Assembly: GCA_016194975.1 (NCBI GenBank)
Contig: JACQAM010000023.1
Coordinates: 248,001-312,000, forward strand
Reading direction: 5' to 3'
DNA length: 64,000 nt
DNA from: Bacteroidota bacterium
Lineage (GTDB): Bacteria > Bacteroidota > Bacteroidia > Palsa-965
Numbering within the stretch: position 1 is the stretch's first letter; each line of letters opens with the position of its first letter. Below, piece by piece: positions 1 through 64,000 of this stretch. The translations under genes were made by a program, and so were the position numbers. The notes under the pieces are model-generated. The model ran no database searches and was not told the DNA's origin. It was given only the letters and a program-made list of their open reading frames with translations.

Positions 1-204
1 CAAAAAGCATACAGGATATCAAAAGTCCGTTCGGCGATATGGAATTCTAAGTGCTTTGGATTATATTTGATAAACCCTGAATTCGTCGGGCTTATCCGCC
101 CGAATTGGAGAGATAAGGATGAAAACGTCAGGGTTATAAACGAGTTAGGCGTCATACAAGATGAGCCTAAAAAAAGGACTAATGGCAATAAAAATGACAG
201 ATAA
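1..204 (+). CDS. C-terminal fragment of an unidentified protein (truncated by window edge)
   Basis: Frame 1 is open from the first base to a TAA at 202-204, giving 67 residues of an otherwise missing protein. The composition is ordinary (mixed hydrophobic and charged, ending in a Lys/Asn/Arg-rich tail), so it looks coding rather than random. Its stop lies inside the start region of the next gene: candidate ATGs at 182 and 194 both precede the TAA, so the two genes overlap and are probably translationally coupled. I do not recognise the family. Since the downstream partner looks SUKH-like, this could be the end of a toxin, but that is inference only. Confidence 0.55.
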   Translation, partial: QKAYRISKVRSAIWNSKCFGLYLINPEFVGLIRPNWRDKDENVRVINELGVIQDEPKKRTNGNKNDR

Positions 205-847
205 ATTGAAGGAACTTGAAAAACAGCTTGGTGCGTTTTCAGAAAAATCTGAACTCTCTGGGGAAAGACTTTTATTGTTTCCAGAAAATTTTAGACGAGT
301 TCATTCCTTTAAAATATTTGGTAACGATTTACTAGCCATACCAGCAAACCTAATTATTGAAGGTGATGATGAAGAGTTTGAAAAACCTTTTAGTTTTTTG
401 GACAGCTTGGAAACCATAAAAATATTTGATAGTGAATTCAGACCAGAAGTTCCAGACGATTTTATTCAAATAGGAAATTTATGTGGTTCAACTGAAATCG
501 TATTATTAAACAAGTTGAAGAACACTGTTCATATTTTCCATGTCTCTGACATTGCGGATAAGGATTGGCTGAAGTACAAATTGGAAAAAGCAATCTGTGA
601 TTTAGAGGTATTCATTAACAATATTCGAGTTCAGACTGTTTGCTGTTTAATGAATCCTAAAGACTATTCTAAGTGGGATATTTTTGAAATTCGGAACAAT
701 GAAATATTGACTTTTAATGAGCTTTTGCAATATACAGACAAAGAAACTACATGGAAAGAATACAAAAAACTTGTAGAAAAATCACTAGAGAAAGGTTTTA
801 AAATTCATTATGCTCCGAAAAAACTATTAAATGAACTTGCAGAATAA
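182..847 (+). CDS. SMI1/KNR4 (SUKH)-like protein, possible immunity protein
   Basis: A 221-residue soluble acidic protein with no signal peptide or membrane segment. The middle part (a Pro-Asp-Asp-Phe run, then a Gly-containing turn and beta-rich stretch followed by a charged helix) resembles the second half of SUKH-superfamily domains, which often act as immunity proteins in polymorphic toxin systems. The match is by eye and weak. An in-frame ATG exists at 161, but it lies deep in the upstream gene. ATG 182 has AGGA 4-7 bases ahead, and ATG 194 is also possible. The overlap with the preceding truncated gene supports a two-gene unit. Function otherwise unknown. Confidence 0.5.
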   Translation: MAIKMTDKLKELEKQLGAFSEKSELSGERLLLFPENFRRVHSFKIFGNDLLAIPANLIIEGDDEEFEKPFSFLDSLETIKIFDSEFRPEVPDDFIQIGNLCGSTEIVLLNKLKNTVHIFHVSDIADKDWLKYKLEKAICDLEVFINNIRVQTVCCLMNPKDYSKWDIFEIRNNEILTFNELLQYTDKETTWKEYKKLVEKSLEKGFKIHYAPKKLLNELAE

Positions 848-876
848 AGTACGAACGCCTAACACGGGTGCCCGTT

Positions 877-902
877 GCCCGCCCGGTTTGGGTCGGGCAG
901 GC
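877..902. repeat. REP-like GC-rich palindrome
   Basis: The arms GCCCGCCCG (877-885) and CGGGCAGGC (894-902) form a hairpin with one mismatch and an 8-base loop. The same arms, in inverse orientation and with a different loop, occur inside the sensor-kinase gene at 61657-61683, so this is probably a dispersed palindromic repeat of this genome. Confidence 0.5.
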
Positions 903-1032
903 ACAACTTCCCTTTTCAAAAAATAATTCTCCTATTCGCCCGAATAGCGCAACTCGCTCCCGCTCCACAAAAGTTCACAACACAATTTTTTCTGTTAATG
1001 ACAAACGGAAAATATTTTCCAGCGAAAAACAA

Positions 1033-1060
1033 TGTTCATAATGAACAAAAAAATGTTCAT
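1033..1060. promoter_or_regulatory. Possible operator: TGTTCAT inverted pair plus a third half-site
   Basis: TGTTCAT (1033-1039) and ATGAACA (1041-1047) form a perfect inverted repeat around one base, and a third TGTTCAT lies at 1054-1060. Such short palindromes are typical of XRE-type repressor operators. It lies about 220 bases before the toxin gene, too far from the promoter recognised at 1234-1265 to be an obvious operator for it, so its role is open. Confidence 0.3.
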
Positions 1061-1233
1061 CGTGTTCTGAATTCCATTTTTCCTCAGCTCCATCGCCACC
1101 ACTTTTACTTTTTTCACTTTGTAGTTCATCCACTTTTTAAGATTACAGGTTGACAGTTTTGTACACCGAAATCGCCAACTTCTTAAACCCGCAAACCGTT
1201 AGGCGCAACCTTGACACCAATGACAAAGTTAAA

Positions 1234-1265
1234 TTTGTTTCCTAATAAAGAAACTCGTATATTTG
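1234..1265 (+). promoter_or_regulatory. Bacteroidota-type promoter of the higBA pair
   Basis: TTTG at 1234-1237 (-33 element) and TATATTTG at 1258-1265 (a perfect TAnnTTTG -7 box) are separated by 20 bases, matching the primary-sigma promoter of Bacteroidota. Transcription would begin near 1270, about 10 bases before the GTG start of the toxin gene. Confidence 0.65.
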
Positions 1266-1279
1266 TATAAAAATCGGTT

Positions 1280-1627
1280 GTGACAGAAAAATTTAAGGTT
1301 CAATTCCTTGCAGACGCTGACGAATTCATTGCAAAACTTGACCTCAAAGCTCGCGAAAAAATCATTTATAATATTCGTAAAGCACAAGTTATTAATGATA
1401 ATGAACTTTTTAAAAAACTTACTGGCGACATCTGGGAATTCAGGACTTTGTATAAAAAAACAAAATACCGACTTTTCGCTTTTTGGGACAACAGAGAAAA
1501 ATCAAATACCATAGTAATTGCGACACATGGAATAATTAAAAAAACTGACAAGACACCGCTCGCTAACCTTGACAAAGCAGAGCGATTAAGAAAACAATAT
1601 TTTAACCAAACAACTCATACAAAATGA
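1280..1627 (+). CDS. higB: RelE/HigB-type toxin (phage Gp49-like)
   Basis: A 115-residue basic protein of the HigB/Gp49-like branch of the RelE superfamily, whose members cleave mRNA on the ribosome. Visible family features are an N-terminal strand-helix (KFKVQFLADADEFIAKL), the central LTGDIWEFRTLYKKTKYRLFAFWD core of the fold, and a late IVIATHGIIKKTDKTP segment. The start is GTG at 1280, close behind a perfect -7 box. The stop overlaps the antitoxin start by four bases (ATGA), so toxin precedes antitoxin, the order usual for higBA. It lies in a repeat-containing accessory segment, which suggests transfer. Confidence 0.85.
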   Translation: MTEKFKVQFLADADEFIAKLDLKAREKIIYNIRKAQVINDNELFKKLTGDIWEFRTLYKKTKYRLFAFWDNREKSNTIVIATHGIIKKTDKTPLANLDKAERLRKQYFNQTTHTK

Positions 1628-1953
1628 AAACAGGTAAAAAATTAAAACTTTATTCGTTAGACGAAATTACCGACAAACATATTGGTAAAAAAGGCACCAA
1701 AAAACGTGACGAATTTGAAAGCGAATTGCGCCTTGACCTTCTTGGCGAAGCAATAAAAAGAGCAAGAAAGGAAAGACATTTGACTCAAGAAGAATTGGGC
1801 GATCTCGTTGGAGTACAAAAAGCTCAAATCTCAAAACTTGAACATAGTTTGACAGACGCACGTTTTGAAACTATCATAAAAGTTTTTAAAGCTTTGAACG
1901 CTAAAATAAATTTCAATATTGAACTGCTCGACCAAAGAGTAAAAATAGCTTGA
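1624..1953 (+). CDS. higA: HigA-type antitoxin with XRE helix-turn-helix
   Basis: A 109-residue protein with a basic N-terminal extension and an HTH_3/XRE domain (about residues 38-95). The recognition region reads RKERHLTQEELGDLVGVQKAQISKLE, followed by the usual family tail. It should neutralise the toxin encoded just upstream and repress their shared promoter. The start codon overlaps the toxin stop (ATGA), so translation is coupled. A 29-base motif follows the stop directly (1954-1982) and has a 24/29 match at 950-978, which hints that the two accessory units share a common tail. Confidence 0.85.
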   Translation: MKTGKKLKLYSLDEITDKHIGKKGTKKRDEFESELRLDLLGEAIKRARKERHLTQEELGDLVGVQKAQISKLEHSLTDARFETIIKVFKALNAKINFNIELLDQRVKIA

Positions 1954-2005
1954 CAACTCATTCCCGCTCCATAAAAAATCACCGCATGCTTTTTGATTCC
2001 ACGCG

Positions 2006-2971
2006 TTAGAGGAATTCCTTTTTGTCAAGATAATTCTTCACATAATCCCCCACTCCTTCTTCGAGCGAAGTAAAATCGTTTTTGTATCCCGCATCCCTCA
2101 GCTTATGCATATTCGCTTCTGTAAAATACTGGTATTTGTTTCGGATATCGGCCGGCGTATCAATGAAAGAATTTTTTTCTTCCTTATTCATTGCTTTGAA
2201 AGTTGCGTGTGCGAGATCGAGAAATGAACGCGCCTTACCGGTGCCGAGATTGTAAATTCCGGAAGCGGGATGATTGCGGTATAAAAACAAAATTACTTCC
2301 ACCACATCTTTCACATAAATAAAATCGCGCAACTGTTCCCCGTCTTTGAATTCAGGTTTGTGCGAACGGAATAATTTCATTTCACCCGAAGAAGAAATTT
2401 GGTTGAACGCATGCAGGATCACCGAAGCCATTCTTCCTTTGTGATATTCATTCGGCCCGTACACATTGAAAAATTTCAACCCGTACCAGTTCGGGGGAGT
2501 TTTACTTTGTCCCAAAACCCATTTATCAAATTCATTTTTCGATTCGCCGTACGGATTCAGCGGTTTCAGTTTTTCAATTTTCGAATGATCATCGTCGTAA
2601 CCAAATTCACCGAGTCCATACGTTGCGGCGGAAGAAGCGTAGATGAGCGGAATATTATTTTCAGCGCAAATATTCCAGATCATTTTCGAATACGCCACAT
2701 TCAGTTCATCAAATATCTTTTTGTCAAACTCCGTCGTGTCCGTGCGCGCGCCTATGTGAAAAACAACATCGATCTCAGAAGCATTTTTCAAGAACCATTT
2801 TTCAAACAAACCACGATCGATCCGTTCCTGATAATATTTACCATTGAGATTCGGAAGTTTCTGCTCGTTTGAAAAATCATCGACCAGAACAAGGTCTTCG
2901 ATGTCTTCCTCGTTAAGTTTTGAAACGAGACATGAACCGATGAATCCTGCTGCGCCAGTTACTATTTTCAT
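2006..2971 (-). CDS. hldD: ADP-L-glycero-D-manno-heptose 6-epimerase
   Basis: Epimerises ADP-D-glycero-D-manno-heptose to the L-glycero form used for the lipopolysaccharide inner core. It is an extended short-chain dehydrogenase: the NAD(P)-binding TGAAGFIG lies at residues 5-12, HIGARTDTTE identifies the HldD branch, SSAATYG and YGESK carry the catalytic Ser and Tyr/Lys, and FFNVYGPNEYHKGRMAS binds the substrate. The 321-residue length fits the family. It is the last of four minus-strand genes (mqnB, mqnD, the TerC gene, hldD), separated from the TerC gene by about 260 bases, so it may have its own promoter. It converges with the higBA pair. Confidence 0.93.
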   Translation of the reverse strand: MKIVTGAAGFIGSCLVSKLNEEDIEDLVLVDDFSNEQKLPNLNGKYYQERIDRGLFEKWFLKNASEIDVVFHIGARTDTTEFDKKIFDELNVAYSKMIWNICAENNIPLIYASSAATYGLGEFGYDDDHSKIEKLKPLNPYGESKNEFDKWVLGQSKTPPNWYGLKFFNVYGPNEYHKGRMASVILHAFNQISSSGEMKLFRSHKPEFKDGEQLRDFIYVKDVVEVILFLYRNHPASGIYNLGTGKARSFLDLAHATFKAMNKEEKNSFIDTPADIRNKYQYFTEANMHKLRDAGYKNDFTSLEEGVGDYVKNYLDKKEFL

Positions 2972-3232
2972 TCGGATTTAAGATTTGAAATTCTCTGTAA
3001 AATTATAAAACACATTCATGTTCTCAAGATTATTTTTCAGAAGCGGTACTTCACCGCTTTAAATTTTCTTTGTTCCCGTCCGTTGGCCGGGGCTAATCGT
3101 GGCGGCTGCATTGCATTAAATTCACTGCTGTGCTTCTCGGCCCGGTCGGCTGAATAATCAGTGACCATATTCTGTTTTTGTACCCGGAAAATAAAATCGC
3201 TGCAGCCATTACAGATTAAATTTTACTGCCTG

Positions 3233-3991
3233 CTACTTTCTCTTCGGATAGCCAAAAACAAACGACGTGATCACCGGCAACAAAAAAACAGAAACAGTTC
3301 CTATGGAAACATAAAGATCCGCTTCATGGCTTTCGAGAAAAATTGCCAGAGGTGAATTCGGGTTGAAGCGCGTCCACAAACTCATCATCAGTTTTACGCC
3401 GAGAATAAAAATGACAACGAACGCCGCCGGTTCGAGGAAAGAAAAATTTTCCATGAGCTTTACAAATCCCTGCGCAACGAAACGCATGGCGAGAATTCCA
3501 ATGAAAACACCGGTGCAGATGAGAATGATATTATTCGTAAAAGCAACTGCCGCAAAAACATTGTCGATTGAAAAAGCCATGTCCATCATTTCAACGAGCA
3601 GAACTGTCGACCAGAAAACGCCGAGTTTCCCGATGGTATTTTTATACAACCAGTTTTCATTTTTATTCAGCGTATCATCTTCTTTTTCCGGAGTGGCGCG
3701 CGATGAAAAATAATTTACAGAGAGATAAAGAAGATAAGCGCCGCCGGCCGCTTTCAGCCACCAGATCTTTACAAGATAAACAGCAAGCACTAAACTTATT
3801 CCGCGGAAAACGTAAGCGCCGAGAATCCCATACTTCAATGCTTTCCCTCGTTTCTCTTTCGGCAAATCCAGCACCATCGTCGCCAGCACCGCAGCATTGT
3901 CAACAGAAAGCAGACTTTCAATGATCACAAGGTTGAGAATGATGAGGAGAGCGCGCTCCGGATCGTTTACGATTTCCTGAAATACATTCAT
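3233..3991 (-). CDS. TerC-family integral membrane protein
   Basis: A 252-residue membrane protein with about seven hydrophobic segments. It carries the two TerC signatures, a Glu followed by LLSVDNA near the N-terminus and MAFSIDNVFA in the centre, whose acidic residues are thought to bind metal. TerC relatives are linked to tellurite resistance and, in several bacteria, to Mn2+ export. ATG at 3991 is preferred over an in-frame TTG at 3997. A TAACTTCG box (complement of 3998-4005) sits only six bases before it, so the mRNA would begin at or just before this ATG. The substrate cannot be told from sequence. Confidence 0.88.
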   Translation of the reverse strand: MNVFQEIVNDPERALLIILNLVIIESLLSVDNAAVLATMVLDLPKEKRGKALKYGILGAYVFRGISLVLAVYLVKIWWLKAAGGAYLLYLSVNYFSSRATPEKEDDTLNKNENWLYKNTIGKLGVFWSTVLLVEMMDMAFSIDNVFAAVAFTNNIILICTGVFIGILAMRFVAQGFVKLMENFSFLEPAAFVVIFILGVKLMMSLWTRFNPNSPLAIFLESHEADLYVSIGTVSVFLLPVITSFVFGYPKRK

Positions 3992-4092
3992 GAGCAACGA
4001 AGTTAAGGATTAGGTAATGCTTCTGACGGTTTAACCACAGAGGGCTACCGCACATTCCCGCGCACCACCACGATTTCGTGGAAGCAGAGCAT

Positions 4093-4953
4093 TCAGTCGA
4101 GGAAAATATTTTTACCAATCGCAGAAATTATTTCTGACTTTTTCGCTGTAGAAAATAATTCTTCCACCGCACTTCTCCCCTCTTTTCCGAGATCGACAGA
4201 AAATTCATTTACATAAAGTTCAATGTGTTTCATCATCACCTCTTCGCTCATCTCCTGCGCATGTGCGCGCACAAAAGGCATGCACGCATCCGGGTGCACA
4301 AACGCGTACTCCACACTCGCGCGTATGAGCGCATCCACGCGATGCTGAATTTCATTGGAGAATTTTCTTTTCATCACTATTCCGCCAAGAGGAATCGGGT
4401 GGCCCGCTTGCCCTGAGCTTGTCGATCGGGTCTTTTCTTCCCAGTATTCGCCGAGATCGATTATTTTTTTCAAACCTTTCTCTTCGTAAGTAAAACGATT
4501 TTCGTGAATGATGAGCCCGGCGTCTGCTTTTTCATTCAACAAAGCATTTTCAATTTCAGAAAAGATCATTTCCGTTTTCAGTTTTGCATTGGGAAAAGCA
4601 AGTCCGAATAATAAATTAGCTGTCGTAAATTTTCCGGGAATAGCGATGCACAAATTTCCTTCCGCAATTTCTTCTTTTGAAATTTTTCGTTTTGAGATCA
4701 GTAATGGGCCGCAATTTATCCCGAGCGCACTTCCTGAATTCAGGAGAAAATAATTTTCCGTGCAATGCGCGAATGCATGAAAACTCAGTTTCGTTATATC
4801 AATTTCAGAATGAAAAGCTTTTTTATTCAATGTCTCCACATCTTCCATCACCAAATCAAAATCAATTCCCTGCGTGTCTATGCGCTTGTTGACGATCGCA
4901 TCGAAAATGAAACAATCATTAGGGCAGGGAGAAAAACCGAGAGAAATATTCAT
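4093..4953 (-). CDS. mqnD: 1,4-dihydroxy-6-naphthoate synthase
   Basis: The late enzyme of the futalosine menaquinone pathway, converting cyclic dehypoxanthinyl futalosine to 1,4-dihydroxy-6-naphthoate. The protein has the periplasmic-binding-protein-like fold of MqnA/MqnD, with SPCPNDCFIFDA at the N-terminus, DVETLNKKAF, DITKLSFHAF, the FTTANLLF segment, ADAGLIIHENRFTY and PIPLGGIVMKR. Eight extra residues (RSTSSGQA), encoded by a 24-base repeat-derived stretch at 4405-4428, interrupt the normally compact W-x-EKT-x-PIPLG region without breaking the frame. It follows mqnB on the same strand across a gap filled by tandem repeats. Confidence 0.93.
   Translation of the reverse strand: MNISLGFSPCPNDCFIFDAIVNKRIDTQGIDFDLVMEDVETLNKKAFHSEIDITKLSFHAFAHCTENYFLLNSGSALGINCGPLLISKRKISKEEIAEGNLCIAIPGKFTTANLLFGLAFPNAKLKTEMIFSEIENALLNEKADAGLIIHENRFTYEEKGLKKIIDLGEYWEEKTRSTSSGQAGHPIPLGGIVMKRKFSNEIQHRVDALIRASVEYAFVHPDACMPFVRAHAQEMSEEVMMKHIELYVNEFSVDLGKEGRSAVEELFSTAKKSEIISAIGKNIFLD
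4405..4428 (-). repeat. In-frame 24-base repeat-derived insertion inside mqnD
   Basis: Read on the minus strand it encodes Arg-Ser-Thr-Ser-Ser-Gly-Gln-Ala between EKT and GHPIPLGG. Its core TCGACAAGCTCAGGGCAAGC resembles the CTGAGCTTGTCGA words often found scattered in environmental bacterial genomes (recalled, not searched). Twenty-four bases keep the reading frame. Confidence 0.6.
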
Positions 4954-4954
4954 G

Positions 4955-5084
4955 ACTACTGTACGAATTACGAAATTTACTACTGTACGAATTACGAAAT
5001 TCTCGAACTACGAAATTTACTACTGTACGAACTACGAAATTGGCGAACTACGAACTACGAAATTTACGAATTACGAACTGCGAA
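4955..5084. repeat. Degenerate tandem repeats between mqnB and mqnD
   Basis: The spacer consists almost entirely of repeated words built from TACTGTACGAA, YTACGAAATT and GAACTACGAA, in three longer copies and several partial ones. It would form the leader of mqnD or the internal spacer of an mqnBD transcript. I see no separate gene in it. Confidence 0.8.
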
Positions 5085-5095
5085 AAAAACGAAAA

Positions 5096-5776
5096 TTAAA
5101 ACGCATTAAGAATTTCAAGTCCCGTTGTGCTGAGATTTTTTATTGCTTCTGCCATTTTCCACGCATCGCGGTTTCTTTTCTCAATGAAATTCGACACCGC
5201 ACGCACCTGCGCAAACACGGTATCGTGCGTCATGCACGCGTACATGAATGCCGCGCCTTCCATGCTTTCCACATGCGGATTCCAGCGCTTCACGGTTTCC
5301 GAAATACTTTTTTCATTGCCATGAACTTTATTCACCGTAATTCCATTCACGGTAGCAATTGCATTCATCACGGGATTTGAAGGCGGAGCAAGATTCACAA
5401 GTTGCCCCCATTTGAACGGAAGTTCATTTTCTCCGAGCAGGTTCAGCTCATTCACCGTCAGAAATTTTTCTCCATCCTCGGCGCCGAGTTCCGCAATGCG
5501 ATCGGTAACAATATGCACGAGCATTCCCGGATCGAGTGAACGATCGAAACTTCCGCACGTACCGAAGTTGATGGCGAGATCATATTTATTCGTGGCAAGA
5601 ACATGCGAGCACCACGAAGCCGTCGCGATCATTCCAACGCCGGTGGTGAGCGAATCGATCTCTTTATTTCCGAGAGAATATTTTTTCATACGCGGGCCAT
5701 TTTCCGCAATGAATTTCATGTGGGCGAAGAGTGGAGAGATTTCCATGTAGGTCGCCGAGACTAATAATATTTTCAT
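5096..5776 (-). CDS. mqnB: Futalosine hydrolase
   Basis: Removes hypoxanthine from futalosine (or adenine from aminofutalosine) in the futalosine menaquinone route. It belongs to the nucleoside phosphorylase/MTA-SAH nucleosidase superfamily: TGVGMIATA near residue 45, INFGTCGSFD in the purine site, and VESMEGAAFMYAC with the nucleoside-binding Met-Glu. VRAVSNFIEKRNRDAWKMAEAI is typical of MqnB. The 226-residue length is normal. The start ATG lies four bases after a TACCTTAG box (complement of 5781-5788), so the transcript is predicted to be leaderless. Divergent from the pterin synthase gene and upstream of mqnD on the same strand. Confidence 0.93.
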   Translation of the reverse strand: MKILLVSATYMEISPLFAHMKFIAENGPRMKKYSLGNKEIDSLTTGVGMIATASWCSHVLATNKYDLAINFGTCGSFDRSLDPGMLVHIVTDRIAELGAEDGEKFLTVNELNLLGENELPFKWGQLVNLAPPSNPVMNAIATVNGITVNKVHGNEKSISETVKRWNPHVESMEGAAFMYACMTHDTVFAQVRAVSNFIEKRNRDAWKMAEAIKNLSTTGLEILNAF

Positions 5777-5780
5777 TGGG

Positions 5781-5916
5781 CTAAGGTAATAAGGTATCGG
5801 GTTCAGGTATTAGGGTAACAGGGTATTATTATTTCTGAATATTCCCGGCTATTTTTTTAGCTCTCACTCCTTACTAATAACCCAATAACTCAATAACCCA
5901 ATAACCCGTAACTTTA
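5781..5916. promoter_or_regulatory. Divergent leaderless-type promoters for mqnB and the pterin synthase
   Basis: On the minus strand TACCTTAG (complement of 5781-5788) ends four bases before the mqnB ATG. On the plus strand TAACTTTA (5909-5916) ends four bases before the ATG at 5921. Between them are repeated words, GGTATT/GGGTA on the left and the roughly complementary AATAACCC on the right, which could pair. No other gene is visible in the gap. Confidence 0.55.
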
Positions 5917-5920
5917 CACC

Positions 5921-6334
5921 ATGATTTACCTCACACGACGAGAGCGTTTCACTGCCGCGCATAAATTGTATCGCGAAGACTGGAGTCCGAAAAAAAATAT
6001 GGAAATTTTCGGTGGATGTGCAAACCCTAACTGGCACGGGCACAACTACGAAGTTTTCATTACCATCAAAGGAGAGATCGATCCTCAATTCGGTTACCTC
6101 ATGAACCTGAAAGATCTCAGTAAATTAATTTGCGAAAACGTGATTGATAAAGTGGATCATAAAAATCTGAATATCGATGTCGATTTTATGAAAGGTATTA
6201 TGACCTCGACTGAAAATGTGGCGGTCGCGATCTGGAAACAACTGGAGTCACCGCTGAAAAAACACAACGTGCAATTACATTCGGTAAAACTCATTGAAAC
6301 GGAAAATAATTCTGTGGAATATTTCGGCGGATAA
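5921..6334 (+). CDS. 6-pyruvoyltetrahydropterin synthase-type protein (PTPS/QueD family)
   Basis: A 137-residue pterin synthase that acts on dihydroneopterin triphosphate. The zinc ligands His14, His39 and His41 and catalytic Cys33 are visible in AAHKL and GGCANPNWHGHNY. Five residues separate Cys from HGH, as in tetrahydrobiopterin-type PTPS (CNNPNGHGHNY), whereas QueD of the queuosine pathway usually has three. The C-terminal ETENNSVEYFG carries the pterin-binding Glu. The next gene is folE, which supplies the substrate. Most pipelines would call it QueD; spacing and context favour a PTPS reaction, but both activities are possible. TAACTTTA four bases before the ATG predicts a leaderless mRNA. 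Confidence 0.85.
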   Translation: MIYLTRRERFTAAHKLYREDWSPKKNMEIFGGCANPNWHGHNYEVFITIKGEIDPQFGYLMNLKDLSKLICENVIDKVDHKNLNIDVDFMKGIMTSTENVAVAIWKQLESPLKKHNVQLHSVKLIETENNSVEYFGG

Positions 6335-6361
6335 AATTTTTAAAAGAAAGGAACCAATTTT

Positions 6362-6985
6362 ATGAACGGAAACGGCCTTGAAGAAGAATTCGGTTACGTA
6401 AAAATTGACAAGTACAATAAATCGCGTACCGATAAAATTGCAGGGAATTACAAACTCATTCTGGAAGACATCGGTGAAAACCCGGTGCGCGAAGGTTTGC
6501 AGAAAACTCCTGAGCGCGTTGCAAAAGCAATTCAGTTCCTCACGCACGGTTATGATCTCGATCCCACAGAAATTCTTCGCTCGGCAATGTTCAAAGAAGA
6601 ATATTCGCAAATGGTTCTTGTGAAAGATATTGAAGTGTATTCGCTGTGCGAACATCACATGCTTCCTTTTTTCGGGAAAGCGCACATCGCCTACATTCCC
6701 AATGGCTGCATTGTTGGTTTGAGTAAACTTCCGCGCGTGGTAGACGCGTTCGCGCGCAGATTACAAGTTCAGGAGCGGCTTACCAATGAGATCCGCGATT
6801 GCATACAGAATACAATGAAACCGCTTGGCGTCGGCGTTGTTATTGAAGCGCAGCATTTGTGCATGCAGATGCGCGGAATTCAGAAACAGAATTCAGTAAC
6901 TACAACTTCTGCTTTCACCGGCGAATTCCTCAATGAAACTACACGTTCGGAATTCATCAAACTCATCGGTTCGAAGTTGCATTGA
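6362..6985 (+). CDS. folE: GTP cyclohydrolase I
   Basis: Converts GTP to 7,8-dihydroneopterin triphosphate, the entry to folate and biopterin-type pterins. The 207-residue protein has the canonical C-terminal core: zinc ligands Cys96, His98/His99 ([15 protein letters not shown]) and Cys167 ([10 protein letters not shown]), the active-site [23 protein letters not shown] block, and [17 protein letters not shown] precedes the ATG. It lies 27 bases after the PTPS-type gene and one base overlaps the following lipoprotein gene (TGATG), so these three genes are probably one operon. Confidence 0.96.
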
Positions 6986-7515
6986 TGAAAAAATATTTTT
7001 TCCTTTTTCCTGTTATCATCCTCGCCGGTTGCCCGATGAAAGTTTCTGTTCCGCTGAGTTTAAGAGCGGAATTGAAAACCGATTCCTCTTTCATTGGAAC
7101 TTATTTCAAACTGAATATGCCGGCCGGCGAAACTGAATCCATAAAATTTTCAATTCTCAATGACACCATGTACCGGATTGTCCGCGACGGAGAAGTGCAG
7201 GATGGCGACATCACGAGAAAAGAAAAAGACGGCTACAGCGGATTCGTAACGATCATCGACGGAAAAAAATTCATGAGTCTTTTAAAAACTGATGCCGACG
7301 GGAAAGCGATCGACGAATTGAAATTCATTATCGCCAATTTCGATCTTCATCGCGGCAAAACGAAGGATACTCTTTTCTCCAATATCCTCACTGGCGGCGG
7401 ACTCGGTTCTTCCGATTATTCAACTCCCGAAGATCTTCGTTCCGCAGTGGAATATGCTTTAAAATATAATTCGCTCAAATACGACTCTGTCTATTCAGGA
7501 GTGTATGTGCGCTGA
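6985..7515 (+). CDS. Predicted lipoprotein of unknown function
   Basis: A 176-residue protein with a lysine-led signal sequence ending in a lipobox (IILAGC), so it should be lipidated at that Cys and held in the outer membrane or periplasm. No domain is recognised; the mature part is mixed alpha/beta with repeated short charged strands. The start ATG at 6985 shares its A with the folE stop, so it is translationally coupled to folE; an in-frame TTG one codon earlier is less likely. A role in pterin metabolism is not indicated beyond position. Confidence 0.75.
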   Translation: MKKYFFLFPVIILAGCPMKVSVPLSLRAELKTDSSFIGTYFKLNMPAGETESIKFSILNDTMYRIVRDGEVQDGDITRKEKDGYSGFVTIIDGKKFMSLLKTDADGKAIDELKFIIANFDLHRGKTKDTLFSNILTGGGLGSSDYSTPEDLRSAVEYALKYNSLKYDSVYSGVYVR

Positions 7516-7595
7516 AAACTCCGTCTTAAAATCCGTTAAACGCTCAACCAAAAGATTATTTTTCACGTAACTTTACATAACCAAAAATCACCACT

Positions 7596-8333
7596 ATGGA
7601 TTACAGACAAACCAACATGAACCAGTTTGCAACACAGAATTCGTCTGAAATTGCAGCGCGTTCATTTATGACACAGGTGTTCGGATGGATGTCCGGCGCA
7701 CTGTTCTTCACCGCAATTACTTCCTGGTTATTTTACAGCATTCCATCGCTGTCGGCACTCATTTACAATGTGCAGGACGGGCATGTAGTTGGATGGAGCG
7801 GACTCGGTTACCTCTGCATTTTCTCCCCGCTCATTCTTGTTTTTGCAATGTCGCTCGGCTTTCAGCGTTTTTCTCTGCCGGTGCTCATTGGTATTTTTAT
7901 GTTGTATTCAGTCCTGAACGGTGTTTCGCTGAGTTCAATATTTCTGCGCTACCAGATGAATGTGATCGGAGCAACATTTGCCATCTCAGCCGGAATGTTC
8001 GGCACCATGGCGTTCATGGGATGGATCACCAAAGCAGATCTTTCGAAGATGGGCACCTTTCTCTACATGGCATTGATTGGACTTGTGATCGCGATGGTTG
8101 TAAATTTTTTCATGCACAGCCAGGGATTCTCCTACCTTATTTCCATTGCAGGTGTCATTATTTTCACCGGGCTTACTGCCTGGGATGTTCAGAAACTGAA
8201 AAACATAGGAGCGAATGTGAACGGAGGCGATACTGCCGCAGGAAAACTTTCCATTATGGGCGCGCTTACTTTATATCTCGATTTCCTCAACATCTTTCTT
8301 TTCCTTCTCCGCCTGATGGGGAATCGCAGGTAA
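7596..8333 (+). CDS. Bax inhibitor-1/YccA family membrane protein
   Basis: A 245-residue protein with seven hydrophobic helices, typical of the BI-1 (LifeGuard/YccA) family, whose bacterial members act as pH-sensitive Ca2+ leak channels or FtsH modulators. Family marks are the N-terminal SFMTQVFGWMSGALFFTAITSW, the central FAISAGMFGTMAFMGWITKADLSKMG, TGLTAWDVQKLK with the conserved Asp, and the C-terminal LTLYLDFLNIFLFLLRLMG. A TAACTTTA box near 7565-7572 gives a leader of about 20 bases. A strong terminator follows the stop. Confidence 0.93.
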   Translation: MDYRQTNMNQFATQNSSEIAARSFMTQVFGWMSGALFFTAITSWLFYSIPSLSALIYNVQDGHVVGWSGLGYLCIFSPLILVFAMSLGFQRFSLPVLIGIFMLYSVLNGVSLSSIFLRYQMNVIGATFAISAGMFGTMAFMGWITKADLSKMGTFLYMALIGLVIAMVVNFFMHSQGFSYLISIAGVIIFTGLTAWDVQKLKNIGANVNGGDTAAGKLSIMGALTLYLDFLNIFLFLLRLMGNRR

Positions 8334-8353
8334 AAAATATTTTTCTAAAGAAG

Positions 8354-8382
8354 AACCATCCTCTGCAGGGTGGTTTTTTTTT
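8354..8382 (+). terminator. Rho-independent terminator after the BI-1 gene
   Basis: AACCATCC (8354-8361) pairs with GGGTGGTT (8368-8375, one G-T pair) around a six-base loop and runs into a tract of T to 8382. Confidence 0.88.
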
Positions 8383-8471
8383 CAGAAATTTTCTTTTATT
8401 CCAGTCACCCTTTTACTAATTTGGCTTTTGATTAACATTGTCCTTACAACTTCTTCTACCAATACTTTCGC

Positions 8472-11372
8472 ATGAAAAAATTTGTTCTCTTCTTAACGCT
8501 GCTTCCTTTTTTTATCCACGCACAAGTCAGTCCGCAATGGGTGGACCGTTTCGATGGTGCGGGCGATTACGCCGACCGGGTGAATGCGATGACTAAAGAT
8601 GGTTCCGGAAATTATTATCTCGCCGGGTACAGCACGCGTTCCAATAATCAGAAAGATTTTCTCGTGATGAAGATCAATGTGAATGGCGATACGCTCTGGA
8701 CATGGACTTATGATGGAACCAATCATACGCACGATGAAGCTTTTGATATTGCTTACGATGCGAATGGTTTTGTTTACGCTTGCGGATTCACAGAATCAAA
8801 CGGGCAGGGTTCCGATATGTTTCTTGTCAAACTCGATCTACTCGGCGATTCACTCTGGACAAGGACTTACAATTATCTTGCGAATGAAAATGATATTGCA
8901 AATGCGGTGGCGGTTGATGCCGGCGGCAACGTAGTGATCACCGGGCAAAGCGATAATGATTCCACACTAATTACCAATGACGATTACATTACCATCCGTT
9001 ATTCTCCCGCGGGCGTGCAGTCGTACGCAGTGCGCTACAACGGGCTTGCTAATGGAACAGATCGCGCGGTGGATGTGGTAATGCAGTCGAATGGAAATGC
9101 GGTGGTCACCGGGCGCTGCGCAAATTTCGATGATGATTTTGTAACAAAATGTTATTCCACAACCGGCACAGTGGTGTGGACGGCAATTTTTGACGGATTG
9201 AATGGAAATGATCATGCAGTAAAAATGGACCAGGATGCCGCCGGTAATATTTTTGTTACGGGTAATGCTGATAACGGATCAGATTACGATTATGTTGTGC
9301 TGGAATACAACTCATCCGGTATTGAACAATGGCAAAGCTGGTTTGATTATGCCGGTGGAAATGATTATCCCTCTTCCGTTACGCACGACAATGCCGGAAA
9401 TATTATTGTCGCCGGACGCGTAGATGTTACTCCGCTCACTCCATCCTACGATATTCTCTCTGTAGAATTTGATGCGACAGGAAATCAGCAATGGACCGCT
9501 CAATTCAATGGCCCCGGCAATGGTGATGATGATGCGGGCGATGTAGTGGCTGATGCGTCGGGAAATATTTATCTCACCGGAAAAGTTGACATGAATGCGA
9601 ATGTATTGATCATTGACAATGATATTATCACACTCTCATTCGACAACTCCGGAAATCTCCGCTGGCAACACACCAGTGGAAATGTTACAAATCCCGATGC
9701 GGGCGCTGCACTTACACTCGATGCATCAACGAATGTAATTGTTGCTGCGAATGCCACTGCGAATATTACCGGCAGAGATATCCGGAGAATAAAATACAAT
9801 TCAACCGGTGTGCTTGCGTGGTCGAAAGATTACAACGGAACCGGCGATCATAATGATGTGACGAATGCAATGACGGTTGACGCCAATGGAAATTCGTACA
9901 TGTGCGGGTACACGTACAGCGCGTACAACAAGCGCGACATGTGCGTGGTGAAAGTAAGTCCTGCCGGAACTACACTCTGGTCGGCAACTATCAATGGCTC
10001 TTTGAATCTTGATGACGAAGCAACCGGTGTTGCAGTGGATGCATCGGGCAATGTGATCATCACCGGTTACACAAAAGATACGATCACAGGTTACGCCATT
10101 TGCACAGCGAAATATTCTTCGGCAGGAGTCATGATGTGGACCACGAAATATAATTTTCTCACCACGAATCAGAATGACAAAGGAACCGGTGTTGTTGTAA
10201 ATTCTTCGGGAGAAATTTTTGTCACCGGAGAAAGTGATGGCAACGCAACCACTGTTTCTAATTATGATATCGTTACCATAAAATACAATTCGGGTGGAAC
10301 GCAACAATGGGCAATTCGTTACAACGGACCGGGAAATACCGGCGACAAACCATCTGCAATTGGAATTGCACCGTCGGGAAATATTGTGGTCGTTGGAAAA
10401 GTTGGCATCAGCGCTCTTGATGATAATGCTTTCATCGTCGAATACACCAATGCAGGAACACAGGTTTTCGCTTACAATTATCCTTCTGCGTATGGAAATG
10501 ATAATGCCGTTGATCTTGCTTTCAATTCTGTTGGTGATATTGCCGTTGCTGTAAAAATGAAAAATATTTCGCTGAATGATGATATGGGCGTCTGGTATTT
10601 TGATGCGGCCGGAAATGGATTGTGGATGACAACGTACAACGGAACGGGAAATGGGAATGATGCACCCGCCGCGATTGCATTCGATAATTCCGGAAATATT
10701 TTTCTTGCCGGGCAAACCGATGTGGACACTGCATCATTATTTGCCAACTATGATGCTATCTCCATAAAGTACAATGGGAATGGTGTACAACAATGGGTGA
10801 AGACTGTTGCCGGCGCTGCCGGTGACGATGATAATGCGGTTGATGTTGTCATAGATAATTCAACCGGGAATGTTTACGTTGCTGCGCAAATTCAGAATGG
10901 AACGTTGCTGGTGAAGAACAACGACCTGGTTGTGTTACAATACGACCCTGCCGGAAATCAAATGCTTACTTCCACTTACGATGCTTTCGGAAAAAGTGAC
11001 GGAGCTTCAGCTATGCAGATCTCAGGAAATAATATTTATGTCGCAGGATTCTCCACCGGGGCCGCCAACGCGCAGAAAGATATGGTGATGTTGCTCTACA
11101 GCGGGTTCAATGTGGGAATAAATGAAAATGAAATAATTTCTTCCCTGGATGTCTTTCCGGTTCCGTGCACGGATCATATTTCCATTCGAATGGATGATGC
11201 AAAAGAACATACGATCATGATCTTTGATGTGAATGGGAAAAAAGTATTTGAAACTTTTTTTACCGGAAAAGAGATCGCCATAGAAACTGCGGAATTGTCG
11301 CCGGGAATTTATTCCGGAACCGTTTTGAGTAATGATGGCAACAAACAATTTTTCCGGTTTGTGAGAGAATAA
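8472..11372 (+). CDS. SBBP-repeat beta-propeller protein with T9SS sorting domain
   Basis: A 966-residue secreted protein. Residues 1-18 are a signal peptide ending HAQ. The body has about 16 copies of a 50-60 residue repeat with the pattern W-x-YNG-x-DxAxxVxxDxxGNxxVTG, the SBBP (seven-bladed beta-propeller) motif, enough for roughly two propellers. The last 80 residues (SLDVFPVPCTDHISI, later GIYSGTVLSNDGNKQFFRFVRE) are a type A T9SS C-terminal sorting domain, so it should be exported through the outer membrane and anchored or released. Function beyond a surface scaffold is unknown. It stands alone between two terminator-like boundaries. The long minus-strand frames inside it are by-products of the repeats. 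Confidence 0.9.
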   Translation: MKKFVLFLTLLPFFIHAQVSPQWVDRFDGAGDYADRVNAMTKDGSGNYYLAGYSTRSNNQKDFLVMKINVNGDTLWTWTYDGTNHTHDEAFDIAYDANGFVYACGFTESNGQGSDMFLVKLDLLGDSLWTRTYNYLANENDIANAVAVDAGGNVVITGQSDNDSTLITNDDYITIRYSPAGVQSYAVRYNGLANGTDRAVDVVMQSNGNAVVTGRCANFDDDFVTKCYSTTGTVVWTAIFDGLNGNDHAVKMDQDAAGNIFVTGNADNGSDYDYVVLEYNSSGIEQWQSWFDYAGGNDYPSSVTHDNAGNIIVAGRVDVTPLTPSYDILSVEFDATGNQQWTAQFNGPGNGDDDAGDVVADASGNIYLTGKVDMNANVLIIDNDIITLSFDNSGNLRWQHTSGNVTNPDAGAALTLDASTNVIVAANATANITGRDIRRIKYNSTGVLAWSKDYNGTGDHNDVTNAMTVDANGNSYMCGYTYSAYNKRDMCVVKVSPAGTTLWSATINGSLNLDDEATGVAVDASGNVIITGYTKDTITGYAICTAKYSSAGVMMWTTKYNFLTTNQNDKGTGVVVNSSGEIFVTGESDGNATTVSNYDIVTIKYNSGGTQQWAIRYNGPGNTGDKPSAIGIAPSGNIVVVGKVGISALDDNAFIVEYTNAGTQVFAYNYPSAYGNDNAVDLAFNSVGDIAVAVKMKNISLNDDMGVWYFDAAGNGLWMTTYNGTGNGNDAPAAIAFDNSGNIFLAGQTDVDTASLFANYDAISIKYNGNGVQQWVKTVAGAAGDDDNAVDVVIDNSTGNVYVAAQIQNGTLLVKNNDLVVLQYDPAGNQMLTSTYDAFGKSDGASAMQISGNNIYVAGFSTGAANAQKDMVMLLYSGFNVGINENEIISSLDVFPVPCTDHISIRMDDAKEHTIMIFDVNGKKVFETFFTGKEIAIETAELSPGIYSGTVLSNDGNKQFFRFVRE

Positions 11373-11503
11373 TTTAACCAGCAATGCCTCGCTTTGTTCA
11401 TTTCTATTCGGCTTCGCGTCCCCGCCTCCGTGAACCAGTGCAGTATTGCGGACAGGTTGGCTCTGATTACATTTAGAATCTTTCTGAATCCAACGTTAAC
11501 AAC

Positions 11504-12292
11504 ATGCAGAAAAACCCGGATCACAAAAAACTGAATCGTGATTTCTGGAATGAGGTGGCTCATTCGGAAAAACCTCCTGTAGAAGAACGGACTTTTTTCA
11601 TTCATGTTTTTTTCCTCGTGGCAGTTGCCCTTTTCTCCGGTGCCGTATTAATGCTGCTATTCGATAAGCTGTCTTTTTTTCACCGGTTCTTTTATGAATC
11701 GCAATATTTTCCTTCTTCCGTCATCATTGCCGGAATTCTTTCCTGCTTCTGGATATTGATTCTGTGGCATTTTAAATTCCATGTTCCTAAAACAACCTGG
11801 CTCGCTGCATTTTTCACACTCCTCTGTCTTGTTTCCGCATTTTTTCTTTCGTTGCTTGCATTTCTCGGCGACGGAAAATTTCTCATCTATCCTTTCATTT
11901 CAGTGAGCATAACTTACTTCGCTGCCGCATTGCTTTCGCTCGCCGCCCGTTTTTCGCTCAATCGCAATTGGATTATTTTTCTGCTGTTGCCTCTTGGAAT
12001 AATATTTTCCATTCTCGTCAACTATTATTTTCAAACACGCGTTTTATGCTGGGTACTTTCATTTTTTTTCACATTCATCGTTTGCTTTCTTGCCACGAAC
12101 CGCAATGAGATCGTCGGAGTTTTCAATACGAAAGATCACCCGGAAGTTTCTTACAGCACACGCATTTTCATGGCCGCTTTTCCCATTTGTTTTCCCGTAC
12201 ACGCTGCGCTCCTGCGCATACGCACGATCGGGAAAGTGCACATGAAGTACAGGTGGTTTACCGATTTTGAAAGAATTTCCAAAAAGAAATAA
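11504..12292 (+). CDS. Multi-pass membrane protein of unknown function
   Basis: A 262-residue protein with a charged soluble N-terminus (about 30 residues, including NRDFWNEVAHSEKP) and about six transmembrane helices (near residues 33-55, 68-88, 96-117, 125-146, 153-170 and 177-197), then a cytosolic tail of about 65 residues. No motif is recognised. A TACATTTA -7-like box lies about 30 bases upstream. Its neighbours (a T9SS cargo and fabD) do not suggest a function. Confidence 0.75.
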   Translation: MQKNPDHKKLNRDFWNEVAHSEKPPVEERTFFIHVFFLVAVALFSGAVLMLLFDKLSFFHRFFYESQYFPSSVIIAGILSCFWILILWHFKFHVPKTTWLAAFFTLLCLVSAFFLSLLAFLGDGKFLIYPFISVSITYFAAALLSLAARFSLNRNWIIFLLLPLGIIFSILVNYYFQTRVLCWVLSFFFTFIVCFLATNRNEIVGVFNTKDHPEVSYSTRIFMAAFPICFPVHAALLRIRTIGKVHMKYRWFTDFERISKKK

Positions 12293-12393
12293 TAGTTCAC
12301 TGTTCGGTTTTTGTTTATTTATTTTCGAAGTCGTAAAAGAATCATATTCGTAAATTCGTCAATCCGTAATCTGTATATCTGTAATCCTCCTCT

Positions 12394-13272
12394 ATGAAAA
12401 AAGCATACATCTTTCCCGGCCAGGGTTCCCAGTTTTCCGGGATGGCAAAAGATCTTTATGAAAATAATTCGATCTCAAAAGATCTGCTCGAAAAAGCAAA
12501 TTCCATTCTTGGTTTCCGCATCACCGATATTATGTTCGGCGGAACCGATGAAGAATTGAAACAAACAAAAGTTACTCAGCCCGCGATCTTTCTTCATTCT
12601 GTTTCGCTTGCTGCAACACTCGCCGATTTTAAACCCGACATGGTAGCCGGACATTCGCTCGGAGAATTTTCTTCGCTCGTCGCCAATAAAACTCTTTCGT
12701 TCGAAGACGCACTCACACTCGTGTACAAGCGTGCGCTCGCGATGCAGAAAGCATGCGAAGCAAAACCTTCTACTATGGCGGCCGTTCTCGGAATGGAAGA
12801 TGCGAAAGTGGAAACCATTTGCTCTTCAGTTGAAAATGATATTGTGGTTGCTGCGAATTATAATTGCCCGGGACAACTTGTAATTTCAGGAACGGTAAGC
12901 GGCGTAAATAAGGCGTGTGAATTATTGAAAGCCGCCGGCGCGAAACGTGCACTCGTTCTTCCGGTGGGCGGCGCATTTCATTCTCCGTTAATGGAACCTG
13001 CACGTGTGGAGCTCGAAGCCGCCATCAACGCAACAAATTTCAATACGCCGATCTGTCCCGTTTACCAGAATGTAAATGCAAAAGCGGTCACGGATCCTGA
13101 AGAAATAAAAAAGAATCTCATTGCGCAATTGACCGCTCCTGTTCGCTGGACACAAACCATTCAGAATATGTTTGCGGATGGAGCAACAAATTTTGTGGAA
13201 GTAGGCCCGGGAAAAGTTTTACAGGGATTAGTGAAGAAAATTGCACAGGGAGTGGAAGCTGTTTCTGCATAG
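12394..13272 (+). CDS. fabD: Malonyl-CoA:ACP transacylase
   Basis: Transfers malonyl from CoA to acyl carrier protein to feed fatty-acid chain elongation. The 292-residue protein shows FPGQGSQ at residues 7-13, the nucleophile motif GHSLGEFS with Ser88, the VLPVGGAFHSPLM segment carrying the catalytic His, and the C-terminal FVEVGPGKVLQGL. Length and motifs are complete. Other fatty-acid genes are not adjacent, so it is a monocistronic copy here. The downstream spacer carries a 16-base perfect inverted repeat that may end the transcript. Confidence 0.96.
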   Translation: MKKAYIFPGQGSQFSGMAKDLYENNSISKDLLEKANSILGFRITDIMFGGTDEELKQTKVTQPAIFLHSVSLAATLADFKPDMVAGHSLGEFSSLVANKTLSFEDALTLVYKRALAMQKACEAKPSTMAAVLGMEDAKVETICSSVENDIVVAANYNCPGQLVISGTVSGVNKACELLKAAGAKRALVLPVGGAFHSPLMEPARVELEAAINATNFNTPICPVYQNVNAKAVTDPEEIKKNLIAQLTAPVRWTQTIQNMFADGATNFVEVGPGKVLQGLVKKIAQGVEAVSA

Positions 13273-13391
13273 TACGAAATACGAAATCCCGAACGCGTTC
13301 TATATTTCGTATTTGGCAACTTTCAGAACCCTTTTCGTATTTCGTAACTTTTAGTACCCTTTTCGTATTTCGTACTATACCCCTATCTTTA
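13271..13391. repeat. Intergenic inverted microrepeat and -7 box
   Basis: AGTACGAAATACGAAA (13271-13286) is perfectly complementary to 13361-13376, and further TTTCGTATTTCGTA-like words lie between. The block sits between the fabD stop and the next start. TATCTTTA at 13384-13391 ends four bases before the ATG at 13396. Confidence 0.7.
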
Positions 13392-13395
13392 TTCT

Positions 13396-14022
13396 ATGAA
13401 ACGCTTCCTCTCCATTTTATTCCTGCTTTCATTACCGGCAATAATACAAGCACAGTTTTTCCAGGGCTGGGGAATTATGGCCGGCGGAACTTTAGGAAGA
13501 CAAAAATGGAAATGGGTTGATCCTGCAGCTAAAGACAAATCAAAATATTTATTACGTTATAACGGAGAAGTGTTCGCAGAATTTTTCGACAATCCTACTT
13601 ATCGCTGGGTGACCGAACTTCAATACAATGTGAAAGGCGCAAAATGGAAATCCATTCCCGGTTCGAGTGGCGGCTCAACTACACTCACCGAGCAGAACCA
13701 ATATATCGCGTGGAATAATTACCTGATGATCCGGCAGGAATTGGTTTCTATTATTCCATACGCAAAAGTCGGCCCGCGCCTCGAATATGTTTTCAGCAGC
13801 CCGCAATCTTTTTCTAAAATTCATGTTTGTCCCGCTGCAGGAGTTGGTGTGGAATTCGTTGCGTTCGGCCCCGTTGCTTTAATTACCGAAGCGTGGTGGG
13901 TGCCCGATGTTTTACATTCTTATAAAGATTCGAATCTTACGATCAAACAACATTGCTGGGAATTGCGCGTTGGTATAAAGTTCTCTCCCGGTGGAGAAAG
14001 TTGTCCGAAGGTTTACAAATAA
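13396..14022 (+). CDS. Predicted outer-membrane beta-barrel protein
   Basis: A 208-residue protein with a signal peptide (residues 1-20, ending IQAQ) followed by alternating aromatic/polar strands, for example WGIMAGGTLGRQKWKW, LLRYNGEVFAEFF, YRWVTELQYNVKG, YAKVGPRLEYVF, ELRVGIKFSPGG. This pattern fits a small eight-stranded outer-membrane barrel of the kind common in Bacteroidota (PorT-like or OmpX-like size), but no specific family is recognised. The -7 box four bases before the ATG predicts a leaderless message. It lies directly upstream of a BamA/TamA-type barrel gene. Confidence 0.65.
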   Translation: MKRFLSILFLLSLPAIIQAQFFQGWGIMAGGTLGRQKWKWVDPAAKDKSKYLLRYNGEVFAEFFDNPTYRWVTELQYNVKGAKWKSIPGSSGGSTTLTEQNQYIAWNNYLMIRQELVSIIPYAKVGPRLEYVFSSPQSFSKIHVCPAAGVGVEFVAFGPVALITEAWWVPDVLHSYKDSNLTIKQHCWELRVGIKFSPGGESCPKVYK

Positions 14023-14117
14023 GTCAATAGTCATTGTTGCCTTGTTTAAATATTTTCACCAGGCACTAATGACTACTTACTAATGGCTAATGACAATTGA
14101 CCACGACCGATCTGAAA

Positions 14118-15854
14118 ATGCGTTTTCAATTCTATTTATTCTTCGTGATTTTTTTCCCTTTCAGCGTTCATGGACAGGGAAATTATTCGCTGAAGATTAT
14201 TGAGATTGGAAATGAAAACGTTTTAAAACACATCGATTATAAAAAAGATTTTCCCGATAAAATTTCCCGCGAGAATGAAATGCACAATGTACTTGCCACA
14301 CTTTGGAATGAATCGTACCTCGAAGCGCGTTACGATAGTTTGCTGAACGATTCGCTTTCGATAACCGCCTATTTGTTTGCCGGTGAAAAATATTCCTGGG
14401 CTTCGCTCTCGAAAGGAAATGTAGATGAAGGAATTCTCAGCGATATCGGTTACCGCGAAAAATTATACCGAAACAAACCATTGAAATATAAAGATGTGGC
14501 GAAGATCGAAAACGGAATTCTCAACTGGTGCGACGATCACGGTTATCCGTTTGCTTCTGTGAAACTCGATAGTTGTTTTTTTGTGAATGATCGTTCGCTG
14601 AACGCTCAGCTTCATTTACAGAAAAACCGTTTTACAAAAATCGACAGCGTTGTCGTCGTTGGTTCATTGAAACTTTCGAGATCGTATCTCTTCAATTACA
14701 TCGGAATTTCTCCCGGCGATCCTTACGATGAAAATAAAGTGGATGCAATAACCAAAAGAATAAAAGAACTTCCGTTTGCAAAAAGTACGAAGCCCTACAC
14801 GATTCTATTCACGGAAAAATACACGAAGCTCACTTTGTATCTCGATAAAAAACCTTCGGGCCAATTCGATGGCGTGGTTGGATTTCTTCCCGACAGCCGT
14901 ACCGGAAAAATTCTTTTCACGGGTGATGCGCGCCTGCGCCTGCAGAATAGTTTCACTCATGGAGAAGTGATCGACATCAACTGGAGAAGATTGCAGGAAC
15001 AAACGCAGGATCTGAAAGCGCATGTGAATTATCCTTATCTCTTCCGCACGCCGGTTGGAATTGATTACACCATCAAACTTTACCGGCGCGATACTACGTA
15101 CATCGACGTGAACCAGAATTTCGGTTTGCAATATCTTTTCAGCGCAGGAACAAGTTTAACTGCATTTGTAAAACAACGGAATTCAAATCTCATTTCCACT
15201 GCGGGAATGGAAAATCTCACAACGCTTCCGCAGTATGCCGATATTTCTGCGACCACTTACGGATTGACTTTTCACCGCGAGCAACTCGATTATCGTTTCA
15301 ATCCGCGGAAAGGTTATGTGATTACTGCAACTGCCGACGCCGGCGATCGTGTCATTCACCGGAATGCAAAACTGAATCCTGTTATTTATGACAACATCGA
15401 TCTTAAGACAACACAATATTCCGCAGCGTTCGATGCCGAAAAATTCTGGCCATTCGGAAAACGTTCCACTATCCGCACTTCATTACAGTCGGCAACGATC
15501 TACAACAACGGCGGCGTTTTTAAAAACGAATTGTACCGCATAGGCGGACTAAGAACATTGCGCGGCTTCGACGAAGAATCTATTTACGCGAGCAGTTACG
15601 CGATCGTCACCGCAGAATACCGTTTTCTCCTCGAAGAAAATTCTGCCTTCTTCCTTTTTGCCGATGGTTGCTGGTACGAGAACAACCTTAAAACATCTTT
15701 TGTAACCGACACACCATTCGGATTTGGCACCGGAGTTTTCTTCGAAACCAAAGCGGGAATTTTTACCATGACCTACGCACTCGGCGACCAGTTCAACCAG
15801 GGAATAAAATTCCGCGACGGAAAAGTTCATGTTGGATTTGTGGGAATGTTTTAG
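14118..15854 (+). CDS. BamA/TamA-type outer-membrane protein (POTRA plus surface-antigen barrel)
   Basis: A 578-residue Omp85-superfamily-like protein. A signal peptide (MRFQFYLFFVIFFPFSVHGQ) is followed by POTRA-like modules (about residues 90-230; one has the typical IDSVVVVGSLKLSRSYLFNYIGISPGDPYDENKVDAITKRIKELPF). A barrel of about 330 residues follows, with FHREQLDYRFNPRKGYVITATADAG and the RIGGLRTLRGFDEESIYAS motif (the conserved loop-6 RGF region), and it ends in phenylalanine. The ATG at 14118 is chosen because it begins the signal peptide; an upstream TTG at 14097 would spoil it. It may insert or translocate outer-membrane proteins; the length is shorter than BamA. Confidence 0.85.
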   Translation: MRFQFYLFFVIFFPFSVHGQGNYSLKIIEIGNENVLKHIDYKKDFPDKISRENEMHNVLATLWNESYLEARYDSLLNDSLSITAYLFAGEKYSWASLSKGNVDEGILSDIGYREKLYRNKPLKYKDVAKIENGILNWCDDHGYPFASVKLDSCFFVNDRSLNAQLHLQKNRFTKIDSVVVVGSLKLSRSYLFNYIGISPGDPYDENKVDAITKRIKELPFAKSTKPYTILFTEKYTKLTLYLDKKPSGQFDGVVGFLPDSRTGKILFTGDARLRLQNSFTHGEVIDINWRRLQEQTQDLKAHVNYPYLFRTPVGIDYTIKLYRRDTTYIDVNQNFGLQYLFSAGTSLTAFVKQRNSNLISTAGMENLTTLPQYADISATTYGLTFHREQLDYRFNPRKGYVITATADAGDRVIHRNAKLNPVIYDNIDLKTTQYSAAFDAEKFWPFGKRSTIRTSLQSATIYNNGGVFKNELYRIGGLRTLRGFDEESIYASSYAIVTAEYRFLLEENSAFFLFADGCWYENNLKTSFVTDTPFGFGTGVFFETKAGIFTMTYALGDQFNQGIKFRDGKVHVGFVGMF

Positions 15855-15868
15855 TTTCTGGTTCTTAG

Positions 15869-16003
15869 TTAGACATGCACGGTTATAAATATCTTTGGTC
15901 TTGTACTTTTAGCAGCACTTCTTCTTGACGTTTCTTTTGAATCCTCTGAAAACGCTTTTGCAATTAATGCTACTAATCCTGCTCCTGGTAATATTGGCCA
16001 CAT
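15869..16003 (-). CDS. Small hydrophobic-headed ORF, hypothetical
   Basis: A 44-codon frame starting ATG at 16003 and ending TAA at 15869-15871. The product begins MWPILPGAGLVALIAKAFSED and ends in a basic tail, i.e. a short membrane-inserting helix followed by charged residues. Its codons are A/T-rich like the restriction-modification genes next door and unlike the barrel gene. It is immediately bordered by the MITE at 16012. No homologue is recognised, and at this length chance cannot be excluded. Confidence 0.35.
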   Translation of the reverse strand: MWPILPGAGLVALIAKAFSEDSKETSRRSAAKSTRPKIFITVHV

Positions 16004-16011
16004 AATATTTA

Positions 16012-16134
16012 GGGCATCTCTAAAAACACAGGAATGCAAGGCGGGCAAGCCCGAAAAACCGAAATTTACTATTCGTAAATGAGGATTTTGAGGACGTAGC
16101 CCAACGCAGCAGTTCGAAGTTATTAGAGATGCCC
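16012..16134. mobile_element. 123-bp MITE with 12-bp terminal inverted repeats
   Basis: GGGCATCTCTAA (16012-16023) and its exact complement TTAGAGATGCCC (16123-16134) bound a 123-base segment with no coding capacity. TTTA occurs directly outside each end (16008-16011 and 16135-16138), as expected for a 4-base target duplication. Inside is a GCGGGC/GCCCG hairpin. The ends resemble those of IS5-like elements, so it is probably a non-autonomous derivative. It lies just after the stop of the restriction endonuclease gene. Confidence 0.72.
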
Positions 16135-16142
16135 TTTATATT

Positions 16143-17078
16143 TTATCTCGGCCCCATAAATCTGTCACCGTTAAAGTGAATCATATGTTCGGGCACATCT
16201 GCCAACCATACTTCTGTTTCCCAAGCAATGCTATTTGAGTGTTTTTTGAATTCAGCGAAATCAGGAAATGCTGTCACATAGATTTTCCCTGCTTTGCAAT
16301 TTTTTAAAAACTCTTCGAGTTCAACAACTCGTTTCGGCGAAACAGGGCCATGAGAAGTAACCGCTTCAATTAAAAATAACCAATTTTTCGTGTGGTCATA
16401 AATAATAACATCGGGAAGTTTACTATGCTGATTTACTGGAATACCTAATTCTTTCAGCATTTTTTCGTCAACATATAAATCTTTTTTAGCGGTGTCGCCC
16501 AGATATAAAACAGAACCTCCATTAGCAAAACGCGCAGCAAAATTGTGAACTATGGCTGCTTGAACTTCATTGTGTTTTCCAGATGATAATTTTAAAGTTT
16601 TACCATTGCTGAGTTTAACCGGAATTAAAATCTGCTTCCGCTCCTTTTTATACTTTTTAGATAGATCACCTTCTTCTAATATGAATTTATCAACTGCTTT
16701 TTTCCAATCTTTCGTTCCAAAAGTTTGGATTGCATCTAATGCACCTTGTGTCAATGCATAGTGAGCATTTGGACTATTTACAGGCAGTTTAGGATTATCA
16801 GGATTGTAATCTGCAATTCTCGCTTGAACAAATTGATGTAATACTTGTCTGCGAAAAGTTTCACGGGAATTGGGAGCATATTCTTTTCCGTATACTTCGT
16901 GCACAAAAGCCATAATTCCTTTTGAAACCTTCTGACTTGTTCTTGTTGCTTTGATCCATTTGTCTCTTGGTTTAACACCGCACAAAGCCAAAAGCGTGTA
17001 TGCTGAAGTATCATTTTGCTGCGCTGTTGGCAGACCAAGTTCTTTTAAAATTTTTTTTGCTTCGTCTAATTTACTCAT
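16143..17078 (-). CDS. Type II restriction endonuclease, BsuBI/PstI family
   Basis: A 311-residue endonuclease. The C-terminal half carries the family signature LPDVIIYDHTKNWLFLIEAVTSHGPVSPKR, with Asp223 and Glu238 of the PD-(D/E)xK-like centre and Lys249 nearby. BsuBI and PstI cut CTGCAG, so that is the expected target, though specificity is inferred. The start is taken as ATG 17078 rather than the longer frame from 17108, because ATGAGTAA there overlaps the methyltransferase stop by eight bases, the usual coupling in such operons. The operon order is controller, methyltransferase, endonuclease, so protection would be made first. A MITE follows the stop. Confidence 0.9.
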   Translation of the reverse strand: MSKLDEAKKILKELGLPTAQQNDTSAYTLLALCGVKPRDKWIKATRTSQKVSKGIMAFVHEVYGKEYAPNSRETFRRQVLHQFVQARIADYNPDNPKLPVNSPNAHYALTQGALDAIQTFGTKDWKKAVDKFILEEGDLSKKYKKERKQILIPVKLSNGKTLKLSSGKHNEVQAAIVHNFAARFANGGSVLYLGDTAKKDLYVDEKMLKELGIPVNQHSKLPDVIIYDHTKNWLFLIEAVTSHGPVSPKRVVELEEFLKNCKAGKIYVTAFPDFAEFKKHSNSIAWETEVWLADVPEHMIHFNGDRFMGPR

Positions 17079-18666
17079 ATAGGCTTGTTGAGAGTTCCAA
17101 TTGTTCAATTACTATTTTGTTTGTGTTTTCAACAGAAAAATCATTTGAAAGAATAATGTTGTTCCCGATTTCTTTTATGGTTTCAAGTTCTGGTAAAGGA
17201 ATTTCTCTAAGTTCAGTCGCGCTTACATTTACGTTCCCATTAAAAATTCTGAAATAAGAATCAAAAAGATCACTGTTGAGCAAAGCGCATAATCCAACAA
17301 CTTCATTTCTATCCAAATGTCCTTTGGGGCGATAAATGTAATTTACCTTGTTCTCAACACCGATATAATCGGATTTAATAAAATTGCAGAAGTAAGGAGC
17401 TGCGATTAACCTGCTCTTGTCGTCTTTGGTACTGAAGCGTCTGAGCAATATGTAATTTTTATTAGGAATCAGAATAACTTTTGATTCATTTTCTATTCTC
17501 ACATATTGTCCTTTTTCCGACTTTAAAATAGGCCATTCAAGTATCATTTGCTTTACGTTGTGCAGCCAAAAAAGAGGAGCGAGGAATACAGTTCCGTTTT
17601 CATAATTCTCCTGAATATATTCTCTGCTTCTGAATGCCACAACTGGGCCGGTGGATATTTGAATATTATATTTATTCAGATTGCCATTCCAATTTTTGAA
17701 AACCGTTAGGATCGATTCATCAAAATCACTTGTCGGCAAATAAAGGATCTTTTCATTGGAGGATAAGTCAATCAGTTCTATTTGTTTAAATGATTTTGTT
17801 TCAGGTGTTGCGATATCTTTCAGTCCCTGTGAAGAAGAAACAACAACATTATGATTCGGATTCGGATTTGTTTTTAGTTTTCGTGTCCCTTTTATAATAA
17901 CAGTTTCCTGTAACACTTTATCCCTGTTAAAAGTGTCTTTGCGGGAAACGAATAAATGCACGTTGTCTATTTCAATAATTTTAAAGAAATATTCCCTAAA
18001 TAATTTAAAATAACTTCCCGATGCATAACTGCGTGGAGTAATAAAAATCAGTTCTCCGTTTTCTTTTAAAAGTCGTGCCGCAATTGCCATAAAAATGGCA
18101 TAGATATTCGGATGGCCATTTACAACTGCTTTTGCTGCTATGGCTCTTGTATCGCCAATGGGAAGTTTAAAGTAGGGAGGATTAGAAATAATTATATCAA
18201 ACGGCTCTATGGTTGTGGAAAATAAATTTCCATTATCAGTAAGGATGTCCGCATTTTCTAAAATAAAATCATTTGTATGAAGAGAATAGTGGAAACTGAT
18301 TTTTTGCTGTTCCAGCCACTTTTGCAAATAGTCGAGTGATTGTTTGGTATAAGGAATAAGTTCATAGTCGGTCTCGTAAACAACCAAGTCAACTTTTTCT
18401 AAATTTTTGTTTTTGTCGGCAAGTCTTTCAAGTAAAGCACAAGTGAGGATTGCTGTTCCACAACCCGGATCAAGGATGCGAATAATGTCAGCGCTATTTT
18501 CTGTAAATGTCCCCATTAGTCCGGCAATTTCAACTGGAGTAAAAAACTGTCCGTTTGTTTTTTTATGTTCCTGATTTACCGATTTGGCATAATTAACACC
18601 AAGCCGGTCTGCATAATGGCTCGGCAACTCATTCGCTAATTGTTCTATGAGTTTTTTATTTGCCAT
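17071..18666 (-). CDS. DNA adenine N6-methyltransferase of the BsuBI/PstI-type system
   Basis: A 531-residue methyltransferase. The SAM-binding motif I is LDPGCGTA (residues 65-72), motif IV is SNPPYF (162-165, the NPPY of adenine-N6 enzymes), and FFTPVEIAGLM at residues 41-51 is the usual upstream element. The C-terminal half (RPKGHLDRNEVVGLCALLNSDLFDSYFRIFNGNVNVSATELREIPLP) is a target-recognition region of the Eco57I/TaqI-like class. It should protect CTGCAG sites against the adjoining endonuclease. It overlaps the controller gene by 11 bases and the endonuclease gene by eight, forming one operon. Confidence 0.9.
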   Translation of the reverse strand: MANKKLIEQLANELPSHYADRLGVNYAKSVNQEHKKTNGQFFTPVEIAGLMGTFTENSADIIRILDPGCGTAILTCALLERLADKNKNLEKVDLVVYETDYELIPYTKQSLDYLQKWLEQQKISFHYSLHTNDFILENADILTDNGNLFSTTIEPFDIIISNPPYFKLPIGDTRAIAAKAVVNGHPNIYAIFMAIAARLLKENGELIFITPRSYASGSYFKLFREYFFKIIEIDNVHLFVSRKDTFNRDKVLQETVIIKGTRKLKTNPNPNHNVVVSSSQGLKDIATPETKSFKQIELIDLSSNEKILYLPTSDFDESILTVFKNWNGNLNKYNIQISTGPVVAFRSREYIQENYENGTVFLAPLFWLHNVKQMILEWPILKSEKGQYVRIENESKVILIPNKNYILLRRFSTKDDKSRLIAAPYFCNFIKSDYIGVENKVNYIYRPKGHLDRNEVVGLCALLNSDLFDSYFRIFNGNVNVSATELREIPLPELETIKEIGNNIILSNDFSVENTNKIVIEQLELSTSLYE

Positions 18667-18964
18667 TTTTCTTTTTAGTAATGTAATTGATTTTCTTTTC
18701 TGCTACCTGCATTGCTTTTACAGCCATTTCTTCGTCCTGTAACTCGTAAACCAATTTGTCGCTCAGAAATGCAATAAGGAAATCCTTCTCGTCAACCTTA
18801 TAAAATTTTGCTAAACGAATAACCTGATCTTTTGTTGGCATTCGTTCACCTCGCTCAATTTTGCTTAGGAGTGCCTGATCAATTTCAATTTCAGAAGCAA
18901 CTTGTCGGAGTAATAGTCCGTTCTGCCCTCTTAGCTCTCTTATTATTTCTGCGATCTTTTTCAA
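18656..18964 (-). CDS. XRE-family controller protein of the restriction-modification system
   Basis: A 102-residue protein with an HTH_3 domain in residues 5-60 (IIRELRGQNGLLLRQVASEIEIDQALLSKIERGERMPT) and a helical C-terminal extension. Small XRE proteins in first position of restriction operons (C proteins) delay endonuclease synthesis after entry of the system. The gene starts the three-gene operon, overlaps the methyltransferase start by 11 bases, and is preceded by a promoter flanked by repeated sites (18983-19025), consistent with autoregulation. Confidence 0.85.
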   Translation of the reverse strand: MKKIAEIIRELRGQNGLLLRQVASEIEIDQALLSKIERGERMPTKDQVIRLAKFYKVDEKDFLIAFLSDKLVYELQDEEMAVKAMQVAEKKINYITKKKNGK

Positions 18965-18982
18965 TTTGAAATGATTTGACTT

Positions 18983-19025
18983 GACATTTACTGTCCAAAA
19001 TTAATAAAAGAGTATTTACAGTCAA
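18983..19025 (-). promoter_or_regulatory. Promoter with paired controller-binding sites
   Basis: Read on the minus strand: TTG (complement of 19023-19025), 19 bases, then TAATTTTG (complement of 18996-19003), a perfect TAnnTTTG promoter. Two copies of ATTTACwGTC, at 18986-18995 and 19014-19023, sit exactly over the expected start site and the -33 element. The first is half of the palindrome GACA-TTTAC-TGTC (18983-18995). The geometry suggests that the controller protein binds both copies and switches the promoter. Confidence 0.6.
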
Positions 19026-19100
19026 AAAATAATTATTAACAATTTCGTTAACAAGCGGGAGAGTAAATTTATTGGTGTATATTTTTGATTGTGCGGTGGA

Positions 19101-19192
19101 CTTTAGCCCTTTTGCAGGTGGTGCGAACCAAGTTTTTTAAATGTGTAATTTTTCCCATGCATTTTAAAAACTAACCTACAAATGTGCTAAAG
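19101..19192. repeat. Long imperfect inverted repeat beside the restriction island
   Basis: CTTTAGC (19101-19107) pairs with GCTAAAG (19186-19192), and GTTTTTTAAATG (19132-19143) pairs with CATTTTAAAAAC (19160-19171) with one shifted mismatch. The left arm carries about ten extra unpaired bases. The rest of the 444-base gap (18965-19408) contains only the controller promoter and the rmuC promoter; no gene is visible. Confidence 0.6.
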
Positions 19193-19375
19193 GAAGCGTG
19201 GGCTCAAAAACTATGACAAAAAATTGTGTGTCGGCAAAAATCAAATAAAAATCTCTGAAGGGTCGACCTTTTGTTTTTCTGTCAACTATGTCCAGTTACC
19301 GAGAAATTGTCTGTCGAAGATTTGCCGCCCGTTTGTTGTCCGGTCTGTTTAGCAATGTTGCCTGTAACCAGGATA

Positions 19376-19404
19376 TTGCTGTGGGGAATGATTAATTAAC
19401 TTTG
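19376..19404 (+). promoter_or_regulatory. Consensus promoter placing the rmuC start codon at +1
   Basis: TTG at 19376-19378 and a perfect TAACTTTG at 19397-19404 are separated by 18 bases. The -7 box ends four bases before the ATG at 19409, so the mRNA is predicted to start at or next to the start codon. Confidence 0.65.
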
Positions 19405-19408
19405 ACTC

Positions 19409-20785
19409 ATGATTGATATTTTGTTTCTCCTTATTGGAATTTTGATTGGCGCTGCAGGTTGCTGGCTTTTTTTCCGTGGAAAAAATAATTCCGGTACTAA
19501 TTTCAATACCTCCGAACTTGATCGTGAAAATTCAGCACTTAAAGCCGAAGTAAAAAGTCACAAGGAGCTTCGCGAGCGCTATGAGGCGGACCTGCGCGAG
19601 GAGCGTGCGCGCAAAGAAGAAGAACTGAAAAAAGAAAGATCTTCCGTCAATTCACTCACCGATCTTCTTGCACGGAAAGAATCGGAATTGAAAAATACAG
19701 AACAGCGTTTGGCAGAACAGAAAAAAGAACTGGAAGAAATTCAGGTAAAATTCTCCAAAGAATTCGAGAACCTTGCCAATAAGATTTTCGAGGAGAAATC
19801 GAAAAAATTCACCGAGCAGAATAAAACGCAGATCGACGATATTCTGAAACCACTCGGAGAAAAAATAAAAGACTTTGAAAAGAAAGTGAACGATGTTTAT
19901 GTGGACGAATCTAAAGAGCGGGCTTCCTTAAAATCTCAGGTTCTTGAATTGCAGAAAACAAATCTGCTGATGAGTGAAGAAGCGAAGAACCTCACCCGTG
20001 CATTGACAGGCGATAAAAACAAAACGGCAGGAACATGGGGAGAAATGATCCTCGAGAGCGTACTGGAAAAATCAGGATTGATCAAAGGCGAGCAATTCCG
20101 CACGCAGGTTTCATTGGCGGCAGAAGATGGAACAAAATTTATTCCTGATGTGATTGTAGATCTTCCCGGCGAAAAAAATCTGATCATTGATTCAAAATTA
20201 TCATTGGTTGCATACGAACGGTTTTCATCTTCTGACAACCAGGAAGAGAAAGAACTTGCCATCAAAGCTCATATTGCTTCCATTCGCAAACACATCAAAG
20301 ACCTCGGAGAAAAGAATTATCAAAAACTTTATGGAGTAAATACCATTGATTTTGTTTTGTTATTCATGCCCGTTGAACCGGCTTTTGCTGCTGCTTTACA
20401 GAACGATCGCGATCTTTTCAATTTCGCATTCGATAAAAATATTGTGATCGTTTCTCCAACTACTTTATTGGCGACGCTCCGGACCGTTGCAAATTTCTGG
20501 AGGCAGGAAAACGCCAATAAAAATGTGCTTAAGATCGCAGACGAAGCATCAAAAATGTATGAGAAGTTCGTTGGTTTCACAAGCGACCTGATCGCATTAG
20601 GAAAGAAAATGGATGAGGGTAAAATTTATTATGAAGACGCAATGAAAAAACTTTCTGTCGGGCCGGGGAATGTAATTAAGAAAATCGAAGACCTGAAAAA
20701 ACTCGGATTAAAAGTTTCGAAGAACATCGATCCGAAATTGCTGGAACGTTCGGGAGAAGAAGAAAACGGCACCGAAGAAAAATGA
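19409..20785 (+). CDS. rmuC: DNA recombination protein RmuC
   Basis: A 458-residue RmuC-family protein, linked in E. coli to limiting recombination-dependent inversions. It starts with one transmembrane helix (MIDILFLLIGILIGAAGCWLFF), followed by a long coiled coil rich in Glu/Lys (about residues 30-190). The RmuC domain follows, with the conserved GTWGEMILESVLEKSGL, PDVIVDLPGEKNLIIDSKLSL and FVLLFMPVEPAF segments; this core has a nuclease-like fold. It heads an operon in which each following gene overlaps the previous stop by four bases (ATGA). Confidence 0.94.
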   Translation: MIDILFLLIGILIGAAGCWLFFRGKNNSGTNFNTSELDRENSALKAEVKSHKELRERYEADLREERARKEEELKKERSSVNSLTDLLARKESELKNTEQRLAEQKKELEEIQVKFSKEFENLANKIFEEKSKKFTEQNKTQIDDILKPLGEKIKDFEKKVNDVYVDESKERASLKSQVLELQKTNLLMSEEAKNLTRALTGDKNKTAGTWGEMILESVLEKSGLIKGEQFRTQVSLAAEDGTKFIPDVIVDLPGEKNLIIDSKLSLVAYERFSSSDNQEEKELAIKAHIASIRKHIKDLGEKNYQKLYGVNTIDFVLLFMPVEPAFAAALQNDRDLFNFAFDKNIVIVSPTTLLATLRTVANFWRQENANKNVLKIADEASKMYEKFVGFTSDLIALGKKMDEGKIYYEDAMKKLSVGPGNVIKKIEDLKKLGLKVSKNIDPKLLERSGEEENGTEEK

Positions 20786-22077
20786 ATTTTCTGAAAAAAT
20801 ATTTTTCTCTCCTGTCTCCTGCATTGTTTGCGGTGATAATATTTTTTCCGGGCGCAACATCCTGTCATTATCCTTCTACCTCTGCTACCAAACAGAACTA
20901 CGCCGATTTCTATCAGCCGAAAAAAGTTTTTCGCCCTTCCTATGTTCTCTATAACGTTTCCGACAGTTTAACGAGAATGTATTTCAGTGTGCCGTCAAAA
21001 GATCTGTTGTACACTAAAAATCTCAATGACATCAATTACACGGCGCACATTCTCATCAGCTACGAAGTGCATCCGCTCCTTTATCCGAAAGCGGTAGTGG
21101 ACAGCGGAAGTGTAGTGATGAGCGATGTCGGCGGAGGAAATGATGATAAAATTCTGATGGAAGGTGTGGACATGGATGTGTATGCAAAAGATAATTTTTT
21201 CGTTGAAGTGAATTTCCGAGATCTGAATAAAGCAACAACTGCTTACGATATTCTTTATCTCGATCACAGCGATAAAAATTCTTCGAATAATTTTTACCTC
21301 GCCCTGCCAGAGCAGGAAGCGCCGCTTTTTCATTCGTGGGCTACGAAAGGTTCGTCGTATGATCTTCATTACTACAACAGGAATACGCCAAAAATTTACG
21401 TGCGTCATTATGCGAATGCTACAGGGCCTGCTCTCCCGCCCTACTCGTACCAGAAACAGAATTTTATTTTTCAGCCCGACAGTTCATGGACGGTTGACAA
21501 TGTTGGCGAATGCAAATTCACTTTTTCAAAAGAAGGTTTTTATTTTTTTTCTGCGCAACCGGAAACAAATAACGGTTATACTATTTCAGTTTTTAATTCC
21601 GGTTTTCCGGAAGTAACGGTAGCAAAGGAATTGCTTTATCCATTGCGATACTTAACCATGCGCGATGAATACATGAAAATGGATACGGCGGTCAATACAA
21701 AAAAAGCGGTGGATGAATTCTGGCTCAACTGCACAGGAAGTGAAGAACGTGCGCGCGAAGTGATCCGGAATTTTTATAATCGTGTGGGCGCTGCGAATGA
21801 TCTTTTCACCGTTGAGCGCGAAGGATGGAAATCGGATCGCGGAATGATCTATCTTATCTTTGGCCCGCCGGGAAATGTTTACCGCACTTCAGGAACAGAA
21901 ACATGGTTGTATGGAAATGAAACAGGAATGGGAAATCTCACTTTTGTTTTCGATCATTCCACCACGAATACTTTTTCCAATTGCGATTTCGAACTCGAGC
22001 GTAATGAAGTTTTTAAATCGGCATGGATCTCCGCCGTTGACTCCTGGAGACAAGGACACGTATTCAATATGAAATGA
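20782..22077 (+). CDS. GWxTD domain-containing exported protein
   Basis: A 431-residue protein with a hydrophobic leader and a Cys in GATSC that could be lipidated (the lipobox is imperfect). The C-terminal part carries the GWxTD-domain signature as GWKSDRGMIYLIFGPPGNVYR, followed by TETWLYG and FDFxxS-like elements typical of the family. The Thr of GWxTD is Ser here. The N-terminal part is a beta-rich domain. The function of GWxTD proteins is unknown. The start overlaps the rmuC stop by four bases and its own stop overlaps rlmB, an unusual company for an envelope protein. Confidence 0.82.
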   Translation: MNFLKKYFSLLSPALFAVIIFFPGATSCHYPSTSATKQNYADFYQPKKVFRPSYVLYNVSDSLTRMYFSVPSKDLLYTKNLNDINYTAHILISYEVHPLLYPKAVVDSGSVVMSDVGGGNDDKILMEGVDMDVYAKDNFFVEVNFRDLNKATTAYDILYLDHSDKNSSNNFYLALPEQEAPLFHSWATKGSSYDLHYYNRNTPKIYVRHYANATGPALPPYSYQKQNFIFQPDSSWTVDNVGECKFTFSKEGFYFFSAQPETNNGYTISVFNSGFPEVTVAKELLYPLRYLTMRDEYMKMDTAVNTKKAVDEFWLNCTGSEERAREVIRNFYNRVGAANDLFTVEREGWKSDRGMIYLIFGPPGNVYRTSGTETWLYGNETGMGNLTFVFDHSTTNTFSNCDFELERNEVFKSAWISAVDSWRQGHVFNMK

Positions 22078-22847
22078 GCTACTACAGAGACAAACAACCG
22101 GTTGACACTTCCAATTTAATTTACGGTGCGCGTGCTGTGATCGAAGCGATTGAAGCAGGAAAAGAAATTGACCGGCTCTACATTCAATCTGATCTGAATA
22201 ATGAGTTGATCATCGAGGTGAGAAAAATTGCGCGTCAATACGGGATCATTTGGCAATTTGTTCCGGAAGGAAAATTCCAGCGTATTGCTCCCGGAAAAAA
22301 TCACCAGGGCGTTGCCGCATTCATTACTTCCGTAGAATTTTACAAACTCGATAATATTCTTCCGCAGATCTTTGAAAAAGGAGAAACTCCGCTCGTACTC
22401 GTGCTCGACCGAATTACAGACGTGCGCAACTTCGGCGCCATCGCGCGCAGTGCAGAGTGCGCGGGCGTACATGCGATCGTAATCCCCTCGCGCGGGGCTG
22501 CACAGGTGAATGGCGATGCCGTAAAAACTTCGGCCGGCGCTTTAAACATCATTCCTGTTTGCAGGGAAGAAAATCTGAAAGATGCAATTGAGTATTTAAA
22601 TAATTCCGGATTGAGGATCGCAAGTTGCACTGAAAAAGGAAGTACAAATTATTTCGAAACAGATCTCACCGGCCCGCTGGCAATTATTATGGGTTCGGAA
22701 GAAGACGGAATTTCAGGAGAATATTTAAAACGTTCCAATGTGAAAATTAAAATTCCAATGCACGGAAAAATTTCTTCGCTGAATGTTTCGGTGGCTACGG
22801 GAGTTGTTTTGTTCGAAGTGTTGAGACAGAGGAGTCTTGGGTTATGA
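22074..22847 (+). CDS. rlmB: 23S rRNA (guanosine-2'-O)-methyltransferase RlmB (SpoU family)
   Basis: A 257-residue SPOUT enzyme that 2'-O-methylates a guanosine, G2251 in E. coli 23S rRNA. It has the N-terminal substrate-binding domain (LIYGARAVIEAIEAGKEIDRLYI) and the three SpoU motifs: LDRITDVRNFGAIARSAECAG, PLAIIMGSEEDGIS, and IPMHGKISSLNVSVATGVVLFE, which form the SAM-binding knot. It is the third gene of the ATGA-overlapping operon after rmuC and the GWxTD gene. Confidence 0.94.
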   Translation: MSYYRDKQPVDTSNLIYGARAVIEAIEAGKEIDRLYIQSDLNNELIIEVRKIARQYGIIWQFVPEGKFQRIAPGKNHQGVAAFITSVEFYKLDNILPQIFEKGETPLVLVLDRITDVRNFGAIARSAECAGVHAIVIPSRGAAQVNGDAVKTSAGALNIIPVCREENLKDAIEYLNNSGLRIASCTEKGSTNYFETDLTGPLAIIMGSEEDGISGEYLKRSNVKIKIPMHGKISSLNVSVATGVVLFEVLRQRSLGL

Positions 22848-22975
22848 GATTTGATATTTCCAGGGACAACTACTTTAATTAAATGAGGTTTTAGCTGTTA
22901 ATTATTCATCCGGATTCTTAATAACTCATTATTCAAAACGCGAAACTCATAACCCATAACTCCTAACTTCGTTTA

Positions 22976-23581
22976 ATGAAAAAAAATAATTCATTCTTCT
23001 TATTAATAGTATTATTATTTGCAGGTTGTCACAAACCGGGCCACGTTACATTTCCAATCAGCGATTCCTTCAAATCTTATTGCGCATTCAAAACCGGAAC
23101 ATGGTGGACGTTTCGCGAAATGCGATCAGGCAGGAGAGACAGCATGTACGTCACTTCATTTGATGAACAATCGACGACGCACGATGAAACGCGTTTCGGA
23201 ACTTTTACGATGAACATTGCTTCGATCGCCGATTCATTCGGAACACATAACTATAATGCAATTGCAACCGGCGATGTACATAATACTTCGCTGCTGAGTG
23301 AAACTTATCATTGGGGAAATGGTTATGGAAATTCGGAAAGATTTTATTTTCCTATTGATACTACTTTTCAGAACCCGGGAATTTCTATTCAGCATTTTGA
23401 TTCGCTGCAATTCAGCCGAACAGGAATTATTTATCATGATGTAATTATGTATTCGAATAATTCTTCTGTTGAGAACAACTGGATCAAAACAGAATACTAC
23501 GCAAAAAATATCGGGGTGATCAGAAGGGAAATGTTCAATGGAGAGACCTGGGAGTTGCAGGATTATTATGCGGTTCAGTAA
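22976..23581 (+). CDS. Predicted lipoprotein, unknown function
   Basis: A 201-residue protein with a lipoprotein signal (LLIVLLFAGC). The mature part has a WWTFREMRSGRRDSMYV start and a C-terminal IKTEYYAKNIGVIRREMFNGETWELQDYY, a pattern seen in many uncharacterised Bacteroidota lipoproteins that appear to be beta-rich. TAACTTCG (22964-22971) ends four bases before the ATG, predicting a leaderless message. The next gene starts 19 bases after the stop. Confidence 0.72.
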   Translation: MKKNNSFFLLIVLLFAGCHKPGHVTFPISDSFKSYCAFKTGTWWTFREMRSGRRDSMYVTSFDEQSTTHDETRFGTFTMNIASIADSFGTHNYNAIATGDVHNTSLLSETYHWGNGYGNSERFYFPIDTTFQNPGISIQHFDSLQFSRTGIIYHDVIMYSNNSSVENNWIKTEYYAKNIGVIRREMFNGETWELQDYYAVQ

Positions 23582-23599
23582 ATTCTTCTATACGCAAGA

Positions 23600-25009
23600 A
23601 TGAAATCTCCCAAACCATCTTCCCTTCTTCTATTTCTCGCGGCGATCACGCTCCTCACCCGCCTTCCTTTTCTCTTCGATGGTTTCGGTGCGGAAGAAGA
23701 TTCGTGGGGACTCGTGGTGAATGCTTTCCAGATGAAACAGTGCGGGCATTACATGGCTTCGCGTTTCCCCGGGCACCCGTTGCAGGAGTATGCTTACGTG
23801 CTCGCGTATCATGCGCCCGCATGGCTGTACAACAGCATGAGCGCGCTCATGAGCGTGGCAGCAGTTTTATTTTTTTACAAAGCAGCACGCAAAATGCAGT
23901 TGCCTTATTCATTCGCCGCATCACTTGCATTTTCATTCGCACCTTGTTTTTTCATTGCAGGAACATACACAATAGATTTTGCGTGGTCGCTGGCTTTCGT
24001 GATGGCTTCATTTTATTTTCTGCTCAGCGGAAAAAATATCCTGTGCGGGATCATGATCGGCCTGGCAATCGGTTGCCGCATCACTTCGGGAATTTTTATT
24101 GTGCCGTGGGCTATTTTACTTTTCAGCAAACTCGATCTGAAATTCTGGATGAAAAACATTCTGCTTGTAACTATTCCCGCCATCATCACCGGCATTTTAT
24201 TTTACATTCCGGCTTACCGCATTTACGGATTTTCTTTTTTCAATTACAGCGACCAGTTTCCGTATCCGGGCATGGCGAAAGTGTTTTTCAAAATGAGCTT
24301 CGGCGTTTTCGGATCACTCGGAATAATTTCCATTTTAATATTTCTTTTCCCGGCGATGAAAAATCTCCGCAAAAGAAATATTCACGGCGTCACCCTGTTC
24401 TCCTCCGAAAGATTGTTGTTCGCTTCTGTCACGATCATCGTCCTGCTTATCATTTCCTATTTACGTTTGCCGCAGAAATCGGGTTATCTCCTTCCCGTGA
24501 TTCCTTTTCTCATCATCATTTTTGCCTTGCTGCTCAACAAAAAACAATTTCGAATTTTCACTTTTCTGTTCATCCTCTCTCCTTTTCTTTTCGGCATCAA
24601 TCTCACCGATTCCATTCGCGGAGCAAATTATTCTTCATTAGCTTTTAAATTGAAAATATCGGGACAGGAATTATTTTTTGATCCATTGAATGGCCCTGCT
24701 TTGGCCGAACGTTCGAAGCGCATCAATAAAATGAAATTCTGTGACGAGGTGATCTCCGCCATGAAAAGCGGAAATGAAAAGTCTTTTATCATTGCCGGAT
24801 GGTGGTACAATGAAATTCAAACGCATTATTATGAAATGGCCGGCACTGGCGATAAACACTTTCTTTTCTACAAAAATTGCAACGGACTTGACTCGATAAA
24901 AAATTCGGGAGGAAATATTTTCTATCTTCCTGAACAAAATCTGAACAATGATGAGATGTACGGGCAGAATTGCACCGACAGTCTTGCAAAACAATTTCCG
25001 AAGAAATGA
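23600..25009 (+). CDS. GT-C-like polytopic membrane protein (possible glycosyltransferase)
   Basis: A 469-residue protein with ten or more transmembrane helices and a soluble C-terminal domain of about 100 residues. The first extracytoplasmic loop holds the acidic pair in FGAEEDSWGLV, and the TM region has GLAIGCRITSGIF. Both positions resemble GT-C enzymes (PMT/ArnT-like), which use lipid-linked sugars. No specific family is recognised. The stop overlaps the next gene by four bases (ATGA), tying it to the GldM-like genes. Confidence 0.6.
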   Translation: MKSPKPSSLLLFLAAITLLTRLPFLFDGFGAEEDSWGLVVNAFQMKQCGHYMASRFPGHPLQEYAYVLAYHAPAWLYNSMSALMSVAAVLFFYKAARKMQLPYSFAASLAFSFAPCFFIAGTYTIDFAWSLAFVMASFYFLLSGKNILCGIMIGLAIGCRITSGIFIVPWAILLFSKLDLKFWMKNILLVTIPAIITGILFYIPAYRIYGFSFFNYSDQFPYPGMAKVFFKMSFGVFGSLGIISILIFLFPAMKNLRKRNIHGVTLFSSERLLFASVTIIVLLIISYLRLPQKSGYLLPVIPFLIIIFALLLNKKQFRIFTFLFILSPFLFGINLTDSIRGANYSSLAFKLKISGQELFFDPLNGPALAERSKRINKMKFCDEVISAMKSGNEKSFIIAGWWYNEIQTHYYEMAGTGDKHFLFYKNCNGLDSIKNSGGNIFYLPEQNLNNDEMYGQNCTDSLAKQFPKK

Positions 25010-25782
25010 ATCAACCTAATCCTTTCATCAATCCATTGCCGCCTCCACAGCAGAAATTCAAGGGACTCATCTTAGCTGCTAATATTGTTTCATCGATCCT
25101 GATGGCTGCTGCATTATTTACTTTCATTCATACGATTCAGCGCTCCCATGTCGAGCGAAGACAATCATTCCACAACCGCGATCTTGACATGGTGGCCGAT
25201 TCTATCCGTATGGCTGATTCACTTAATGCAATAATGAATGCAATAACAACCGCACCTGCTGCCACTGACTATGATAATTCATCTGCCGATCTCCAGGAAT
25301 CGATGAATGAATTGCAATATGATATGGTAAAAACACAAGCAGCAGGACATTCCAACGAAACAGAGATCATCAACGCACTGGATGAACTCAAGCAGCAGTC
25401 GGATGAAATGGCAAATTACATTCGCAGTGATTACCGCGATTTCACGGATTATGAATCCAACCTTGCTTATTATGCCCAATCGGATGCGGCAAAAAAATTT
25501 TTCATCGACCAGGATCGCGCTTCAACACTGAAAGACCGGATGGTTGCCTATCGTGCGCGTGTGATCGTGATGATGGCGGCTCTTCACATGAGTGATGCTG
25601 CGACACTGCGTGAATCACTCCCGATGGATGACAGCGATTATTACGGTTACAATACCAAATGGGATGAATCGAATTTCAATGCGACCGTTTGGGACGCGCA
25701 ATATTTTCTGAAACAAATGGAATCGGAAGTAAGGGAATTCGAAGGGAGCGCTCTCGATAAGTTACCACAAATAATAAAATAA
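25006..25782 (+). CDS. GldM/PorM N-terminal-domain-like protein, copy 1
   Basis: A 258-residue protein with a proline-rich cytosolic tail, one transmembrane helix (about residues 20-42) and a periplasmic helical domain. The domain matches the first domain of GldM, the T9SS/gliding motor shaft: KKFFIDQDRASTLKDRMVAYRARV parallels the GldM segment with a KIEKYK helix, and FNATVWDAQYFLKQMESEVREFEGSALDKL parallels FPAIASAAKLSAWQNDVKKTEADV. GldM domains 2-4 are absent. ATG 25006 overlaps the previous stop by four bases and is preferred over a frame from 24970. Four bases separate it from a paralogue. Confidence 0.6.
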   Translation: MNQPNPFINPLPPPQQKFKGLILAANIVSSILMAAALFTFIHTIQRSHVERRQSFHNRDLDMVADSIRMADSLNAIMNAITTAPAATDYDNSSADLQESMNELQYDMVKTQAAGHSNETEIINALDELKQQSDEMANYIRSDYRDFTDYESNLAYYAQSDAAKKFFIDQDRASTLKDRMVAYRARVIVMMAALHMSDAATLRESLPMDDSDYYGYNTKWDESNFNATVWDAQYFLKQMESEVREFEGSALDKLPQIIK

Positions 25783-25786
25783 CTAT

Positions 25787-26551
25787 ATGAACCAGGATCA
25801 ACAAGGTGGTTTTGGAAATTATAATTACAATTATAATAATCCCTACCAGCCGCCATTCAATCCGCCGCCGAAAAAAAATAACCGTGCGATCATCTGGATC
25901 ACGTGCGGACTTATTTTCGCCGGACTTCTTGCATTGCTCATTGTGAACGTGATGAAAGCCGGGAAAAAATTCGGCGACAAGATCGGGCAGGCCACCACTT
26001 CCATTGACCAGATGATGGATTCGCTGAATGATAATTCCAACGATGAAAGTTACAAGGCAGCATACGCTGAGCTCGGGGATAATGCAGTGGACCGGAAGAT
26101 ACGCGCAAAACTCGACGAGCTGAAATCGGCAACAGAAGAGATCATAAAAAAAATAAAAACAATGCAGGAAGAATTCCATGATACATTGCATGATGCGCAG
26201 GCGAGTATCCTGAACATGGGCATTGCCAGAGAATTTTTTATTGAGAGCGGCAGAGCCACGCAGTTGAAAATCAATATTGAAAAATACCGTGACAACATGT
26301 GCTTGCTTGCCGATCCTTCGAACAATATTAATGCAAAAATGTGGCTCGACCTTGATAATGACAACAGCAAGGATCCTTTCAATCATTACAAAACCTGGGA
26401 AGAAAAAGAATTCCGCCAGGCGCCGACTGCTGCACTTGCAAATCTTGCGGGACTGAAATCGGAGATACACTCTTTTGAAGGAACGCTCATTAGCGAGTTG
26501 CAGAGTAAGATCCAGGGAAATTCGTTAAGCGATACAATGGGCGGACATTAA
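25787..26551 (+). CDS. GldM/PorM N-terminal-domain-like protein, copy 2
   Basis: A 254-residue paralogue of the preceding protein. It has an Asn/Tyr/Pro/Gln-rich tail (NYNYNYNNPYQPPFNPPPKK), one transmembrane helix (about 38-57), then a coiled-coil-like domain with REFFIESGRATQLKINIEKYRDNM and WEEKEFRQAPTAALANLAGLKSEIHSFEGTLISEL. These are the two landmarks of the GldM first domain, and clearer than in copy 1. Both copies stop after this domain. The tandem, close-spaced arrangement suggests they act together, possibly as a heteromeric membrane-periplasm connector. Inference from similarity by eye only. Confidence 0.65.
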   Translation: MNQDQQGGFGNYNYNYNNPYQPPFNPPPKKNNRAIIWITCGLIFAGLLALLIVNVMKAGKKFGDKIGQATTSIDQMMDSLNDNSNDESYKAAYAELGDNAVDRKIRAKLDELKSATEEIIKKIKTMQEEFHDTLHDAQASILNMGIAREFFIESGRATQLKINIEKYRDNMCLLADPSNNINAKMWLDLDNDNSKDPFNHYKTWEEKEFRQAPTAALANLAGLKSEIHSFEGTLISELQSKIQGNSLSDTMGGH

Positions 26552-26663
26552 CCTTTTTTCATCGCCTGAAATTCTCCGGCTATACCGGAGTTCCTGCAAT
26601 TTGCCGAATTATTTTTCCAACTCAGGATTTCATCCCGTATTTTCGCAACTCTAAAAAAAAAGT

Positions 26664-27887
26664 ATGAAAAAGATTTTTTCTCTCCTGCTCGTGCTTATGT
26701 GCGCGAACGCATACGCGCAAAAAGACCGGCATGATAAAGGTTCGATGAAACCTTATTCGAATCCTTTTTTCGCGCAGATCAAACAGAAACTGAATGACTA
26801 CAATTCCAAACCGGAAGAGCAGGACAAACGTTTCATGATGGATTATACCAATGTGGATATTCCGAAATCGATGAGCGAATTCAAAACTGTATTTGCAAAT
26901 CCATCCGTTTCCCAGGGCGCATCCAACACGTGCTGGTGTTTTTCTACGCTTTCATTTTATGAAGCAGAGATCAATCGCATTTCAAAACAAGACATCCGTC
27001 TTTCGGAATCTTATGTTGTGTATTGGGAATACGTGGAGAAGACAAAAGAATTTATCCGCACGCGCGGAACTTCTGCTTTCGGCGAAGGATCAGAATCAAA
27101 TGCAGTAACGCGCATGATGAAACAGTATGGAATTGTTCCGAATGACGCCTTCACCGGCATGAAACCCAACCAGCCGTTTTACGATCACCAGAAATTGTAT
27201 GATGAACTGAATACTTATTTACAAAATCTGAAAACAAGTGGAGCGTGGAATGAAGATGAAGCAGTGGCTACGGTGAAATCTATAATGAATTTTCAAATGG
27301 GTGAACCCCCGGCTGCTGTAACTATAAATGGAAAAACAATGTCGCCGCAGGCATACCTGAGCGATGTATGCAAATTAAATCCGGATGATTATTGCGAATT
27401 CATGTCGCTCATGCAATCGCCTTATTGGACAAAGGCAGAATATAATGTTCCGGACAACTGGTGGCATTCTACCGATTATTATAATGTTCCGCTCGACACG
27501 TGGATGGAAATAATTAAAACAGGTGTGAAGAACGGTTACAGCATGGCGCTCGGCGGTGATGTTTCCGAATCAGGAATGAATCCTTCGCTGGGTGTGGCGA
27601 TGGTTCCTTCTTATGATTGTCCGCACGAATACATTGACGAAAATGCGCGGCAACTCCGTTTCTCCAATGGAAGTACAACAGATGATCATGGAATTCATCT
27701 TATTGGTTATTGTGAAAAAACAAATGGAACCTGGTTCCTGATCAAAGACAGCGGAAGCAGTGCAAGAAATAATCCGCAGAATCCGGGTTACTATTATTAT
27801 CACGAAGATTATGTGAAATTAAAAATGATGACTTTCACTATTCATAAAGATGCGGTGAAAGATGTGTTGGCGAAGTTCACGAAGTAA
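26664..27887 (+). CDS. Secreted C1 (papain/bleomycin hydrolase-like) cysteine peptidase
   Basis: A 407-residue protein with signal peptide MKKIFSLLLVLMCANAYAQ. The active-site block SQGASNTCWCFSTLSFYEAE has Gln84 (oxyanion hole) and Cys90 (nucleophile). DDHGIHLIGYCEK holds the catalytic His. The position of the third residue reads WFLIKDSGSSARN, with Asp where papain-like enzymes usually have Asn (NSWG). It resembles aminopeptidase C/bleomycin hydrolase in size and insertions but is exported. A TATTTTCG box at 26638-26645 gives a short leader. Confidence 0.85.
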   Translation: MKKIFSLLLVLMCANAYAQKDRHDKGSMKPYSNPFFAQIKQKLNDYNSKPEEQDKRFMMDYTNVDIPKSMSEFKTVFANPSVSQGASNTCWCFSTLSFYEAEINRISKQDIRLSESYVVYWEYVEKTKEFIRTRGTSAFGEGSESNAVTRMMKQYGIVPNDAFTGMKPNQPFYDHQKLYDELNTYLQNLKTSGAWNEDEAVATVKSIMNFQMGEPPAAVTINGKTMSPQAYLSDVCKLNPDDYCEFMSLMQSPYWTKAEYNVPDNWWHSTDYYNVPLDTWMEIIKTGVKNGYSMALGGDVSESGMNPSLGVAMVPSYDCPHEYIDENARQLRFSNGSTTDDHGIHLIGYCEKTNGTWFLIKDSGSSARNNPQNPGYYYYHEDYVKLKMMTFTIHKDAVKDVLAKFTK

Positions 27888-27970
27888 TGCATAATGCATA
27901 ATGAAAATGTATAATGAAAATGGTTTGCCCTTGTGATTCAATATCCATTATGCATTATTCATTATGCATT
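27886..27970. repeat. Intergenic inverted microrepeat (AATGCATAATG words)
   Basis: AATGCATAATG (27886-27896) is perfectly complementary to CATTATGCATT at 27960-27970, with a further CATTATGCATT just before it and ATAATGAAAATG words between. It begins at the stop codon of the peptidase gene, as a terminator-like hairpin would. Confidence 0.7.
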
Positions 27971-27981
27971 ACCTTAGCTGC

Positions 27982-28512
27982 GTGAAGAAACTTTTCATCT
28001 TCTTAATAGTCTCTTTAGCGGTAGAATCCTGCTCCGATCACGGAAATATGGATGACCTGGACTGGATGGTGGGAAAATGGTCGGGCACTGATGTGAATGG
28101 ACTTGTGTTTCATGAGAACTGGGAACGCGGTGATAAAAAAAGTCTCACTGGATTCAGTTGTTCTATTTCTCCGGAAGGAGATACCGTTTTACATCAGCCG
28201 CTGAAGATCGATCTCGTTGAAAATGTTCCGTTTTATTTTGCAACACTTCCGAAAAGTAAAGAACCGGTTCTTTTCAAATTGATCGAGAGTGATGCGCATC
28301 ATGCGATATTCGAGAATAAGGAACATGATTTTCCGAAACGGATCACCTACGAGCTGGAAAAGAGCAACACGATGAAAGTTAAATTAGAAGGGATAGAAAA
28401 AGGCCATCCGAAAATCGAGACGCTGGAATTTGAACGCGATATTCCGGGAATGAATACACAACCGGGCGATTCACTGAAGAAAGACAACACACAGCATATT
28501 ATTATTCAGTAA
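27982..28512 (+). CDS. DUF6265-family lipoprotein
   Basis: A 176-residue protein. The chosen GTG start (27982) gives a clean lipoprotein signal (KKLFIFLIVSLAVESC), whereas the ATG at 27964 lies in the repeat and adds six unlikely residues. TACCTTAG (27970-27977) ends four bases before the GTG, as at other predicted leaderless genes here. The domain matches DUF6265: DLDWMVGKWSG, FHENWERGDKKSLTGFS, PVLFKLIESDAHHAIFENKEHDFPKRITYEL. Function unknown; the fold is probably a lipocalin-like barrel. Confidence 0.75.
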   Translation: MKKLFIFLIVSLAVESCSDHGNMDDLDWMVGKWSGTDVNGLVFHENWERGDKKSLTGFSCSISPEGDTVLHQPLKIDLVENVPFYFATLPKSKEPVLFKLIESDAHHAIFENKEHDFPKRITYELEKSNTMKVKLEGIEKGHPKIETLEFERDIPGMNTQPGDSLKKDNTQHIIIQ

Positions 28513-28619
28513 ATCCATCACACATTCCATCACAAAGGGAACGAATTGCGCCCTTCGACTTCGCTCAGGACGACATGCGAAAATGCGAATGACAACTGCC
28601 GCTGACAACTGATTCCAGT

Positions 28620-31007
28620 TCATTCTTCGCCAAAAATAATATTCCTTAGTTGTTCCAGCGTTGCAGGTTTCTCGGAGATCAATGCAGCATCATAACGCGT
28701 ATTACCATTCATTTTCTTTCCGTCGAGAAATGCATTTTCATTCACGTAAAATAATTTTCCTTTTTTATCGACGATCACCATCACATTTGTCCCGGTCTTA
28801 TTGTAAGTCACCAATGGTTTACCTCCTTTATCAGGAAAAAAGCTGGTGGCCGAATTCACATCGCGATCAATGAGATAAAGATTTGCAGTGGCAACCGTTG
28901 CCGAATCATTCACTTTAAAATCGGTACGCACATTCACCGGATCGGGAATATCGCCACAGTGATCACAATTGTAAATTCCGAATGAAGCGATGGAGAGTGA
29001 CTGGTACACTAATTCATTCTGCTGTGTTTGCGCATCGGCAACGCCATTCGGATAATTTCCATAAGGATAAAAAGCTGCATTGTTGCCCATGAGTTTTGGA
29101 AATTCATTTTTATAATAATCCATCCATCCCGCGAAATCAAAATTTGCTTCAGAATCATTCATCAGCCGTTTGCAATCCTTCCACGCATTGAGCGAATCCT
29201 GCGAAAGTTCTTTCAGGAGTCCTGCATTTCTTTTTCCCATTCGCTGGATAGAATGCGTCATGGAATTTTTTCTTTTATCGAGCGCGCGCGTGTACCTGCG
29301 GAACATGGAATTCTTCGAACGTTCATTGATCTCTTTCGGTCCGCTCTTCAACAGGTGAACGGGAACCACATTTATTTTCCTGAAACCTTTCGGTGTTTTC
29401 AATTCGAGAATAAATCCGTCGCCATCATCATAAATGCGCACATCATTTATCCCGGAACGTTTGCGGAAAAGATCTTTCATTTCTTTCGTCCGCAGGTTAT
29501 CAGTGGTCATCCATTTCACGCCGGCAAATGCACGCAACTCGGGATTGTTGTTATTGTGAGCAAGCATGCGTTCGAGATAAAAACACGTCGTTCCCTTGTG
29601 ATGATAATTTTTGTGAAGCCGGAAAACATTCTGCTGCGCAGTTTTTGTTTTAAAAAATCCGCGATACGTTCCTTTACGCTGGTCATAATAATAGTCGAGG
29701 TCATTGTATCGTGTGTCGAGATCGTTCGGATCGAATTGACGCGGCCTTTTTTTACTAAGCTCTTTCATTTTCGTGCAGAATTTCTGGACCGCTTCCGATG
29801 GTAACTGAACCGTAAGTGCATTGGAAGAATTATCCGATTCCACGCTTCCTGTATTTTCCTGGTACGTCCATCCGTTCTTTTCATCAAGACGGTAAAAATT
29901 GAAATTCCTTGCTGTATCAACGACAGCAAACTGCATCTGAACATTTTTTCCTGACGCGAGAAAAATTTCTTTTCCGTCCACACTTGCATTCATCTCGAAC
30001 ATTCCTGCACTTACAAAATGTCCTTTCTTTCCTGCGCTGTCGTAATTCATCGGAATTCCGCTGAGCATGATGTCGACCGGGTCACGGAATTCGCGGTAAT
30101 CAATCGTCACATCTCCTTTGACGGTATTTCCATTCGCATCCACAAAAGCGTTTTCCGGAATAATGATCTTCGTTCCTGAAGGATATTCTATTGTGCCGCC
30201 GGTAAGCGCATTCTCGGAATAAATATTTTTCACAACGTTCAGCCCCGGTATCGGTTCTTTTACAAGCGGATGAATTTTGTTCAGTGCGATCGGCCGGTGC
30301 GGAAGTTTCATTTCATTTCCGTCGAATGCCATTCCCTGCAGCATATCGCGCATGATGCCTGTATGCTCGTGTGTGAATGTTTCATCGTAACTGGAATATT
30401 TCAATTGCAATTTGCTGTCGCCGAATCCAAGTGAAATACTATCGCTTGCGATAAGAGAAGAAGGATCTTCATTGTTGATCTCATATCCATCGGCAAGCGA
30501 AATATCTTTATTGACCACCTCCACTTCCTTCAGGTTGCGGAGATAGCCGAATGAACGCGGAATGGATTGCAGCGAAGAAGTTTCATAATGAAATTTTTCA
30601 ATGGCGGGCATTCCTGCTACACTGCTGAAAAGATTTCCGGGATCCATTGTTTCGCAATTCACCACGTTCAGTTCTTTTACATTCGTGAGCATTTTTATTC
30701 CACCGGAAATATTTTTCACTTCACAATTCTCAATGGTAATGGAATGCACGCCGGGAAGAGCGGCAATGGCAATGATATCCTGCTCCAGTGTAATGGAATC
30801 ATTCACATTACTGATCACTACATTTTTCACATTGCTGAACTTCTGAAAATCTTTCATCAGAAATTTTGCATCGTTGGGATCGGCGCCAAGCTGAAGTGAA
30901 GTAACTGAAGGAGGATTTTTAAGCGCATTGCGCATATTCACCTGCGCGTACATGTGCATGCTCACGGAAAAAGTTCCGATGAAACTCAAAAGAAATAATT
31001 TTTTCAT
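28620..31007 (-). CDS. Large secreted protein with leucine-rich-repeat-like N-terminus
   Basis: A 795-residue protein with a signal peptide (MKKLFLLSFIGTFSVSMHMYAQ). Residues 30-170 show LRR-like periodicity (VTSLQLGADPND, VKNVVISNVNDS, VHSITIENCEVKNI, VKELNVVNCETM, LKEVEVVNKDI). A domain with GGTIEYPSGTKIIIPENAFVDANGNTVKGDVTIDYREF follows, a ZU5-like/beta-sandwich module seen in Bacteroidota surface proteins. Then come a basic, helical middle region and a C-terminal domain with CDHCG. No T9SS sorting domain is evident. Function unknown. It stands alone and is divergent from the sigma factor gene. Confidence 0.7.
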   Translation of the reverse strand: MKKLFLLSFIGTFSVSMHMYAQVNMRNALKNPPSVTSLQLGADPNDAKFLMKDFQKFSNVKNVVISNVNDSITLEQDIIAIAALPGVHSITIENCEVKNISGGIKMLTNVKELNVVNCETMDPGNLFSSVAGMPAIEKFHYETSSLQSIPRSFGYLRNLKEVEVVNKDISLADGYEINNEDPSSLIASDSISLGFGDSKLQLKYSSYDETFTHEHTGIMRDMLQGMAFDGNEMKLPHRPIALNKIHPLVKEPIPGLNVVKNIYSENALTGGTIEYPSGTKIIIPENAFVDANGNTVKGDVTIDYREFRDPVDIMLSGIPMNYDSAGKKGHFVSAGMFEMNASVDGKEIFLASGKNVQMQFAVVDTARNFNFYRLDEKNGWTYQENTGSVESDNSSNALTVQLPSEAVQKFCTKMKELSKKRPRQFDPNDLDTRYNDLDYYYDQRKGTYRGFFKTKTAQQNVFRLHKNYHHKGTTCFYLERMLAHNNNNPELRAFAGVKWMTTDNLRTKEMKDLFRKRSGINDVRIYDDGDGFILELKTPKGFRKINVVPVHLLKSGPKEINERSKNSMFRRYTRALDKRKNSMTHSIQRMGKRNAGLLKELSQDSLNAWKDCKRLMNDSEANFDFAGWMDYYKNEFPKLMGNNAAFYPYGNYPNGVADAQTQQNELVYQSLSIASFGIYNCDHCGDIPDPVNVRTDFKVNDSATVATANLYLIDRDVNSATSFFPDKGGKPLVTYNKTGTNVMVIVDKKGKLFYVNENAFLDGKKMNGNTRYDAALISEKPATLEQLRNIIFGEE

Positions 31008-31201
31008 GTCTTGGAATTTGACTTTATAACGATAGGACGGGAAAAGGATACAACCGTTGCTTCCGGCGCATCGGGTACGAATTACGAATGAGCGCTGATA
31101 TACTGATCACTGATTTTTAGCTGCTGCCGCTTACAAACTGCCTACTGCTTACTGTATCTTTTCCCCCATATTTGCATTAGGAATAAAAAACACCGGAAAA
31201 A

Positions 31202-31771
31202 TTGAACGAACATCACAAGACCGCAGAAGATCTGAAATCGGAACTGGAGGTGATAGAAGCCGCAAGGAAAGATCCTGCGCGATTCGGTGCGCTTTATGAA
31301 AAATATTACAAGCAGGTATTCGTGTTCATTTACAGGAGGACAGGCGATGAAGAAACAACAGCAGATATTGTATCCAACACTTTTCTCAAAGCAATGATCT
31401 CGTTACAGAAATATGTTTTCAAGGGCGTCCCATTTTCAGCATGGCTTTTCCGGATCGCGATCAACGAGATGAATATGTTTTTCCGGAAAACAGATCGTGA
31501 ACGGTTAGTGAGTCTTGATGTGAATGATCTCGGAAAAGTGATCGCAGAGAGCGGAGAAAGTGATAATGATGACAATCAGAAATTGCTCCTGCGTGCGCTG
31601 GCGAAATTGCCCGGAGAAGAAATGCAACTGATCGAATTGAGGTTTTTCGAAAAGCGTGCATTCGCAGAAGTGGGAGAAATACTCGGAATAACAGAGAACA
31701 ATGCGAAGGTGAGAACGTATCGCATCATTGATAAATTAAAATCAGTATTCATTAAAGCAGGTTCGCGCTGA
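31202..31771 (+). CDS. ECF-type RNA polymerase sigma factor
   Basis: A 189-residue sigma factor of the extracytoplasmic-function class. Region 2 is FGALYEKYYKQVFVFIYRRTGDEETTADIVSNTFLKAMISL with VPFSAWLFRIAINEM. Region 4 is LLRALAKLPGEEMQLIELRFFEKRAFAEVGEILGITENNAKVRTYRIIDKLKSVF. No ATG is available before region 2; TTG 31202 follows a CATATTTG box near 31167-31174 by about 27 bases and is the likely start. The next gene is a small single-span membrane protein, a position often held by a regulator of the sigma factor, but it has no recognised anti-sigma domain. Confidence 0.88.
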   Translation: MNEHHKTAEDLKSELEVIEAARKDPARFGALYEKYYKQVFVFIYRRTGDEETTADIVSNTFLKAMISLQKYVFKGVPFSAWLFRIAINEMNMFFRKTDRERLVSLDVNDLGKVIAESGESDNDDNQKLLLRALAKLPGEEMQLIELRFFEKRAFAEVGEILGITENNAKVRTYRIIDKLKSVFIKAGSR

Positions 31772-31787
31772 ATGCGCAACTACGAAC

Positions 31788-32078
31788 ATGGCCAACTATA
31801 AATTTCAACTCAATCCGAAGGAACCGCGCGAAGACATGATAGAACGTCATCGCGATTTCGGAAAGGTGCTCCACAATTACCAGAAGATGACGCACCCGCT
31901 TTACCGGACTCCTTTGTACCGTTACAGAAGCATCCTGCTCGGTGTGCTCATTGTTCTTACGCTCACGTGGATGATCGTGGAATTCGGCGGAAACCAACAG
32001 GAGAAAAAACACAGGGCAGATTCGATCCGGAAAAGTGATTCTATCGCGAAAGAAAAAACTCCAAACGCTAACCGATGA
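31788..32078 (+). CDS. Small single-span membrane protein next to a sigma factor
   Basis: A 96-residue protein with a cytosolic N-terminal half (residues 1-48, charged), one transmembrane helix (about 49-68, ILLGVLIVLTLTWMIVEFG) and a short Lys/Asp/Ser-rich exterior tail. Starting 16 bases after the ECF sigma gene, it may be co-transcribed with it and could tether or inhibit it, but no zinc-binding anti-sigma motif (HxxxCxxC) is present. Its end overlaps the end of the convergent response-regulator gene by 11 bases. Confidence 0.7.
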   Translation: MANYKFQLNPKEPREDMIERHRDFGKVLHNYQKMTHPLYRTPLYRYRSILLGVLIVLTLTWMIVEFGGNQQEKKHRADSIRKSDSIAKEKTPNANR

Positions 32079-32757
32079 AACGATAACCTACTCCGCGAAT
32101 AGAAAAGAAGTGACGTGGATCGCGTGGGTTCTTTTCAAAATATTTTCTGAAATTGAGAATGTAATTATCGATAGCGCGGCCGGTGGGTTGCGTATCGTCC
32201 TTCCATAAATTATCAAGGATCTCTTCTCTCGAAACCACTTCTCCTTTACGGCTGATGAGTAATTTCAACAACTCCACTTCTCTTTTTGTCAATTCAAATT
32301 TTCCATTCGGGCCTTTGCATTGGAAAGTGGTGAAATCAATTTCATTTTCGCCGAATGTTATCTGCGGCGGAAAATTCTGAATTTCTTTCCTGACTGAGCG
32401 GCGCAGAAGATTATTCACGCGCAATAAAAATTCTTCGAGTATAAAGGGCTTGGTCATGTAATCATCGGCCCCGAGTTTCAATCCATGCACACGATCTTCT
32501 CCTTCCATTTTTGCAGTGAGAAAAAGAACGGGAACGTCTGCATCTTTTTTACGGATCTCGCTGCAAATATCGAAACCATTTTTCAGCGGAAGCATCACAT
32601 CGAGAATGACGAGATCGAAATTGCCATCATTGAAAACCTTTATTGCACTATCTCCGTCAATGGCGGGCGTCACATTGTACCCCTCCATTTCGAGATTGAG
32701 CCGTATTGTTTTCAACAAATTGACTTCGTCTTCAACAATCAATACCTGCTTTTTCAT
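32068..32757 (-). CDS. OmpR/PhoB-type response regulator (orphan)
   Basis: A 229-residue regulator. The receiver domain (residues 1-120) has the acidic pair in VEDE, phospho-acceptor Asp53 (LVILDVMLP), Thr in FLTAK and Lys in MTKPF. The winged-helix output (about 130-229) has LTKREVELLKLL, REEILDNLWKDD, RAIDNYILNFRKYFEKNP and IRGVGYRF. ATG 32757 is used because the frame from 32832 adds 25 residues before the receiver. CAATTTTG (complement of 32762-32769) ends four bases before it. No histidine kinase is adjacent, and its gene end overlaps the convergent small membrane-protein gene. Confidence 0.92.
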   Translation of the reverse strand: MKKQVLIVEDEVNLLKTIRLNLEMEGYNVTPAIDGDSAIKVFNDGNFDLVILDVMLPLKNGFDICSEIRKKDADVPVLFLTAKMEGEDRVHGLKLGADDYMTKPFILEEFLLRVNNLLRRSVRKEIQNFPPQITFGENEIDFTTFQCKGPNGKFELTKREVELLKLLISRKGEVVSREEILDNLWKDDTQPTGRAIDNYILNFRKYFEKNPRDPRHFFSIRGVGYRFIG

Positions 32758-32969
32758 TCTACAAAATTGCAAAAAACAGCAATAAACAACACGATTGGCA
32801 AATAAATGAGCTGCATGACCTTTTTCAGACAATAGATTGGCGTTGAGGAATTTGGAATTTCACTTTTTTTTTATCAATTTTAACGCAGCCCTGCAACCAA
32901 ACAATCAACAAACTAATCATTCCTAACAGGCTAACCGGTTCATCCTACCGGTCCAAAAAACCAAAAAGC

Positions 32970-35243
32970 ATGAAAAAAAATTTATTTTCTGCGGTCTGTC
33001 TTTGTCTTGCATTCACTTACGGATTCTCCCAGACTCCGAAGATCAAGAACACGACAGGTATGAGCGCCACAACACTTGTAGAGCGCAACGCAAATGATCC
33101 GAACGATGTAAGTGGAAAATCAACCATCCGTTTCAATACGGATATTGTTTCTCCTGCACAAATGGATCAGATGAATCTTGATCGTTACCAGGCAATGGTA
33201 AATTCCAATCCGAATTACGACCAGGATCGAAACGCTTATGAGCAGGCCCTTCAGACTTATCTTGCGAACAACGCGAATAGTTATTCTGCGCAAATGACGA
33301 TCACCGTTCCTGTGGTGGTGCACGTAGTTTACAATGGCGCTGTTCAGAATATTTCCGACAACCAGGTGTTGTCGCAGATACAAGTAGTGAATGAAGATTA
33401 TGGCCGCACCAATTCTGATGTTAATACACATTGGTCGCAGGCGGCAAATACTACTATTCAATTCTGTCTTGCGCAGCGTACCCCGGCAGGAGCGGCAACG
33501 AATGGAATTGAGCGTCGTTCTACCACAACTGCATCATGGACAACCAATGATAATGTGAAACATTTTTCAAGCGGTGGACTCGACGCATGGGACCCTACCC
33601 GTTATATGAACATCTGGGTTTGCAATCTCGGAGCTGGTCTTCTTGGTTACGGAGAATTCCCTACAGGAACTGTAAGCAATACCATGGGAGTTGTAATTCT
33701 TTACTCTGCATTCGGAAGTAATTATACTTCTTACGGAACATTTGCCGACATCGCAAATCCTTATGATCGCGGCCGGACTGTAACGCACGAATTTTCTCAC
33801 TGTTTGAATCTTTATCACATCTGGGGCGATGACGGCGGTTCATGTTCAGGAAGCGACCAGTGCGCTGATACGCCGAACCAGGCAGATGCAACAACTACCT
33901 GCTTTACATTCCCACACACTGATGCATGCTCTGCTTCAAATCCCGGAATCATGTTCGAAAATTATATGGATTATTCTTACGATAACTGTTTGAATCTTTT
34001 CACAGCCGGGCAAAAAGCAAGAATGCTGGCTGTGCTTAGTACAACACCTTACAATGCACTCACCACTTCAAACGGATGCCAGTCTCCTGTTTCTGTTCCT
34101 CTTGACGCGGGAATAACTGCAATACTTTCTCCGGGAGCAACAGTTTGCGGATTGACATTCACACCATCCGTTACCATCAAAAACTTCGGAACATCTACAC
34201 TTACTTCAGCAGTGATCCATTACCAGATTGATGCGGCAACACCGGTAACTTACAACTGGTCCGGAAGTCTTGCAACGAATGCAACTGCAAACGTTACGCT
34301 TTCTTCTATGACAACTACAGCCGGCACACATACATTCACTTCGTGGACCACTGCGCCGAATGCAGGAGCAGATGGAAATACGGTGAACGATCAGACGAGT
34401 AGTAATTTCAATGTGATCGCGGGAGCAAATAATCTTCCGTACGCAGAAGGATTTGAATCTGCCACATGGCCGCCTGCAGGATGCACAATAAATAATCCTG
34501 ATGCCGGAACAACATGGGCAAGAACAACTGCTGCTGCTAAAACAGGAGTTGCTTCTGCATACATGGATGATTTCAATTACAATGCAGCAGGACAGATCGA
34601 CGAACTTGTTCTGCCGAACCTGAATCTTTCTTCGGCGCTTAATCCAACTATGACGTTCCAGGTGGCGTACCGCATGTACACGAATCCAACTTCCAATCCA
34701 AATTATACGGATACGCTTCGTGTAATGATCTCTACTGATTGTGGTGCCACATGGACACAACTGTACTTTAAGTATGGAGCAAATCTTACCACTGCAACTC
34801 CGAATTACAGCACAACACTGTTCGTTCCAACGGCTGCACAATGGAGATTGGAAACAATTTCTCTTACTCCGTATGCAGCGCAAACAAATGCCATGATCAA
34901 ATTCAAACACACCTGCGATTATGAAAACCAGATGTACATTGATGATGTAAATATCATGGCTGCATTGGGAATTAATGGAGTGCCGCTGAGCAGTCTCGTT
35001 AATTTCTTCCCGAATCCTTCGAATGACGGAATGATCAATATGAATCTTGCACTTGCACAGCAGGAGAATGTTGTGGTTACAGTGACTGATGCACTTGGTC
35101 AAACTGTAAAAGTTCAGGATCTCGGAAATACAATAGGCGGAACTTTCGGAGTCGATCTTTCTTCACAGTCAGACGGAATTTATTTCGTTACTGTTCAGGC
35201 AGGCGAAGAGAAAACCGTTCAGCGTATAGTGATCAGCCGATAA
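32970..35243 (+). CDS. M43-family zinc metalloprotease with T9SS sorting domain (long form)
   Basis: A 757-residue secreted protease: signal peptide (ends FSQ), propeptide-like region to about residue 100, then a pappalysin (M43) catalytic domain. Zinc ligands are in HEFSHCLNLYHIWGD (His273, Glu274, His277, His283), and the Met-turn is YMDYSYDNCLNLFT. After it come a CARDB/Ig-like module (LDAGITAILSPGATVCGLTFTPSVTIKNFG), a MAM/jelly-roll-like domain (YAEGFESATWPPAGCTINN) and a type A sorting domain (FFPNPSNDGMINM, ending TVQRIVISR). A shorter paralogue follows directly, so the pair arose by tandem duplication with domain gain or loss. A clear terminator lies after the stop. Confidence 0.92.
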   Translation: MKKNLFSAVCLCLAFTYGFSQTPKIKNTTGMSATTLVERNANDPNDVSGKSTIRFNTDIVSPAQMDQMNLDRYQAMVNSNPNYDQDRNAYEQALQTYLANNANSYSAQMTITVPVVVHVVYNGAVQNISDNQVLSQIQVVNEDYGRTNSDVNTHWSQAANTTIQFCLAQRTPAGAATNGIERRSTTTASWTTNDNVKHFSSGGLDAWDPTRYMNIWVCNLGAGLLGYGEFPTGTVSNTMGVVILYSAFGSNYTSYGTFADIANPYDRGRTVTHEFSHCLNLYHIWGDDGGSCSGSDQCADTPNQADATTTCFTFPHTDACSASNPGIMFENYMDYSYDNCLNLFTAGQKARMLAVLSTTPYNALTTSNGCQSPVSVPLDAGITAILSPGATVCGLTFTPSVTIKNFGTSTLTSAVIHYQIDAATPVTYNWSGSLATNATANVTLSSMTTTAGTHTFTSWTTAPNAGADGNTVNDQTSSNFNVIAGANNLPYAEGFESATWPPAGCTINNPDAGTTWARTTAAAKTGVASAYMDDFNYNAAGQIDELVLPNLNLSSALNPTMTFQVAYRMYTNPTSNPNYTDTLRVMISTDCGATWTQLYFKYGANLTTATPNYSTTLFVPTAAQWRLETISLTPYAAQTNAMIKFKHTCDYENQMYIDDVNIMAALGINGVPLSSLVNFFPNPSNDGMINMNLALAQQENVVVTVTDALGQTVKVQDLGNTIGGTFGVDLSSQSDGIYFVTVQAGEEKTVQRIVISR

Positions 35244-35260
35244 TCAGAATAAATCCTGAA

Positions 35261-35292
35261 AAAAACCTGCTTCTGCGAGGCAGGTTTTTTTT
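35261..35292 (+). terminator. Rho-independent terminator after the long M43 protease
   Basis: AAAAACCTGC (35261-35270) pairs with GCAGGTTTTT (from 35280) around a nine-base loop, ending in eight T. Confidence 0.92.
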
Positions 35293-35365
35293 ATTTGCAT
35301 GCGAATCATTATTGATTTTCAATCGTAGAAACAGTAACTTCGTTACATATTAATCCTGACCACAC

Positions 35366-36673
35366 ATGAAAAAACATTTACTACTTCTCACCGGAATTTC
35401 ATTTTCCATCTCATTCATTTCTTTCGGGCAAAATGCAACAATGATTTCTCACCAGAATTCATCGCAGCAGGAAAGATGCGGGATCATGCAGAATGAAACT
35501 TACCTCGAACAACAGGATCCTAATCGCGCAGGAATGCGTGCATCATTCGAACAGAATCTTCAGTCTTACATCGCTGCACATCCAGGACTGGAGAATAGCC
35601 GTTCAGTAATGACTATTCCAGTGGTGGTTCACCTCGTTTATAAAACTGCAGCGCAGAATATTTCTGATGGACAGATCCAGTCGCAGATCACCGTTCTAAA
35701 CCAGGACTGGACGCGAACAAATCCTGACGCGTCGAATACTCCTGCAGTTTGGACAAGCATCGCCGCTAACATCGGGGTTAATTTCTGTCTCGCTACTGTG
35801 GATCCGTCAGGAAATTCTACCACAGGAATTGAGAGGAGAAATACAACGATCACTTCTTTCTCGCAAAACAATAACGTAAAACATTTTTCTTCCGGCGGGC
35901 TCGATATCTGGGATCCGAATAATTATCTCAATATCTGGGTGTGCAATCTCGGAGCTGGTCTTCTTGGTTACGGAGAATTCCCGCTGGTGAATACAACTTC
36001 TACTTTTGGTGTGGTCATTCACTACAGTGTATTCGGAAGCAGCGCAATTTATCCTTCCGGAACTTACCTCGCAGGATATGATCTAGGAAGAACAACTACA
36101 CATGAATTTTCACACTGCTTCGACCTGCTTCACATTTGGGGTGATGATGGAGGCGCTTGCACCGGAAATGATTATTGCATGGATACGCCAAACCAGGCCG
36201 ATGCTACTTTCGGTTCTCCAAGCGGAGTAGTGACTGATGCGTGCTCTCCCTCTTCACCGGGAATTATGTATGAGAATTACATGGATTATTCAGATGATGC
36301 AGTTATGAATCTTTTCACGAATAATCAGAAGACGCGGATACTTGCTGTTCTGAATACGGCTCCCTACAATACGCTTCAGCTTTCCAATCGCTGCGGAACA
36401 GTTGCTGTACAGGAATTATCAATGCTCGGCGCATTCAGCGTTCACCCGAATCCTTCAAACGGAAAATTCACGATCTCTTTTTCCAATAGCAATTTTTCGG
36501 ATATTGACATTCACGTTCTGAATGTTGTTGGCCAAGAAGTTTTCAATGAACATCTCGATGCGCTTAATAATAATGAAGTGGATATTGATCTTACCGGAAA
36601 TGCCGATGGCGTTTATTTCATTCAGGTAAGCGACAAAAAAGATAAAGTGACGCGGAAAATAGTCGTGCAGTAA
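35366..36673 (+). CDS. M43-family zinc metalloprotease with T9SS sorting domain (short form)
   Basis: A 435-residue paralogue of the preceding protease with the same signal, propeptide and catalytic layout. Zinc motif HEFSHCFDLLHIWGD uses His246, Glu247, His250 and His256; the Met-turn is YMDYSDDAVMNLFT. It lacks the CARDB-like and MAM-like modules and goes straight to a type A sorting domain (FSVHPNPSNGKFTIS, ending VTRKIVVQ). It has its own TAACTTCG box near 35337 with a leader of about 20 bases, so it is transcribed separately. A 41-base stretch (35942-35982) is identical to 33621-33661 in the longer copy. Confidence 0.92.
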   Translation: MKKHLLLLTGISFSISFISFGQNATMISHQNSSQQERCGIMQNETYLEQQDPNRAGMRASFEQNLQSYIAAHPGLENSRSVMTIPVVVHLVYKTAAQNISDGQIQSQITVLNQDWTRTNPDASNTPAVWTSIAANIGVNFCLATVDPSGNSTTGIERRNTTITSFSQNNNVKHFSSGGLDIWDPNNYLNIWVCNLGAGLLGYGEFPLVNTTSTFGVVIHYSVFGSSAIYPSGTYLAGYDLGRTTTHEFSHCFDLLHIWGDDGGACTGNDYCMDTPNQADATFGSPSGVVTDACSPSSPGIMYENYMDYSDDAVMNLFTNNQKTRILAVLNTAPYNTLQLSNRCGTVAVQELSMLGAFSVHPNPSNGKFTISFSNSNFSDIDIHVLNVVGQEVFNEHLDALNNNEVDIDLTGNADGVYFIQVSDKKDKVTRKIVVQ

Positions 36674-36694
36674 TCAGAATCGGATCTCGTTAGC

Positions 36695-36741
36695 GGTCCC
36701 CTTTCCTGTTCAATGTTTAACTTTGTTCCGGAAAGGGGACC
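36695..36741. terminator. 12-bp perfect inverted repeat enclosing the mqnE -7 box
   Basis: GGTCCCCTTTCC (36695-36706) is the exact complement of GGAAAGGGGACC (36730-36741), with a 23-base loop, followed by TTTCATTT. Read from the protease gene it could end transcription, although the T-run is poor. The loop contains TAACTTTG (36718-36725), the presumed mqnE -7 box, and the right arm supplies a GGAAAGGGG sequence ahead of the mqnE ATG. Confidence 0.6.
36718..36725 (+). promoter_or_regulatory. -7 box of mqnE
   Basis: A perfect TAACTTTG; no good -33 TTG lies 18-22 bases ahead. Transcription would start near 36730, within the right arm of the inverted repeat, leaving a leader of about 20 bases with GGAAAGGGG before the ATG at 36750. 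Confidence 0.5.
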
Positions 36742-36749
36742 TTTCATTT

Positions 36750-37922
36750 ATGGATACAGTTGCAATTGAAAAGACGCAAAACATGATTGGAAGATCTGCT
36801 GCAGGATCTTCATTGAAAAAAGTTGCAAATAAAATATTCGCAGGAGAAAGAATAACGACGGGCGATGCACTTTTACTTTACCATGAAGCTGACATTGGAT
36901 TCGTAGGTTCGCTTGCGAATATTGTACGTGAGAAAAAACACGGCGATCACGTTTACTTCAATCGTAATTTTCATATTGAACCTACGAACATCTGCGTTTT
37001 CGATTGTAAATTCTGTTCTTATTCCCGCTTATTGAAACAAAAAGACGGCGCATGGGAATTGAGTGAAGAACAAATGCTGGATATTGTTCACTCTTATAAA
37101 GATCAGCCGGTGACCGAAGTTCACATTGTAGGAGGCGTGCATCCGAAACTCGGATTGGAATTCTTCGGTAATGTTCTGAAAAAAATAAAACAGATACGTC
37201 CTTCCATCCACATCAAAGCTTTTACTGCTGTTGAATTGGAATATATGTTCCGCAAAGCAAAAGTTTCTGTTGAAGAAGGATTGAAATTTCTTCGCGATCA
37301 TGGATTGGATTCTTTGCCCGGTGGTGGCGCTGAAATTTTTGACGAAGAGATCAGGAAAAAGATCTGCGAAGATAAATGCACCAGCGAGCAATGGCTTCAC
37401 ATTCACGCAACCGCGCATACATTGGGAATTCCATCGAATGCGACTATGCTTTATGGCCATATAGAAAAGTATGAGCATCGTATTGCTCACATGGATCGCT
37501 TGCGTCAATTGCAGGACCGCACGAAAGGATTCAACACATTTATCCCGCTCAAATTCCGCAATCATGATAACCAGATGTCGGCCGTTCCTGAAATTTCCGT
37601 GATCGAAGACATGCGGAATTATTCTATTGCAAGAATATTTCTCGATAACATTGCCCACCTGAAAGCGTACTGGCCCATGCTCGGAAGAACCAATGCGCAA
37701 CTCTCGCTGAATTTCGGAGTAGATGATCTCGATGGAACTATCGACGATACAACGAAGATCTATTCGATGGCCGGTTCGGAAGAACAGAATCCTTCCATGA
37801 CAACTGATGAATTAGTGGAACTCATTCTCGGATCAGGAAGAAGCCCGATCGAAAGAGATACGCTATACCGGGTTGTTCATGATCATAAAGCGGAAAAGCA
37901 TCCCATTTCAGGTTTACACTAA
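36750..37922 (+). CDS. mqnE: Aminofutalosine synthase (radical SAM)
   Basis: Condenses 3-[(1-carboxyvinyl)oxy]benzoate with SAM to aminofutalosine, the second step of the futalosine menaquinone pathway. The 390-residue protein has the 4Fe-4S motif CVFDCKFC (Cys82, Cys86, Cys89) in NICVFDCKFCSYSR, HIVGGVHPKLGLEFF, LDSLPGGGAEIFDEEIRKKIC, and FNTFIPLKFRNHDNQMS, which separates MqnE from MqnC. ATG 36750 is chosen over a frame from 36723 because the promoter box overlaps that region. It complements mqnB and mqnD at 4093-5776; mqnA and mqnC are not in the window. Confidence 0.94.
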   Translation: MDTVAIEKTQNMIGRSAAGSSLKKVANKIFAGERITTGDALLLYHEADIGFVGSLANIVREKKHGDHVYFNRNFHIEPTNICVFDCKFCSYSRLLKQKDGAWELSEEQMLDIVHSYKDQPVTEVHIVGGVHPKLGLEFFGNVLKKIKQIRPSIHIKAFTAVELEYMFRKAKVSVEEGLKFLRDHGLDSLPGGGAEIFDEEIRKKICEDKCTSEQWLHIHATAHTLGIPSNATMLYGHIEKYEHRIAHMDRLRQLQDRTKGFNTFIPLKFRNHDNQMSAVPEISVIEDMRNYSIARIFLDNIAHLKAYWPMLGRTNAQLSLNFGVDDLDGTIDDTTKIYSMAGSEEQNPSMTTDELVELILGSGRSPIERDTLYRVVHDHKAEKHPISGLH

Positions 37923-37948
37923 TAATCAAAACCAATGTCCTTATATAA

Positions 37949-37980
37949 TTGTAAATAACTGATTATCAATAGTAATTTTG
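37949..37980 (+). promoter_or_regulatory. Promoter without a downstream ORF
   Basis: TTG (37949-37951), 21 bases, then a perfect TAATTTTG (37973-37980). Transcription would start near 37985 in a stretch without a usable reading frame and would reach the terminator at 38172-38223. Confidence 0.5.
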
Positions 37981-37984
37981 TTAT

Positions 37985-38223
37985 TCTATTGGTAAAACAA
38001 ATGTCCTGATAAGAATCGCCACCGCTATTCCTTCTTTTTATTCTTTTTCACTTTTGTCCTGTCAGCTAATTGAAAGCAACAGATTACTTCCAACAAGTAA
38101 CAACGAACCAATCTTCGGTTCTCTGTCACAGAAATAGGGTCCTGTGAAATTGCGCCAGTTACGCTACACTAAATAAACCTGGACACGTATGGGGGAAACG
38201 TACGAACCAGGTTTATTCTTTTT
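37985..38223 (+). ncRNA. Candidate small RNA of about 235 nt
   Basis: The 328-base gap between mqnE and the HAD gene has its own promoter and a strong terminator 235 bases apart, with only tiny frames between (the first ATG is closed after two codons). Local hairpins are GAACC/GGTTC (38105-38122 region) and CACAG/CTGTG (38129-38145 region). It could be a 6S-like or other regulatory RNA, or merely an untranslated tail. The RNA class is not recognised. Confidence 0.35.
38172..38223 (+). terminator. Strong rho-independent terminator
   Basis: AATAAACCTGG (38172-38182) is perfectly complementary to CCAGGTTTATT (38207-38217); the stem may continue with an inner CGTA/TACG pairing, and CTTTTTT follows. 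It ends 28 bases before the HAD gene start and 250 bases after the mqnE stop. Confidence 0.88.
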
Positions 38224-38250
38224 TAAAAACTTCATTCGTAATTTTCGCCC

Positions 38251-38919
38251 GTGATCAATGCAGCTATTTTTGATATGGACGGATTGCTTGTCGATTCAGA
38301 ACCGTGGTGGCGGGTAGCGGAAAGAAATGTTTTCGGAAAATATTCCACAGTACCTACAGAAGAAGATTTCGAAAAGATGATGGGCAACAGGATCCAGGAT
38401 GTGATCCGGAAATGGTATGATGAACATCCGTGGAAAAATTTTTCTCCCGAAGAAACGAAAGATGAAATTGTAAATGAAGTTTTCCGCCTCGTGAGCACGA
38501 ATGCACGCCTGCTCCCGGGTGTGAACGAATGCCTGCATTTCTTTTCGGAAAAAAAAATTCCCATTGCACTCGCCTCCTCTTCTCCACTCTATTTGATCAA
38601 CCAACTGATGTCGCATTTCGGGCTATTGAAATATTTCCATGTGGTGCACAGTGCTGAATTTGAAAAAAACGGGAAACCTTCACCGGATGTTTTTCTTTCC
38701 ACAGCAAAACTTCTTCATGTGAATGCAAAGAATTGCATTGTATTTGAAGATTCGTTCAATGGCGTCCTCGCTGCAAAATTGGCGAAGATGAAATGCGTAG
38801 CTGTTCCGGCAAAAGAATATTTTCACGATCCGAAATTTGACATCGCAGATATGAAACTCGGGAGCTTGGAGGAATTCAACCTGACTGCTTTCGCCGCGAT
38901 AAATGACTTTTCTCATTGA
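38251..38919 (+). CDS. HAD-superfamily sugar-phosphate phosphatase (HxpB/YniC-like)
   Basis: A 222-residue HAD subfamily IA hydrolase. Motif I is FDMDGLLVDSE (nucleophile and acid/base Asp), motif II is the Ser in ALASSSP, motif III the Lys in GKPSPDVFL, and motif IV VFEDSFNGVLAAKLAKM. The N-terminal AAIFDMDGLLVDSEPWW closely follows E. coli YniC/HxpB, which dephosphorylates 2-deoxyglucose-6-P and hexitol phosphates. The start is GTG; a TAATTTTC box ends four bases before it, predicting a leaderless message right after a terminator. Confidence 0.88.
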   Translation: MINAAIFDMDGLLVDSEPWWRVAERNVFGKYSTVPTEEDFEKMMGNRIQDVIRKWYDEHPWKNFSPEETKDEIVNEVFRLVSTNARLLPGVNECLHFFSEKKIPIALASSSPLYLINQLMSHFGLLKYFHVVHSAEFEKNGKPSPDVFLSTAKLLHVNAKNCIVFEDSFNGVLAAKLAKMKCVAVPAKEYFHDPKFDIADMKLGSLEEFNLTAFAAINDFSH

Positions 38920-39000
38920 TTGCCCTTACCGATTTTGTAACTTAGCATTGGTAATACGAATTTATTATTCTATCACATTTATGATTTTAACTTTTTAATT

Positions 39001-40389
39001 ATGAAAAAAATAGCCGTACTCTTAGTTCTCACCGTTATTTCAATTTCTATTTCTGCACAAACAAATGTAAGCGGGGGAATTTTCGCAAACACTACCTGGA
39101 CGCTCGCAAACAGTCCGTACATAGTAACAGGAAATGTTGTTTTATTCCCGACTTACGTACTCACCATTCAGCCCGGGGTGGTGGTGAAATTCGATGCAGG
39201 AACTCAACTCGAGATCAGGCAGGCTTCACTTATTGCACTTGGCACCAGCACCGACTCCATTACGTTCACGAGTAACGGATCAGTTGTTGCAAGCGCGTGG
39301 AGCGAGGTTTACCTCAACGGAGGAACAATGAATTGCGAATTCACTTATTGCAATTTCCATTATGGAAACAATGCACTCAATGACCAACGCGCTACCAGCG
39401 GCGATTCGCTGATCATCAGGAATTGCATTTTCAGCAATAACAACACCGGCTTTATCGGAACAGGTACAGGATGGAATTGCGGGATCATCGAATACTCTTC
39501 TTTCACGAATAACAGCACAGGCGCAGCTGATGTGTACGGCACCACGATGAATTACTGCGACATGTCGTACAACTCCAACGCCGGTTTCTCTGCTCACTCT
39601 CTCAATATTCTAAATCATTGCACGTTCAATCACAACGGAACGGGACTGGGTGATACGCGAAACACCACGCTCAACTATTGCACAGTGAATAATAATTTTA
39701 CGGGCATCGCTGCAGGAAACGGAGTGGCTTGTAATTACTGCACCATCGATTCAAACAGCGTGACCGGGATTGACCTCGGTAAAACTTCGCAGATCCACAA
39801 TTGCGTGATCGATTACAATGGTGTAGGAATTTATGATCACCAGAATGGTTTCAATCCTTCGGATATCCGTTACAATGCCATCAATGGAAATAACATCGGC
39901 ATTCATCTCACGCTGATCATGGACAGCATCGCGTGCAATCACATTTGTGACAACACTACGTATGATCTGCAATACACCGGTGGCAACAATGTAAATCTGA
40001 AAAATAATTTCTGGTGTGTTCCTGATTCTGCTTCGCTTCAACCACTCATTTACGACGCGCACGATAATGTGAGTTACGGAATTGTAAATTATATGCCGAT
40101 GGATGACGGAACCTGTGCAACAGTAACCGGTGTTATAGAAAATAATTCTGCCAATTTTTCTTTCCGGATTTTTCCTAATCCCGCCCTAAATGAATTTGTA
40201 GTGGAATTGCCAGCAAATATTTCCTTTGCGAATATCCGCATCTACAATTCGATTGGAGAAATTTGCTTTGCTGCTCAAACAGCGAACACAACCAACCACA
40301 TTGATGTAACGGATCTTTCTGCAGGATTATATTTTGTAGAAGTGAGATCCGGAAATTCAGTTGCGCGGGAAAAGTTGGTGAAGGAATAA
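39001..40389 (+). CDS. Secreted right-handed beta-helix protein with T9SS sorting domain
   Basis: A 462-residue protein: signal peptide (MKKIAVLLVLTVISISISAQ), then a parallel beta-helix built from short repeats such as NYCTVNNNFTGIA, NYCTIDSNSVTGID, HNCVIDYNGVGIY and RYNAINGNNIGIH (pectate-lyase-like/NosD-type periodicity, about residues 100-330). It ends in a type A sorting domain (FRIFPNPALNEFVVEL, ending LSAGLYFVEVRSGNSVAREKLVKE). No catalytic residues of a polysaccharide lyase are evident. A broken copy of its last 30 codons lies about 560 bases downstream. Confidence 0.88.
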   Translation: MKKIAVLLVLTVISISISAQTNVSGGIFANTTWTLANSPYIVTGNVVLFPTYVLTIQPGVVVKFDAGTQLEIRQASLIALGTSTDSITFTSNGSVVASAWSEVYLNGGTMNCEFTYCNFHYGNNALNDQRATSGDSLIIRNCIFSNNNTGFIGTGTGWNCGIIEYSSFTNNSTGAADVYGTTMNYCDMSYNSNAGFSAHSLNILNHCTFNHNGTGLGDTRNTTLNYCTVNNNFTGIAAGNGVACNYCTIDSNSVTGIDLGKTSQIHNCVIDYNGVGIYDHQNGFNPSDIRYNAINGNNIGIHLTLIMDSIACNHICDNTTYDLQYTGGNNVNLKNNFWCVPDSASLQPLIYDAHDNVSYGIVNYMPMDDGTCATVTGVIENNSANFSFRIFPNPALNEFVVELPANISFANIRIYNSIGEICFAAQTANTTNHIDVTDLSAGLYFVEVRSGNSVAREKLVKE

Positions 40390-40516
40390 CAGTTGTCAGT
40401 TTTCGGTCGGCGCAATCAATGACTAATTCCTCAGGCCTTCAACATCCGCATTCCATCCCGCGTTACGACCAATACAAACTTGAAATTTTGTACATTTCTG
40501 AAAACATTTTCTCCTC

Positions 40517-40924
40517 ATGAAAAAAATCATCTTCCCGATTTTCATCTGTTCTCTCTTTTCCTGTTCTTCACCGAAAACAAATTCGGGAAAGCTCAATGGA
40601 ACATGGATTCCCGTGGTCGAAGAAATGAACGGATCGCAACTTCCCGATTCTTCTTTTGCGAAGCAGAAGTTGGTGATCAATGACAGCAACTATACTTTTA
40701 CCGCCGAAAGTGTGGACAAAGGAATCGTGATGTACAGTGATGATCAGCACATGGACATTTACGGGAAAGATGGAGTGAACGCGGGCAAACACATCACAGC
40801 AAGATGGGGAGTCGATGGCGGAATGCTCAACATCAATTACAATCTGAAAGGAGATGAATATCCTTCAACATTTGACACCAAAGGAAACTCATCTTATTTT
40901 TCCTGTTCTTTCAGGCATCAGTGA
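40517..40924 (+). CDS. Small predicted lipoprotein resembling TIGR03067 domain
   Basis: A 135-residue protein with a lipobox (ICSLFSC). The mature part begins KLNGTWIPVVEEMNGSQLPDSSFAKQKLVINDSNYTFT, the opening pattern of TIGR03067-type domains (lipocalin-like: GTW, then a Glu and nG), and ends with a short beta region. Function unknown. It sits between the beta-helix gene and the remnant of that gene's tail. Confidence 0.7.
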   Translation: MKKIIFPIFICSLFSCSSPKTNSGKLNGTWIPVVEEMNGSQLPDSSFAKQKLVINDSNYTFTAESVDKGIVMYSDDQHMDIYGKDGVNAGKHITARWGVDGGMLNINYNLKGDEYPSTFDTKGNSSYFSCSFRHQ

Positions 40925-40948
40925 AGTAGTTGCGCGTTACCCCGTCCT

Positions 40949-41036
40949 ATTGATTTTACAAATCTTTCTGCCGGATTATATTTTGTAGAAGTGAGAACCG
41001 GAAATTCTGTTGTGTAGGAGAAGTTAGTGAAGGAAT
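40949..41036 (+). pseudogene. Remnant of a T9SS sorting-domain tail
   Basis: Codon by codon this matches the last 30 codons of the beta-helix gene at 39001-40389: IDxTxLSAGLYFVEVRxGNSV and then EKLVKE. An in-frame TAG (41014-41016) replaces the Arg codon, and the final stop is replaced by TTA. There is no start codon or upstream body. It is a decayed partial duplicate of the sorting tail, probably left by recombination between T9SS cargo genes. Confidence 0.8.
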
Positions 41037-41048
41037 TATTACCTGCTT

Positions 41049-42092
41049 TCAGTTTTGATCCTCCACCGGCTTATTCTGCACATAAGCTCTCCACTTCGCG
41101 ATCAACGCATTCATATCGTCCGGCAATTCAGAATCGTACTGTATGAATTTTTTTTCTGTGGGGTGAATGAATCCGAGAGATCGCGCATGTAACGCCTGTC
41201 GCGCGCACAATGTAAAACAATTTTCTACAAACTGTTTGTATTTCGTAAACGTAGTTCCTTTCCAGATCCTGTTGCCGCCGTACGTGGTGTCGTTGAAAAC
41301 AGGATGGCCGATGTAGCGCATGTGAATGCGTATCTGGTGCGTGCGGCCTGTTTCCAGTTTGCATTCTACCAACGTCACATAACCGAAACGTTCTAAAACT
41401 TTCCAATGTGTGACGGCATGTTTGCCATGTTCTCCATCAGGAAAAACTTCCTGCACTTTTCTGTCTTTTAAACTACGCCCGATATTCCCGGTGATGGTTC
41501 CCTCGTTCGCTTCAAAATCGCCCCACACTAATGCAACATAGCGGCGATCGTTCGTCCGATCAAAAAATTGTTTCGCAAGAAATGCAAGTGAATATTCATT
41601 TTTTGCAATCACCATAATTCCTGTTGTGTCTTTGTCGAGCCGGTGCACAAGGCCGGGGCGCAGTTCGTGTGAAGATTTTGGTAAATGCTGAAAATGCCAG
41701 AGTAATCCATTCACCAATGTTCCGGTGAAATTGCTGTAGCCGGGATGAACAACAAGTCCCGGAGGTTTGTTGATGATGATAATGTCATTGTCTTCGTGAA
41801 CAATGTTGAGCGGAATTTCTTCCGCGGTGAGTTCAAAAACTTTCGGTGGATGCGGAAGAAGAATGGTGATGACATCGTGGGGTTTTACTTTGTAACTCGG
41901 CTTCACTTCTTTTTCATTCACACGGATGTTTCCTGCATCTGCGGCCGCCTGAATTTTTGTTCGTGAAACTCCGGAAAGTTTGTGCAGAAGATATTTATCA
42001 ATGCGGAGTAACTCCTGCCCGGGATCGACCGTAAAGCGATGGTGTTCGAATAATTCTTCGGAAGCTGTTTCTGTATTTTCTTCGGCCTGCAT
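41049..42092 (-). CDS. rluD: RluA/RluD-family 23S rRNA pseudouridine synthase
   Basis: A 347-residue enzyme with an N-terminal S4 RNA-binding domain (about residues 28-80; LRIDKYLLHKLSGVSRTKIQAAADAGNIRVNEKEVKPSYKV) and the RluA catalytic domain. The latter has INKPPGLVVHPG, the active-site HRLDKDTTGIMV with Asp153, and the late LETGRTHQIRIHMRYIGHPVFND. It probably makes pseudouridines in helix 69 of 23S rRNA as RluD does; the exact sites are inferred. TACCTTTG (complement of 42098-42105) ends five bases before the ATG. Confidence 0.92.
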   Translation of the reverse strand: MQAEENTETASEELFEHHRFTVDPGQELLRIDKYLLHKLSGVSRTKIQAAADAGNIRVNEKEVKPSYKVKPHDVITILLPHPPKVFELTAEEIPLNIVHEDNDIIIINKPPGLVVHPGYSNFTGTLVNGLLWHFQHLPKSSHELRPGLVHRLDKDTTGIMVIAKNEYSLAFLAKQFFDRTNDRRYVALVWGDFEANEGTITGNIGRSLKDRKVQEVFPDGEHGKHAVTHWKVLERFGYVTLVECKLETGRTHQIRIHMRYIGHPVFNDTTYGGNRIWKGTTFTKYKQFVENCFTLCARQALHARSLGFIHPTEKKFIQYDSELPDDMNALIAKWRAYVQNKPVEDQN

Positions 42093-42218
42093 TTGATCAA
42101 AGGTAAGCTATTCGGTTTTTGGTTTAAAGTTGCGAAATCATCTGCGTTGACCGGTGGAATTTGTGATGCACCTGCAAGATCGTTCACCGGAAGTCACAAC
42201 AGGAACTATGATGAGCTG

Positions 42219-42332
42219 CCTTCGCTTCGCATAGCCCGGATGGCGCCTGGCAGCCCGCAGGGATTGGAGTTGTATTGGAACACAACCCGCCACCGGCGGG
42301 CGAGGACTACCTGCGGCCAGCCGGAACGAAGG
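42219..42332. repeat. GC-rich multi-hairpin intergenic element
   Basis: Outer arms CCTTCG (42219-42224) and CGAAGG (42327-42332) enclose CCTGG...CCCGCAGG against CCTGCGGCCAG, an inner GTTGT/ACAAC hairpin and a perfect CCCGCC-ACC-GGCGGG hairpin. It is much more G+C-rich than its surroundings and has no convincing reading frame. It may be a dispersed repeat or a structured RNA; the rest of the 294-base gap shows only the rluD -7 box. Confidence 0.5.
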
Positions 42333-42386
42333 TAATTCAGAACTACAGGTATTGCGCTCCTGAAAATAATCGATGACTTTCTCCTC

Positions 42387-42689
42387 TTAAGAAATTTCTT
42401 TTCGGATGAATGCGACCGCTCTTTCTAAAATGAAAGAATAGAATAAAACATTAAGCAGGAGAAACGGGAAATACAAAACAGGATGGGCCTTGCTCAGCGT
42501 TCCCAAAAACGTTTGAAAAGGAAAACGGAAAACAGAAAATAATCCGGCGAGCAGTTTTGAAATTCTTCCATCGCCGAGCGTTCCTTCATCGGCGGCAACG
42601 GACGCGTAGAAAGTCAAAGCAGTGAGCGACGCAAAGCAAATGAAAAGAATCGCGAATAGAGGAAAATTGAATTTGTATTTTCTGAACAT
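42387..42689 (-). CDS. Small two-helix membrane protein, unknown
   Basis: A 100-residue protein with one transmembrane helix at residues 9-31 (FPLFAILFICFASLTALTFYASV) and another at about 70-93 (VLYFPFLLLNVLFYSFILERAV), joined by a loop with DEGTLGDGR. No family recognised. It begins six bases after the L,D-transpeptidase stop on the same strand, so it is probably co-transcribed with it. Confidence 0.65.
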   Translation of the reverse strand: MFRKYKFNFPLFAILFICFASLTALTFYASVAADEGTLGDGRISKLLAGLFSVFRFPFQTFLGTLSKAHPVLYFPFLLLNVLFYSFILERAVAFIRKEIS

Positions 42690-42695
42690 GGAATT

Positions 42696-43478
42696 TTATT
42701 TGAAAATATATTTTCCCTTCGCATCAATGGAAACCGCCGGCAGTGTTTTTGAATTCTCAAAAAATTCATACCCGGTTTTAATATTTTCCCAGAAATCATG
42801 TGTTGCTTTATCCGGGAATTCTTTTTCGAGCGATGATAAATTCTCCTGCGTCATGCGTGCGGGAAAAAGATGAATGGAAATTTCCGTTTGCCCGTCGTTC
42901 TTGGCTTCCACACACAACACATACACTTCGCGGATCTTGTCATCAGTAATGGGAATGCAACCTATGGTCACACAATTTCCGTGGATCATGATCGCGCCGC
43001 CTTTGTCGCCGGAACAACCGAGCATCCTGTCGCTCTTGTTCGGATAACTTACGCCGAGCGAAATAAGATAATTGCTGTAAGGATTGAAAACACTCACGTG
43101 ATAAAATCCCTCGGGAACCTGTCCGTCGCCCTGGCAACGTTTGGGCCCGGCAGTTCCTGAACTCTGGCAAATGGAATACGTTTCGAATTTTATCCAGGAA
43201 TTATTTTTCGCCGATTTCACCCACACTTCCAGCTCCCCTTCCTTTTTGAATCCGCGTATAAAAACTTTAAATGAATTGGAATCGACGCCGAGTGAATTCA
43301 GTTTTGCTTTGAGAGCGTCCCATTTGAGATCGTAAGCGGTTTTTACTTTGGGAAACTGTTTCTGCTGCTGACGGAAATTTTCTTTTGACGGCGGGAAACT
43401 TTCGCACACATTCACAAAAAGAAAAGTGAAGAAAATTATCGCAGGAAGGATCAGAAAATATTTCGGGGGAATCTTCAT
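42696..43478 (-). CDS. YkuD-domain L,D-transpeptidase of the YafK/DpaA type
   Basis: A 260-residue exported enzyme with an N-terminal membrane anchor/signal (residues 7-24). The YkuD catalytic block is GGAIMIHGNCVTIGCIPIT with His167 and nucleophile Cys174. The variant HGxxVTIGCxP(I/M)T is typical of the YafK branch, which in E. coli (DpaA) detaches Braun lipoprotein from peptidoglycan rather than making crosslinks. It also has GEGQVPEG-like GDGQVPEGFYHVSVFNPYS. TAAATTTA (43483-43490) ends four bases before the ATG. The next gene on the strand is a small membrane protein. Confidence 0.88.
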   Translation of the reverse strand: MKIPPKYFLILPAIIFFTFLFVNVCESFPPSKENFRQQQKQFPKVKTAYDLKWDALKAKLNSLGVDSNSFKVFIRGFKKEGELEVWVKSAKNNSWIKFETYSICQSSGTAGPKRCQGDGQVPEGFYHVSVFNPYSNYLISLGVSYPNKSDRMLGCSGDKGGAIMIHGNCVTIGCIPITDDKIREVYVLCVEAKNDGQTEISIHLFPARMTQENLSSLEKEFPDKATHDFWENIKTGYEFFENSKTLPAVSIDAKGKYIFK

Positions 43479-43487
43479 CCTGTAAAT

Positions 43488-44426
43488 TTAAGAAAGCGGA
43501 ATGATGTGTTGTTTAACAGAACGCTTTAATTGTTTGGGTATTGCGCCAAGAATGGATTCGGCAAGTTTGTCGATGAGTGCTTTTTTGAGTTGAGCGCGAT
43601 GGGTGACAATGCTGATCTCACGCGCGGGCTCGGGCGACCTGAAATAACGAACGGCCTCCTGTTGTTTCGCGGAAAGACCTGCAACAGCAAGATAAGGAAT
43701 GATGGTCATGTGTTCTCCGAGTTCAACAAGGCGGCGCAATGTTTCAATACTTCCGCTGCGGTAATCGATCTTAAATTCGGAAGATCTTTCCTTCCTGCGC
43801 GCGCAGAGATTCATCACCTGGTTACGCATACAATGTCCGTCGGCAAGAAGCAGCACATCATTCACATTCAGATCTTCGGTTTTCAGTTGACGTTTATTCC
43901 ATAACGGATTTTTTTTCGAGAGATAAGCGACGAAAGGTTCGTTGAACAAATTGATTTCCGTGAGAGAATCTTCATGAAGTGGCGTGGCCAGAATTCCGCA
44001 GTCGATAGATTCTTGCCGCAGTGCAGCTATGATGGAAGTGGTTGGCATTTCATCGATGGTAAGATGAACGAGCGGAAATTTCGCAGAGAAAACATCCACA
44101 AAAAGCGGAAGCAGGTACGGCGCAAGAGTAGGAATGATGGCTATGTGCAGTTCGCCTGAAATATCATCTTTAGTGGAAGCGATCACTTCGCTGAGGCGGT
44201 TACGTTCACGCAACACCACTTTTGCCTGTTCAAGAAAAACTTTTCCTGCATCAGTAACGGCAACGGGCTGGCGGCTGCGATCGAACAGGGTGATGCCTGC
44301 TTCTTCTTCGAGTTTTTTCACCTGCATGCTGAGCGTAGGTTGCGTAACGAAACATTTTTCGGCCGCAGTTACAAAACTTCCGTATTGGCCGACGGCAACG
44401 GCGTATTCGAGTTGCTGGAGAGTCAT
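43488..44426 (-). CDS. oxyR: OxyR-type hydrogen-peroxide-sensing LysR regulator
   Basis: A 312-residue LysR-family activator: N-terminal winged HTH (LEYAVAVGQYGSFVTAAEKCFVTQPTLSMQVKKLEEE), linker helix, and two-lobed sensor domain. The redox cysteines are Cys199 and Cys208 in LLLADGHCMRNQVMNLCARR, the same spacing and even the same numbers as in E. coli OxyR, so peroxide would form the activating disulfide. A TAAATTTG box (complement of 44447-44454) precedes the gene. Catalase or alkyl hydroperoxide reductase genes are not adjacent; a peroxiredoxin is at 56905-57375. Confidence 0.92.
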   Translation of the reverse strand: MTLQQLEYAVAVGQYGSFVTAAEKCFVTQPTLSMQVKKLEEEAGITLFDRSRQPVAVTDAGKVFLEQAKVVLRERNRLSEVIASTKDDISGELHIAIIPTLAPYLLPLFVDVFSAKFPLVHLTIDEMPTTSIIAALRQESIDCGILATPLHEDSLTEINLFNEPFVAYLSKKNPLWNKRQLKTEDLNVNDVLLLADGHCMRNQVMNLCARRKERSSEFKIDYRSGSIETLRRLVELGEHMTIIPYLAVAGLSAKQQEAVRYFRSPEPAREISIVTHRAQLKKALIDKLAESILGAIPKQLKRSVKQHIIPLS

Positions 44427-44446
44427 AGACAGTAACTATTAGATTA

Positions 44447-44454
44447 CAAATTTA
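44447..44454 (-). promoter_or_regulatory. -7 box of oxyR
   Basis: Complement reads TAAATTTG, a perfect TAnnTTTG, ending 20 bases before the oxyR ATG; the expected leader is about 15 bases. The spacer to the divergent DivIC-like gene also has TATTGG-type microrepeats (44466-44496). Confidence 0.5.
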
Positions 44455-44555
44455 ATAGATAATGGTATTGGAGTTTGGGGGTATTGGGTTATTGGCCCCG
44501 CTATTAACAAATGATCATAGTTATTCACACCTAAGGAAAAGACAGATGGTGGAAA

Positions 44556-44563
44556 TATCTTTG
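44556..44563 (+). promoter_or_regulatory. -7 box of the DivIC/FtsB-like gene
   Basis: A perfect TATCTTTG that ends five bases before the ATG at 44569, so the transcript probably starts at the start codon. Confidence 0.55.
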
Positions 44564-44568
44564 CCACG

Positions 44569-44874
44569 ATGAAAATCTTCAAGTACACTTTTAAATTTTT
44601 CCTGAACAAATACATTCTTACGGTACTGATCCTTGCAGGATGGTTGCTTTTCTTCGACAAGAATGATGTTTTCTCGCAGGTGGACAGGCATCGTGAAGTG
44701 ATGAAACTGCAGGCGGAGTCGGATTATTTCAGGAATGAGATCCTCAGGAATAAAAAAGAGCAGCATGAATTACAAAGCGATCCGGCGCTGCTTGAAAAAT
44801 TTGCCCGCGAGAATTATTTCATGAAGCGCGATAGTGAGGATGTTTTTGTGATCGTTGGGGACACCGTGCGCTGA
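44569..44874 (+). CDS. DivIC/FtsB-like septum formation initiator
   Basis: A 101-residue bitopic protein: short cytosolic tail, a transmembrane helix (about residues 14-30, KYILTVLILAGWLLFF) and a periplasmic coiled coil (about 38-70, with RHREVMKLQAESDYFRNEILRNKKEQHELQSD). It ends with the ALLEKFARENYFMKRDSEDVFVI block typical of the family. Such proteins bridge FtsL and FtsQ/DivIB in the divisome. Confidence 0.88.
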   Translation: MKIFKYTFKFFLNKYILTVLILAGWLLFFDKNDVFSQVDRHREVMKLQAESDYFRNEILRNKKEQHELQSDPALLEKFARENYFMKRDSEDVFVIVGDTVR

Positions 44875-44974
44875 GTTTCTCTTTCATTCGTCTTTTTCCT
44901 GCCAATTCCGCACTGTAATTAACGCTGATTGTCATTTGCTCTTCCCGAAAATCGTTATAAGTTTATGGTGTCCT

Positions 44975-45376
44975 ATGCCCCATCCCAAAATATATGATCT
45001 CGGCCATTCCCGCATTTCGTTAATGGATAATGGAATTGTAAAATTAGTTTGCGGAGATGATGTGGTGTACGATATAAAGGAGATCAGGGAGAACCTGAAA
45101 TGTATTGCTGAGATCGGAAAAGGAAAACGCCTTCCGGTGATGAATGTGGGAGGAAAATATACACTCGTCACAAAAGAGGGAAGAGAATTTGTGGCGAAAG
45201 CAGAATACAGCAGGAAAATGATTTCAGCAGAAGGATATGTAATGCGATCGACTGCGCAAAAAATGATTGCCGGTTTTTATATGAGGATCAATAAACCGAA
45301 AATGCCGACACGGTTTTTTACCAATGAAGAGGGCGCAATAAAGTGGCTGAAAAAATTTCTACCGGATCAGATATAG
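44975..45376 (+). CDS. Conserved hypothetical protein, possibly STAS-like
   Basis: A 133-residue soluble protein. The central part (KCIAEIGKGKRLPVMNVGGKYTLVTKEGREFVAKAEYSRKMISAEGYVMRS) and the end (FYMRINKPKMPTRFFTNEEGAIKWLKKFL) resemble the SpoIIAA/STAS-like domains common in Bacteroidota (beta-alpha pattern and the closing FTNEEGAIKWL helix). Function unknown. A frame from 44855 overlaps the divIC-like gene, but ATG 44975 gives a domain-sized protein with 100 bases of spacer. Confidence 0.6.
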   Translation: MPHPKIYDLGHSRISLMDNGIVKLVCGDDVVYDIKEIRENLKCIAEIGKGKRLPVMNVGGKYTLVTKEGREFVAKAEYSRKMISAEGYVMRSTAQKMIAGFYMRINKPKMPTRFFTNEEGAIKWLKKFLPDQI

Positions 45377-45559
45377 AAATTATTTTTCTTCCTGCCGCCA
45401 CCGCCTACTGCTTTTATTTTCCCAATGGTCATCTGTAAACTGAACAGAAATATTGCCGCTGATTTTCACAGATTCTCACTGATTATTTTCACAGATTAAT
45501 TCCTCTGTCTGTCGCTGCCTTCTGGCTGCTGCCCCGCCTCCCGCGAATGAATTCGTGGG

Positions 45560-47131
45560 CTATTGCCGGTATTCACCAAAAACTTTTCTCATTGCATCTG
45601 CAATTTCTCCAAGCGTGGCATACGACTCCACGGCAGCTAAAATGTGCGGTACAAGATTTTCATTTCCTTTTGCAGCAACGGCTACTTTCTCCAGGAGTTC
45701 TTTCACTTTTCCATTATCACGCGCCGATTTTATTTTTTTCAGTTTTGCGATCTGGGTTTGGCGGATGCTATCGTCGATCGTCAGAAGATTTTCCATTGGT
45801 TTTTCTTCAACCTGGAATTTATTCACGCCAACAATTATTTTTTTTCCGGCTTCAATTGCATTCTGGTAAGAATAAGAAGCACCGGCTATTTCATCCTGCA
45901 TGAATCCGTTTTCTATAGCAGCAACAGAACCACCCATCGCATCGATACGCTCTATATAGTCCCACGCTTTTTTTTCCACTTCATTCGTCAGTTCTTCCAC
46001 CATCCACGATCCTGCAAGCGGATCAACGGAATCGGGCACACCACTTTCATGCGCAATGATCTGTTGTGTGCGCAGTGCAATGCGCGCAGCTTCTTCCGTT
46101 GGCAATGCCAGCGCTTCATCAAATCCGTTGGTGTGCAGCGATTGTGTTCCGCCCATCACAGCAGCGAGTGCCTGCAATGTAACGCGCACAATATTATTGT
46201 GTGGTTGTTGCGCAGTGAGTGTACTTCCTCCTGTTTGTGTGTGAAAACGAAGCATCATCGATCGCGGATCTTTTGCGCCGAGATCTTTCGTGATCTTCGC
46301 CCACATTCTCCTTGCCGCGCGGAATTTTGCGATCTCTTCGAAAAAATTATTATGCGCATTGAAAAAAAACGAAAGCCGTTTTGCAAAAATGTCGATGTCG
46401 AGTCCTTTAGCGATCGCTGCCTTCAGGTACGCTTTTCCATTAGAGAGTGTGAAGGCGAGTTCCTGCACGGCAGTTGCTCCTGCTTCGCGGATATGATAAC
46501 CGGAAATGGAAATGGTATTCCACTTAGGAATTTCTTTACTGCAGAATTCGAAAACATCCGTGATGATGCGCATCGATTCTTTCGGCGGATAAATATAAGT
46601 TCCGCGAGCAGCATATTCTTTCAGCAGGTCATTCTGAATAGTTCCGGAAATTTTTTTCAGATCGGCTCCCTGCTTTTTCGCGAGCGCAATGTACATGCAC
46701 AATAAAATGGAAGCTGTAGAATTGATCGTCATAGACGTTGTCACTTCTTCCAGTTTTATTCCGTCGAAAAGAATTTCAATATCCGCAAGAGAATCTATGG
46801 CCACTCCGGATTTTCCGACTTCGCCATCTGCAAAATCATGGTCGGAATCATAACCGATCTGCGTGGGAAGATCGAATGCTACCGACAAACCGGTGGTTCC
46901 GTTTTTTAAAAGATAATGATAGCGTTTGTTCGATTCTTCTGCTGTAGAAAATCCTGCGTATTGCCGCATCGTCCACAACTTCCCGCGATACATATCCTGC
47001 TGCACACCGCGCGTGAAAGGAAATTCGCCCGGCTGCTCTTCCGGAATATCTTTTTTCGGATAAACGCGTTTTATCCCGATACCGGAATCGGTATGAAATT
47101 TTTTCTGCTCCTCTTCAGTCTGTTTTCCCAT
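45560..47131 (-). CDS. Methylmalonyl-CoA mutase-type acyl-CoA mutase large subunit
   Basis: A 523-residue TIM-barrel subunit of a B12-dependent acyl-CoA mutase. It has the family block [39 protein letters not shown] (substrate Tyr in YAGFST), [44 protein letters not shown] with the substrate His, [23 protein letters not shown], and [21 protein letters not shown]. The usual C-terminal cobalamin-binding domain (DxHxxG) is missing, so the B12 domain must be a separate protein not in this window. The substrate could be methylmalonyl-CoA or a related acyl-CoA. Confidence 0.92.
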
Positions 47132-47202
47132 GGAAAATTCAAAAATTCATTTGGTTTTTCAATTTATCAATCACTGAATTATTGAATCCTTGAATTATTG
47201 AA

Positions 47203-47751
47203 TTAAAACACCTGTCCCACTTCTTTCTTAAGATATTCAAGCGCCACCTGCGTCGGCATTTTTTCAATTTGCTGGGAGATCTGTAAAATCATCTGGCTCA
47301 GATCGACTCCTGTTGCAGTGTCAGGCAATTTCGATGCAGCAACATTCACCAGTTTGGTAATTTCTTCCTTCGCCGTCTTCACCATTTCCCAGGCGTGATT
47401 CGACATGTAAATTTGTTGGGAAAGATTGTGTTCGAATTCAGTGCGGATCGTTTTTGTCAATTCTGCTTGTAAAAGACGCGCACTCATTCCGCTCTTGTGC
47501 GTGCGCGTGATGAGGATGTGCGGATGTATGCGCTCGAGAAAAATACTCATGCGTTCATACGCCTGCAAACGAATCGGCGTAACCACATTCTGATTTGCAA
47601 GACGAATTTCTGCAAGACGACGTTTTGTTTCCGTGTCCAGAAAATTTTTCACAACAAGATAAGCGGCTGCAAAAACTACCAGCGACGGAAGCAAATACTT
47701 GAGCATATCCAGAATGGTAGTCAGCAGATCGGGAGAAGAAGAGTTGGGCAT
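47203..47751 (-). CDS. Membrane-anchored conserved Bacteroidota protein (DUF7935-like)
   Basis: A 182-residue protein with one N-terminal transmembrane helix (about residues 18-37, YLLPSLVVFAAAYLVVKNFL) and a helical cytosolic domain with the conserved PIRLQAYERMSIFLERI, a SARLLQAELTKTIRTEFEHNLSQQIYMSNHAW block, and a C-terminal LEYLKKEVGQVF. It looks like the DUF7935 family; function unknown. It lies 71 bases upstream of the mutase gene on the same strand, a pairing I recall as common in the phylum but have not checked. Confidence 0.7.
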   Translation of the reverse strand: MPNSSSPDLLTTILDMLKYLLPSLVVFAAAYLVVKNFLDTETKRRLAEIRLANQNVVTPIRLQAYERMSIFLERIHPHILITRTHKSGMSARLLQAELTKTIRTEFEHNLSQQIYMSNHAWEMVKTAKEEITKLVNVAASKLPDTATGVDLSQMILQISQQIEKMPTQVALEYLKKEVGQVF

Positions 47752-47868
47752 AAAAGATCGGGATCGTTAATGGTTCTGGTAAAAATAATCATTTCCCTGC
47801 GCGTATAGAATCGTATCTTTTTTCCGTTGTAACATTATAAGTTCCAGATTCGTATATTTAAGTTGCGA

Positions 47869-48501
47869 ATGAGAATACGCCGTTTCCATATTGTCCCCAT
47901 TCTATTGGCCTTCACAGGATTATGCCTTATGCAAATGGCTCCTCCCGCTGAAACTTTCCACGATTTGCTCGGATTTTCACTGATGCCCGGCGCAAATTCA
48001 AATCCGGTTTCTTTCAATATCGTCCGCAAATTCGACGATCCTGCAAAAGAAATTACCGCTTATTCCATTTCTAAAGATCAGTTCACTTCCATCGCATCCG
48101 GGTGGGGCGACAATTCTGCGAATCCCGATCACACCGATTTTTTTGCGAAATATGAAATTCAGAATTGCGGTTATCATCCCGACACGATCATTCACCGCAT
48201 TCTTTACAAAGGCGGAATTGGTTGCAGCACGGTAGATGAATTGTGGCGGCTCGGTTATTCCGAATATCCGTACTACGATCAGCCGGCACAAACGGCTCCC
48301 AAGATCGGCAACACGTATGATCCGAACGGCCCCGGCCCCGGTTGGGCAAAGGAAAAATTTTCTCCCGACGAAGGACAACAGGAAATTTTAAAACACTACG
48401 GCGTTACTTTCTGGAACGATATTTTTTATGGAGAAAATGCATTTCATCTTTTGCACGATATGCAGGATGATGCGTGGGTGAGTGCTTATAGCGGCGCGTG
48501 A
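47869..48501 (+). CDS. Exported protein of unknown function
   Basis: A 210-residue protein with an N-terminal hydrophobic segment (RFHIVPILLAFTGLCLMQMAPP), likely a signal peptide, and a Tyr/Pro/Gly-rich mature part (GYSEYPYYDQPAQTAPKIGNTYDPNGPGPGW) with two Cys. No domain recognised. ATG 47869 is preferred over the TTG at 47863; a TATATTTA box (47853-47860) ends eight bases before it, leaving almost no leader. Confidence 0.65.
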   Translation: MRIRRFHIVPILLAFTGLCLMQMAPPAETFHDLLGFSLMPGANSNPVSFNIVRKFDDPAKEITAYSISKDQFTSIASGWGDNSANPDHTDFFAKYEIQNCGYHPDTIIHRILYKGGIGCSTVDELWRLGYSEYPYYDQPAQTAPKIGNTYDPNGPGPGWAKEKFSPDEGQQEILKHYGVTFWNDIFYGENAFHLLHDMQDDAWVSAYSGA

Positions 48502-48514
48502 TTTTTTCAGGAGC

Positions 48515-48620
48515 GCAACTTCATCACATTTTATTCTCTCTGTTCCCGTCGAACGCAATCCCGAACGTGTTCGGGAAATGCGTACGCCGGGGCTAATGAG
48601 CAACTTCATCACATTTTATT
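48515..48620. repeat. 21-bp direct repeat flanking a palindromic segment
   Basis: The 21 bases at 48515-48535 are repeated exactly at 48600-48620. The 64 bases between them contain CCCGAAC-GT-GTTCGGG and end GCCGGGGCTAATGA. A related TGTTCCCGTC...GCCGGGGCTAAT word pair occurs at about 3071-3097, in the gap between hldD and the TerC gene. Confidence 0.65.
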
Positions 48621-48732
48621 TCCACCTGCACTTCCTGGTTTGGTCGGCTGGCACTCGCAGTTGATTTTTTCTTTGTATGAATATTACACATCAGGTTTCC
48701 ACGACAAAGAGGCATAAATTGTAAATCGTAAA

Positions 48733-48764
48733 TTGCAAATCGTAAATTGTTAGTCGTACATTTA
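48733..48764 (+). promoter_or_regulatory. Promoter of the aspartate aminotransferase gene
   Basis: TTG (48733-48735), 21 bases, TACATTTA (48757-48764). The predicted leader is about 17 bases. GTAAATTGCAAATC-type microrepeats surround the -33 element. Confidence 0.45.
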
Positions 48765-48785
48765 GCACTTCCAAAAAAATCGGTT

Positions 48786-49979
48786 ATGACACATCTCTCC
48801 GATCGCATTAATAAGCTGAGTGAGTCGCAAACAATAGCCATGGCGCGCAAAAGCCGTGAGCTCATCGCAAGTGGGATTGATATTATTTCACTCAGTCTGG
48901 GTGAACCCGATTTCAAAACTCCCGATGTCATAAAAGAAGCTGCAAAAAAAGCGATCGATTCCGATTTCAGTTATTACACACACGTTTCCGGTTATGCTGA
49001 ATTGCGCGAAGCCGTCTGTGAAAAATTGCGCCGCGATAATCAACTGAAATTTTCTGCCGACCAGGTTGTGATCACTACCGGCGCAAAACAGGCGATCGCC
49101 AACGCCGTTCTTTCATTGGTAAATCCGGGTGACGAAGTTATTGTGCCCATGCCCTATTGGGTAAGTTATCTCGAGATCATAAAACTTGCCGAAGGAATTC
49201 CGGTGATCATTCCAACATCGATCGAAAATAATTTTAAAGTCACTCCTGAACAAATTGCAAAAGCGATGACGCCGAAAACGCGTTTGTTCATGTTCAGCAC
49301 GCCCTGTAATCCTACAGGAACTGTTTATTCGAAAAATGAATTGCGCGCGATCGCAGAAGTTATTGCCAAACAACCGGATTGCTACATTCTCTCCGATGAA
49401 ATTTACGAGCACATTAATTTTCTCGGCGGGCATGAGAGCATGGCCCAGTTCGATTTTATTTATGATCGCACGGTAACCATTAATGGCGTTTCAAAAGGAT
49501 TTGCAATGACCGGTTGGCGCGGAGGATTTCTTGCCGCACCAAAATGGATCGCACAGGCCTGCGACAAAATGCAGGGACAAATTACTTCCGCTACTTCTTC
49601 CATCACGCAGAAAGCCATGCACGCGGCCATGCTCATGGATCCGGCAACCACGCATCCCATGCGCGACGCGTTCATGCGCCGGCGCGATATCATGCTCGCA
49701 GGCATGCGCGCAATTCCAGGACTGAAACTAAATAAACCCGATGGAGCATTTTATTTATTTCCGGAAATAAGTTTTTACCTCGGAAAAAAATTCAACGGAA
49801 CTGAAATTAAAAATGCTACCGACCTGAGTTTATTTCTGCTCCATGAGGCACATGTTGCCATTGTTCCCGGCGCAGCATTCGGCGACGATCATTACATCAG
49901 GATCTCTTATGCAACGTCGGATGATAAATTACAGGAAGCCTGCAGAAGAATGAAAGAAGCGCTGGGGAAATTAATATGA
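48786..49979 (+). CDS. aspC: Class I aminotransferase, probable aspartate aminotransferase
   Basis: A 397-residue PLP enzyme of fold type I (subgroup I-gamma, as in Thermus AspAT): ISLSLGEPDFKTP near the N-terminus, ITTGAKQAIANAVLSLVNPGDEVIVPMPYWVSY, STPCNPTGTVYS (the conserved Asn-Pro), LSDEIYEHI (Asp and Tyr of the cofactor site), VSKGFAMTGWRGGFLAAP with the Schiff-base Lys, and the late Arg in YIRISYA. ATG 48786 gives the normal family N-terminus; the frame from 48747 runs through the promoter. It probably interconverts aspartate and oxaloacetate. Confidence 0.93.
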   Translation: MTHLSDRINKLSESQTIAMARKSRELIASGIDIISLSLGEPDFKTPDVIKEAAKKAIDSDFSYYTHVSGYAELREAVCEKLRRDNQLKFSADQVVITTGAKQAIANAVLSLVNPGDEVIVPMPYWVSYLEIIKLAEGIPVIIPTSIENNFKVTPEQIAKAMTPKTRLFMFSTPCNPTGTVYSKNELRAIAEVIAKQPDCYILSDEIYEHINFLGGHESMAQFDFIYDRTVTINGVSKGFAMTGWRGGFLAAPKWIAQACDKMQGQITSATSSITQKAMHAAMLMDPATTHPMRDAFMRRRDIMLAGMRAIPGLKLNKPDGAFYLFPEISFYLGKKFNGTEIKNATDLSLFLLHEAHVAIVPGAAFGDDHYIRISYATSDDKLQEACRRMKEALGKLI

Positions 49980-50114
49980 TTACAGATTTTTAGATTACGA
50001 ATGGGGGAACGGAATGCGGAAAGTGCGGATATGCAGATTACAAATTATTGAATAATAAATTAGAAATACTTTTTCCCTTGCCCGCAAAAAATAATTTGTA
50101 ATGTGTAATCTTTC

Positions 50115-53100
50115 CTACTGCTGGTCTTTCTTCTTCCCGAATCGTTCCCCGAGATTTCCCAAACCGTCAATGATTTTACGCAGCACATCGAAATAAAGTG
50201 TGATGATCATGAGGATGGACATTCCCCACAGCACGCATAAATTCACCCAGAACGTATCGTAATAATGGCCGAATATTTTTTTGCGCGGCGCGAAGAAATG
50301 AGAGTTCGCAAAATTTGAATGATACGGTTCGAGGAAAATAGGATCGCTTCGCTGAATTAATTTTCCATTCTGCTCGATCAGTTTATTGAATTCATTTTTA
50401 TTCGTAACGAGATCGGAAAGCGCATCATTCATGTAATCATTCTTCAGTTGATTGAATTTCTCTTTCTTCGTGTCGGCAACTTTCGGATCCTTGTCGGTGA
50501 TCTGCGCATTCACCGCTTTATCACGGGCATCATTATTCGAATTGAAAACTTTCATGTAGATCGAATTCACCAGGTTCAGGTACGCACGCATGGAGTTCGC
50601 ATTGTCGGTATTGAAAGTTTTCGGAATTATTTTTGTGACGCAGGTATTGAGCGAATCGAGCTGGTGCATAAGTGAGGTGGAGATCGCACTCATTTTTTTT
50701 CGCTGTGGCGACGACAATTCCTTGATGCGTGAAAGATCATCACCGATCTCACTCCTGATGAGCGAAAGATCGCGCGTTTGTTCGAACGCCATCGTATCAT
50801 TCTTCGTTCTCATTTTACTGCTCTCGCCATTCGCGAAGGCAGCAGCGGGAATCAGTTTCGAATTTGTTTCGCATTTATCGATCATCCCGCGCAGGTGCGA
50901 GATCCAGTAATTCCGTTTGTAATCCGAAATGCTGAGCATCTCTTCATAAGAATAAAATAATTTTTCGTACTCGTTATTCTTGAACTGGTCAACAGCCAGC
51001 GCTTCGAATGCCCAGCGCGATGCCATCATTTCTCCGGCAACAGGAACAGTTTCCTGCGAAGTAATGGTGGGATTTAGTTTTTCGAATTTCACGATCACGC
51101 CACTCAACAAAAGTTGTGGAATAATAAGGAATGGAATGAGAATGTAAATAGTGACCGCCGAATTGAAAGCAGAAGAAATATTCAGCCCGAGCATATTCGC
51201 AAAACAGGAAGTGGTGAAAAGCACCAGCCAGTAATCGAGCCACATTCCTTTTATCTGCAGAATATAATTTCCAACGAGAATGAACATGAAGGTCTGTATC
51301 GCAGAGAGCACAAACATGATCAGGATCTTCGACATGAGATAACTCGACCGCGACAAATTCAGAAATGATTCGCGTTTTAAAATTTTCCGGTCGCGGATAA
51401 TTTCTTCCGCACTCACTGTAAGGCCGATGAAGAGCGCCACCACCACCGACATGAACATATATGCGGGAAGATTGTCGTTCTCGCGCAGGTTGTAACCGAT
51501 CTTGTTCGAGACATCGGTATTGAAAAAACGTACGAGGTATGCAAGAATAAATGCAAGCACAGGCGCTTCGAGCAGATTGATCACCATGTACTGCGTGTTC
51601 GTGAGCTTCGAGCGCACATCGCGCGTCATGAAGATCAGCATCTGTTTTATTCTTCCGGGAATATTGAAAGTACTTTCCGGATTTTCATTGAGCGGAACAA
51701 CTTTTTCCTGTTTCGACTCTACATATTCTCTGTAAAAATTATTCCACTCCGACGGAGAAACTTTTCTGCTGCGCGTGAGATTTCCATACTCATCCACCAC
51801 TTTCGATTCGATGATGTTGAAGATCTGCTCAGGATTCACATTACCGCAAGTCGGGCATTCGCTCTCATCACTGTTCACATGATTCACCATCTTCTTGAAA
51901 TACACGACTGCGTCAACAGGATTTCCGTTATAGATCGGGTAACCGCCATTGTCGAGAATAATGAGCTTGTCGAACATTTTAAAAATATCCGATGAGGGCT
52001 GGTGAATGACAACGAAAACCAATTTTCCTTTCAGCGCCAATTCCTTCAGCAAGTCCATGATGTTTTCCGAATCGCGCGAAGAAAGTCCGGAAGTTGGTTC
52101 GTCAACAAAAAGAACAGAAGGTTCGCGGATCAATTCGAGTGCAATGTTCAAACGTTTTCTTTGTCCGCCGGAAATTGTTTTTTCCAATGGAGAACCCACT
52201 TTCAGATTTCGCGCCTCATACAAACCGAGATCGGCCAGCAATTCATCCACCGTCTTCGTGATCTCCGCCTCACCCATATTCCCGAAGCAGAGTTTAGCAT
52301 TGTAATACAAATTCTGGAAGACGGTGAGTTCTTCAATGAGCAGATCGTCCTGCGAAACGTGGCCAATCACTCCTTCGATCTTGTCTTTCTGCGTGTGAAT
52401 ATTTATTCCATTGATCAGCACTTCTCCCTGCGTGGGCGCTTCATTACTATTGAGCACATTGAGCAAAGTAGATTTTCCCGCGCCCGACCCGCCCATTATT
52501 CCAATGAGCCGGCCTGATTCTTCCTGGATATTTACACCGCGCAAACCGAGTTTACCGGTTTTGAATTTGTATTCAATATTATTTGCGTTGAACGTGATCC
52601 TGTTCCCGGTTTTGCTGCTGAGGAATGCAGAAATAATATCGCTGTAATAAACCGGTTGAACTTTTGAAGAGCGAAGCGAAGAACCCGGCGTAAGAATGTA
52701 AACTTTATTCAGCAGCATCGCCTGCCCGTTCAGGTTGAGTTCTGCTCCGCCAAAATACCTGCACGCGTACATGGAAACACTCGGAATATAAACCACCACC
52801 ACGCGGCCGTTGCCCATGGTTTCGGAATAAATATGATGTGCGTGTTCGAATTTTCCGGAAGCGTCGCCATCGATCACGAGAAATTCGCTGATATCCGGCA
52901 TATCCTTCACATCTTTCTCCACGAAATCGCGCAAGCGGCCGAACTCTCCTTTTTCAATATTGAAAGTTTCGGAAACTGTTTGAACGAATTCCAGTTCCTG
53001 TTCTGAAATTTCATAACTGGAATGAATGAATTCGATCAACCTCAAAAGCACAACGATCTTCTGTTTCTGCGTGAGTTCTTCATTGATCTGCGTGCAGATG

Positions 53101-53339
53101 CGGAGAACTTTTACAGAATTGAGAGAAGTGCGTTTTGCAGAACCGTCTTTGCGTTTTGCAACCTGGTGATGCGCTTCGAGAAATTCGTCAAAAAGAGCGA
53201 GGTACTGATCAACAAGTTCGAGACTGAGTTGCTGCTTGAGAAAAGATTCCACGATTCCCCTGCTCGCTGAAGTAACGCCGTCGACTTTCGCAATGATCGC
53301 GAAAAGTTGCATTAAGGCTTTCAGTATCCGTTCACTCAT
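50115..53339 (-). CDS. TerB-like domain fused to an ABCG-type ABC transporter
   Basis: A 1074-residue protein. Residues 1-145 are helical and resemble TerB (LFAIIAKVDGVTSASRGIVESFL, then YEISEQELEFVQTVSETFNI). Residues 150-250 are beta-rich. An ABC ATPase follows: Walker A GGSGAGKST (283-291), signature ISGGQRKRL (389-397), Walker B VLFVDEPTSGL (409-419), H-loop VIHQPSSD. CPTCG near 495-499 looks like a half zinc site. Then an ABCG-like ABC2 membrane domain has about six helices, with a very large loop of about 220 residues before the last helix. ATPase-before-membrane order is that of ABCG half-transporters, so it would dimerise. Substrate unknown. Confidence 0.85.
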   Translation of the reverse strand: MSERILKALMQLFAIIAKVDGVTSASRGIVESFLKQQLSLELVDQYLALFDEFLEAHHQVAKRKDGSAKRTSLNSVKVLRICTQINEELTQKQKIVVLLRLIEFIHSSYEISEQELEFVQTVSETFNIEKGEFGRLRDFVEKDVKDMPDISEFLVIDGDASGKFEHAHHIYSETMGNGRVVVVYIPSVSMYACRYFGGAELNLNGQAMLLNKVYILTPGSSLRSSKVQPVYYSDIISAFLSSKTGNRITFNANNIEYKFKTGKLGLRGVNIQEESGRLIGIMGGSGAGKSTLLNVLNSNEAPTQGEVLINGINIHTQKDKIEGVIGHVSQDDLLIEELTVFQNLYYNAKLCFGNMGEAEITKTVDELLADLGLYEARNLKVGSPLEKTISGGQRKRLNIALELIREPSVLFVDEPTSGLSSRDSENIMDLLKELALKGKLVFVVIHQPSSDIFKMFDKLIILDNGGYPIYNGNPVDAVVYFKKMVNHVNSDESECPTCGNVNPEQIFNIIESKVVDEYGNLTRSRKVSPSEWNNFYREYVESKQEKVVPLNENPESTFNIPGRIKQMLIFMTRDVRSKLTNTQYMVINLLEAPVLAFILAYLVRFFNTDVSNKIGYNLRENDNLPAYMFMSVVVALFIGLTVSAEEIIRDRKILKRESFLNLSRSSYLMSKILIMFVLSAIQTFMFILVGNYILQIKGMWLDYWLVLFTTSCFANMLGLNISSAFNSAVTIYILIPFLIIPQLLLSGVIVKFEKLNPTITSQETVPVAGEMMASRWAFEALAVDQFKNNEYEKLFYSYEEMLSISDYKRNYWISHLRGMIDKCETNSKLIPAAAFANGESSKMRTKNDTMAFEQTRDLSLIRSEIGDDLSRIKELSSPQRKKMSAISTSLMHQLDSLNTCVTKIIPKTFNTDNANSMRAYLNLVNSIYMKVFNSNNDARDKAVNAQITDKDPKVADTKKEKFNQLKNDYMNDALSDLVTNKNEFNKLIEQNGKLIQRSDPIFLEPYHSNFANSHFFAPRKKIFGHYYDTFWVNLCVLWGMSILMIITLYFDVLRKIIDGLGNLGERFGKKKDQQ

Positions 53340-53441
53340 ATCTGCGGGTCAACCGTGAAGCGTAAAAATATAAAAATCTTCGTGAGTTGCACTGTTATTT
53401 CCATTGTAGAAGAAATTAATTAATCAGCGCATTTTCCCAAT

Positions 53442-53469
53442 AAAAAAGCCCCTTCGCAAAGAGGCTTTT
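53442..53469 (-). terminator. Terminator after the two exported-protein genes
   Basis: On the minus strand AAAAGCCTC pairs with GGGGCTTTT around an eight-base TTTGCGAA region and runs into TTTTTT. It lies just past the stop at 53490 and separates this unit from the ABC transporter gene. Confidence 0.85.
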
Positions 53470-53489
53470 CGATGAAGAAATACGATGAA

Positions 53490-53927
53490 TCATTGTTTGA
53501 AGCCGATGAGCATGACTGCACAGCCGGATTCTTTTCCTGAAGAAGGATTGAGTGAAGCTTCGATGGAAACTTCCACTGTAGTATTCACTTTGAAATCCCA
53601 GTAAGGAGCATAATTATGCTGGCTATTGGAGAAAATAAGCTGGCGGTCGCCGGTGTTGGGATCAACTGAATAAATCGAAAAAATAAGATTGCCTTCTGTC
53701 ATTCCGCTTCCTGCAGCGATGCGATAAGTAGATCCTGCGAAAAAAGTAGTATTGAACTGTGCATTCTCACCTGAACTAACAAACGCACGATAGGTTTGTC
53801 CATCGGAAACAAAAGGGGGAATGACGTGTGCCGAACACATTTTAGTTGTGGAATCACATTGAGCAGAAGTCCGTGCAACGAAAAATGGAGTTGCTATAAC
53901 AAGAACCGAAAGGAGAATTTTTTTCAT
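53490..53927 (-). CDS. Small secreted protein, unknown
   Basis: A 145-residue protein with signal peptide MKKILLSVLVIATPFFVARTSAQ and a mature beta-rich domain (AQFNTTFFAGSTYRIAAGSGMTEGNLIFSIYSVDPNTGDRQLIFSNS, then FKVNTTVEVSIEASL) with three Cys. The pattern suggests a small jelly-roll/C2-like sandwich. Function unknown. It starts 15 bases after the preceding lipoprotein gene on the same strand and ends at a terminator. Confidence 0.7.
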   Translation of the reverse strand: MKKILLSVLVIATPFFVARTSAQCDSTTKMCSAHVIPPFVSDGQTYRAFVSSGENAQFNTTFFAGSTYRIAAGSGMTEGNLIFSIYSVDPNTGDRQLIFSNSQHNYAPYWDFKVNTTVEVSIEASLNPSSGKESGCAVMLIGFKQ

Positions 53928-53942
53928 AGTACCGTAGAAGGG

Positions 53943-54842
53943 TTATTTGATAATGTAATCGCGAATGGCATTCACTTTTTCTACAAGAGCCGCCATTTGT
54001 TCCGGCGTGATCTTCACTTCCGTTTTACCGTTGATGGTGGTCACGTGCGCTGCCTCATCATCGGTAGGATCAGCAAAAGTGTATTTGATCTCGATCTTTT
54101 TGTATTCCACATCGAGGTCCTGGAAAAGTTTGATGAGATCATTCAATTCCGCATGCGGATTATCGGGAGTCTGAAGCTCAGTAAGCACTTTTACAATTCC
54201 TGCTGCAGTTCCTTTTTGTTCACCGATACGGACAGAAACAGTTTCATCCGGTTTATCTTTATACACATTGAGCGCAAAATAAATTCCTTCTATCCATCCA
54301 CCGGCAAGAATAAGTCCGGCTACATTTTCCTGGTTACTCTCGCGCAGGAACTGATCGCTTTTGCGATAAGCTTCACCAACAAGCGAGAGAATAGAATCTT
54401 TTTTGCCAAGATTATCACTGAAACGTTTCATAAGATTCGCATCGAAACTTCCGGTGATCTTGAGTTGTTCGCCAAGCTGCATGACGGTTTTATAATACTC
54501 GGTAGCGTCACCTGTATTCTCATACATTGTGATATAACCGAGATCGGCACCATAAATTCCAAGATTCATTGCCCGCTTGGAAGCATCGGAATATTTCGAA
54601 AGATTCGCTGTAGGATTGAGCATATCTTTCTTGTAAAGTGCTCCGCTTTTCTTGATGATATCGGCGATCTGCAAGGGAGAAGGCACCATAAAACTCTGGC
54701 CTTTTACCATTACCCCGGTCACTTTAAGTGAATCGGAATCATTATTGCCTTTACCGTGATTGTCACCATCACTCGAGCAGGAATTGGCAGCGAACAGGAT
54801 GACACCGGCCAGGAGAACAGGAAAACTGAAATTCAACTTCAT
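53943..54842 (-). CDS. Predicted lipoprotein, helical, unknown function
   Basis: A 299-residue protein with a lipoprotein signal ending FAANSC, followed by a Ser/Asp/Gly/Asn linker. The mature part is almost all helical (LQIADIIKKSGALYKKDML, AMNLGIYGADLGYITMYENTGDATEYYKTVMQLGEQL, NVAGLILAGGWIEGIYFALNVYK), a pattern I associate with conserved uncharacterised Bacteroidota lipoproteins. It is followed closely by the small secreted protein gene, forming a two-gene unit. Confidence 0.72.
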   Translation of the reverse strand: MKLNFSFPVLLAGVILFAANSCSSDGDNHGKGNNDSDSLKVTGVMVKGQSFMVPSPLQIADIIKKSGALYKKDMLNPTANLSKYSDASKRAMNLGIYGADLGYITMYENTGDATEYYKTVMQLGEQLKITGSFDANLMKRFSDNLGKKDSILSLVGEAYRKSDQFLRESNQENVAGLILAGGWIEGIYFALNVYKDKPDETVSVRIGEQKGTAAGIVKVLTELQTPDNPHAELNDLIKLFQDLDVEYKKIEIKYTFADPTDDEAAHVTTINGKTEVKITPEQMAALVEKVNAIRDYIIK

Positions 54843-55056
54843 TGATTATAAGCGTTTCGGGTGTTTTAAAAAGTCGCCGCAAGTAAGTAAAAAACCGGCA
54901 GTTTTCAAAGTGCATTTTTCACTTTATCTCCACAAATCGCTGTTTTATCTTGAAAAAATATGCTTCCGGCTGCATTGGAATGTTGTCGCTATCTCTTCCG
55001 TGCGAAAGCCACAATAAGAATGTTGTTACTTTTAGCCCCGATCAAAAGCAACTGCT

Positions 55057-56829
55057 GTGAAAAACCGTCCGCTTTTCATTCTTATTTCTGTTTTTTTCTT
55101 CTGGGGATTTGTGGCTGCATCGAATACAATCCTGATCGGCCTGTTTAAAAAGAATTTCGAACTCACTCAATTCCAGAGCCAGCTCGTCGACTTTGCTTTC
55201 TACGCGGCCTACTTCATTGGCGCACTTATTTATTTTTCGATCTCCATTCTTTTCGGCGATCCGCTGAATAAAGTTGGATACAAAAAAGGACTCATTGCCG
55301 GGCTCATTATTTCTGCTATCGGCGCGCTCGGATTCATTCCCGCAGAAATGGATCAGTCCTTTCCATTGATGCTCACTTCTCTTTTCACGATCGGGCTCGG
55401 TTTTGCATTGCAGCAGATCGTGGCGAATCCTTATGTGATTGCGCTGGGTGAGCCCGCTACAGGCGCGCACCGCGTGAGTCTCGCGGGAGGAATAAATTCT
55501 TTCGGAACTACGATCGGCCCTTTGCTGCTTGCGTTTGCTGTGTATGGAAATATTTCCGGAAATTCTTCTTTTATGGAATCGGGAGGAAAACGCACTTCCT
55601 TGCCGGTCACCATTGAACGAACAACGGGAAAATCAGAAATATTAAAACTTGCCGTTATTCCTGAAGAAAATATGAACCGGATTGCCGAAGGAAAAAATTT
55701 CATCCTCGTAATGAATAAATCTTTCGATGATTGTAAAAATATTTATGGGATCAATAATGTAAAGTTCAATTGTGGCGTGATCTTTTGTTTTACCAGCGAT
55801 TCGGCCGGAGATAAAATTATCGATTCACTGAAAAAATCTTTTCCCGGTTCTCACCTTCCCATTCTCAGAACCAACATGAGCAGCGGACAACAACTCATCA
55901 AAGAATACAACCGTAAATTGAAAACTAACGTGAATCTTGAAGTAAAATTTTTCGGTGTCGATGCTGTTCTGTCGCCGAGCCTCATTCTCGCCGGAGCTTT
56001 TCTTCTATTCGCTTTCATTCTCGGAATTTCTTCACTACCATCAGTGACCAACAACGAAAATATTTCCGGCGACTTCGGCGCACTTCGTTATCCGCAAGTG
56101 TGGCTGGGCATGCTCGCAATATTTGTTTACGTGGGAACCGAAGTGACCATTCAGAGTAACCTGCCGGAATTCATGCGGAGAATGTTTCATCGCGAAGCAA
56201 GTACCACCGTACATTTCATTTCACTCTATTGGGGAAGTCTCATGATCGGAAGATGGGTGGGCGCACTCACCGTTTTCAACCTGAAGAACAGGATGAGAAA
56301 TATTCTTACGGTTTTTGTTCCGATGCTCGCCTATGCGCTGATCCTTCTGGTGAATTACATCAAAGGCAGCCCGATGAATGATCTCCTGAAATATATTCCG
56401 TTCATCATTCTCGTCATCATCGGATTTTTTCTGGCGATGGAAAAACCGGCAAGAACAATGCTGCTTTTCGCTTTGATGGCTGCCGTGATGATCACGATCG
56501 GAATTTTCACTTCCAATGAATGGAGCACTTACTTTTTTGTAAGCGGCGGACTTTTCTGTTCCGTGATGTGGCCCTGCATTTTTAGTTTGTCGATAGCGGG
56601 ATTGGGAAAATATACTTCTCAGGCATCCAGTCTTCTCATCATGATGATCCTCGGCGGATCACTAATTCCTCCCTTCCAGGGATATCTTTCTGATCACGCA
56701 ACAGGAATTCATTTTTCCTATATCGTTCCACTCATAGGATTCCTGTATCTCGCATTTTTCGGATGGATGATACGATCTGTTCTCCTGAAACAGGGCATTG
56801 ATTATGATAAGGGAAATGCGGCTCACTGA
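55057..56829 (+). CDS. FucP/GluP-type sugar MFS transporter with a large inserted domain
   Basis: A 590-residue transporter of the fucose/glucose-galactose proton symporter family. Twelve helices are visible, with FFFWGFVAASNTILIG in TM1, SLFTIGLGFALQQIVANPYV in TM4 and a GINSFGTTIGPLL TM5. Between TM5 and TM6 (about residues 168-307) lies an extra, soluble, mixed alpha/beta domain of about 140 residues. By topology it should be periplasmic. Family members are usually about 410-440 residues. The start is GTG. The sugar cannot be told. Confidence 0.85.
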   Translation: MKNRPLFILISVFFFWGFVAASNTILIGLFKKNFELTQFQSQLVDFAFYAAYFIGALIYFSISILFGDPLNKVGYKKGLIAGLIISAIGALGFIPAEMDQSFPLMLTSLFTIGLGFALQQIVANPYVIALGEPATGAHRVSLAGGINSFGTTIGPLLLAFAVYGNISGNSSFMESGGKRTSLPVTIERTTGKSEILKLAVIPEENMNRIAEGKNFILVMNKSFDDCKNIYGINNVKFNCGVIFCFTSDSAGDKIIDSLKKSFPGSHLPILRTNMSSGQQLIKEYNRKLKTNVNLEVKFFGVDAVLSPSLILAGAFLLFAFILGISSLPSVTNNENISGDFGALRYPQVWLGMLAIFVYVGTEVTIQSNLPEFMRRMFHREASTTVHFISLYWGSLMIGRWVGALTVFNLKNRMRNILTVFVPMLAYALILLVNYIKGSPMNDLLKYIPFIILVIIGFFLAMEKPARTMLLFALMAAVMITIGIFTSNEWSTYFFVSGGLFCSVMWPCIFSLSIAGLGKYTSQASSLLIMMILGGSLIPPFQGYLSDHATGIHFSYIVPLIGFLYLAFFGWMIRSVLLKQGIDYDKGNAAH

Positions 56830-56904
56830 TTTTTCATTTGAGGATTACCTGGTAATATTATCCGGGCTTCCGAAAATCCAAAATGAAAAATCAAAAATCC
56901 AAAA

Positions 56905-57375
56905 TCAATTCAACCCTTCGAGCACAGTGTTGATCTTAGAAAAATCAGGGATCTCACCTGCATTCTCCAGCACTTCGGAATAACGTACCACGCCGTTTTT
57001 GTCAATGACAAATGCCGAACGTTTCGCCACGCCTTTCAATCCTACACTGAAAGACTCATACGCGTTTCCGTAAGCGGTGATCGCTTCTTTATTGAAATCA
57101 GACAACAACTGGAAAGGAAGATTCTGTTCTTCTTTATAACGTTTCAGGGAAAACGGCGTGTCGATTGAAATGCCGAGTACTTCTGCATTTGCTTTTGAAT
57201 AACGTGCCATATCATCGCGCACACCGCAGAGTTCCTTGGTGCAGGTTCCGGTGAAAGCAAGCGGAAAAAAAAGAAGCAATACATTTTTTCCTTTGAATTG
57301 TGAGAGTGTGAAAAATTCTTTTTCCGTGTTCGGTAATTTGAAGTCGGGGGCTGATTGTCCAACGTTGATGCTCAT
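56905..57375 (-). CDS. Peroxiredoxin (AhpE/BCP-like)
   Basis: A 156-residue thioredoxin-fold peroxidase. APDFKLPNTEKEFFTLSQFKGKNVLLLFFPLAFTGTCTKELCGVRDD contains the peroxidatic Cys in PxxFTGTCT and a second Cys five residues later. FVIDKNGVVRYSEV is the usual C-terminal strand. It reduces peroxides using thiol partners. ATG 57375 is chosen over a frame from 57411 because MSINVGQSAPDF is the family start. A perfect TATATTTG box (complement of 57409-57416) lies about 33 bases ahead. Confidence 0.9.
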   Translation of the reverse strand: MSINVGQSAPDFKLPNTEKEFFTLSQFKGKNVLLLFFPLAFTGTCTKELCGVRDDMARYSKANAEVLGISIDTPFSLKRYKEEQNLPFQLLSDFNKEAITAYGNAYESFSVGLKGVAKRSAFVIDKNGVVRYSEVLENAGEIPDFSKINTVLEGLN

Positions 57376-57525
57376 GGTTTTTATTTTTAGTTTGTGAAAT
57401 TGAGGGTACAAATATAGTTCATGAATTCAAAATAATAACAGGTCAGAACTGAGCAATTTCTCCCGCGGCAGATTAGGTATATTCGTTCCTGCTAATTGAA
57501 ATCGGATCTACTCGTCTTACCATAA

Positions 57526-58851
57526 TTGCAAATTCCATTGGAAAAAATAAGATCATTCCTCGTGCGCTTCACCATTCCATTCCTCCTTCTCACGAGTTTG
57601 TGGACGATGTCGAATGTGAAATGGGGAAAGAATTTCTGGACCACAGTCATCCAGTCCGACGGAAAAGGTTATTACGCTTACCTGCCGGCAACTTTCATTT
57701 ATCATGATCTGCATTTTACTTTTTTCGATTCCATTGAAAAAAAATATTATTCGCCTGCCACTTATTACGATTACAGAACGAGTGTAAATGGAATAACCAT
57801 CGACAAGTATTTTTGCGGCGTCTCAGTCATGCAGTCGCCATTTTTCCTGCTGGGCCATCTCACAGCGAAAATAAATGGCGGGGCAATGGACGGCTATTCG
57901 AAAACATACGTGATCTGGATCTGCATTGGCGCTTTGTTCTGGCTTTGGTTCGGATTACATCACCTGAAAAAATTTCTCCGCATGCACGGAGCTTCGGAAG
58001 GACAAGCAGCTTTCATTATTGCGGTTATTTATTTAGGCACGAATCTTTTTTATTACACTGTGTTCGAGCCGTGCATGTCGCATTTGTATTCTTTTGCTCT
58101 TGTTGCGGCATTTCTTGTTTACGGAAAATTGTGGATTGACACGAATGACCGGCGCGCGGCAGTAAAAATTGCTTTTCTATTGGGCATGATCATTCTTGTT
58201 CGTCCCGTGAATGGATTCATTGCACTCTGGCTGATATTCGAGGCAAAAGGTTTTCTTTCCCTGGTAAGAAAGAAGATCGATCTTTTCCGTTCACCGGAAA
58301 TTGCTACTGCCAGGTACCTGTTCTTTCTCGTCCCACTCCTTGTTCAACTGATCATCTGGAAAATTCAAACCGGGAATTTTTTCGTGAACTCTTATGGAAC
58401 GGAAACTTTTCATTTGGCACATCCGCAATTCTGCGATTTTCTTTTCAGTTACAAAAAAGGACTATTCGTTTATCTCCCCATCACATTCCTCTGTTCATTC
58501 GGACTGATCCCGCTCTGGATGAAAAATAAATTCCGGGCGATGGCTGCATTTTTCTTTTTGTTCATGCTCATCTGGATCCTGTCGAGCTGGTGGCAATGGT
58601 TTTACGGGGGAAGTTTCGGAACGCGTGTAATCATCGAATACCTTCCCGTATTTGCATTGCTTCTTTTTTACCTGCTCGACGCAATGAAAAAAAAACCGGC
58701 GAAAATTTTGCTCACCTCGTTCATCATCGTTCTCGCGCTGTTCTGCCAGTTCCAGACGGCGCAATACCGTTTCCTCGTTATTCACTGGTCCGATATGAAC
58801 AAGGAGAAATATTGGAATGTTTTTATGGATACGAAATTCCTGACAAAATAA
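57526..58851 (+). CDS. Polytopic membrane protein, possible GT-C glycosyltransferase
   Basis: A protein of about 440 residues with ten or so transmembrane helices. The first exterior loop holds IQSDGKGYYAYLPATFIYHDLHF, where an Asp followed by aromatic residues recalls the catalytic loop of GT-C enzymes, and helix regions carry MIILVRPVNGFIALW and SWWQWFYGGSFGTRVIIEYLP, features of uncharacterised mannosyltransferase-like proteins. The start is uncertain: TTG at 57526 or 57538, with no ATG before the first helix. No family name can be given. Confidence 0.6.
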   Translation: MQIPLEKIRSFLVRFTIPFLLLTSLWTMSNVKWGKNFWTTVIQSDGKGYYAYLPATFIYHDLHFTFFDSIEKKYYSPATYYDYRTSVNGITIDKYFCGVSVMQSPFFLLGHLTAKINGGAMDGYSKTYVIWICIGALFWLWFGLHHLKKFLRMHGASEGQAAFIIAVIYLGTNLFYYTVFEPCMSHLYSFALVAAFLVYGKLWIDTNDRRAAVKIAFLLGMIILVRPVNGFIALWLIFEAKGFLSLVRKKIDLFRSPEIATARYLFFLVPLLVQLIIWKIQTGNFFVNSYGTETFHLAHPQFCDFLFSYKKGLFVYLPITFLCSFGLIPLWMKNKFRAMAAFFFLFMLIWILSSWWQWFYGGSFGTRVIIEYLPVFALLLFYLLDAMKKKPAKILLTSFIIVLALFCQFQTAQYRFLVIHWSDMNKEKYWNVFMDTKFLTK

Positions 58852-58889
58852 GAATCGTTTTTTGTCGTTAACTTGGATGACGTTTAACT

Positions 58890-61800
58890 ATGCGCATCCG
58901 GGATTTTATTTTTTTCCTTTTTATTTTTTCCGCGGAAAAAATTTCAGCGCAGCAATATAATTTCCGGAATTATTCAGTGGCCGATGGCCTCGCGCAGTCG
59001 CAGGTGTATGCGATGGCGGAAGATCCGCGCGGCTACCTGTGGCTGGGTACGCGCGGGGGCGGGCTCAGCCGTTTCGACGGGCAACAATTCCGCACCTTCA
59101 ACGAAGACGATGGATTGCCGAGTGCATTCATCGATTGCATCCGCATTGACAAAAAAGGAAATATCTGGATCGGGACTGACGAAGGCGCATGCTGGTATGA
59201 TGGTGAACAATTTCACGCCCTCGATTTTTCAGGTACACGCGGGCAGGTAAATGATTTCTATTTTTCAGATGACGGGAAAGCTTTCATTGCCACGAACGAC
59301 AGCGGCGTGGTTGTGCTAAAAGACAACTCTGCCCTGAAAAGGATCTACTACAACCACGGGCTTCCGACGAACAGGGTTTATTGCATCTGCGGTGGGAATA
59401 ATAATGAACTGTGGTTCGGAACCGAACAGGGCGCTGTGAAATATGTGAATGATAAAACAATTTTTTTCGGAAAGCAGGAAGGATTTCCAGTCCTCGGTTA
59501 TCGCGCTATAATTACTGATGAGCAGCACCGCATTTTATTCGGAACTTATGGTGCAGGGATAATCATTCTTAGTGACTCCGGCGTTTCGCGATTCGGAGTC
59601 GATGACGGATTGAGCAATAATTCTGTGCAGTGTATGATCAAAGACAATGCGAACAGGATATGGGTAGGAACGCCCTCGGGTGTAACGCGCATCAGCGGGA
59701 ATGAAATGAAACAGTTTTCGGAGCGCGAAGGATTATGCAGCAATGTAGTGATGAGTTTGCTCGTCGATTCGTGGGGCAATACCTGGTTCGGAACTTCAGG
59801 CGGTGGCGCTTGCGTGCTCGACGGTGAACGTTTCATTCACTTCAATGAAAAAAGCGGCGACATGGGAACGTGGGTGTATGCGGTGCATTGCGATAAAAAA
59901 GGACATACCTGGTTCGGAACTTCACGTGGCGGTGCAACAGAATACGACGGAACTTATTACACGAATTATTACGAAGGCGCGGGATTCACCACGTTCAAAA
60001 TAAAAAGTTTTGCAGAAGATACTTCCGGAACTATCTGGTTTGGCACTGTGGGTGACGGCGCTTATTCATTGCAGAATAATTCTTTTCGCCATTATGCACA
60101 CAGCGATGGATTGAGCAGCAATTTCGTGAACAGCATTCTCATCGATTCATTGGGAAGAACGTGGTTCGCTACAGCGGGCGGAGGAATTTCCATTTATGAT
60201 CCGCGTACAGAAACTTACACACGCATTGGGAACAAACAGGGATTACGCAACCCGAGAATAAATTTTCTTGAAAGTGACAGAGACGGAAACATCTGGGCCT
60301 GCTCGCAGGGAAGCGGAATTTACCTGATGAAATATGATTCATCGGGAACATCGGTCGCGAAAAATTTCACAACGTCAAAAGGACTCGCGTCCGATATGGT
60401 ACGGTCGGCGACATGCGATCTCTCCGGGAAAATGTGGTTCGGTACTGCAGGAGGAGGAATTTCACGCTACGATGCGATTGGAGAAGGCGGAAATTATTTC
60501 AGGAATTTTACGCGCAAAGACAGTTTAGCTTCCGATAATATTTATTTGCTCATCACCGATCATTCAGGAAATATCTGGTCGGGAACAGAAAAAGGCCTTG
60601 ATAAAATTGCACTCGACGCAAATGGAAATTTTCTTTCCCTCAAGCATTATGGAAAAGGAGAAGGGCTGAGTGGAATTGAAGTTTCTACCAATGCTGCCTG
60701 CGTGGATTCTTCCGGCCATGTGTGGTTCGGAACCATCAATGGTGCGAGTGTTTATCACCCGGAAAATGATTATGTAACGCATGAAGCGCCTTTGGTACAT
60801 TTCACCGGGATAAAATTATTTTTCGATCCGATAGAAAATACCGAATACGGAAAAGGAAAACGTTCCGACAAATGGTTTCCCCTCCCCGACTCCCTCGTGC
60901 TGCCTTATTCGCAGAATCATCTTCGGTTTGAATTCACCGGAATAGATCTTCGTAATCCGGAAGGAGTTCGTTTCCGCTGGAAGCTGAGTGGCTTTGAAAA
61001 AAACTGGACGCCGGAAAATACGGAACGGCAAGCCACCTATTCCAATCTTGCGCCTGGCGATTACACTTTTGAATTGCAGGCAAAAAATTCTGACGGCTAT
61101 TGGAGTGCCGTAAAAAGATTTTCATTTCACATTACTCCTCCAGTGTGGGCAACATGGCCCTTCCGCATAGGTGTTTCTTTGTTGGCCGTGTTGCTGGTGT
61201 TGATTGTGTTCTCGTGGCGTGTGCGAATCATCAAACGAAAAGCAAGAGAGAAAGTGCAGAAACTTTCACTCGAAAAAAATATTCTTGAGCTCGAGCAGAA
61301 AGCGCTGCGTTTGCAGATGAATCCTCATTTTATTTTCAATGCGCTGCAATCCATCCAGGGATTCATTGCAGGAAATGATCCGGCAGAGGCAAGAAAATAT
61401 CTTGCAAAATTCGGAAAGCTCATGCGCATCACGCTCGAGAATTCGCGCACGGCGTACACGAGCATTGCGCAGGAAGCAGAATCGCTGGAATATTATTTAG
61501 GGCTCGAAGCGTTGTGCCACGGAAACCGTTTCTCCTTTTCAATTGAAACAGATCCGAAGATCGATCCGGAAGCAGTTTTTATTCCCGTAATGCTTATTCA
61601 GCCCTTCGTGGAAAATGCAGTGATCCATGGAATGAATCCTCTCGAAGCGAATGCCGCCTGCCCGACAGGGTCATTCGGGCGGGGAAAAATAATTGTTCGC
61701 TTCCTCCGCAAAGACGATTCAGTGATCTGCGAAGTGGAAGACAACGGCGTGGGAAGAGAAAAAGCAGCGGCGTTTGAATCAGAAATGAAAAAAGATCACA

Positions 61801-61955
61801 AGTCGGCAGCGCTCGAGATCACGCGCGAACGTTTATCGCAGGCGAACGAAGGAAAAACAAAAAGTAAACTGGAAATTATCGATTTGAAAGATGAAAACGG
61901 ATTTGCACTCGGAACAAAAGTGGTGATCACGATCGGGAATGTCGTTTTCGAGTAA
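58890..61955 (+). CDS. Propeller-type sensor histidine kinase (LytS-like)
   Basis: A 1021-residue membrane sensor. After a signal peptide come about 13 two-component regulator propeller repeats (LWLGTRGGGLSRFDG, IWIGTDEGACWYDG, and so on; two propellers), then a Y_Y_Y domain (about residues 660-750). One transmembrane helix lies near 760-778, then a short coiled coil. The kinase is of the LytS type (His_kinase, PF06580): NPHFIFNALQSIQGFI with His813, PVMLIQPFVENAVIHGM, and a DNGVGR ATP site. A palindromic repeat at 61657-61683 inserts about ten residues after VIHGMNPLEAN. The cognate LytTR regulator is not in the window. The extracellular propellers probably sense a polymer. Confidence 0.93.
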   Translation: MRIRDFIFFLFIFSAEKISAQQYNFRNYSVADGLAQSQVYAMAEDPRGYLWLGTRGGGLSRFDGQQFRTFNEDDGLPSAFIDCIRIDKKGNIWIGTDEGACWYDGEQFHALDFSGTRGQVNDFYFSDDGKAFIATNDSGVVVLKDNSALKRIYYNHGLPTNRVYCICGGNNNELWFGTEQGAVKYVNDKTIFFGKQEGFPVLGYRAIITDEQHRILFGTYGAGIIILSDSGVSRFGVDDGLSNNSVQCMIKDNANRIWVGTPSGVTRISGNEMKQFSEREGLCSNVVMSLLVDSWGNTWFGTSGGGACVLDGERFIHFNEKSGDMGTWVYAVHCDKKGHTWFGTSRGGATEYDGTYYTNYYEGAGFTTFKIKSFAEDTSGTIWFGTVGDGAYSLQNNSFRHYAHSDGLSSNFVNSILIDSLGRTWFATAGGGISIYDPRTETYTRIGNKQGLRNPRINFLESDRDGNIWACSQGSGIYLMKYDSSGTSVAKNFTTSKGLASDMVRSATCDLSGKMWFGTAGGGISRYDAIGEGGNYFRNFTRKDSLASDNIYLLITDHSGNIWSGTEKGLDKIALDANGNFLSLKHYGKGEGLSGIEVSTNAACVDSSGHVWFGTINGASVYHPENDYVTHEAPLVHFTGIKLFFDPIENTEYGKGKRSDKWFPLPDSLVLPYSQNHLRFEFTGIDLRNPEGVRFRWKLSGFEKNWTPENTERQATYSNLAPGDYTFELQAKNSDGYWSAVKRFSFHITPPVWATWPFRIGVSLLAVLLVLIVFSWRVRIIKRKAREKVQKLSLEKNILELEQKALRLQMNPHFIFNALQSIQGFIAGNDPAEARKYLAKFGKLMRITLENSRTAYTSIAQEAESLEYYLGLEALCHGNRFSFSIETDPKIDPEAVFIPVMLIQPFVENAVIHGMNPLEANAACPTGSFGRGKIIVRFLRKDDSVICEVEDNGVGREKAAAFESEMKKDHKSAALEITRERLSQANEGKTKSKLEIIDLKDENGFALGTKVVITIGNVVFE
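61657..61683. repeat. REP-like palindrome inside the kinase gene
   Basis: CCTGCCCGA (61657-61665) and TCGGGCGGG (61675-61683) face each other around nine bases. The arms are those of the intergenic palindrome at 878-901 in inverse orientation. It encodes ACPTGSFGR in frame between the ATP-binding N-box and the following strand. Confidence 0.6.
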
Positions 61956-61956
61956 A

Positions 61957-62030
61957 GTATAATTGAATTTCATTATTCATTATCAATTATACATTATTCA
62001 TTATTCTCAAAACCAATTCACAAAAACATC
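61957..62030. repeat. Intergenic inverted microrepeat (ATTCATTATCAATTAT words)
   Basis: GTATAATTGA (61957-61966) is perfectly complementary to TCAATTATAC (61983-61992), with CATTATTCATTAT words around them. It begins at the kinase stop codon and lies between convergent genes, so it may serve as a bidirectional transcript end. Confidence 0.7.
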
Positions 62031-62060
62031 ATAGTTGAAATAAGAGGATGTCAACAAAAA

Positions 62061-63200
62061 TTATTTCTGCTGATGCTCTTCTGCTGTTTTCAAATTATCA
62101 GGGTAATTTGTGTTTTCCGGATCCAGTTCAATCGCTTTCTTAAAATCTTCAATGGCTGAATGAAAATCCCCGGCCTCTTCTTCTGTAACTCCGCGATTAT
62201 CGTAATAAGATGCCTTGGCCGGATTCAGTGAAATAGCCATGGAAAAGTCGTTGATCGCATTCTGCAACTGTTTGTATTTTTCCCGTGCCTGCCCGCGCCA
62301 CGAATATGCTGCTGCATTTTTCGGATCAAGATTAAGGGCACTGGTAAAATCATTGATGGCAGAAGCATATTCCCCTTTGAAAAAATAACAAGCGCCGCGA
62401 TCAATAAAAGTACTTGCATCAAGAGGGTCTATTAAAATGGAGGTATTGTAATCCTTAATTGCATCGTCATATTTTTGAAGTGAAGTATTTGCATTACCGA
62501 GATCCACCCAAGCATAAGCATCCTGTCCATTCATGGCAAGAGCGATCGAGAGATCTGTAGCAGCATCTTCATATCTTTTCAACGCAAGTTCATTCGCGCC
62601 CCTGTTGTAAAAATTAATGTACGAACTATCACCCAGCGTTATTGAACTATCAATATCGGAAACCGCTTCTTCATTTTTCCCAAGCATTCCATTGGAATAT
62701 CCCATTTCGCCCCACGCTTTTCCGAACTCGGGCTTGATTTTAACTGCTATCCTCTGTTGTCCAAGATCATCTTCATACATCTTTAGTCCCGATTTTGAAA
62801 GTCCGAGCATGTAATGTGCTTCGGCATTGGTCGAATCCAATTCAATCGTTTTACTTAAATCTGAAATTGCCTGATCATAATCCTTTTTGTGACACTCGGC
62901 AACTCCACGGTTGTACCATGCAGCTGTGTCGGAAGGGCAAATCGATATTGCCATTGAACAATCGCTGATCGCATTATCATATTGCTCAAGATAATATTTT
63001 GCTTTTGCCCTCGATACATAAGGCTTGCACCAGGACGGGCTCATTGAGATTACTTTCGAATAATGAGAAATGGCAACTGCATAGCGTTCGTTATGCATTG
63101 CATCATTGCCTTTTTCCAACCAATAAGCAGAATCGTTTTTCTGTGAGAAGGCCATCACGGAAAAAGAAATCGTAAACCAAAATAAAATCAATTTCTTCAT
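62061..63200 (-). CDS. Secreted TPR-repeat protein
   Basis: A 379-residue protein with a signal peptide (MKKLILFWFTISFSVMAFSQ) and about ten consecutive 34-residue TPR units, many with the consensus AxxDxSKxIxLDPxxAxAYxxRG (for example YAWVDLGNANTSLQKYDDAIKDYNTSILIDPLDASTFIDRG and ASYYDNRGVTEEEAGDFHSAIEDFKKAIELDPENTNYP). It should be a periplasmic or surface protein-interaction scaffold. ATG 63200 is chosen because it starts the signal peptide; the frame from 63221 adds seven residues. Partner unknown. Confidence 0.88.
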   Translation of the reverse strand: MKKLILFWFTISFSVMAFSQKNDSAYWLEKGNDAMHNERYAVAISHYSKVISMSPSWCKPYVSRAKAKYYLEQYDNAISDCSMAISICPSDTAAWYNRGVAECHKKDYDQAISDLSKTIELDSTNAEAHYMLGLSKSGLKMYEDDLGQQRIAVKIKPEFGKAWGEMGYSNGMLGKNEEAVSDIDSSITLGDSSYINFYNRGANELALKRYEDAATDLSIALAMNGQDAYAWVDLGNANTSLQKYDDAIKDYNTSILIDPLDASTFIDRGACYFFKGEYASAINDFTSALNLDPKNAAAYSWRGQAREKYKQLQNAINDFSMAISLNPAKASYYDNRGVTEEEAGDFHSAIEDFKKAIELDPENTNYPDNLKTAEEHQQK

Positions 63201-63250
63201 TCCGGAACATGAAAACAGCAAATACTCAATTACTCATTATCAATTATTCA

Positions 63251-64000
63251 TTAACCAAAATATTCAAACTCGAACCAATCTACATACACTCCGCGGTTGA
63301 AAGAACGCACTGCTACTAATTCCGCATGGCCCGATTTATTGAAACGTCGCGTGATCTTCGAAATAATTTTGTCTTCCTGATGCTGTTCCTGTTTTACCAC
63401 ACGATCAAATTCGTCGTACGTATAAAACACTTTGAAATTATCACTGTCGTTTATCGAATGTGAATGTTCTTCCGCTTCACGCCCTTCTTCGTCGAAAATA
63501 ACTTTCACATATTCGATCACTTTGTCTTTTTCATTGAACGTTGCAAAACCGATATGATCTTCTCTTGTTTTCGGATCATAAAATTCCGATCGTTTGTAGG
63601 AATGGAACGCCACATCATTCACGGTCATCTGCTTCGCTTTCACTTCCCCGTCGCGCTCTTCCCATTCATTTATTTCTTCCAGTGTTTTTTCTCCTTCCTC
63701 GTCAAACACCTCATGCTTCACGATCTTGTCTTTCCACGCGGGATGATAAGCGAACGTTTCTTTTTTCTGTAATTCTCCTTCGTTGTCATCGGCTCTTTTT
63801 TCAATTACACGGCCTTCTGCATCGTAAATGAAGTGCGTGGTGAGTGGAAAACCTTCTTCGAATTCATGCTGCTCTTTTACCACGCGTCCTTTATCGTCGT
63901 ATTCAAAAGTTATTTTTTCCGCCAATTGTCCTTCATTGAATAATTCGTGCGAAATAATATTTCCTTTTTCATCCAGCGCATTCTGCGTTTTCTGAACTTC
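63251..64000 (-). CDS. YD-repeat-like protein (truncated by window edge)
   Basis: The frame stays open to base 64000, giving 249 residues of the C-terminal part of a longer protein. It consists of repeated units of the form YDDKGRVVKEQHEF, YDAEGRVIEKRADD, FDEEGREAEEHSHS, YDEFDRVVKQEQHQE, the YD/RHS-like or MORN-like beta-repeat pattern with Glu-rich spacers, and ends FEFEYFG. A TTG at 63925 could pose as a start, but the same repeat pattern (LDEKGNIISHELFNEGQ) continues upstream of it. No sorting domain or catalytic region is visible. Function unknown. Confidence 0.7.
   Translation of the reverse strand, partial: EVQKTQNALDEKGNIISHELFNEGQLAEKITFEYDDKGRVVKEQHEFEEGFPLTTHFIYDAEGRVIEKRADDNEGELQKKETFAYHPAWKDKIVKHEVFDEEGEKTLEEINEWEERDGEVKAKQMTVNDVAFHSYKRSEFYDPKTREDHIGFATFNEKDKVIEYVKVIFDEEGREAEEHSHSINDSDNFKVFYTYDEFDRVVKQEQHQEDKIISKITRRFNKSGHAELVAVRSFNRGVYVDWFEFEYFG

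Follow-up and report, generated by a model that had tools for sequence, protein, structure and literature searches.

The 161-nt stretch at 38061-38221, on the forward strand between mqnE and a HAD phosphatase gene of an uncultured Bacteroidia bacterium, is best explained, with moderate confidence, as a small RNA that is transcribed on its own under the control of an activator, acts in trans and belongs to a new family restricted to this lineage. Positions refer to the window, the whole 64 kb stretch of DNA that was analysed. On comparative sequence evidence, the existence of the small RNA is very probable, because its promoter geometry, a hairpin and its terminator are kept in four other genomes amid sequence divergence; its probable identity is that of a regulatory RNA from a previously undescribed family, because the same gene and its two-box control region recur after mqnE in those four relatives. 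An initial annotation had proposed a small RNA between the two protein-coding genes; such a gene is supported, with its start shifted to about 38061 from a position just behind 37980.

The upstream gene, mqnE (36723-37922, forward strand), encodes aminofutalosine synthase of the menaquinone pathway (NCBIfam TIGR03700, 448 bits against a cut-off of 434.6), and the downstream neighbour (38251-38919, forward strand) encodes an HxpB-like HAD phosphatase, a sugar-phosphatase (NF008087, 226 bits against a cut-off of 191), whose start codon lies 30 nt past 38221. The search for relatives of the RNA started from mqnE and compared 111 mqnE-bearing loci (the window counted twice), of which 109 have at least 450 nt past the gene. 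The same arrangement lies 3′ of mqnE in five of the 12 genomes of the family: the window's own (G000), G003 (L031/L101), G005 (L039/L100), G006 (L034) and G007 (L035). Its parts are a pair of TGTCC boxes spaced by 66 bp, a −7 box resembling TAnnTTTG, a hairpin (P3) that bears a G-rich loop on CAG/CTG, and a terminator whose loop is likewise G-rich. The initial annotation also called for a conservation check, and position, promoter geometry, P3 and terminator prove to be conserved between the window and its four relatives. In a plain DNA search of 59 relatives, short matches alone were obtained and taken as chance; a nucleotide profile search (nhmmer) against the relatives' loci gave a weak match directly 3′ of mqnE in L031/L101 (E = 0.013).

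The conserved control region carries a first TGTCC box at 37936-37940, a second at 38002-38006 and a −7 box, CACTTTTG, at 38049-38056, which matches TAnnTTTG with one mismatch and reads TACATTTG in three relatives and TACTTTTA in G003. The two boxes are 66 bp apart in all five genomes; relative to the −7 box they lie at −113 and −47 in four of them and at −114 and −48 in G007, and the first box of G005 reads TGTCT. When the sequences are anchored on the boxes, the region from −125 to −9 contains 18 invariant columns, versus 1.6 ± 1.3 (largest 7) in 1306 shifted controls, with merely 24-57% identity in the spacer between the boxes (24-40% against the window copy). TAnnTTTG is the −7 consensus of the primary sigma factor in Flavobacterium, where it is placed at −12 to −5 (PMC9723704, as far as the available part of the paper goes), and in Bacteroides too, according to the accessible part of PMC7366714. 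From the Flavobacterium placement, the RNA is predicted to start at 38061, where its closing helix begins; by eye, the −7 box ends 3-5 nt 5′ of that helix in all five genomes. The structured part thus appears, from its sequence, to have its own promoter at its 5′ end.

A different promoter had been put forward initially, and it is present as described: a consensus-type TTG (37949-37951), 21 nt and TAATTTTG (37973-37980), together spanning 37949-37980 on the forward strand between both TGTCC boxes. As the driver of the RNA it gives way to the conserved −7 box at 38049-38056; none of the four relatives has an equivalent, and no TAnnTTTG occurs in them from the mqnE stop to the conserved −7 box. 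Within the window, TTG-N19-22-TAnnTTTG occurs five times, both strands counted.

The promoter geometry also bears on whether the mqnE mRNA reads through to 38221, with the RNA either processed out of it or a mere tail. The RNA lies on the same strand as mqnE and behind it in all five genomes, and in the window no forward-strand terminator was flagged from the mqnE stop to 38172. Against this, the conserved succession of TGTCC, TGTCC and −7 box ends just before the structured part begins, and G001, G002 and G004 carry the HAD gene directly behind mqnE (after 51, 10 and 24 nt, respectively) with no RNA between. Further, a terminator-like hairpin of G003 (L031), seen by eye in the unfolded sequence, precedes the −7 box of the RNA and could terminate mqnE; as it overlaps the second TGTCC box, the mqnE transcript may stop at the binding site of the putative regulator. 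Because the promoter is conserved, the long 3′ tail of mqnE that the initial annotation had allowed for is unlikely to be the main form, though some read-through may occur.

At the other end of the proposed RNA, the strong terminator noted at the outset is borne out. The intrinsic terminator at 38172-38221 (forward strand), with a G-rich loop (GGGGGAAA) and a U-tract, folds at −20.9 kcal/mol, versus a shuffled mean of −8.5 kcal/mol (z = −5.0; none of 200 shuffles as good). A scan of the 64 kb for 45-nt segments with a folding energy of −17 kcal/mol or below, followed by 6 T in 8, gave five clusters on the forward strand, including this one, and none on the reverse strand; a simple consensus terminator scan missed it, and its stem has an internal loop. 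A hairpin followed by a T-rich stretch closes the RNA in all five genomes, and the terminator loop is G-rich in each.

The folding energy of the whole transcript depends on where it is taken to begin. A fold of 37985-38222 is unexceptional (z = −1.8; 10 of 200 shuffles equally good), and that of 38061-38221 is exceptional (−46.0 kcal/mol, z = −3.8; 0 of 200), largely because of the terminator. Without the terminator, the body of the window RNA has a z of −2.1 (8 of 300 shuffles equally good), and those of its relatives have z values of −1.6 (G003), −0.7 (G006), −1.2 (G007) and −0.7 (G005); terminator-less folding energy is therefore unremarkable in four of the five genomes, modestly below that of shuffles.

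The predicted body is closed by a helix, P0/P1, that pairs 38061-38072 with 38156-38167; two of its pairs enter the subtype B count given below. All five copies allow this helix to be drawn; it appears at least partly in the minimum-energy folds of four and is absent from that of G006. Inside it lie hairpin P2 (38084-38100, ACTTCC-loop-AAGT, aligned with G003) and hairpin P3 (38126-38147, stem TCACAG/CTGTGA, loop AAATAGGGTC), the most conserved element of the RNA. P3, with CAG/CTG on top and a G-rich loop, is common to all five copies; its stem is present in each, the lower half using different pairs, with a single mismatch in G003 and another in G005. The copies fall into two subtypes whose P3 loops differ by exactly three bases. 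In particular, subtype A (G005, G006 and G007) combines the loop AGGGGTC with an additional hairpin, P4; subtype B (the window and G003) has the loop AAATAGGGTC and the ACTTCC-AAGT hairpin, and is devoid of P4.

Compensatory changes were another check that had been suggested. Double-sided changes affect 5 of 23 pairs in the three sequences of subtype A (94% of cells paired; 2 of 500 shuffles as high) and 5 of 14 pairs in the two sequences of subtype B (96% of cells paired; 18 of 500 shuffles as high). Because the structures come from these very sequences, of which there are few, the counts lend support without amounting to proof. In an automatic alignment of all five sequences, RNAalifold recovered P3 and the terminator alone, with a covariation term near zero; an automatic two-sequence alignment of subtype B was dropped, its 3′ strand being misaligned. 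An RNA model of subtype A (R1) gives the window copy 6.6 bits, at the level of chance matches, and a subtype B model (R2) misses the main copies of subtype A. Since the three-member model fails on the window copy and divergence is high, the case for homology is built on position, the geometry of the promoter and a single hairpin; for the transcribed part itself, common descent would accordingly be argued from context, P3 and overall architecture.

The initial annotation had seen no usable reading frame here. No forward open reading frame of at least 30 aa lies between mqnE and the HAD gene in the window, and the longest frames within the RNA are 25 aa (window), 22 (G003), 54 (open, G006), 41 (G007) and 23 (open, G005). 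One frame nevertheless runs through P3 without a stop codon in every copy (window 38101-38170), and its translation at P3 is TE(I)GSC or SEGSC. By eye, this frame has no ATG, GTG or TTG start in the window copy, which makes a peptide unlikely, and its openness is taken as a by-product of the conserved loop.

The close spacing to the HAD gene raises the question of a cis-acting leader or attenuator that controls it, a reading that we consider very unlikely. The HAD gene follows the RNA in four of the five genomes at issue, as it does in the window at a distance of 30 nt. A possible −7 box of its own (TAATTTTC, 38239-38246, forward strand) lies at −12 to −5 of its GTG start codon, and a TAnnTTT box occupies that place in four of the seven genomes where HAD follows mqnE (G000, G001 and G007, and G005 provided that the ATG at +341 is the start). 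For the remaining three there is no clear HAD promoter, which favours a leader: the box is shifted by one base in G003, G004 has TATTTATA, and the 10-nt gap of G002 leaves no room. Where present, the box suggests that the HAD mRNA could be leaderless and started past the RNA's terminator. Moreover, a second RNA and approximately 500 nt intervene between the first RNA and HAD in G007, and in G006 a frame on the opposite strand, and not HAD, lies in the roughly 135 bases between the terminator and the locus end. The promoter-like box and the opposite-strand frame together indicate that the RNA is probably not a HAD leader, in keeping with a separate small RNA gene.

The Rfam search that had been recommended, the 6S-Flavo model included, returned nothing over cut-off: there were no matches at the locus at the gathering cut-off, and at permissive settings (up to E = 2, five loci) all eight matches were below cut-off and none fell on the RNA. 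One candidate, rli40, which scored 13.9 bits on the opposite strand at the terminator, was rejected as far below its cut-off. A literature search joining mqnE with small RNA found no papers.

The initial annotation had also mentioned a 6S-type RNA. 6S RNAs have a terminal closing helix and a rod with a large central bubble. If the present RNA were the 6S RNA of this lineage, it would bind RNA polymerase by mimicking an open promoter; its length class and closing helix fit 6S RNA (families RF00013 and RF01685), and no other 6S RNA was recognised (RF01685 in its own genome; RF00013 in the 12 family genomes), so that the role would be vacant. However, no 6S match occurs at the locus up to E = 5, the predicted body is branched, with a conserved apical loop and no central bubble, the promoter looks regulated, and the RNA was not found in seven of the 12 family genomes, including G001, which is 100% complete. 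Overall, a 6S identity appears most improbable, on model searches of low power: RF01685 found nothing in the window's own genome, a weak test in which 0 of 14 control genomes passed the cut-off, and RF00013 found nothing over cut-off in the 12 family genomes, with 4 of 14 controls passing and Bacteroides ihuae not among the six controls that matched at all. As a separate observation, the 6S RNA of the G000-G011 lineage seems to be unrecognised by RF00013 (12 genomes) and by RF01685 (own genome).

No copy of the RNA was found in seven of the 12 family genomes. mqnE is present in 11 of the 12 family genomes, G011 being without a match. Besides the three genomes in which HAD directly follows mqnE, G008-G010 have no RNA 3′ of mqnE, and the next stretch looks, by eye, like another gene. 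Five of the seven genomes without a copy are 59-84% complete, and the models are insensitive across subtypes. On a poorly resolved MqnE tree, with 2 of 13 inner branches well supported, three gain or loss changes are needed, and the copies do not cluster beyond shuffles. In 59 and in 395 genomes, R1 matched just its three training genomes below E = 0.05; a match in G044 (E = 0.87, 59-genome search) looks like coding sequence by eye and was rejected. R2 recovered its two training genomes among the 12 family genomes; its best other match, in G004 (E = 0.03), was set aside, with no TGTCC in the preceding 260 bases.

The pattern TGTCC-61-TGTCY-GGTCCTG had six matches in 395 genomes, versus nine for the reversed control; four are RNA loci, G005 being missed because its first box is TGTCT, and the other two (G119 and G322) lack, by eye, a −7 box at the position where it should lie. 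Neither R1 nor this box-and-loop pattern yielded a convincing copy outside the family among the 395 genomes of the class; given the strict filters and fast divergence, copies may have been overlooked, inside the family too. The two-box pattern with a −7 box occurs at 40 places in 28 of the 59 genomes, versus 128 for the reversed control; five are the RNA loci, and GGTCCTG follows at none of the 27 other places examined. A tighter box pattern (three matches in 12 genomes versus five reversed) is uninformative because it missed all five known promoters. Single boxes in the window number 6 versus 2 reversed for GA[ACT]TGTCC, and 11 versus 17 reversed for ATGTCC[GT]. No second gene under a two-box promoter was identified by the pattern searches of the 59 genomes, the 12 genomes and the window.

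The arrangement suggests how such an RNA could work. A putative activator would bind the two TGTCC boxes, 66 bp apart, and help the primary sigma factor to use the −7 box at 38049-38056; the resulting transcript of approximately 161 nt would start at about 38061 and end at the terminator at 38221. The helix formed by both RNA ends would close the body, and the terminator would protect the 3′ end. The exposed G-rich loop of P3 (AAATAGGGTC in the window, AGGGGTC in three relatives) would then act as the seed, probably pairing in trans with C-rich stretches of mRNAs, and the G-rich loop of the terminator is perhaps exposed and pairs likewise. We infer transcription, the activator, action in trans and the role of the loop from these features. 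Alternatively, the G-rich loops could titrate an RNA-binding protein instead of pairing with mRNAs. Each RNA has two such loops, and a conserved loop on a varying stem equally suits recognition by a protein; pairing is equally compatible with these features, and titration seems quite improbable.

G007 contains a second, diverged tandem copy of the RNA (L035, 842-965, reverse strand; E = 0.0005 with R1), which an R2 match at E = 1.7 overlaps. It has a terminator and, by eye, an apparent −7 box of its own; the 200 bases 5′ of that box contain neither TGTCC nor TGTCT, and the hairpin of this copy, ATGCCCCAGGCAT, is C-rich in place of G-rich. These features invite a broader reading that we regard as rather unlikely: in a fast-evolving family, the transcript would turn over almost completely while the 66-bp two-box promoter, the G-rich loop and the site behind mqnE stay fixed, so that promoter and regulator form the conserved device, and the tandem pair of G007, with its separate promoters and C-rich second copy, could make one RNA a target or sponge of the other.

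Intergenic small RNAs are a known kind; what would be new here is a family with a rigid two-box promoter. As of 2020, there had been hardly any work on the action of trans-encoded small RNAs in Bacteroides, according to the accessible part of PMC7366714. The same source describes GibS of Bacteroides thetaiotaomicron, an intergenic RNA of 145 nt with its own promoter and intrinsic terminator that is conserved within the genus, condition-dependent and pairs with mRNAs. The candidate shares the intergenic location, a similar length and, as predictions, the promoter and terminator. In contrast, the seed of GibS is its mainly single-stranded, conserved 5′ part, behind a PM2 promoter, whereas in the candidate the 5′ end is predicted to be closed and the conserved loop is apical; the two are compared by description and not by sequence, within what the available text gives. 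Likewise, the Rfp RNAs of Flavobacterium psychrophilum are independent short transcripts (median 176 bp) with no coding potential, and the third stem-loop of one of them, Rfp18, which has a strong predicted fold, is its predicted pairing region (available part of PMC9723704). By that description, the candidate resembles Rfp18 and the other Rfp RNAs as a short, putatively independent RNA with a stem-loop as proposed pairing region, and it differs in that the Rfp RNAs are conserved in the genus Flavobacterium.

The candidate was found through a conserved promoter and one loop, with the rest diverged, a pattern that RNA-model searches miss. If it is transcribed, its regulator could be sought from the promoter architecture defined in five genomes, and its targets could be tested with a defined loop.

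Two further observations concern the surroundings. The group of mqnE, RNA and HAD gene is flanked by proteins with type IX secretion tails (Por_Secre_tail) at 35366-36673, an M43-type peptidase, and at 39001-40389. A Thr_leader match at 35224-35294 (E = 0.006, below cut-off) was rejected; it covers an ordinary-looking terminator and was probably caused by it, namely the strong intrinsic terminator at 35253-35293, which lies 3′ of a gene ending at 35243.
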